28,548 nt of DNA, taken from positions 1 to 28,548 of the IMG/VR virus record IMGVR_UViG_3300020416_000044. The stretch is one strand, 5' to 3'. This stretch comes from a virus. The notes below the pieces were generated by a model that made no database searches, was not told the origin of the DNA, and saw nothing but the letters and a program-made list of their open reading frames with translations. Below are positions 1 through 28,548 of this stretch, one piece after another. Every line of letters starts with the position of its first letter. Position 1 is the first letter of the stretch. Both the position numbers and the translations under genes were made by a program.

Positions 1-482
1 CACTTATTGCAACTACGTATGGAGCTGGAAATGGGTCTAGTACTTTTAATGTACCTAATCTAGCAAGCCGTATGATAATTGGTAAATCAGGAACGTATGC
101 TCTTGGTAGTACTGGAGGAGCTACAACAGATAGCTTTACTCCTGCAGGATCAGTTAGTGGTTCTACAGGATCTCATTCATTAACAGAAGCAGAGCTTCCT
201 TCACACTTTCACTTTATTGCTAACAAAGATAATGGATTTCCAAATGAATTACACACCAATGTAAATAGTACTATGACAACTAAATCTAATGGTGGAGCAG
301 GAAACAACGACTATATTTTGTATTCAACTGCAAATAACACAAGTAACTTAGCAGGTAAATCAAGTGCAGTTGGTAGTGGTTCAGGACACAGTCATAGTTT
401 AAGTGCTAGCTTTAGTGGTAATGCAGGAACAGTTGATATTTTGAATCCTTATATTTCTATTAACTTTATAATAAAGACATAA
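1..482 (+). CDS. Phage tail collar-domain protein, C-terminal part (5' end outside window)
   Basis: The reading frame is open from base 3, so the gene begins upstream of the window; the Met at 72 is internal. The first visible residues (TTYGAGNGSSTFNVPNLASR) match the phage tail collar fold, where a TYG-x-GDG-x-TFxxPDLRGR-like strand pattern is typical. The end is Gly/Ser/Thr-rich with a LPSHFHF segment (about residue 42 after the first Met) and GHSHS, a His pattern common in collar and receptor-binding tips. It is probably a short-tail fibre or collar component exposed at the virion surface. The next gene starts one base after its stop. The family assignment is well supported; the exact place in the tail is inferred. 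Confidence 0.75.
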   Translation, partial: LIATTYGAGNGSSTFNVPNLASRMIIGKSGTYALGSTGGATTDSFTPAGSVSGSTGSHSLTEAELPSHFHFIANKDNGFPNELHTNVNSTMTTKSNGGAGNNDYILYSTANNTSNLAGKSSAVGSGSGHSHSLSASFSGNAGTVDILNPYISINFIIKT

Positions 483-483
483 T

Positions 484-987
484 ATGGCCACATACGAATC
501 AAAAAAATACGGAGCAATACCAGTAGCAGCAACACAAATTGCTGACGGTACTGTTAGTAATTCAGAGTTTCAGTTTATAAACACTCTAGCTTCTAATGCA
601 CAAACTCAGATAACTGCTAGACTACCACTTGCTGGTGGAACGATGACCGGGGATTTAAATTTAGGTGATAACGTAGATATTAATTTTGGTGATAGTACAG
701 ATTTAAAAATATTTCATAACGGTAGTGACAGTATTATACAGGACGCTGGTACAGGAGATTTAGTTGTAGCTGGTGATAATGTACAAATAGTAAACTCGGC
801 ACAATCTAAAAACGCAGCCGTATTTACATCTGATGGATCAGCAGCACTATATCATAATAATTCAAAAAAATTAGAAACGGCTAGTACGGGGGTGACAATT
901 ACCGGAGCCCTTGGTGGTTGGTATACTCTTTCAACAAACGATCCTTCGGGTGGAAACGACGGAGACTTTTGGTTTAAGTATAGTTAA
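484..987 (+). CDS. Tail fibre-like structural protein
   Basis: This 167-aa protein carries the LPLAGGTMTGDLNLGDN segment (about residues 48-64) followed by INFGDSTDLKIFHNGSDS and DAGTGDLVVAGDNVQI. This run is widespread in tail fibres of marine podoviruses and myoviruses and is thought to form beta-helical or trimeric fibre shaft. The C-terminal part (AALYHNNSKKLETASTGVTI) is the usual continuation. At 167 aa it is shorter than most full fibres, so it may be a short accessory fibre or a shaft segment that assembles with its neighbours. It lies between a collar-domain protein and another fibre-like protein, which supports a distal tail role. No catalytic motif is seen. Confidence 0.7.
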   Translation: MATYESKKYGAIPVAATQIADGTVSNSEFQFINTLASNAQTQITARLPLAGGTMTGDLNLGDNVDINFGDSTDLKIFHNGSDSIIQDAGTGDLVVAGDNVQIVNSAQSKNAAVFTSDGSAALYHNNSKKLETASTGVTITGALGGWYTLSTNDPSGGNDGDFWFKYS

Positions 988-990
988 GCC

Positions 991-2397
991 ATGGGTATTA
1001 ATGTTAAAGATTCAGGAAACTGGCGTGCAGTCCAAGAAATGCATATTAAAGATAGTGGCACTTGGAGAAAAATTAATGAAGCTTATGTAAAAGATGGTGG
1101 TGTCTGGAGAAAAGTTTTTCCAGAATTTAACTATCAGATGACTATGAAAGTTCATGGTGTTTATACAGACTACGCTAATCCTTCTGGAACTTCTGCAATG
1201 AAAATTAAATATGGCTTTGCAGAGTTTGATCCTAATTTACAAGTTCCTTTTGGTAAAATAGATAATGTAGAATCTGCTGTAGATGGAACTAACTCTTATA
1301 AAATTCACACATGTACAGTTGGACCTGGTAACAACTACACGAATACTGGAACACCCGGCACTACAGGATCACCTGGCCAAGCAAATGAGATGAGATATTA
1401 CGGAGGTATGCCTACTAATCAAAGCTCAGACAGTTCTAATAACAATAGACCAAATGCTAACTTTGGAAGTATATCGGATGTCAATACTAGTTTTAGTTGT
1501 AATGATTTTAGTCTAGATAACGCAACTACAGGTGCAATGTCTTATCAAACTCGTGGAGTTTTTTCAGTAAAAGGCTTTGCGCACAATACTCCTGTTACAA
1601 CTTCATTTTTTAGATTTGCACCAGCACTTAGTGGAGGTCATTGTTTTGCACTTCATTTCACAGCTTCTGCAAGTTCAGGTCTTGGTTTTGGTGCTCCTTA
1701 CAGTTACGTAAGATTGACTAGAAATTTCAATAACATTAATAGTGTCTATACTGGAAGAAACCATCAAGGTGCAGGTAGTGGCACAACTGCTGGTGGTAAA
1801 ATAGCTTTTCTAAATAGCTATGGTACTGGGGGATATCTTTTTGGTGAAAGAAGCACGGGTACTCCTTCAGTGGGTAGCAACGTATTTTTTTACAATGGTA
1901 CAAATGGTAATTTTGCTTATCCAAATGGACTTCCTAATGTTAATGCAAGTACAGGTGCTTTTGAGACTAATTCCTTTACATTAGAGTTATATCAATCACC
2001 TTTAATAGGTTTTCAAAGTTGGCCAAATGCAAGTCGTAAAGCTGGAGGTCATTCAAGGGTACAAAGGTTTACAAGATTACTTGCATGCGTTTGGGAAGAC
2101 GCAGTAAATGGTGGATCATCTGATAAACTGACTCTTATTTTTGATGATGAAGGGTGGGAGGTTACTGATTTGTTTAGTAAAATAACTTTATCAAATGGCA
2201 CAAATACTGTTGAGTATTCAATGGGATCACTAGTAGATTTTAACACAGCTTCGGGAACTAATAATTCTACTTTTTCTGCTAATAGAAGTAGCTTTTTTAG
2301 TATAACTGAATATGTTGTGAGCGGTATTCCTTCGGGATCTCAATTATATCAATTGTTTAGTATGAACGATGATGTTACAATAAGCATTACGCAATAG
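991..2397 (+). CDS. Tail/fibre-type structural protein with N-terminal WR repeats
   Basis: This 468-aa protein has an N-terminus of three consecutive 14-residue repeats (residues 5-46) with consensus (V/I)-K-D-(S/G)-G-x-W-R. A long Gly/Ser/Asn/Thr-rich beta-type body follows, with no obvious enzyme motif. Such KDSGxWR repeats occur at the N-termini of many phage-encoded surface and tail proteins, where they may serve as an attachment module. The body (residues about 50-468) is compositionally like a receptor-binding protein. I do not recognise its fold. Upstream is a fibre-like gene, and downstream after 8 bases is the connector-like gene. The function call comes from composition and context. 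Confidence 0.6.
   Translation: MGINVKDSGNWRAVQEMHIKDSGTWRKINEAYVKDGGVWRKVFPEFNYQMTMKVHGVYTDYANPSGTSAMKIKYGFAEFDPNLQVPFGKIDNVESAVDGTNSYKIHTCTVGPGNNYTNTGTPGTTGSPGQANEMRYYGGMPTNQSSDSSNNNRPNANFGSISDVNTSFSCNDFSLDNATTGAMSYQTRGVFSVKGFAHNTPVTTSFFRFAPALSGGHCFALHFTASASSGLGFGAPYSYVRLTRNFNNINSVYTGRNHQGAGSGTTAGGKIAFLNSYGTGGYLFGERSTGTPSVGSNVFFYNGTNGNFAYPNGLPNVNASTGAFETNSFTLELYQSPLIGFQSWPNASRKAGGHSRVQRFTRLLACVWEDAVNGGSSDKLTLIFDDEGWEVTDLFSKITLSNGTNTVEYSMGSLVDFNTASGTNNSTFSANRSSFFSITEYVVSGIPSGSQLYQLFSMNDDVTISITQ
1003..1128 (+). repeat. Three tandem 42-bp coding repeats (14-aa KDSGxWR units)
   Basis: Translated units are VKDSGNWRAVQEMH, IKDSGTWRKINEAY and VKDGGVWRKVFPEF, back to back with no spacer. The amino-acid pattern (K-D-x-G-x-W-R) is conserved while the DNA has drifted, so selection appears to act on the protein. 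Confidence 0.8.
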
Positions 2398-2405
2398 GAG
2401 AGACA

Positions 2406-4241
2406 ATGCCCTTAATAAAAGCACAATTTGCCCCAGGTATAGACAAACAGACCACTACGTATGGTGCGAAGGGTCGTTGGATTGATTCTAAGAATGTTCG
2501 TTTTCGTACAGGCTTACCTGAAAAAATTGGTGGATGGAACAAAGTTGTTCTCGGTCAGACGATATGTGGAGCAGTAAGAGCAAGCACAGCTTGGGTTTCT
2601 TTGACAGGTGTTAGACACTTAGCTTTAGGAACAGACAGAAAATTATATGTATATGTTGAAGGTGCTTTTTATGACATCACACCAATTAGATTAGAGGCAG
2701 CGTTGACTGGTCCATTTGCCATGACAAGTGGATCACCGACAGTAACTGTTACACACAATTCACATGGAGCAGCACAAGGTGACTTTGTAACCTTTGATTC
2801 TTTTTCTACAGCACAAGGACTAGACATGAATGGAGAGTTTGAAGTTACATCAGTAGTAAGTGGAAACAGTTATACAGTTACACACACAAGCAATGCTAGC
2901 GGTACAGCAAGCTCGCAAGGTGGATCGGGGAACGCGAAATATCAAATACCTGTAGGAACAAATAAATCTTCTTTTGGTTTTGGATGGGGCGCTGGATCGT
3001 GGAACGCGGGTACCTGGAATACTCCAAGATCAACCAGCTCTATTCAACTTGAAGCAAGTTACTGGTCTTTTGATACGTTTGGAGAAGACTTACTAGCAAT
3101 CAGAAATGATGATGCTTTATATCGTTGGGACTTGTCTGCTGGACCGGGAACCAGGGCTGCAAAAGTATCACAAGCTCCTGGCACAAATAGAGTGTTATTA
3201 GTATCATCACCGGACAGACATATATTTTTAATGGGCACAGAAACAACAATAGGAACATCAGGATCTCAAGATGATTTGTTTTTACGTTTTTCTTCTCAAG
3301 AAGATTTTCAAACATGGGCACCAACAGCCGAAAACACAGCAGGATCATTTAGAATTCAAGATGGTTCTAAGATAGTAGCCGCTCAAAGATCTAGGGGTTC
3401 TATTCTTGTATGGACAGATACAGCATTACACTCTTTAAATAATATTGGTCCACCTTTTATATTTGGTCTAAACCAAATTGGTGCGAACTGTGGAGCAGTA
3501 TCTCCTAACTCTGTAGTTGATGTAAATGGTGTTACTTTCTGGATGTCACAAACAGCTTTCTACATGTTTGATGGTGCAATTAAAAAACTAGATTGTACAG
3601 TTCAAGATTTTATTTTTGATAATATAAATGACACTGCAACAGGACAGGTAGCAACTGCAGTTAACACAGACTTTAACGAAGTCACTTGGTTTTATGCAGG
3701 ATCAGGTTCTGACTTTTTAAATAAAAGTGTAACTTATAATTATCTAGAAAACGTTTGGTATACTAACGACGGATTTACAAGAACCTCTTGGGTTGATAGA
3801 GGTGTCTATCCTTTACCTTATGCACCTGAGTATGATGCAACAGCTATTCCTACTGCTGGAGCAATAAAAGGAATCACAGCAGGAGCATCAATTTTATATC
3901 AACATGAAGATGGAGTTAATGATGATGGTGCCGCGATGGAATGTGAAATTACAAGCGGTGATTTTGATATAGAAGAAGGAGATCAAGTATTTTTATGTTC
4001 TCGTGTTATACCTGATTTTAAAGATCAAGTAGGAAATACAGATATAAAGATAGAGTTTGCAAACTATCCAGCTAGCACAAATACAAGATCTTTTACCGGA
4101 ACAACTTCTTCGACAACTAAGTTTTTCTCAGTGAGAGGTCGAGGTAGACAGGCAAACGTAAAAGTTTCTAGTAATGCTATTAACTCAAACTGGAGGTTTG
4201 GAACAGTAAGATTAGACATTAGACCGGATGGAATGAGATAA
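2406..4241 (+). CDS. Putative tail nozzle/connector (DNA stabilisation-like) protein
   Basis: This 611-aa protein is preceded by a clear AGGAG site. Its N-terminus (MPLIKAQFAPGIDKQTTTYG, then SKNVRF and LPEKIGGW) and the pattern of repeated blades (LYVYVEGAFYDITP, ALYRWDLS, IFLMGTET, VTFWMSQTAFYMFDG, VTYNYLENVWYTND) look like a beta-propeller-type phage protein. It resembles tail nozzle or packaged-DNA stabilisation proteins such as P22 gp10 or T7 gp12. The C-terminus ends in a compact basic segment (SNWRFGTVRLDIRPDGMR). This type sits in the virion between portal/adaptor and tail and closes the DNA channel. The size fits. The identification is from overall pattern rather than a diagnostic motif; a generic tail protein is the alternative. 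Its stop overlaps the start of the next gene (TAATG). Confidence 0.5.
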   Translation: MPLIKAQFAPGIDKQTTTYGAKGRWIDSKNVRFRTGLPEKIGGWNKVVLGQTICGAVRASTAWVSLTGVRHLALGTDRKLYVYVEGAFYDITPIRLEAALTGPFAMTSGSPTVTVTHNSHGAAQGDFVTFDSFSTAQGLDMNGEFEVTSVVSGNSYTVTHTSNASGTASSQGGSGNAKYQIPVGTNKSSFGFGWGAGSWNAGTWNTPRSTSSIQLEASYWSFDTFGEDLLAIRNDDALYRWDLSAGPGTRAAKVSQAPGTNRVLLVSSPDRHIFLMGTETTIGTSGSQDDLFLRFSSQEDFQTWAPTAENTAGSFRIQDGSKIVAAQRSRGSILVWTDTALHSLNNIGPPFIFGLNQIGANCGAVSPNSVVDVNGVTFWMSQTAFYMFDGAIKKLDCTVQDFIFDNINDTATGQVATAVNTDFNEVTWFYAGSGSDFLNKSVTYNYLENVWYTNDGFTRTSWVDRGVYPLPYAPEYDATAIPTAGAIKGITAGASILYQHEDGVNDDGAAMECEITSGDFDIEEGDQVFLCSRVIPDFKDQVGNTDIKIEFANYPASTNTRSFTGTTSSTTKFFSVRGRGRQANVKVSSNAINSNWRFGTVRLDIRPDGMR

Positions 4242-4408
4242 TGGCACGAATTAATGTAACAAGACTACCCTTACCTCAAGATGAGTTTGATAGACAACAA
4301 CAAGACATACTTATTCGTGAGTTGGAAAATATAATCAACCAACTTAACTTTACGTTTCAACAAGATCTACGTGAAGAACTTACAGCAAGGAGCTGGTTTT
4401 TAGCATGA
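4241..4408 (+). CDS. Small conserved-looking protein of the tail operon (55 aa)
   Basis: An ATG overlaps the TAA of the upstream gene (TAATG) and the TGA overlaps the next ATG (ATGA), so the gene is locked into the operon by both junctions. The 55-aa product starts MARINVTRLPLPQDEFDR and continues as a polar, probably helical segment rich in Gln, Glu, Asn and Leu (QQQDILIRELENIINQLNF), likely a short coiled coil. I do not recognise a function. In this position, between a connector-like protein and small structural proteins, a minor virion or assembly role is possible. Without it, about 160 bases would be left without a gene in an otherwise gapless operon. Confidence 0.75.
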   Translation: MARINVTRLPLPQDEFDRQQQDILIRELENIINQLNFTFQQDLREELTARSWFLA

Positions 4409-4761
4409 GTGATATTTATAAAAATAGAAGTGTTGCATTAGCAAACACAGCACAGACAACACTCTATACTGTGCCTACAGCAGATGTATCTACAACACCA
4501 CCTCAGAAACCTGTACAAGCAATAATAAAGTCTATTCGTGTATGTAATGTATCTGGAGGCGCTCAAACAATAACTGTTGTAAATACAGACTCTAGTTTGT
4601 CTGCTGATATCAATATAACAAATCTTTTGTCTGTAGATGCAAACTCAGCTACAGAAATACTAACACAACCAATGGTTCTTGAAGATAGTGATATTATAAA
4701 AGTGACAGCTAGTGCTGGTGGAGCGTTGCATGTAATTTTATCTGTATTGGAGGTATCATGA
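4405..4761 (+). CDS. Small beta-rich virion-type protein
   Basis: This 118-aa protein starts in an ATGA overlap with the 55-aa gene and ends in an ATGA overlap with the zinc-ribbon gene. The sequence alternates polar and hydrophobic residues (IIKSIRVCNVSGGAQTITVV, LHVILSVLEV), typical of a small beta-sandwich found in marine phage head or tail accessory proteins. An AGGAG lies about 13 bases before the start. No catalytic residues, signal peptide or membrane segment are seen. The structural role is inferred from fold-like composition and from its place between connector and internal virion genes. Confidence 0.6.
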   Translation: MSDIYKNRSVALANTAQTTLYTVPTADVSTTPPQKPVQAIIKSIRVCNVSGGAQTITVVNTDSSLSADINITNLLSVDANSATEILTQPMVLEDSDIIKVTASAGGALHVILSVLEVS

Positions 4762-5000
4762 GAAAAGTACAAGATTCTAAGATTTTAGGGCATCAGATGA
4801 TAGAAGGTAAAGAAGTCCCTATCGTGCAACCTGAAGTTTATGAGAGAATATATTGTAAAAATTGTGATAATGAGGTAGATTCACATGAACAGGCGACCGG
4901 TGCTTGCACCAACTGCAATGAGTCTTGGGACGTTCACAAGGCTACAGATATACAGGTTAAGGTGGTGGAGCTACCGTTAGGTTCTGGCACTGGAGAATAA
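4758..5000 (+). CDS. Small zinc-ribbon protein
   Basis: This 80-aa protein has two CxxC knuckles, C33-K-N-C36 and C50-T-N-C53, 13 residues apart, forming a plausible zinc ribbon. The rest is short and charged, ending in a flexible Gly-rich tail (PLGSGTGE). A strong GGAGG site lies 5 bases before the ATG, and the start overlaps the upstream stop (ATGA). Small zinc ribbons of this kind in phages may act as assembly factors or bind nucleic acid or protein; the sequence does not say which. It directly precedes the acyltransferase gene, with a 26-base gap. Confidence 0.65.
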   Translation: MRKVQDSKILGHQMIEGKEVPIVQPEVYERIYCKNCDNEVDSHEQATGACTNCNESWDVHKATDIQVKVVELPLGSGTGE

Positions 5001-5026
5001 CAAGACTGACCATCTTGCGGTAATTT

Positions 5027-5440
5027 ATGGATGATCTATTAGACATCATGGGACTATATAAAGATCACTATCCGCTATGGTCCAGCGATAGCTTAAAAGA
5101 CATCTATTATCATATTTACCCATCACTAATATTAGGCCAATATACCATTAATAAAAATGAAGATGGTATTTACGGTTTTACAAACTGGGCTTTTTTAGAT
5201 GATGAAACGGAACAAAAACTTTTAGATACCAGATCATTAGGTTTTAATGACTGGAAAACGGGAGACAAGATTTGGATAATAGATTCTATTTATACAAAAG
5301 AGCACAACGGAATGAAATTTAACAAAACATTTTTTACACATTTACTTGGTCCTGGAAAAACTGTTAATTGGCTTAGACTAGCTTCTAACGGTTTAATTAA
5401 AAAACATTTTACAGTTACCACTAAGGAGTGTTGGTTATAA
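5027..5440 (+). CDS. HlyC-type toxin-activating lysine acyltransferase homologue
   Basis: This 137-aa protein matches the RTX toxin-activating acyltransferase family (HlyC/ApxC, GNAT-like), which moves a fatty acyl chain from acyl-ACP to internal lysines of a protoxin. Visible family features in order are DHYPLW (His14), YPSLILGQYTI (about 31-41), GFTNWAFLDDETEQ (50-63), then DW-x-x-GDKIWIID (75-86). His14 and Asp86 fit the catalytic His23 and Asp92 of HlyC, with nearly the same spacing. The length is slightly shorter than HlyC (about 170 aa). The start is fixed by an in-frame TAA two codons upstream; the ribosome site is weak. No RTX toxin gene is present, and the gene lies inside the virion operon, overlapping the next gene by TAATG. 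The substrate is therefore probably a phage protein, which is inference. Confidence 0.8.
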   Translation: MDDLLDIMGLYKDHYPLWSSDSLKDIYYHIYPSLILGQYTINKNEDGIYGFTNWAFLDDETEQKLLDTRSLGFNDWKTGDKIWIIDSIYTKEHNGMKFNKTFFTHLLGPGKTVNWLRLASNGLIKKHFTVTTKECWL

Positions 5441-6885
5441 TGGGATCAGTAAAGAAGAAACTAGCAAAAGGTCTTAGGAAAATAACACCGAAAGAGATAG
5501 CACCTATTTTACCATTTGTGGCTATGGCTGTTCCAGGTTTGCAAGGTTTAAGTCCTTTGATGAGATACGCCTTACCACAGTTATTGACAGCAGCAGGTTC
5601 AGCTAGACAAACAGGAGACATCAATTTACTAAACCAAGCATTAGCACTTGGTGCCAGTTATGCAGCTGGACCAGGCACAGCAGCTGCAACAGGTAAAGAA
5701 AGAGCTTTTATGGGTGACAAAATTGTCACTGGTGGAGAAGGAGCTACTATTGGAGGTCCTGGAGCTTTAAAACCAAATGCAATGGGGACAGGTCCTATTG
5801 CTGGATCAAATCTTACATACACGCCGGGCATGGATGCTACACAATTTGCTAATGCAAATCCTGATGCGTTCAAAGCTTTTAAAACGGCTAACCCTAACGT
5901 GAAAAATACTTTTATGGAAAATGTAAATGCAAGTTTAAGACCGGTGGGTGAAGGTATTAGGTCTTTTGGTGAAGGAGATATTTTTAACACTAAAGCATTA
6001 ATGACAGTTGGTGGTGGCGGAGCTACCATGGCAGGTGCTGATTATGCAAAGAAAAAAGAAAACGAGTTTGAAGAAGAGGAAGCACGGAGATTAGGTTTTA
6101 TAGGTGACTATCAAGATGCGATTGAAGCTTATAAAGATTACTTTAGAAATGCAACTTACAGCTATGAAGATTTATATGGTGCAGGTAATGTTCCTAGTTT
6201 CTTAGCAGCTGATGGTGGTCGTGTAAAACTACAAGAAGGCGGACTTCCTACTATTGATAACATGGCGCAAAAAGTAAAAAATATGCAACCTATAAATATG
6301 CAACCTATAAGTTTTTTACCAGGCAATATAGGAAACCCATTACCACAACAAACTAACCCAATGGCTCAAATACAAAGCACAGTTAATCAAGCTATAGATA
6401 ACATGCAAGGCAACTTAAATCAAAATTTACAAAACTCATTTAAAACAGAAACAGTTAGTGCTATCGTACCCGAAGAAGGTCAACAAGCAACCTTCCCTGG
6501 AGGAGGCGGTGCTTTCCCTAGACCAAACTTTGGATCGGGAATACTAGGTTTGTTAGGAGCAGGAGGTAGACCAGGTAACCCATTTGATATAAGACAAAGG
6601 TTAATGGGCCCATCACTAGCGCGACTACAACAATCAGCAGGTTATGCAGAAGGCGGTGATGTTGCTATTGCGCCAAGCATGCCACCAAACATGCAAGTCG
6701 ACGGGCGTAATGGAACATTTATACCGATGGGTGTAAAAGAAAAAGCTGATGATGTCCCTGCAATGTTATCAAAGAATGAATTTGTAATGACAGCAGATGC
6801 TGTTAAAGGTTTAGGTAATGGTAGTGCAGAATTGGGAGCACAAAGAATGTATGATCTTATGAATAACTTGGAGGCAAAAGTATAA
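5440..6885 (+). CDS. Internal/tape-measure-like virion protein with GGxV motifs
   Basis: I place the start at the ATG at 5440, giving 481 aa, because it overlaps the upstream TAA and lies about 11 bases after AGGAG. A GTG at 5428 is the alternative. The N-terminus is basic (MGSVKKKLAKGLRKITPKE), followed by hydrophobic and Ala/Gly-rich stretches (24-55, 70-90, 188-202), a charged helix (EEEEARR, about 211-217) and a Gln/Asn-rich linker. Near the end is DDVPAMLSKNEFVMTADAV (437-455), a peptide seen in tape-measure and minor virion proteins of marine phages. Two GGxV motifs are present: ADGGRV-K (257-263) and YAEGGDV (402-408). It is probably an ejection or inner-tail protein. Its position right after the HlyC-like gene makes it a candidate acylation substrate. 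Confidence 0.55.
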   Translation: MGSVKKKLAKGLRKITPKEIAPILPFVAMAVPGLQGLSPLMRYALPQLLTAAGSARQTGDINLLNQALALGASYAAGPGTAAATGKERAFMGDKIVTGGEGATIGGPGALKPNAMGTGPIAGSNLTYTPGMDATQFANANPDAFKAFKTANPNVKNTFMENVNASLRPVGEGIRSFGEGDIFNTKALMTVGGGGATMAGADYAKKKENEFEEEEARRLGFIGDYQDAIEAYKDYFRNATYSYEDLYGAGNVPSFLAADGGRVKLQEGGLPTIDNMAQKVKNMQPINMQPISFLPGNIGNPLPQQTNPMAQIQSTVNQAIDNMQGNLNQNLQNSFKTETVSAIVPEEGQQATFPGGGGAFPRPNFGSGILGLLGAGGRPGNPFDIRQRLMGPSLARLQQSAGYAEGGDVAIAPSMPPNMQVDGRNGTFIPMGVKEKADDVPAMLSKNEFVMTADAVKGLGNGSAELGAQRMYDLMNNLEAKV

Positions 6886-8159
6886 TGGCAACTTACGACG
6901 AATTATACAAAGACATAGTAGAGGCTAGAAAAAATTTACCAAAGGATTCAATATCTGTTAATGAAGGCTCGCCTGCTTATGAAGCTTTATTAGGTGCATA
7001 CGCTCCTCAGCTTGCAGTAATAGGTGGCAAACCTATTGATCAAACTAAACTCACACCTGAAGTTGCAGCTCAAACAGACTTACAAAAACAAGCAGCAACA
7101 CTAGCGGCACAACAAGCAGGACTTATTGGTGCTAACCAAGAGATGGTATTTAATCCCAACACGGGAACATTTGATTTACCTGCAGGTGCACAAGCAGGAG
7201 TTGCTGGTTATCAACAATTTTTAGATGATGCTACAAGTGCAGCTTCCGCGGCACAAAAAGCAGCGATGGCAGGACAAGGTGCTGGTCAAGCTGGAATAAC
7301 AGCCGCTCAACAAATTGCAGATCAAATGCAAGCAGCAGCTACAGCAGGTCAAGGCGCCGGCGATCAATTCTTACAAGCGGCTCAAGGCTTTGTTGGACCA
7401 AATGCTTATCAACAATTTATGTCACCGTATCAGCAAGATGTTATCGATGCGACTATGGCTGACATGCAATCAAAACTAGCTGAACAGCAAGCTCAACTTG
7501 GAGCAAGCGCTGGAGCTGCATTTGGCGGTGGACGATTTGGAGTGGCTCAAGGACAGCTAGCTTCTTCTGGAGCTATCGGTCAAGCATTAGCAGGAGCACA
7601 GTTAAGACAACAAGGATTTGAAACAGCTAATCAACTAGCTGCTCAAGCTTTCCAACAGCAACAAGCAGCAGCTACAGCAGCACAGCAACAAGCAGCACAA
7701 AATTTAGGATTATTTGGAACAGCTCAACAAGGACAACTTGCAGGATCTCAAGCTGAACAGCAACAGTTAGCATCAACGTTAGCAAACTTGACAGGTGTAG
7801 GTACTACACAACAACAACTTGCTTCACTGCAACCTACTTTAGCTGCTCAAAACATTGGTCAGATTGGACAACTTGGTGCACAGCAACAAGCTCAAGCACA
7901 AACTATTCTTGACACAGCTAGAGCTGCAAGAAAACAAATTGCATATGAGCCATATGAAAGATTAAGTTTTATGGGTCAACAACTAACAGGTATCAAAGGT
8001 GGATATCCAGGAGCTACATTTAGTTCTGCACCTACAGCAGGCACAAGTCCAACAGCGGGTATCTTAGGATTACTAACAGGTGGCGCGAGCCTTGCAACGG
8101 GGATCGCGGGTTTAATGGGTAACAATCAGCCACAATTTATGACACCAGGAACAGCATAA
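6885..8159 (+). CDS. Ala/Gln-rich internal virion (ejection-type) protein
   Basis: This 424-aa protein is dominated by Ala and Gln (for example QQQQAAATAAQQQ), predicted to be long helices. It contains FMSPYQQDVIDATMADMQ (about residues 178-195), a segment shared by putative ejection proteins of marine phages, followed by a Gly-rich turn (ASAGAAFGGGRFG). The C-terminus has a hydrophobic stretch (AGILGLLTGGASLATGIAGL) that could insert in a membrane. Such Ala/Gln-rich helical proteins resemble the T7 gp14/gp15 or P22 gp7/gp20 class, which leave the virion to build a DNA channel through the cell envelope. The start overlaps the previous stop (TAATG) and the end overlaps the next start. Class by context is good; the exact homologue is unknown. 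Confidence 0.6.
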   Translation: MATYDELYKDIVEARKNLPKDSISVNEGSPAYEALLGAYAPQLAVIGGKPIDQTKLTPEVAAQTDLQKQAATLAAQQAGLIGANQEMVFNPNTGTFDLPAGAQAGVAGYQQFLDDATSAASAAQKAAMAGQGAGQAGITAAQQIADQMQAAATAGQGAGDQFLQAAQGFVGPNAYQQFMSPYQQDVIDATMADMQSKLAEQQAQLGASAGAAFGGGRFGVAQGQLASSGAIGQALAGAQLRQQGFETANQLAAQAFQQQQAAATAAQQQAAQNLGLFGTAQQGQLAGSQAEQQQLASTLANLTGVGTTQQQLASLQPTLAAQNIGQIGQLGAQQQAQAQTILDTARAARKQIAYEPYERLSFMGQQLTGIKGGYPGATFSSAPTAGTSPTAGILGLLTGGASLATGIAGLMGNNQPQFMTPGTA

Positions 8160-9448
8160 TGAGCATAACACTAAAAAGAAAAATGTTTAAATTAGGCGGT
8201 GAGGTTAATAAATCTCACGGTGTTGGTATTACATCAAACCTTAAAATGAATAAACATCATGGTGGTAAAGTTGTAGCCGGTGTTGGTAGTGGTATGAATC
8301 CTAAAGTAAAAGGTCCTGATGGTCAAATGAGAGAAGGACATGGATTTGGTACTGTTGCAAATATTGCTCTTATGGGAATACCTAGAGCTATTCAAGCAGC
8401 TAGATTTATGGCTGGTACTCCAGGTGGAACACAGCTGGTTAGTAAGTATGGTTTCAAAGGAGCTCAAAAAATAATGAACGAAGCTAAAAAAGTTAGGTCT
8501 ACAAAAATAGGTATGCCTGGTTCAACCATGTTGGGTGGCAATATTCACCAAGCAGCAATGTTGGCTAATAGAGCAGGTGCACCTTTAAAAATGGGTTTTG
8601 GTGCAACTAGAGCATTGGCTCCTCTTGGTATTGCTGGTGCTGCTGGTGCTGGTGCTGGGATGGCCGCTTTAGATAGAGCAGGTATTACTCAAGAAGGTAA
8701 TGATGATAGTCTTGGAGAAAAATTATTAAGAGGAACAGGAAAAGTAGCTTTAGATTTCTTAAGCACTCCAGGACAAATAACTGGTTTAACTCAACTGTTA
8801 AGAAGTAGTGAAAAAGATCCTAAAGTAAAAAGCTTGTATGACTTAATTGCAGGCAATAAGGGACTGGAAGGTGTAGAACAGAAAAAAGTAATTGAGGATG
8901 AAGTAAAAGGTATGCAGCAAATGACTGACAAAGCAAATGCAAGAGCAGCTGAAATATATAAAATGCTAGGTGGTGGTCAACAAAACAAAATGTTGATAGC
9001 TAGTCAAGCGTTGGCTGCTGCAACACCTTATGTTGCAGAAGGTGAATACGGAGCTGCGGCTGCGGCTGCTGGATCTGCGCTAGCTGGATCAGGCGAAGAA
9101 GATAAAAAGATAGCACAAGAGGCTGCTCTTATGACCATTGAAGAAATGCAACAAGAAGAACAAACAAAACAAGCTGTCGTTGCAGAGTTAATGGGCGGCG
9201 GTGAAATTGAAACAGCTATGGAAGCAGAAAGAGCTTACGAAGCTGGTAAAGAAGCTGGATCTTTATCTGCTGTTAAAAGACTACCTCTTAAATCTGACGG
9301 TAAACATGACACAGCTCTAACACAAACTGGTGTTGTATATACTGATTTGACTAATCTATCAGGTAAACTATTTATCGCATACAATTCAAACGAAGAACCT
9401 ATTTACACTAACGACTATCAAGCTGCGCTAAATCACAGTAAGGAGTAA
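8159..9448 (+). CDS. Internal virion protein, Gly/Lys-rich N-terminus
   Basis: This 429-aa protein is unusual at the start: MFKLGGEVNKSHGVG (9-23) and NKHHGGKVVAGVGSG (31-45) are two glycine- and lysine-rich motifs of the GGxV type found in neighbouring genes. An Ala/Gly-rich hydrophobic region follows (about 154-171, GIAGAAGAGAGMAAL), then charged helices and another Ala-rich stretch (AAAAAAGSALAGSG, about 300). The C-terminal third is soluble in character. No enzyme motif is seen. Between an Ala/Gln-rich ejection-type protein and a 1757-aa internal protein, it is probably part of the ejected core or channel. GGK at 35-37 resembles the Gly-Lys context reported for HlyC-acylated lysines, so it is a candidate target. 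Confidence 0.5.
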   Translation: MSITLKRKMFKLGGEVNKSHGVGITSNLKMNKHHGGKVVAGVGSGMNPKVKGPDGQMREGHGFGTVANIALMGIPRAIQAARFMAGTPGGTQLVSKYGFKGAQKIMNEAKKVRSTKIGMPGSTMLGGNIHQAAMLANRAGAPLKMGFGATRALAPLGIAGAAGAGAGMAALDRAGITQEGNDDSLGEKLLRGTGKVALDFLSTPGQITGLTQLLRSSEKDPKVKSLYDLIAGNKGLEGVEQKKVIEDEVKGMQQMTDKANARAAEIYKMLGGGQQNKMLIASQALAAATPYVAEGEYGAAAAAAGSALAGSGEEDKKIAQEAALMTIEEMQQEEQTKQAVVAELMGGGEIETAMEAERAYEAGKEAGSLSAVKRLPLKSDGKHDTALTQTGVVYTDLTNLSGKLFIAYNSNEEPIYTNDYQAALNHSKE

Positions 9449-9450
9449 TT

Positions 9451-12400
9451 ATGGCTGCAACTGCTTTAATTAGTTTATTAATGCCAGGTGTAAAAGCTGG
9501 TTCAAAATTATTTTTTAAAAATTATAAAGAGTTTTATCAAGCGGCAGGTAGAAACCCTAAAGTGTTTGATAAATTTGTATCCGATACGTTAAGTAAAAAT
9601 AAACTTACAAAACGTGATTATGTTTCAGCAAACAAACTAAAAAACATGTTTAAGATCGGTGGAAACGACGAAACCTTTGCTCGTTTATTGCGTGGTAATA
9701 GTACTAATAAAAAACTTGGTGCATTTAAATCAGATAAAATTGGAATGACAGGACCAACAGGTAAAGGGTCTACAGCAAGAAAACCTAATTATGAAGTTAA
9801 AGATTTTATTAACAGGTTTAAACCATACGGAATAGAACGTAAAGTTAGTGCTGACGCTAGTTACAAGAAAAATTATTTAGATAGAAATTTTGGTAGAGGT
9901 CAGTTTCAAATAGCAAGAATAAATGAAGCAGATGCTGCCGCTTCTAGGGTATGGAATGATTTATATAGAGGTCATTTACAAAACGGCAGATACACAATTG
10001 ATTTAGCACATCTAAATAGACTATCTAAAACAGATGCAACAAATGCTGCAAAAGCAATGAATAAAGAGATTAGATGGACTACTCCGTTACAAAGAAAAAT
10101 GAGATTTAAAGACAATGTAACTGGTGAGTCTTTTGGGTACAAAGATATTGAAAAAGTTTTTGATGATAAAATGGGTAAAGGAGCTTTTGCAAAATATAAA
10201 GATGATTTACTAAAACAAAAAGAACTTATGGATTTATCCATTGGTAGAAAAACAAAAAACACAACCCTTAATGCTTTACTTACAAAAGATGCTGACAAAG
10301 CAAAAATAGCTAGACAATCTTTTGTTGCTAGACATCATCCAGAAGGTGTAGCAGTAAACCCTTTCAATACACAACTTACTCTTTCCAAATCAAATAATAC
10401 AGAAGTTGCTTTAACAAAAAAATTTTTAAAAGACCTAGAAGCTGCTGAAGGACGAGGTATTCAAAAAGATATAATAAGTAATTATAATAAAACTTTAAAT
10501 GAACTAGGGATAGGAACTAAACAAGGATTATTTAGTTTTGGTGAACAAGGACAATTAAAAGGTAGTGAGCTAGCTTTAATGGCTGGTAAACAAAACAAGC
10601 TGGGTAGAACAATCAATCCTGCTGTAAACAAAGAACTAGCAAGAAACCCATCTTTTGCAGATGGTGGTAGCGTTCTTGATTTTGACGAATTGATAAGAAT
10701 AAATATAGAAGATCATGGCATGGAAAACAAAGACGCTATTGATGAAGCAGTAAAAGATTTCCTTGCATCAAAAAAAGAAAGACCAGGTTACCTGTCCGGT
10801 GGTGCTGTTGGTGTAGGTGGTAAATCTATTGGCGGAGTAGGCACATCGGTGGACAATCAGGTAGGCACGTTTCAGTCTATACTGTCGGGTATTGCTGCTG
10901 GTGTTATAGATATACCAAGAGGTGCATTTAGTCTTGGAGCGAGTCTCGTGGATCTTGGCTTAGGAACTAATTCTGCAGCTCAAGTAGAATCTTTCTTTGA
11001 TAATTTAACAACCTTTGATGAAAAAGCAGAAGCAACGACAGCTGGTAAGATAACAAGAATACTTACAAACTTAGGTATACCAGGCACAGCTGCATTTAGA
11101 ACTGCATCAGGTTTGACAAAGCGTGCTCTTCTTGCAAAAGAAAAAGGAAATTACTTTAAGTTTACAAAAGATCTAGATGGAAAACTAGAAAAAACAATGA
11201 CTGCTAAAGGTAGATTATTTACCACACTTGGAGGTGCAGCAGGAGTTGGAGTAAGTGATGCTATATTTGTAGGTGATCCGGAAAGAGTAGGAACACTGGG
11301 TGATGCATTTAATATTGGTCCCACTCAACTAAGAGACAACAGCGAGGATGATGCTTCAAGAGAAGTTATGAATCGTGTTAAGTTTGGTATAGACAGTGCG
11401 TTTCTTGGTGGAATTATCGGAGGAACAGGAAGCGCGATTACACAAGCTGTGCAGAGAAGTAAACAGTTAAATAGAAACAACGATATTATTGACAAGATAC
11501 TAGAATACACAACTCCTCAAGGTGCAAAAACCAGAGAGTTTTTTGACGCTGAAAGAGTCATGACAGGTAAAAGATCTGCTGAACTAAATAGAGCTCAAGT
11601 TCTACATAGACAAATGGACAAACATATAGATGGTTTGTTTCCAGTATTAAAACAAATTACATCTGCTGAAGTTAGAAAAGAAAGAGAGAAGGTGGTAAAA
11701 GTAATTAATGATGCATTAACATCTTCTGAAAAAGGACCAACGGTAGATTTTATAAGAGGTGTAGATGATGAAGTAATAGGAGGTAAGTTTAGTTTAGGTG
11801 ATATGTCTCCAGAGTTATTACAAAAAGTAAAAGATATAAAAGGTATAAACTTTGATGAAGTTGTAGATATAATGCAACAATCTAGAGATATTATAGGAGA
11901 CACATTTAGTGATATTGGTTCTAACATCATTAGAGCAGGTAAGAGAACTGATGAAGCATTAGGTGACACACTTAATAAGTTTAATTCTTTTAAAGAAGCA
12001 TTCAAAGTTAAGTCACTAGACTACATAAATAATACATACAGAATATTTAAAAATGGTGAGATTGACGCTTTGGCTTCTTACAAGCCAACAGACGAAGCAG
12101 TACAAAATGCAAAACAATTATTTATACAACTATCAAAACAAAGAAACGCAGCTGACCCAACAGTAAAAGTTTTAACGGATTCAGAAGCAGCGTATGCTGT
12201 AGATAGATTACTTGCTGAGTCTAAAAGATATCCAAAGTTTTTAACAGAAGGTGAAGTAATACCGTTGGTAAAAGATGAAACAGGTTTTTTAAAAGACCTT
12301 GCTATAAAAGATTTTGACAAACCTCTTCTACCTTTGAATAAAATTACAAAAGAAAAGATAGAAGGTTTTGATGTTACACCAAGAAAAATTATAGAAGACT

Positions 12401-14724
12401 TGCTAGGTAAGGTAGAGGATCCATCGGCTACAATATTATCAAGCATGAACAATCTTTCTATCATACGACAAAAACACAACTTCTATGGTGATCTATATGA
12501 AAGGTTTTATGGCAAACAGTTTTTTGAAACAAGACAAGCTGCTGCTGCAGTGTTTGGTGATCGTAATGTTTTAAACCAACCTATTAAAATGATGGCAACA
12601 GATAACAATGGTAAGCTGTTTACAGAAGCTGTAAATCCATTAAACGGTTTGTATACAAGTAAAGGTAATCAAGAAGCATTAGAAGGCGTTAATAGAGGTT
12701 TGTTTTCTTGGACTGAAAACAACAACATGCTTACTAACTTTTATAATAACTTTATCTTATATCCAAAAGCAACTTCACAACTTGCAAAAACAGTTTTATC
12801 TCCAGTTACGCACGCTCGTAACTTAATTAGTGCTGGAGCGTTTGCTGCTGCAAACGGATTGATTCCGTTAGTAAACAGAGAAGCACTAAACGAAGCGTAC
12901 GGAGCATTTGCTCAAGTCGGTAAAAAAGGAACTGATGCATACAATAAAAGGTATCAAAAGTTACTTGAGCTTGGTGTAGTTAATAGCAGTGCGCGACTCG
13001 GGGATTTAACTGAAATACTTGCTGATGTAAACTTTGGTGCAAGAGCTTCACAGATTAGAGCATTGCGTGGAGCAACACGTGCTGGTGGTAAATTTAAACA
13101 GTTTGCAACTGATCTGTATACAGCTGAGGATGACTTTTGGAAAATGTATACGTTTGCTGCTGAAAGACAAAGGATAGCTCAGTCTTTGAAGAGAGCGGGC
13201 ATTGATGGTAGTGCTTTTGCAAAATCAGAAAAAAACAATTTAGGTAGAACATTTGATAGTTTTGATGATTACTTAGACGAGGCTGCTGCTGACATAGTTA
13301 GAAACAACGTACCTAACTATGATTATGTAAGTAACTTTATTAAAGATTTAAGAAGAGCGCCAATAGGTAACTTTGTATCTTTCCCTGCTGAAATACTAAG
13401 AACAAGTGTCAACATTGTAAAAAAAGGATTAGATGACTTTAACTATGTAGCTCCTAACGGTACAAAACCTTTTAGAAATGTGGGCATGACACGTCTTGCA
13501 GGTTTTGGTTTGACAACAGCTGTAATACCTTACGGAATGGTAGAGGCATTTAAAGCTGCTCAAGGTGTTACAGGAATAGAAATGGATGCACTTAGAAGAT
13601 TTGTTCCTGACTGGTCAAAAAACTCAAACTTAATACCAATAAGAGACGAAGACGGTAAATTAAAGTATGTAGATTTTTCACACGCAAATGCATACGACAC
13701 AGTTTCTAGACCTTTTAAAACTGTTTTAAACGCACTTGCTGATGGAAGAACAGACAACGACAGTGTTATGGAAGATTTCTTACAAGGTATGGTTGAATCA
13801 ACATCGGAGTTGGGAGCACCTTTTATAAGTGAATCTATTTGGACACAAGGTATATCTGATATTTTTGTTAGAGGTGGACGTACTAAGGATGGTCGTAGAC
13901 TATACACAGATCAAACACCTTTCGGTGAAAAGTTTTCTTTAGCAATAAAACACTTAGCTGAAACACAGTATCCAGGTTCTCTTGCACAAGGTGAAAGAAT
14001 ATTTAGATCTATTGTAAAAAATCCTGACGAATACGGTAGAACTTACGAACTAAAAGACGAGGTCTTAGGGTTTGCTGGGTTACGTGCAGTTGAAGTAGAT
14101 CCTGTTCAATCAATGAAATTTAAGATTGCTGATTTTAGAACTGGTATTAACAATGCTCGTCGTGAGTTTACTTCGCCATTACTTAGAGGTGGTCCAATTA
14201 CACCAGAACAAATTGTAGATAGATACAAAATTGCTAATGAAGCATTGTATCAAGTTCAAAAAGAAATGTCTAAAGACTACTATGGAGCGATGTTGTTAGG
14301 TGCAAGCACTAAAAATTTAAATAGAGAATTTAAAGATCGTGTTTCAGACGTGCAGCTTAGAGCACTTGTAAAGGGTAGATTCAAACCGTTCATACCATCA
14401 GAAAATATTGAAAAAGCATTTAGAGAAAATGCTCAAAAAATAGGCGGCAAAAATGCTTACAGTGTAGCTAAAGAAACAATAAGAAGAATGGCAAAGGAAT
14501 ACGGAAGATTAAATTTATTTGAATCAAACTTACCTGACTTTGATAATCCTTACAAAACTTCAATATCAGTACCTGATTTAGGACTTAATACTTCTTCACT
14601 TCCTACGAACCTAGGTTTAGGTTTGCAAACTCCAGGGGTATCTGGTATTTCTAATAATATGCAAGCTACCGCAATAAAAGGTCAAAGAGTATTTGGTCCT
14701 AATGATACGGTATTTGGAGGTTAG
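9451..14724 (+). CDS. Giant internal virion / DNA ejection protein (1757 aa)
   Basis: This is the largest gene of the window, preceded by AAGGAG. The N-terminal 400 residues are basic and polar. Two GGxV motifs follow (FADGGSV 402-408, YLSGGAV 447-453), immediately before long hydrophobic Gly/Ala-rich segments (about 474-510). The remaining 1200 residues are mostly charged helices with scattered hydrophobic patches. The C-terminus is disordered (Asn/Gly/Ser/Pro-rich, ending in NDTVFGG). Size, position before the lysis genes and layout match the largest ejection protein of podoviruses (T7 gp16-like role: exiting the capsid and spanning the periplasm and inner membrane). I could not identify a transglycosylase catalytic motif in the N-terminus, so enzyme activity is not claimed. 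Its stop abuts the next ATG. Confidence 0.6.
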   Translation: MAATALISLLMPGVKAGSKLFFKNYKEFYQAAGRNPKVFDKFVSDTLSKNKLTKRDYVSANKLKNMFKIGGNDETFARLLRGNSTNKKLGAFKSDKIGMTGPTGKGSTARKPNYEVKDFINRFKPYGIERKVSADASYKKNYLDRNFGRGQFQIARINEADAAASRVWNDLYRGHLQNGRYTIDLAHLNRLSKTDATNAAKAMNKEIRWTTPLQRKMRFKDNVTGESFGYKDIEKVFDDKMGKGAFAKYKDDLLKQKELMDLSIGRKTKNTTLNALLTKDADKAKIARQSFVARHHPEGVAVNPFNTQLTLSKSNNTEVALTKKFLKDLEAAEGRGIQKDIISNYNKTLNELGIGTKQGLFSFGEQGQLKGSELALMAGKQNKLGRTINPAVNKELARNPSFADGGSVLDFDELIRINIEDHGMENKDAIDEAVKDFLASKKERPGYLSGGAVGVGGKSIGGVGTSVDNQVGTFQSILSGIAAGVIDIPRGAFSLGASLVDLGLGTNSAAQVESFFDNLTTFDEKAEATTAGKITRILTNLGIPGTAAFRTASGLTKRALLAKEKGNYFKFTKDLDGKLEKTMTAKGRLFTTLGGAAGVGVSDAIFVGDPERVGTLGDAFNIGPTQLRDNSEDDASREVMNRVKFGIDSAFLGGIIGGTGSAITQAVQRSKQLNRNNDIIDKILEYTTPQGAKTREFFDAERVMTGKRSAELNRAQVLHRQMDKHIDGLFPVLKQITSAEVRKEREKVVKVINDALTSSEKGPTVDFIRGVDDEVIGGKFSLGDMSPELLQKVKDIKGINFDEVVDIMQQSRDIIGDTFSDIGSNIIRAGKRTDEALGDTLNKFNSFKEAFKVKSLDYINNTYRIFKNGEIDALASYKPTDEAVQNAKQLFIQLSKQRNAADPTVKVLTDSEAAYAVDRLLAESKRYPKFLTEGEVIPLVKDETGFLKDLAIKDFDKPLLPLNKITKEKIEGFDVTPRKIIEDLLGKVEDPSATILSSMNNLSIIRQKHNFYGDLYERFYGKQFFETRQAAAAVFGDRNVLNQPIKMMATDNNGKLFTEAVNPLNGLYTSKGNQEALEGVNRGLFSWTENNNMLTNFYNNFILYPKATSQLAKTVLSPVTHARNLISAGAFAAANGLIPLVNREALNEAYGAFAQVGKKGTDAYNKRYQKLLELGVVNSSARLGDLTEILADVNFGARASQIRALRGATRAGGKFKQFATDLYTAEDDFWKMYTFAAERQRIAQSLKRAGIDGSAFAKSEKNNLGRTFDSFDDYLDEAAADIVRNNVPNYDYVSNFIKDLRRAPIGNFVSFPAEILRTSVNIVKKGLDDFNYVAPNGTKPFRNVGMTRLAGFGLTTAVIPYGMVEAFKAAQGVTGIEMDALRRFVPDWSKNSNLIPIRDEDGKLKYVDFSHANAYDTVSRPFKTVLNALADGRTDNDSVMEDFLQGMVESTSELGAPFISESIWTQGISDIFVRGGRTKDGRRLYTDQTPFGEKFSLAIKHLAETQYPGSLAQGERIFRSIVKNPDEYGRTYELKDEVLGFAGLRAVEVDPVQSMKFKIADFRTGINNARREFTSPLLRGGPITPEQIVDRYKIANEALYQVQKEMSKDYYGAMLLGASTKNLNREFKDRVSDVQLRALVKGRFKPFIPSENIEKAFRENAQKIGGKNAYSVAKETIRRMAKEYGRLNLFESNLPDFDNPYKTSISVPDLGLNTSSLPTNLGLGLQTPGVSGISNNMQATAIKGQRVFGPNDTVFGG

Positions 14725-14985
14725 ATGAACGACACAGTGCAAGGTATAACACCAGAAGACGACAGAGAACATATTATCTCTCTGTATGGTCATGTTAAAG
14801 GCGTAGAGCGTGAAATAGAATTAATAAAAACAAATCATCTAAAACACCTAGATGAAAAGATTTCACACGTACACTTAGACGTAGAAAAATTGGGTGGCAA
14901 AATAGACAAAATCTATTGGGTTGTTATAACTACGGTGGGGGCCGTTGGTTTGGTATTTATAGAAACACTATTGGGGATGATATGA
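14725..14985 (+). CDS. XhlA/holin-like small membrane protein
   Basis: The 86-aa product has an N-terminal charged, amphipathic helical part (about 10-60, likely coiled coil, with LKHLDEKISHVHLDVEKLGG) and one C-terminal membrane helix (about 65-86, IYWVVITTVGAVGLVFIETL). This layout matches the XhlA-type hemolysin/holin partner proteins of phages, which cooperate in membrane lesion formation. It lies two genes upstream of the M15 endolysin, which fits a lysis cassette. A spanin-like or other virion membrane protein is possible. The gene starts right after the upstream stop and overlaps the next start by ATGA (14982-14985). Confidence 0.6.
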   Translation: MNDTVQGITPEDDREHIISLYGHVKGVEREIELIKTNHLKHLDEKISHVHLDVEKLGGKIDKIYWVVITTVGAVGLVFIETLLGMI

Positions 14986-15875
14986 CATTTGCAGAGGCAT
15001 TCGCAGACGCGAGAAAAAGATTAGGACCAGGTGGCGTATTTACCTACAAAGGTAAAAAGTATACGACCGATCGTGCTGATGATAAAGCAAAGACTGCCAA
15101 GAATAATGTAGAAAAGAAAATAGATGTTACTCCCGTTAAAAAACCTAAGACAGAAACAAAAAAAGAAAAAGAAGTAAAAGAAGTAAAACGAGAAAAAGAG
15201 TTTATTGAAGGTGAGGACGAACTATCGTTAGTTGACAAAGCTAAAAATCTTAAAGATAAAATACTTAGACCTAATATAAGGCAGTTTGCTTACGATGTGT
15301 TTGGAGGATCGGGTGACATAACTGAGGATGATTATGGTCCTGAGTATTTAGACGCAATGAGACAAGTGGCGCAAAACGTAATAGACAGAGGCGGCACTTC
15401 ATTAGAGTATGATGATTATGGTATTGATTCATTTGAGAAAGGTATATTCGAAAACATGTACGGCAGCGGTGCAGACCATGGAAAAATGTTCGATTTAAAA
15501 ACTCTTATTGGTGGTGGTAATTTAGTTGTTGAAGACGGAAATTTATATATTACAGATGATTATGATTTTAATGTGAACCATGATAAGTCTGGTGATCGTT
15601 ATACTCCAGGTGCAGGTATTCCTGAAAAATCTTTTAGTAATCTCCCTGGAATTCTTAGCACTATAGCAAATAGAGCTATTGATCCTTATGGAGATACAAG
15701 CGGCAGTGGAAGCATGATGGATGCTATTAGAACTGCAGCTGCTTACATAGGGTCTACTCAACAAGATCAAGATAAATCAAAAGCTAAAATTAATCTTGGA
15801 CCAGCATCTGACTTTTATAGTCAAGATCAACTAGCCGGTATCATGGGAACACAAGCAGCAAAGGATGTAACATAA
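14982..15875 (+). CDS. Unknown protein with FxEAFxxAR-type N-terminus (297 aa)
   Basis: I choose ATG 14982 because it overlaps the upstream stop as ATGA; an in-frame ATG at 14916 would lie inside the membrane-protein gene and add 22 unlikely residues. The N-terminus (FAEAFADARKRLGPGG, then FTYKGKKYTT) is a short motif that recurs at the ends of marine phage structural proteins. A strongly charged Lys/Glu linker follows (about 34-80, KETK-type), then a folded acidic part containing ITEDDYGPEYLDAMRQ and Gly/Asp-rich loops. I recognise no catalytic site. Between holin-like and endolysin genes it could be a virion or lysis accessory protein; the function is unknown. Confidence 0.6.
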   Translation: MTFAEAFADARKRLGPGGVFTYKGKKYTTDRADDKAKTAKNNVEKKIDVTPVKKPKTETKKEKEVKEVKREKEFIEGEDELSLVDKAKNLKDKILRPNIRQFAYDVFGGSGDITEDDYGPEYLDAMRQVAQNVIDRGGTSLEYDDYGIDSFEKGIFENMYGSGADHGKMFDLKTLIGGGNLVVEDGNLYITDDYDFNVNHDKSGDRYTPGAGIPEKSFSNLPGILSTIANRAIDPYGDTSGSGSMMDAIRTAAAYIGSTQQDQDKSKAKINLGPASDFYSQDQLAGIMGTQAAKDVT

Positions 15876-16336
15876 TGAAACTATCAAATAATTTTTCACT
15901 ATCAGAATTAACTAAATCTCAAACTGCAACGCGCAAAGGCATTAAGAATGAACCATCAACAGCGCACATAGAAAACCTTATTCACCTAGCGGAGTCCGTC
16001 CTGCAACCAGTGAGAGATCACTTTGGTAAACCGGTCATGATATCTTCAGGCTATCGTAGCCCAGCGCTGTGCGAAGCTATCGGATCTTCGTCTAAGTCAC
16101 AGCATGCCAGGGGTGAGGCAGCAGACTTCGAAATACACGGAGTTGACAACAAGGAGCTTGCAACGTGGATTAGTAAAAATACGGAATTTGACCAACTAAT
16201 TCTGGAGTTTTATAATGAAGGAGATCCAAATTCTGGATGGGTGCACTGTTCAGCGGTGATGGAAGAGCCAAGAAAACAATTGTTAAGAGCAAGCAAAGTA
16301 GAAGGCAGGACGAAATACGAAAATATAATTCTTTAG
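15875..16336 (+). CDS. Peptidase M15 family endolysin (D-Ala-type carboxypeptidase fold)
   Basis: This 153-aa protein starts with FSLSELTKSQTATR, as in M15A-like (Peptidase_M15_3) phage enzymes. It contains the SSGYRSPALC region (57-66), the zinc site SQHARGEAADFE (His77, Asp84) and the final zinc/catalytic part LILEFY (Glu111) and GWVHCS (His124). Together these fit the His-Asp-His zinc triad of D,D/L,D-carboxypeptidases that cleave peptide cross-bridges of peptidoglycan. The length is typical for a single-domain enzyme without a cell-wall binding domain. The start overlaps the upstream stop (TAATG). Its stop overlaps the stop of the opposite-strand helicase gene by 4 bases, so no terminator separates them. 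It likely drives host lysis and was not seen to have a signal peptide. Confidence 0.9.
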   Translation: MKLSNNFSLSELTKSQTATRKGIKNEPSTAHIENLIHLAESVLQPVRDHFGKPVMISSGYRSPALCEAIGSSSKSQHARGEAADFEIHGVDNKELATWISKNTEFDQLILEFYNEGDPNSGWVHCSAVMEEPRKQLLRASKVEGRTKYENIIL

Positions 16337-17781
16337 ATCCAGTCTTTGATATCTTCTCCCATAATTTCATTAGCTATATTTATTTTGTCCCTAAGTGATT
16401 TAACAATACGCTCATCTATAGTACCTTCAGCTATCAAGTCAACATAGGTTACACTGCCAGTCTGGCCGATACGATGTGCTCGATCTTCTGACTGTAGTCT
16501 TTTTTCAAGGTCGTAACTGTTAGAGTAGTATACTACCGTGTTAGCAGCAGTCAGGGTGATTCCATAGCCTCCAGTTTGAGCATTTCCTACGAAATAGCGT
16601 GTAGGGCCGTTTTTTTGCTGAAATAGAGCAATGTTGTCCTGCCGGAGGGTAGAGTCCACTGACCCGTGATATTCGACTGTAGAGGCCTCTCCGTAAGCTT
16701 TTTTTAAAGATTCGACTATATTTTTTATGTCCTCGACGTAGTTTGCCCAGATTATCACTTTGCCGTCGGTTTCATCCAATAGTTCCATTAGTGAATTAAT
16801 TCTGTTGTTTTTAAGATGTTTAATTGTGCCATCATCTGCCTTAAAATGACCACAAGTTATTTGATGCAATCTCATTAGCTGAGTCATGACGTTAACACTG
16901 GTCATCATTTCTCCACTGTCAAGCATGGCTAACGCCATCTCTTTCATTTGAGCATAAACTTTTTTCTGTTCAGGGGTTAGCTCTATCAATCTCTTCATGA
17001 ATACTTTTTCAGGCAGGTCTAAACATTCTTCTTTCAACACACGATATGAAAATTTATCTAGTAAAGTAGATAGCTCACCTAAACGCCTATAACTGCCAAC
17101 AATCTGAACTCTACGTCCACCAAAGTTTCTTTCAACCATGTGTGCGTATCGAGAGCGAAAGCTGTAATACGACTGATGACCCAAATGAGTATCATCCAAA
17201 AAGTCACACTGACTATACAAGTCTAGTGGTGATTTTGTTACGGGAGAGCCTGTTAATATTCTACGGTATTTCGCGAGATCCGCTATTGTTAATATATTTT
17301 TTGTTCGCTTTGCTGTCGGATTCTTGATTGTTGTAGATTCATCAATCCCTATTAAAGCTCTTCCAAGAAAAATGTTAAGGAAACTTCGTGCAAAGTCCAG
17401 TCCTTTATTTGTAGAAAATGCTTCTACGTTCATTATCAATATCTTAAGATCACCTTTATCGTCAAATAGTGTGTCAAGCTCCATCTGTTTTTTCCTTGTA
17501 ATGTTCGCTTCCCACAGAACTTTTGTACATTCTATGTGTTCTGGCATATGTGTAGGGAACTCAATGCTGTCCCAGTTTTTGTACACACCTTTGGGAGCCA
17601 CTATCAGTGCACCGCGAATTGCGCCTCTATCATAGAGCATAGCTATATTGTCAACGAGGACCTTGGATTTACCTGTACCCATCTCCATAAATAGAGCGTA
17701 AGTGTCTTGAGCCCACGATTTTTCCAATGCCTTGAGTTGATGCTCGTATGGCTTGGTCTTGAACTTATAATTTTTTATCAT
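16333..17781 (-). CDS. SNF2-type superfamily 2 DNA helicase/translocase
   Basis: The 482-aa protein holds all main SF2 motifs: a Q-motif-like YEHQLKALE (12-20), Walker A MGTGKS (34-39), the DEST box in place of DEAH (147-150), motif III LTGSPVTKSP (177-186), motif IV IIWANYVEDI (343-352) and motif VI EDRAHRIGQTG (432-442), the RAHRIGQ form being diagnostic of SNF2-like enzymes. Such phage proteins remodel DNA at forks or remove bound proteins; they are compact, and this one lacks extra domains. It is the only minus-strand gene, transcribed from the control region at 17799-17835. The ATG at 17781 has only a weak AAGAAAG ahead of it. It converges with the endolysin gene. Confidence 0.9.
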   Translation of the reverse strand: MIKNYKFKTKPYEHQLKALEKSWAQDTYALFMEMGTGKSKVLVDNIAMLYDRGAIRGALIVAPKGVYKNWDSIEFPTHMPEHIECTKVLWEANITRKKQMELDTLFDDKGDLKILIMNVEAFSTNKGLDFARSFLNIFLGRALIGIDESTTIKNPTAKRTKNILTIADLAKYRRILTGSPVTKSPLDLYSQCDFLDDTHLGHQSYYSFRSRYAHMVERNFGGRRVQIVGSYRRLGELSTLLDKFSYRVLKEECLDLPEKVFMKRLIELTPEQKKVYAQMKEMALAMLDSGEMMTSVNVMTQLMRLHQITCGHFKADDGTIKHLKNNRINSLMELLDETDGKVIIWANYVEDIKNIVESLKKAYGEASTVEYHGSVDSTLRQDNIALFQQKNGPTRYFVGNAQTGGYGITLTAANTVVYYSNSYDLEKRLQSEDRAHRIGQTGSVTYVDLIAEGTIDERIVKSLRDKINIANEIMGEDIKDWI

Positions 17782-17798
17782 ATTTTAATTTTTCTTTC

Positions 17799-17835
17799 TT
17801 GACATTTATATAATCATGACTATCTTGAATGTCAA
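17799..17835. promoter_or_regulatory. Bidirectional promoter with nested palindromes
   Basis: Two sigma70-type promoters face each other. Plus strand: TTGACA (17799-17804), 16-bp spacer, TATCTT (17821-17826), leading to a start near 17833. Minus strand: TTGACA (17835-17830), 17-bp spacer, TATATA (17812-17807), leading to a start near 17800. The two -35 boxes extend to a perfect 8-bp inverted repeat TTGACATT / AATGTCAA. Between them lies the near-palindrome ATAATCATGACTAT (17810-17823, 6 of 7 pairs) with almost the same centre. The geometry means polymerase on one promoter should block the other, and a dimeric repressor could bind the inner site. An alternative plus-strand -10 (TATAAT 17809-17814) has only a poor -35. 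Confidence 0.65.
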
Positions 17836-17852
17836 CATATAAGAAAGCGATT

Positions 17853-18278
17853 ATGAGAAATAAATTATTTGAGTTGTATAGACCAAAACAATTACAGGAA
17901 TTTCTAGAATTTAATAAAGAAAATCCTAAAGAAGATTTTGTGTACGTATTACAACACCCACCAAGAAATATTAATATACTGACAGCATCTGATTTTGGAT
18001 ACCTGGTTATTTGTTTACCAGAAAATTCTCAAATGATGTTTAGTCCAGCACCCTTTATACATAAAATGAGAAAGAATTTACGAGATTTCAAAGAAACAGA
18101 CTACATCCTTTGTACAGGTGATCCTGCTATAATAGGATTATCAACAGCAATTGTAAGTGATATTACACAAGGAAAGTTTAATCTTTTGAAATGGGACAGA
18201 CAGGAAACAAGATACTATCCGCTGTCTTTTAATTTATATGATAAAGGAGAAATTGATGGGAACATTAACACTAGATGA
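17853..18278 (+). CDS. Conserved-type phage protein of unknown function (141 aa)
   Basis: The ATG at 17853 is chosen because it has an AAGAAAG site 5 bases upstream and lies downstream of the predicted transcription start. The ATG at 17829 overlaps the promoter itself. The protein has conserved-looking segments LTASDFGYLVICLPENSQ, FSPAPFIHKMRKNLRDF and LCTGDPAIIGLSTAI, alternating hydrophobic strands with conserved Gly/Pro/Asp; this resembles an unnamed family at the start of replication operons in marine phages. The C-terminus WDRQETRYYPLSFNLY also looks ordered. No catalytic motif can be assigned. It is first in the early operon, so it may act early, for example in takeover or regulation; that is inference. 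The next start lies inside its 3' end. Confidence 0.65.
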   Translation: MRNKLFELYRPKQLQEFLEFNKENPKEDFVYVLQHPPRNINILTASDFGYLVICLPENSQMMFSPAPFIHKMRKNLRDFKETDYILCTGDPAIIGLSTAIVSDITQGKFNLLKWDRQETRYYPLSFNLYDKGEIDGNINTR

Positions 18279-18813
18279 TCTAGAAATAGATCAACAAGAA
18301 ATAATTGAGAAAACAGATATATCAACGCTGTCTCGTTATTGTCTGATGCTACAAGATTTAGAAGATAAAATATCAAATGCAGAAGACAATGTTAAAAAAC
18401 TAAAAGAAGAGGCAGACAAAATTTCTTCAGAGATAATACCAAACCTTCTCGCAGAGCAGGGGTTATCATCTTTGAAATTAGCTGACGGCAGTGGAGTTGA
18501 GGTTAAAAAATCCTACAGCTGTACTGTTAAAAAAGACAACATAGAGTCAGCTTACAAATGGCTTCGAGAAAACGGACTAGGTGACATCATTAAAAACGAA
18601 GTTGCTGTAACGTTCGGTAAAGGCGAAGATAACAAGGCGGAGCAGTTGCTCAACCTTGCAGTGCAAGAAGGTTATGAGCCTCAACAAAAATCAAAAGTTG
18701 AACCCATGACTTTGAAGGCACTCTTTAGAGAGCGTGTCGAGGCCGGCCTCGACATGCCCTCGGATTCTTTTAACACTTTTGTTAAGGATCAAACTAAAAT
18801 TAGCCGGAAATAA
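18256..18813 (+). CDS. Coiled-coil replication-region protein (185 aa)
   Basis: I choose ATG 18256 over 18238 because AAGGAG lies 6 bases before it. The product has a long charged helix (about 25-60, LEDKISNAEDNVKKLKEEAD) likely to form a coiled coil. It then has a conserved-looking domain with LSSLKLADGSGVEVKKSY and a C-terminal segment VEPMTLKALFRERVEAGLDM that also looks conserved. Proteins with this arrangement are common in marine phage replication operons and are usually called hypothetical; the length and coiled-coil start recall Gam-like DNA-end protection proteins, but I cannot confirm this. It sits directly before the SSB-like gene. The start overlaps the upstream gene by 23 bases. 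Confidence 0.65.
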   Translation: MGTLTLDDLEIDQQEIIEKTDISTLSRYCLMLQDLEDKISNAEDNVKKLKEEADKISSEIIPNLLAEQGLSSLKLADGSGVEVKKSYSCTVKKDNIESAYKWLRENGLGDIIKNEVAVTFGKGEDNKAEQLLNLAVQEGYEPQQKSKVEPMTLKALFRERVEAGLDMPSDSFNTFVKDQTKISRK

Positions 18814-18840
18814 AGAATCATGAATCAAGAAGGAGGAAAC

Positions 18841-19602
18841 ATGAACCAAGTAGCGAAAAAAGAAAAGTCAGACATAGCTCTAGCAGGTATGTTTGAAGAA
18901 GACAAAGCTGGTGGTATGGACCAAATGGGGCAGGGCGATTTTGCAATGCCTTTTTTGCGTGTACTAGGCCAGCTATCACCCGAGATAAACAAACGGGACG
19001 CCAAGTATATAGAGAATGCAGAGGCAGGTATGATATTCAATACCGTGACTAAGCAGGTATACGATGGTGAGAAAGGACTCAACGTAATTCCTTGCGGTTA
19101 TAAGCGAGAGTATGTTGAGTGGAGTGATAGAGGAGAGGGCACAAGTGCTCCTGTCGCTATCCACCCAGTTAGCAGTGGTATTATAAAAGATACTACTAGA
19201 GGTGCTGACTATAAAGATAGATTACCTAATGGTAACTATCTTGAAAACACGGCCTCTTACTTCGTGTTGACAGAAGATATGCAACAAGCATTGATTACTA
19301 TGAAGTCAACACAACTGAAAGTAAGTAGATCATGGAACTCGATGATGAACACAATCAAGCTGAAAGGCAAGAATGGAATGTTCACACCGGCTTCTTATAG
19401 TCACGTGTATAATCTAAGCACTGTACAACAATCAAACGATAAGGGGACTTGGTTTGGTTGGAACGTACAAAAGATTGGTCCCGTACAGGACAAAGGTTTG
19501 TACGAGGCTGCAAAACAATTTGCTGGTAGTGTGTCTACGACTACGGTAAATCACGGTGAGACTGATACTAAATCTAAAGATACAGATTCAGTACCATTTT
19601 AA
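18841..19602 (+). CDS. Single-stranded DNA-binding-like protein
   Basis: The start at 18841 follows an AAGGAGG site; an in-frame ATG at 18820 would make the site coding. The 253-aa protein ends in a Ser/Asp/Thr-rich acidic tail closing with DTDSVPF, like the D-D-D-I-P-F tail of bacterial SSB that docks replication partners. The body has alternating strands and aromatics (YKREYVEWSDRGEG, YFVLTEDMQQALITMK, GTWFGWNVQKIGP) compatible with an OB-type fold. It lies in the replication operon between a coiled-coil protein and the primase gene. A strong terminator follows the stop. Identification rests on the tail and the neighbourhood, not on a recognised domain. Confidence 0.6.
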   Translation: MNQVAKKEKSDIALAGMFEEDKAGGMDQMGQGDFAMPFLRVLGQLSPEINKRDAKYIENAEAGMIFNTVTKQVYDGEKGLNVIPCGYKREYVEWSDRGEGTSAPVAIHPVSSGIIKDTTRGADYKDRLPNGNYLENTASYFVLTEDMQQALITMKSTQLKVSRSWNSMMNTIKLKGKNGMFTPASYSHVYNLSTVQQSNDKGTWFGWNVQKIGPVQDKGLYEAAKQFAGSVSTTTVNHGETDTKSKDTDSVPF

Positions 19603-19610
19603 CTGTTGAC

Positions 19611-19654
19611 ATCACGGGACTTGTTTTAGTTATTTCCAAGTCCCGTGATTTTTT
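19611..19654 (+). terminator. Intrinsic (rho-independent) terminator after the SSB-like gene
   Basis: A perfect 13-bp stem, ATCACGGGACTTG (19611-19623) with CAAGTCCCGTGAT (19637-19649), has a 13-base loop and is followed by a T run (19649-19654). It lies 8 bases after the upstream stop and ends 12 bases before the next ATG. It may reduce expression of the downstream primase genes relative to SSB. Confidence 0.9.
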
Positions 19655-19666
19655 AGAAAGGAAAAT

Positions 19667-19888
19667 ATGAAAGATAGAACATACTATCATAAAAAATATT
19701 ATAGGGTAAGAAGTTTAAAAAAACTTAGGGCTAGAGTAAAGAGTTTAGAAAGTACTTTACAAATGTTTAAGAATAGTCCAGAAGGTGAAGCTTATTTTAA
19801 AAGAAAAAATAAGGAGTATCAGAAAGAATACAGAGAGAAAAACTTAGAAAGAATACAGGAATACAGAAAAAACTATGCAACGCTTTAA
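19667..19888 (+). CDS. Small highly charged helical protein
   Basis: The 73-aa product is rich in Lys, Arg, Glu and Tyr (KEYQKEYREKNLERIQEYRK), predicted as one long helix or coiled coil. A strong AAAGGA site lies 5 bases before the ATG and the end overlaps the primase start by 14 bases. The charged repeat resembles tails of HNH endonucleases and DNA-binding proteins, so a DNA- or RNA-binding role is possible. I see no domain that identifies it. It is the first gene after the terminator, in front of the primase. Confidence 0.55.
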   Translation: MKDRTYYHKKYYRVRSLKKLRARVKSLESTLQMFKNSPEGEAYFKRKNKEYQKEYREKNLERIQEYRKNYATL

Positions 19889-21395
19889 AGATATATTTGA
19901 GGGAAACAACAGCGCCTATGGCCAATTAATTTTATCTGGCGCAACTACAGACAAGGGTAAGGCTGAAGGTAAAGCTTTTATCAAACGACAATCTATAACA
20001 GATGACTTATGGAAGGAACACCTTGAAGGAAAAGATCCTGCACTTGGTGTTATACCTATTAACGAAGATAATATGTGTAAGTGGGGTTGTATTGATGTTG
20101 ACGAATACAATCTAGATCATCTTGTGATTATGAGAAATATTAAAGGTATGGGTTTTCCTTTGGTAACTTTTAGATCAAAGTCTGGAGGAGCACATTTATT
20201 TTTATTTGCTAAAGATTTCATACCAGCTTCACTGATGCAATCTAAACTTAAAGCAATGTCAGAGGCTTTAGGTTATGGAGGCAGTGAGATCTTTCCAAAA
20301 CAAACTGAAATATTAACTGAGCGTGGGGACACAGGAAACTTTTTAAATTTACCATACCATGGTGGAACTAGAGGTTTGCGTTATACATTTAAAGCAGGCG
20401 GTCAGGCTGCAAAATTAGAAGAGTTTTATGATATATACGAGGAATGGGTACAGACACGAGAGCAAATAGAATCAATAGTTGTAAAGAAAGCAGAGGTTAT
20501 AGAAATATTTCCTGATGGACCACCTTGTTTAAATAAACTAGCGGACGAAGGTTTTGGTGAAGGCTCCAGGAATAATGGTTTGTTTAATGTTGGTGTATAT
20601 AGAAAAAAATCTAATCCAGATAACTGGGAGGATATGCTCGTAGCAGATAATCAAAGTGTTATGTCACCTCCACTTAGTAATTCAGAAGTTCAGTTGTTAA
20701 TCAAGTCACTTAATAGAAAAGGTTACGACAAATACAGATGTAAAGAACAACCTATTTGTGGTGTATGTAATCCTGCAAAATGTAGAACTAAAAAGTTTGG
20801 TGTTGGTTTTGATGAAGAACAAATGCCGGAACTGGATACGTTAACAAAAATAAAATCTACACCACCGCAGTGGTTTATTAATGTAGGTGGTAAAAGAGTA
20901 GAACTTAAAACAGAGCAACTACACAATCCTAATTTATTTGCGTTAGCTGTTTTAGATCAGGCAGATATAATGACACCTATACCAAAAGCAAAAGACTGGA
21001 GAGAGATATACGTTAGTCCTTTGTTGTCGAACCTACAAGAGATAGAACCATTAGAATCATTAGATCCTATAAATCAAATTATAAATCTATTGTATGACTT
21101 TACAGTGAACAGACCTGCTGCAAGAACAAAAGAAGACATGTTAAACAAAATGTCTTGGACCGATGAAGGTTTTACTTATTTTAGAATGGATGACTTTTAT
21201 TCTTTTTGCAAAAGAAACAATTGGGAGATGGACAAAATTAAGACAGGTAATCTTATGAAACAACTAGAAGATATTTTTGAAGATGAAATTAGAATGAACA
21301 TAAAAAATCAAACACCAAGAGTTATAAAAATAAAAGCAATGAAGAAAGATAAACCAGCATTGAGTAAAGTTAAATACGAAGAGGCGCCGTTCTAA
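19875..21395 (+). CDS. Archaeo-eukaryotic-type (AEP) DNA primase
   Basis: This 506-aa protein has the AEP active site pattern: CIDVDEYN (Asp74, Asp76), then TFRSKSGGAHLFLF (98-111, the S-x-H strand, His107) and EIFPKQTE (138-145). A C-terminal PriCT-like helical part follows (RNNGLFNVGVY, 232-242) with a four-cysteine zinc site (C289, C295, C298, C303), as in phage primases of this family. It makes primers for the family A polymerase encoded five genes away. The last residues KYEEAPF form a short acidic-aromatic tail like that of SSB. No ring helicase of the DnaB type is fused or adjacent. The start is weak in ribosome site but overlaps the upstream gene. Assignment to the AEP fold is fairly secure; primase rather than repair-type primase-polymerase is inference. 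Confidence 0.8.
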   Translation: MQRFKDIFEGNNSAYGQLILSGATTDKGKAEGKAFIKRQSITDDLWKEHLEGKDPALGVIPINEDNMCKWGCIDVDEYNLDHLVIMRNIKGMGFPLVTFRSKSGGAHLFLFAKDFIPASLMQSKLKAMSEALGYGGSEIFPKQTEILTERGDTGNFLNLPYHGGTRGLRYTFKAGGQAAKLEEFYDIYEEWVQTREQIESIVVKKAEVIEIFPDGPPCLNKLADEGFGEGSRNNGLFNVGVYRKKSNPDNWEDMLVADNQSVMSPPLSNSEVQLLIKSLNRKGYDKYRCKEQPICGVCNPAKCRTKKFGVGFDEEQMPELDTLTKIKSTPPQWFINVGGKRVELKTEQLHNPNLFALAVLDQADIMTPIPKAKDWREIYVSPLLSNLQEIEPLESLDPINQIINLLYDFTVNRPAARTKEDMLNKMSWTDEGFTYFRMDDFYSFCKRNNWEMDKIKTGNLMKQLEDIFEDEIRMNIKNQTPRVIKIKAMKKDKPALSKVKYEEAPF

Positions 21396-22906
21396 TGAAA
21401 ACAATAATACTAGGACCACCAGGAACAGGAAAGACAACTACCCTTTTAGATTTAGTTGAAGATTTTTTACGAGCTGGGACAGACATAAAAAAGATAGGTT
21501 ATTTTTCTTTTACAAAGAAAGCTGCATGGGAGGCAACTCACAGAGCAGAGGAAAAATTTATGATTGATCAGAAAGAGATACCTTTTTTTAGAACGCTTCA
21601 CTCTCTTGCTTTTAGGACACTAGGAATAAACAAAGAAAAGATGATGAAACATTCTGACTATAGAGACTTTGGTTTGAAGTGTGGCATACCGATTAAGAGC
21701 GCTTGGAACAGTGACGAAGATGGTGTGTTCAATTCTGACAATGAGTATCTTAGAATTATAAATAAAGCTAGAGTTCAGGAGATCCCAGTGTTAGATGAGT
21801 ATGATAAGAATAGACATGGCCTGGACATAGAGCGAGATCTATTATATCTTTTAGATCAAGAACTTATTAGGTATAAAAAAGAAAAAGGACTTTTAGATTA
21901 CAATGACTTACTCGAAGATTTTATTAGACAAGATGTATCGCCATCTTTCGACGTATTATTTATTGACGAAGCACAGGACCTCTCACCTTTGCAGTGGAGA
22001 ATGGTCAGGTCTTTATGGGCGAAAGCAGACAAAACCTACATTGCAGGGGATGATGATCAAGCAATATTTAAATGGGCTGGCGCTGACGTTGATACTTTTA
22101 TCGCACTTAAAGAAGAAGTAGATTACATCGACACACTAGATCAATCATACCGAATACCTGGTGGGCCAATACACGACTTATCACAAAAAATAATTAGAAA
22201 TGTTTCTAACAGATACGACAAGGATTACATGCCTAGACAAGAGGTGGGTGATCTTACAAGATACTCTGACGTTACACAGGTAGACATGTCACACGGAGAG
22301 TGGTTGGTTCTATCTTCTGCAAATTATTTTCTAGATGACATAAAGGAATTTTGTGAACTACAGGGTTGGTACTACTCACATAAAACAAAGAACTCTGTCA
22401 AACTAGATTTACTTCTTGCAATACAAACTTGGGAAAAATGGCGGAGAGTCGAGCATTTATTACCTGTTGCATCAATAAAAAATATTTACTCTTATCTTGG
22501 TGACAATGTAACCAAAGGTTATCGCACTGGTAAAACGATGGATGAAAACGAGGATGGTTATTACATAGAAGAATGTATAAATAATCATGGACTACAAACT
22601 GAAGATGTTTGGTACAAAGCGTTTGCAGGTTTGGATACCAACACAGAAAATTACATAAGAAATATGTTATCTAATAATGAAAAGATAACACAAACACCAA
22701 GAATAACATTATCTACAATACACGCTTCGAAAGGGGGTGAAGCTGACAATGTACTCATTCTTCCTGATATTACTAAGTCTGCTGTGGACAACAACGATGT
22801 TGATCCAGATGAACTACACAGGTTATTTTATGTAGCAGTAACCCGTGCAAGAAAATCGCTACACATTTTAGAACCAAGAAACTATGAAAGGGCATACGTA
22901 CTATGA
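21395..22906 (+). CDS. UvrD/Rep-like superfamily 1 DNA helicase
   Basis: The 503-aa protein carries the SF1A motifs in order: Walker A GPPGTGKT (7-14), Ia FSFTKKAA (37-44), Walker B FIDEAQD (189-195), motif III AGDDDQAIFKW (217-227), motif IV LDQSYRIP (248-255), motif V LSTIHASKGGEADNV (about 440-455) and motif VI VAVTRAR (480-486). It should unwind DNA 3'-5' at the fork or during recombination. At 503 residues it lacks the long 1B/2B insertions of UvrD. It may be the main replicative helicase, since no DnaB-like gene is visible in the window; that is inferred. The start overlaps the primase stop (TAATG) and the end overlaps the HNH gene start (ATGA). Confidence 0.92.
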   Translation: MKTIILGPPGTGKTTTLLDLVEDFLRAGTDIKKIGYFSFTKKAAWEATHRAEEKFMIDQKEIPFFRTLHSLAFRTLGINKEKMMKHSDYRDFGLKCGIPIKSAWNSDEDGVFNSDNEYLRIINKARVQEIPVLDEYDKNRHGLDIERDLLYLLDQELIRYKKEKGLLDYNDLLEDFIRQDVSPSFDVLFIDEAQDLSPLQWRMVRSLWAKADKTYIAGDDDQAIFKWAGADVDTFIALKEEVDYIDTLDQSYRIPGGPIHDLSQKIIRNVSNRYDKDYMPRQEVGDLTRYSDVTQVDMSHGEWLVLSSANYFLDDIKEFCELQGWYYSHKTKNSVKLDLLLAIQTWEKWRRVEHLLPVASIKNIYSYLGDNVTKGYRTGKTMDENEDGYYIEECINNHGLQTEDVWYKAFAGLDTNTENYIRNMLSNNEKITQTPRITLSTIHASKGGEADNVLILPDITKSAVDNNDVDPDELHRLFYVAVTRARKSLHILEPRNYERAYVL

Positions 22907-23595
22907 AACATCAATCTTCTTCAAAAAGATTAGATCCAGAACAGTGGGATCGAATAGACAGATGGAGAGCGAAAGGTTGGAGCTATAAAAACTTAGCTGC
23001 AAAATTTAATATAAGTAAAGGAACACTTTCCTACCGTTATGGAAAAGACCAAAAAGAAAAAACTCAGGAGAGAATGAGAAAATGGAGAGATCCTTGGCAA
23101 TCAAAGTTAAACCAGTTTTTTGATAGAACTATAGATCAAAAAAGAAACCCTAAACTTATAAATAAAAGACCAGAAAGAACCTGGGATTGTAAGGTAAGGG
23201 CATTTCATAAAGACAAAAACAACTCAACGAAAGGATTAGATATGAGAACTAGAAGAGATGAAATGAATGAACACATATGGCCAAACAAAGGTGAAGACAA
23301 AAATGGTTTGTCTTTTCCTTACGCGTCATGTGCTATTACAGGAAAGAAGGTTTCTGTTATGGAAGCAAAAGGGCATCCATTAGCTGCAAATCTTGATCAC
23401 GAAATTCCTGTTGCAAGAGGTGGTAGAAACGAACTATCCAATGCACAATTATTAAAAGAAAGAATAAATAGTATGAAGGGCGACATGACTAATGAAGAAT
23501 TTTTTGATGAGATTTTTGATGTAGTCAATGGCGATGCTTTTACTAAATACATAGAGAAGGTAAAAAAATGTCAGATCCGTATAAAACACAAGTAG
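22903..23595 (+). CDS. HNH endonuclease with N-terminal helix-turn-helix
   Basis: The 230-aa protein starts with a probable HTH (WSYKNLAAKFNISKGTLSYR, 26-45). It ends with an HNH part: CAITGKKVSV (143-152), DHEIPVARGG (165-174), Asn180 and Asn189 (LSNAQLL...N). The DH pair (Asp165, His166) and the later Asn residues fit the HNH metal site. Only one cysteine (Cys143) replaces the usual CxxC pair, so the zinc knuckle may be reduced. It lies inside the replication operon with ATGA overlap, as mobile homing-type or phage-exclusion HNH enzymes often do. It may be a free-standing homing endonuclease or a packaging-associated nuclease. Target site unknown. Confidence 0.75.
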   Translation: MKHQSSSKRLDPEQWDRIDRWRAKGWSYKNLAAKFNISKGTLSYRYGKDQKEKTQERMRKWRDPWQSKLNQFFDRTIDQKRNPKLINKRPERTWDCKVRAFHKDKNNSTKGLDMRTRRDEMNEHIWPNKGEDKNGLSFPYASCAITGKKVSVMEAKGHPLAANLDHEIPVARGGRNELSNAQLLKERINSMKGDMTNEEFFDEIFDVVNGDAFTKYIEKVKKCQIRIKHK

Positions 23596-23777
23596 GTGGT
23601 GATCACTACACTAAGTATGTGATACAGCCCAGCGAATTCGTCAATAAAAACAGGTTGTTATTCGCCGAAGGGTCTGCTATAAAGTATATAGTTAGACATC
23701 AAGATAAGGGAGGCAAAGAGAGCCTCGAGAAAGCGAAACATTTTATCGATATGATAATCGAAAGAGATTACAGTTGA
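23568..23777 (+). CDS. DUF3310 (SaV-like) protein, nucleotide-kinase related
   Basis: This 69-aa protein has GGDHYTKYVIQPSEFV (10-25), GSAIKYIVRHQDKGG (35-49) and an EKAKHFIDMII helix, the typical pattern of DUF3310. In T7 the related domain is part of the nucleotide kinase gp1.7, so a role in nucleotide supply is plausible. The start overlaps the HNH gene end by 28 bases and the stop overlaps the polymerase start as TTGA. Functional transfer from T7 is uncertain because this is the short, single-domain version. Confidence 0.8.
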   Translation: MSDPYKTQVGGDHYTKYVIQPSEFVNKNRLLFAEGSAIKYIVRHQDKGGKESLEKAKHFIDMIIERDYS

Positions 23778-25630
23778 GAACACTACAACAACCATTGTTT
23801 ACACCAGAAACTGAATGGGTTCCACCAGACAGATTACCGGATTTATCTAGTCATAGTGAAATTGCTATTGACCTAGAAACAAGAGATCCAAACCTGATAA
23901 CTTTAGGATCGGGTGCGGTTAGAGGAGACGGGGAGATAGTCGGCATAGCCGTTGCGGTCGAAGGCTGGTCCGGCTATTTCCCTATCGCGCATGAAGGTGG
24001 TGGGAACATGGATCGAGGATTAGTTCTGGATTGGTTTGAAGAATTATTATCCAACACAGCTACAAAAATATTTCACAATGCGATGTATGATGTGTCTTGG
24101 ATTAGATCACTTGGCTTTCACATTAATGGTGGCATCATTGATACAATGATTGCTGCAAGTTTAATTGATGAGAATAGATTTAGTTACACATTAGATTCTG
24201 TTGGTAAAGATTATATCAATATGCGCAAGAACGAAAAGCTTTTACAAGAAGCTGCAAAAGATTTTGGTGTCAATCCTAAAGCAGAGATGTGGAGATTACC
24301 TGCACCGTTTGTTGGCGAGTATGCAGAGAAAGACGCGGAGATGACATTGAAGTTGTGGCACGCGTTGCAACACGAGATATCAAAACAAGATCTGTGGGAC
24401 GTGTTTAATTTAGAAACTAATTTGTTTCCATGTTTAGTAGATATGAAATTTAAAGGTGTACGAGTTGACATAGCTAAAGCATCTGCTGTCAAAGAACAAT
24501 TGATTGTAACGGAGAAAAATTTATTACACGATATTAAAAAGATAACAGGGTTTGATGTAGAGATATGGGCTGCTGCATCTATAGCAAAAGCGTTTGAAAA
24601 AATAAAACTACCGTACGACAGGACAGAAAAAGGAGCACCATCTTTTACAAAAAATTTCCTGGCAACTCATCCTGCTGAGTTACCAAAATTAATTAATCAA
24701 GCAAGAGAGATCAACAAAGCAAACACAACTTTTATTGATACAATACTGAAACACGAACACAAAGGTAGGATACACGCAGAGATAAATCAAATAAGATCTG
24801 ACCAAGGCGGCACGGTTACAGGTAGGTTTAGTTATAATAATCCTAATCTTCAACAGATACCTGCACGACACAAGGAACTTGGACCGTTGATTAGAAGTTT
24901 GTTTATACCAGAAGAGAAACACACTTGGGGTTGTTTTGACTACAGCCAACAGGAGCCAAGAATTTTAGTTCACTTCGCTTCTCTTATGCGTATGGAAGGA
25001 ACACAAACTATTGTAGATGCTTACAATGATGGCAGCGCAGACTTTCACCAGATGATAGCTGACATGGCCGGTATCAATCGTAAACAAGCAAAGACAATTA
25101 ATCTTGGTATAATGTATGGCATGGGCAAGAATAAGCTTATGGCAGAGCTAGGTTTGATGAAGGACGCGGCAGAAAAACTACTCAAGACTTATCATCAGAA
25201 GGCACCTTTTGTTAAAATGTTATCAGAGGCTGTAGCTAGAAGAGCAGATGACAGTGGTAAAATACGTACAATTGGTGGTAGACTATGTCATTTTGATATG
25301 TGGGAGCCGCATGGTTTTGGTATCAAGAAACCACTGAAACACGCAGAGGCACTCAGGGAGCATGGACCGGGGATCAAGCGGGCGTTTACATACAAAGCAT
25401 TAAATAAATTAATACAAGGATCAGCAGCTGACATGACAAAAAAATCTATGTTAGCGTTGTATCAGGAAGGAGTTATACCCCATGTACAAATACATGATGA
25501 ATTGGATATCTCAGTACAAACAGGAGAAGAAGCAGAAAAAATTATTAGAATCATGGAAGAGGCTGTATCGTTACAAGTTCCCAACAAAGTAGACTATGAA
25601 AAAGGAGATAGCTGGGGTGACATACAGTAA
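23774..25630 (+). CDS. polA: Family A DNA polymerase with 3'-5' exonuclease
   Basis: A TTG start (23774) overlaps the DUF3310 stop (TTGA); no better start is seen before the exonuclease domain. Exonuclease motifs: AIDLETRD (Asp33, Glu35), IFHNAMYD (99-106, Asp106) and YAEKDAEMT (183-191, Asp187). Polymerase motifs: A FDYSQQEPR (388-396, Asp389), B RKQAKTINLGIMYG (436-449, Arg436, Lys440, Leu444, Tyr448), C HDELD (574-578, Asp575). All catalytic residues look intact. Leu444 lies where E. coli Pol I has Phe762; Leu is less common and discriminates phage groups. At 618 aa there is no 5' nuclease domain. It copies the phage genome together with the primase and SSB-like proteins encoded upstream. 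Confidence 0.95.
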   Translation: MRTLQQPLFTPETEWVPPDRLPDLSSHSEIAIDLETRDPNLITLGSGAVRGDGEIVGIAVAVEGWSGYFPIAHEGGGNMDRGLVLDWFEELLSNTATKIFHNAMYDVSWIRSLGFHINGGIIDTMIAASLIDENRFSYTLDSVGKDYINMRKNEKLLQEAAKDFGVNPKAEMWRLPAPFVGEYAEKDAEMTLKLWHALQHEISKQDLWDVFNLETNLFPCLVDMKFKGVRVDIAKASAVKEQLIVTEKNLLHDIKKITGFDVEIWAAASIAKAFEKIKLPYDRTEKGAPSFTKNFLATHPAELPKLINQAREINKANTTFIDTILKHEHKGRIHAEINQIRSDQGGTVTGRFSYNNPNLQQIPARHKELGPLIRSLFIPEEKHTWGCFDYSQQEPRILVHFASLMRMEGTQTIVDAYNDGSADFHQMIADMAGINRKQAKTINLGIMYGMGKNKLMAELGLMKDAAEKLLKTYHQKAPFVKMLSEAVARRADDSGKIRTIGGRLCHFDMWEPHGFGIKKPLKHAEALREHGPGIKRAFTYKALNKLIQGSAADMTKKSMLALYQEGVIPHVQIHDELDISVQTGEEAEKIIRIMEEAVSLQVPNKVDYEKGDSWGDIQ

Positions 25631-25817
25631 CGATAGTCCTGTTGAGATTACTTTGGGAGTTTGCGATCAATGTGAAAACTATGTTCCTTTTGTTAGATTA
25701 GTAGCAGAAGAAAGAGTTTATCAATGTTTGACGTGTAAAACTAAACATGTGCAACATGTCAATGGCAAAGTTACTTTTAATTATTTAGAAGATAGTTATG
25801 TTTTTAAAAGAAATTAG
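25617..25817 (+). CDS. Small zinc-ribbon protein downstream of DNA polymerase
   Basis: I prefer a GTG at 25617 because GGAG lies 9 bases upstream; an ATG at 25596 (73 aa) lies deeper in the polymerase gene and has no clear site. The protein has CDQC (Cys16, Cys19) and CLTC (Cys37, Cys40), a plausible zinc ribbon, then TKHVQHVNGKVTF. The size and fold suggest a nucleic-acid-binding accessory protein; function is unknown. It overlaps the polymerase gene by 14 bases. Its TAG lies at the base of a GC-rich hairpin. Confidence 0.65.
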   Translation: MTYSNDSPVEITLGVCDQCENYVPFVRLVAEERVYQCLTCKTKHVQHVNGKVTFNYLEDSYVFKRN

Positions 25818-25853
25818 TGCCGGCAGTTAATGAGTAAAGGGGCCTGCCGACAC
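25817..25853 (+). other. GC-rich hairpin at the end of the replication operon
   Basis: GTGCCGGCAG (25817-25826) pairs with CTGCCGACAC (25844-25853) in 9 of 10 positions, with a 17-base loop; the left arm includes the perfect palindrome TGCCGGCA. No T run follows, so a classical intrinsic terminator is not shown. It may be an mRNA 3'-end stabiliser, an RNase processing site or a weak terminator. Confidence 0.6.
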
Positions 25854-25898
25854 CTGATGTAGTGAGAAATTATATATAAAATAAATTAAAATAAACTA

Positions 25899-25928
25899 TT
25901 GTCAAATATAATAATTGCTCTATATAAT
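25899..25928 (+). promoter_or_regulatory. Sigma70-like promoter for the RHH operon
   Basis: TTGTCA (25899-25904) and TATAAT (25923-25928) are separated by 18 bp and lie 31 bp before the ATG of the ribbon-helix-helix gene. The surrounding 140-bp intergenic stretch is extremely AT-rich. It is the only sizeable gap in the right half, which makes a promoter here plausible. Confidence 0.6.
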
Positions 25929-25938
25929 CCCATATAAT
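25906..25938 (+). repeat. Three direct ATATAAT repeats in the promoter
   Basis: ATATAAT occurs at 25906-25912, 25922-25928 and 25932-25938. The spacings are 16 and 10 bases (start to start). They could be alternative -10 boxes or binding sites for the small regulator encoded immediately downstream. High local AT content means chance is not excluded. Confidence 0.5.
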
Positions 25939-25958
25939 AACACAACAAAGGAAAGAAA

Positions 25959-26138
25959 ATGCCAGATATAAGTAAATTTAAATCAGTGTCTGTATCTATG
26001 GATACACACAATAAACTAATGAGTTTAGCTCAAAAAAGATTTGAGGTACCTGTTAGTGTACAGAAAGTAATAGAGTTTTTATTAGAGAAAGAGATGAAAA
26101 AGAAAAATGGTAGATCTAACGGGCGAGCACGAGGTTAA
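25959..26138 (+). CDS. Ribbon-helix-helix (Arc/CopG-like) regulator (59 aa)
   Basis: The 59-aa product starts after an AAAGGAAAG site. It has the RHH layout: a short beta strand (KFKSVSVSM, 6-14), helix 1 (DTHNKLMSLAQKRF, 15-28), turn (EVPVS, 29-33), helix 2 (VQKVIEFLLEKEM, 34-46) and a basic tail. RHH proteins bind DNA as dimers through the paired strands and usually repress their own promoter. The AT-rich promoter with three ATATAAT copies just upstream is a natural candidate operator, and the palindromes at 17799-17835 are another. The 3' end overlaps the next gene by 32 bases. Identification comes from sequence pattern without a search. Confidence 0.7.
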   Translation: MPDISKFKSVSVSMDTHNKLMSLAQKRFEVPVSVQKVIEFLLEKEMKKKNGRSNGRARG

Positions 26139-26325
26139 GGCTATATGCCCACGTTGCGCAGGCAATGGCTATATAGTTATACAAAGTGAGTTTGTACGCA
26201 GGCAGGAATTTAATTGTCCCCAGTGTGACTGTGAAGGATGGGTTATGTTACCTGCAAATCAATGTAGAGAAAACGTTGAGGGCGGAATAGAACCAAGATG
26301 GATGAAGACAGGAGAAACAATCTAA
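26107..26325 (+). CDS. DnaJ-type zinc-finger small protein
   Basis: This 72-aa protein contains CPRCAGNGY (Cys14, Cys17) and CPQCDCEGW (Cys37, Cys40), the CxxCxGxG pairing of the DnaJ cysteine-rich domain. There is no J domain and a single pair set, so it cannot be a full chaperone. Phage proteins of this type are common and their job is not settled; they may bind unfolded protein or assist assembly. It starts inside the RHH gene and its stop overlaps the next ATG (TAATG). Confidence 0.7.
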   Translation: MVDLTGEHEVKAICPRCAGNGYIVIQSEFVRRQEFNCPQCDCEGWVMLPANQCRENVEGGIEPRWMKTGETI

Positions 26326-27008
26326 TGGAAGATCTTGAACATATTAAATATGCAAAAAATGTTTTAAGTCAAAGAGACTTTGAAGAACTGCAAGAGTATA
26401 TTGGTGATGATGTAGATTATTGGCCATCCTATAATTTTAAACCTAAAGATGTTCCTCCTAGAAACAAAATTGAAAAAGCTATTGTTAAGTTAATTGGACA
26501 AGACAATCACGTTGAGTATTGGATAAGGAACCCTAGAGGACAAGAACCAACTTTATGGCACGTAGATGCTAACGAGTTGTTTATGAAAAAATATATAAGT
26601 GAAAATGATAGTCCTGAAGAACCTCAATTTGCTAGACAGTTTCCATTAAACACACATATTTTATACATTTCTGTTGATCCTAAAATGGAAGGTGGTGAGT
26701 TGTTAATACTACCTAACAATACATATGTAGAAGGAAGACCGATTAATGATACAAACTATCAACCCATGGATTCAAGCAGAATGCTTATTGTAAAGCCAAA
26801 AGAAAATCATTTAGTGTTTTTCAACAAACCAATTTATCATGCAACAAATGAATATAAAAACATAGATCCGTTAAGAAGAGATTTTAGAGTAAGTTTAATG
26901 TTTTCTTCTTGGGACTATATTCCAAAACCGTATGATGAATGGCACCATTGGAATAACCCCTGGGTGGGAATACCTGCTGAACAATTAAAATGGCCTAAAG
27001 GAGCATAA
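26325..27008 (+). CDS. 2-oxoglutarate/Fe(II)-dependent oxygenase
   Basis: I start at ATG 26325 (227 aa), which overlaps the upstream TAA and follows AGGAG; an in-frame ATG at 26298 lies inside the upstream gene. The iron site is WHVDANELF (His79, Asp81) and IYHATNEY (His172), with RRDFRVSLMFSSW (Arg188 in RVSL) as the likely 2-oxoglutarate anchor. The HxD...H...R order fits the double-stranded beta-helix fold of the prolyl-4-hydroxylase-like family. GGELLILPNNTYVEG (123-137) is the usual central strand pair. Such phage oxygenases may hydroxylate a protein or a nucleobase; the substrate is unknown. All metal residues look present, so activity is plausible. Confidence 0.8.
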   Translation: MEDLEHIKYAKNVLSQRDFEELQEYIGDDVDYWPSYNFKPKDVPPRNKIEKAIVKLIGQDNHVEYWIRNPRGQEPTLWHVDANELFMKKYISENDSPEEPQFARQFPLNTHILYISVDPKMEGGELLILPNNTYVEGRPINDTNYQPMDSSRMLIVKPKENHLVFFNKPIYHATNEYKNIDPLRRDFRVSLMFSSWDYIPKPYDEWHHWNNPWVGIPAEQLKWPKGA

Positions 27009-27010
27009 AT

Positions 27011-27226
27011 ATGAAAGATTTTAATATAAAAGTAAGCTGGTCTACCAACAATGTGTTGACGTGGATCATATTTTTAATATCAATAGGATTATTGATTGCA
27101 AATACAGTGACTACGTATACACTGTATAATGTTATTGAAACGATGTGGTTAGAGATACAACAGGTCAAAGAAACTAACATTTCTTTGTATCAATTTATCG
27201 AGGGACATCGAGATGACTTTAATTAA
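27011..27226 (+). CDS. Small single-span membrane protein
   Basis: The 71-aa protein has one strong membrane helix at about 15-40 (VLTWIIFLISIGLLIANTV), a short N-terminal part and a C-terminal amphipathic tail (ETMWLEIQQVKETN). An AAAGGAG site lies about 8 bases before the ATG. Holin-like or envelope-modifying functions are possible, but the early-region location argues against the late lysis cassette. No family is recognised. Confidence 0.6.
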   Translation: MKDFNIKVSWSTNNVLTWIIFLISIGLLIANTVTTYTLYNVIETMWLEIQQVKETNISLYQFIEGHRDDFN

Positions 27227-27236
27227 GGAGAACCGA

Positions 27237-27605
27237 GTGAGAAAAGAAATCCCTAACAGGATGATGTGTGCAACTTTCGCTATTCCAATAGACGGGCGTA
27301 GAGTAGTTGGCACATTAGATTATATTGCTAGCAAATCAGGTCTTACACCTATGGCCTTTTGGATTAAAATTAAACCAACAGATTCATATTTAGACAGGGA
27401 ACTTAGAGCATCGGGCAAACTAATATCAAGATGTTTACAACACGGTGAGTCCTTGAAAGATCTTGTAGACACACTATCTCAAGATAACATAGCGGGACAC
27501 ATGGCAAACTATTTACACAAAAACATGGAAGATATTATACTAGGAAAGCAACCGGATAAGAAACAGCGTATGCTATCAACTGATCCGTATGCTATGAAAG
27601 AATGA
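27237..27605 (+). CDS. Orphan TSCPD-domain protein (ribonucleotide reductase-related)
   Basis: I use the GTG at 27237 (122 aa): AAGGAG lies 6 bases upstream and it clears the upstream stop; ATG 27213 is the alternative. The core GTLDYIASKSGLTPMAFWI, followed by DRELRASGKLISRCLQHGE and SLKDLVDTLSQDN, matches the TSCPD pattern at the C-terminus of B12-dependent (class II, NrdJ) ribonucleotide reductases (a strand-rich part, then a helix with ISL-x-L-x-HG). No catalytic reductase domain is in the window. It may be a stand-alone accessory to a host or phage reductase. Assignment is moderate. Confidence 0.55.
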   Translation: MRKEIPNRMMCATFAIPIDGRRVVGTLDYIASKSGLTPMAFWIKIKPTDSYLDRELRASGKLISRCLQHGESLKDLVDTLSQDNIAGHMANYLHKNMEDIILGKQPDKKQRMLSTDPYAMKE

Positions 27606-27847
27606 TGGACGAGTTTGAGATAGATTGGATACCGGAGGAAATGGAAACACCAAAGAACATTCCTGGTGTTATCGATGCTTTGTCTGAAGTGCCTCCACAC
27701 ACAGTAGATAAATTATGTAAAGCTAAGTTTGGACACACGAATTGGGCAAGAATGGGTCAAATGTCACCAGAGGAATTGCTTGGTAATCCACACGAATTTG
27801 ACTACGAGAATGGAATAATATATTTTAAGAACTCACATTTAGTATAG
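27602..27847 (+). CDS. Unknown acidic small protein (81 aa)
   Basis: The ATG overlaps the upstream TGA (ATGA), consistent with the operon style. The protein is acidic at the N-terminus (MMDEFEIDWIPEEMETP), with SEVPPHTVDKLCKAKFG and FDYENGIIYFKNSHL. Nothing in it points to a known family. It ends 13 bases before the tail-fibre-like gene, at the boundary between early and virion-type genes. Confidence 0.6.
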   Translation: MMDEFEIDWIPEEMETPKNIPGVIDALSEVPPHTVDKLCKAKFGHTNWARMGQMSPEELLGNPHEFDYENGIIYFKNSHLV

Positions 27848-27860
27848 GAGAAAAATTTCA

Positions 27861-28505
27861 ATGACCCTTCCAACCAGCGGCCAAATTTCTTTGAATGACG
27901 TTAGAGCAGAATTTGGATCGCCTTCTAGTAATGTATCTATGAGTCAGTTTTATAGAGGGGGCAGTTTTGTTATTGCTGTTACTAAAAATAATAACATACC
28001 CACGTCAGGGCAGATATCTATGTCAAATTTTTATGGAGGTAGAAATAAAGGAGCATATGCTCAATTTACCGCTGGAACAGCTTCTACTGGTGGTAAGGCC
28101 CCTCAAACATTTGTTGGAATAGATAATGCAAACCTACATGGGACTGGAAACATTGGATCTTTTACTAGTCAAGGATTGGTGATTGGGCTCGGCGGTTCGG
28201 AGACTTCAACAAATTTAAGGGCTTGGTTAGTTGCAGGGTCAAGGTGCGATATGAGAGCAGATAACGCAAGCTCAGGATCACCAGTAAACCCCGCTTTGAT
28301 CTACAATCAAATATTCCAAGTTAATACTTCAACCTCGAGTTATTTGTTTGACAGACAATGGCCAGCTATTCCTAGCGCAGCTACAAATGGTCGTTTCTCT
28401 AGTGCTTTTACTGGAATGCCGGCTGGTCCCAGTCATAATGCATCTGTACCTATGGTTTCCGGTACATCATATGTTATGCAAATGGATAAGGGTAGTCACA
28501 TATAA
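27861..28505 (+). CDS. Tail/fibre-type protein with TSGQIS motifs
   Basis: After AGGAG, this 214-aa protein opens with LPTSGQISLNDVRAEFG and repeats IPTSGQISMSNFYGG (45-59), a pattern common at the N-terminus of marine phage tail and surface proteins. The rest is Ser/Thr/Gly/Asn-rich beta-type sequence. It marks a return to virion-type genes after the early region. Its stop overlaps the next start. I do not see a receptor-binding or enzymatic motif. The structural call is by motif and composition. Confidence 0.65.
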   Translation: MTLPTSGQISLNDVRAEFGSPSSNVSMSQFYRGGSFVIAVTKNNNIPTSGQISMSNFYGGRNKGAYAQFTAGTASTGGKAPQTFVGIDNANLHGTGNIGSFTSQGLVIGLGGSETSTNLRAWLVAGSRCDMRADNASSGSPVNPALIYNQIFQVNTSTSSYLFDRQWPAIPSAATNGRFSSAFTGMPAGPSHNASVPMVSGTSYVMQMDKGSHI

Positions 28506-28548
28506 TGTATAATATTACTTGGCAAAAAGAAATTGAAGACACTGGCGA
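28505..28548 (+). CDS. Start of an unknown gene cut by the window edge
   Basis: An ATG overlaps the upstream TAA (TAATG), and 14 codons stay open to the window end (MYNITWQKEIEDTG). Nothing can be said of its function; context suggests another tail-region gene. Confidence 0.5.
   Translation, partial: MYNITWQKEIEDTG

Follow-up and report, generated by a model that had tools for sequence, protein, structure and literature searches.

Two overlapping, opposite-facing promoters predicted within a 37-bp element conserved in relatives of HTVC023P-type pelagiphages

The short gap between a minus-strand helicase gene and a plus-strand replication operon in the virus record analysed here (the window, 28,548 bases) contains a perfect inverted repeat, raising the question of whether its symmetry marks the binding site of a dimeric repressor or has another cause. 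The preliminary description of this DNA put forward both a pair of facing promoters and a possible operator at this position. The nearest pelagiphages, by DNA and protein matches, were 023Pt_psg01 and HTVC027P (65.8% and 58.4% helicase identity), with more distant helicases in DSL-LC04 (52.9%) and HTVC023P (45.9%). Judged by these matches, the source of the window is a relative of HTVC023P-type pelagiphages, which are phages of SAR11.

The 37-bp element (17799-17835) lies in a 71-bp gap located 5' of both the SNF2-type helicase gene and the plus operon, which encompasses, in order, Pam3 gp32-, gp33- and gp34-like genes and genes for primase-like, UvrD-like helicase, HNH-endonuclease-like and family A DNA polymerase proteins. 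The listed plus-strand open reading frame starts at 17829, within the right arm of the element, but relatives share the start at 17853. In the window and in many relatives the divergent start codons are only ~70 bp apart, and both promoters would therefore have to sit in the gap. The helicase gene also overlaps a convergent plus-strand gene (15875-16336) by 4 bp (16333-16336), so that minus-strand transcripts begun at the element may extend into the plus-strand genes upstream as antisense RNA.

The preliminary description reported two facing TTGACA boxes 21 bp apart, each with a -10-like hexamer at 16-17 bp, and a 14-bp near-palindrome (ATAATCATGACTAT) at the centre, and the sequence bears out both observations (Table 1). 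The boxes belong to two outer arms, TTGACATT (17799-17806) and AATGTCAA (17828-17835), which form a perfect 8-bp inverted repeat with 21 bp between them. An exact TTGACA-TGTCAA pair at 30-45 bp occurs a single time in the window, compared to a mean of 0.07 in 100 dinucleotide shuffles. Six of the seven pairs match in the nested near-palindrome, the axis of which lies half a base off the axis of the arms. Both -10 boxes are off consensus in the window, and as assigned (17807-17812 and 17821-17826) they do not overlap, leaving no -10 bases common to both directions. The starts predicted from the -10 positions fall ~33 bp apart, each within the -35 box of the opposite promoter.

Table 1. Coordinates of the divergent gene pair and of the proposed signals between the two genes (positions in the window).
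Feature	Position	Strand	Remarks
SNF2-type helicase gene	16333..17781	-	proposed to be served by the minus promoter
Pam3_gp32-like gene, first of the plus operon	17853..18278	+	start revised from 17829
Pam3 gp33-like and gp34-like genes of the plus operon	18238..19602	+	
37-bp element, putative interlocked opposite-facing promoters	17799..17835	both	outer arms TTGACATT / AATGTCAA
-35 box TTGACA, predicted plus promoter	17799..17804	+	
-10 box TATCTT, predicted plus promoter	17821..17826	+	spacer 16; predicted start near 17833
-35 box TTGACA, predicted minus promoter	17830..17835	-	
-10-like box TATATA, predicted minus promoter	17807..17812	-	spacer 17; predicted start near 17800
Nested near-palindrome ATAATCATGACTAT	17810..17823	both	overlaps parts of both -10 boxes and the variable centre
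Shine-Dalgarno-like AGAAAG, predicted helicase leader	17794..17799	-	CTTTC conserved in relatives
Shine-Dalgarno-like AGAAAG, predicted plus leader	17842..17847	+	GAAAG conserved in relatives

A consensus promoter scan of positions 15000-28548 returned 40 matches, compared to 43.9 expected in shuffles, and the minus promoter was absent from the resulting list because its -10 box lacks the last T. Since the scan count was no better than that of shuffled sequence, a promoter match alone carries no weight here, and conservation must decide. Relatives were gathered for the helicase and for the gp32-like and gp34-like proteins, yielding 210 sequences, 158 of which contained the gp32-like gene as well as the start of the helicase; duplicate contigs were collapsed and distinct sequences counted. 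The arms were then searched for in 88 distinct helicase-upstream regions, allowing at most one mismatch per arm.

Both arms were identified in 83 of the 88 regions, the remaining five presenting none. The arm-to-arm length was 37 bp in 59 regions, 36 bp in 19 and 38 bp in two, with single instances of 40, 34 and 33 bp. Arms spaced at 36-37 bp with no more than one mismatch each were present in 78 of the 88 regions (1.15 in shuffles), and both arms were exact at this length in 52 (none in shuffles). This conservation stems in part from the search itself, which required the arms, and the inner columns hence provide a better test. Among 65 distinct 36- or 37-bp elements, a TA..T pattern, chosen after the columns had been inspected, was found at 16-17 bp from its own -35 box on both strands in 88%, compared to 2.4% when the inner bases were shuffled. 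The stricter TA...T pattern at the same distance was present in 63% of these elements on the plus strand and in 17% on the minus strand; the value for both strands together was only 12%, because the minus -10 box seldom ends in T. Alternative -10 boxes may lie at 18-19 bp.

A tree of 56 helicase rows, all with elements of 37 bp, was used to count by parsimony the changes undergone by each column. On average, -35 columns changed ~1 time, -10 columns ~7 times and other inner columns ~12 times, and the centre of the inner palindrome was among the most variable stretches, with 16 changes in column 17 and 20 in column 20. The conserved features, as read from these columns, are two -35 and two -10 boxes, and the nested palindrome is best described as facing parts of the -10 boxes around a variable centre. 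Of the two palindromes, the outer arms are conserved in related phages, in the 78 regions noted above, and the inner centre is not.

The flanks of the element presented a matching arrangement. Of 83 regions, 81 contained CTTTC between the element and the helicase gene (15% in shuffles) and 71 contained GAAAG within 35 nt past the element (19% in shuffles). On either side, a Shine-Dalgarno-like AGAAAG separates the predicted start from its gene, a pattern expected of paired start signals. In many relatives (e.g. L018, L036, L039 and L167) an extra open reading frame of ~45 codons heads the plus operon shortly after the element, and L092 has a different small open reading frame at this place. 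The element is undisturbed in relatives with a small open reading frame inserted in the plus leader.

Beyond this set, the element was observed at 37 bp, counted by eye, in 023Pt_psg01. The preliminary description had named related phages that keep the genes and lose the palindromes as evidence against its proposal. This evidence was found in part: HTVC027P, HTVC023P and DSL-LC04 keep the divergent gene pair and lack the arms. The distant relatives L123, L125 and L128 presented the right arm only. A strict 37-bp pattern matched 24 stretches in viral_contigs, once in each and, judged by contig name, all on contigs already among the gathered relatives, and returned no matches in genome_contigs. 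On this distribution, the element is a feature of one clade and not of the whole family.

Judged by its sequence, its conservation and its constant placement with respect to both genes, the element most probably comprises two complete, overlapping promoters of the sigma-70 type, used by the host RNA polymerase and directed oppositely from the same 37 bp. This upholds the original proposal of promoter-like elements facing across each other, one serving the minus-strand helicase and the other the plus operon, as both motifs are conserved in relatives. The -35 boxes would occupy the outer edges, each -10 box would fall within the spacer of the opposite promoter and each start within the opposite -35 box. 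The arms would then be symmetric because both ends are -35 boxes, and the length would be held near 37 bp because an inner insertion or deletion alters the spacer or the -10 box of at least one promoter. With the length fixed by promoter spacers, no dimeric protein would be needed to account for it.

The symmetry of the arms is nonetheless perfect, as would be expected if they and the inner palindrome made up an operator at which a dimeric repressor, encoded by phage or host, shut both promoters together. In a count that ignored relatedness, columns 7 and 31 were paired in 0.70 of elements, compared to 0.53 expected (p 0.006), and several inner pairs behaved similarly. The tree-based count removed this signal: columns 7 and 31 presented one joint change, compared to 0.9 expected, and no pair of the outer register was clearly above expectation, the lowest p value being 0.068 for columns 14 and 24. 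Joint change in the two symmetric registers (0.023 and 0.028) did not exceed that of other column pairs (0.030). The inner pair formed by columns 13 and 24 reached a p value of 0.038 as one of twelve tested, and the palindrome centre (columns 17 and 20) is variable. A repressor operator was hence rejected as the cause of the symmetry, and we consider such a site improbable. The dimeric repressor of the preliminary description finds no support at these palindromes, where the arms coincide with two -35 boxes, the inner centre varies and symmetric positions do not change together.

It could also be argued that only one of the two promoters works and that the remaining -35-like arm is a regulator site or a relic. 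The missing last T of the minus -10 box and the retention of the right arm alone in L123, L125 and L128 would fit this explanation, but both genes need a promoter within the ~70-bp gap and both TTGACA boxes are conserved together with both -10-like motifs, making a lone promoter an unlikely arrangement. The location of the element at the head of an operon of replication genes might likewise suggest an element of a replication origin, or a structural DNA signal of another sort. Against this, the element is present in a single copy in the window, its conserved columns are accounted for by promoter anatomy and the cumulative GC skew, a weak test, rises on both sides, with a slight dip only over the minus-strand helicase gene; we regard an origin as very improbable.

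The preliminary description had pointed to the protein encoded at 25959, labelled as ribbon-helix-helix, as a possible ligand of the element. This protein is conserved in relatives (14 aligned) and returned no Pfam or PHROG match at an E value of 0.001. Only weak, unrelated matches were obtained, and Pfam, PHROGs and PDB sequences lend the ribbon-helix-helix label no support, although such searches can miss a short protein. Upstream of its gene lies a motif of ~55 bases (25887-25941), common to most relatives and very strongly conserved across 38 distinct aligned sites. The motif contains a TTGTCA -35 box, a TATAAT -10 box and the near-palindrome CAAATATAATATTTG between them, and it includes TATATAATCCCATATAATA with two -10-like boxes; it would seem more constrained than a plain promoter needs. 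In a scan of the window with its 19-base core, the site of the 25959 gene scored 29.5, compared to -9.3 for the divergent element, which ranked 215th. The 25959 protein was hence discarded as the ligand of the element, since the element differs from the motif conserved 5' of the gene for this protein. Should the protein act as a repressor, the promoter of its own gene would be the better candidate target. An imperfect hairpin (GTGCCGGCAG...CTGCCGACAC) is also present at 25819-25861, slightly upstream of this conserved promoter.

A separate feature was observed 3' of the gp34-like gene, where most relatives present a hairpin (19611-19655 in the window). Stems of at least 10 pairs were found in 64% of 118 distinct regions, compared to 1.4% in shuffles. 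The stems vary, with 33 distinct 5' stems among the 60 hairpins with a C-run loop, and the loop is kept: CCCCC was present in 71 of the 118 regions, GGGAGACT or GCGAGAGT in 21 and both in one. The version in the window is terminator-like, with a T run. The hairpin may act as a protein-bound RNA element, and this exchange of stems around a retained loop may be more unusual than the promoter pair. Another possible promoter, suggested by a TTGACA at 19606, was rejected, given that just 17 of 119 regions contain TTGAC within 85 nt past the gp34-like gene. An Rfam search of the window returned no matches.

Returning to the two overlapping promoters, one would direct transcription of the minus-strand helicase gene and the other that of the plus-strand replication operon. 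If both are real and both fire, their overlap would render them mutually exclusive, because each polymerase would cover the promoter of the other and, once bound in one direction, would block the opposite one. HTVC027P carries no RNA polymerase gene and is described as dependent on that of the host for the whole of infection (PMC12753301). The consensus -35 boxes could favour higher occupancy, with the off-consensus -10 boxes working against it. It is conceivable, if rather doubtful, that the orientation of the polymerase itself provides either/or control between helicase and replication operon in these abundant pelagiphages, with no repressor involved.

For SAR11 phages, the analysis provides a conserved promoter anatomy, and it illustrates that a striking palindrome can be merely two facing -35 boxes. 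In addition, the 65 distinct natural variants constitute a series for measuring polymerase competition at fully overlapping promoters. A literature search by title found no report of this element. The word 'promoter' does not appear in the main text of PMC12753301, and neither 'promoter' nor 'palindrom' appears in that of the paper on HTVC023P-type genomes (PMC9599517).

Arrangements of divergent promoters that overlap are already known, and the phage element fits this broad kind. The bacterial bidirectional promoters described by Warman, Grainger and co-workers (PMC12825309, PMC10268837) resemble it in their pseudo-symmetric DNA, bound by polymerase in either orientation, in that one binding event prevents the other, and in their frequent location between divergent genes. 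For five such promoters of E. coli, a group that includes bioA/bioB, basal activity is reported to be too low for competition, though either direction could be repressed when the opposite one was activated (PMC12825309). The two directions of this class share a -10 element, and their starts are separated by 7-25 bp, most often 18 (PMC10268837). In plasmid pLS20, a conjugative plasmid, overlapping divergent promoters are described as a genetic switch involving DNA looping (PMC4207663).

The phage element is similar to pLS20 in its overlapping divergent promoters, and differs from it in that no regulator or loop was found. Unlike the bidirectional class, it presents two separate -10 boxes, and hence not the shared -10 feature, together with two consensus -35 boxes and predicted starts ~33 bp apart. 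In E. coli bioA/bioB and in tetA/tetR, two full face-to-face promoters cross between divergent genes, and a known repressor binds at the overlap. The phage element resembles these systems in its putative crossing of full promoters and differs from them in that no repressor was identified. By this comparison of promoter layout, it is closer to the classical face-to-face promoters than to the class with a shared -10 element.
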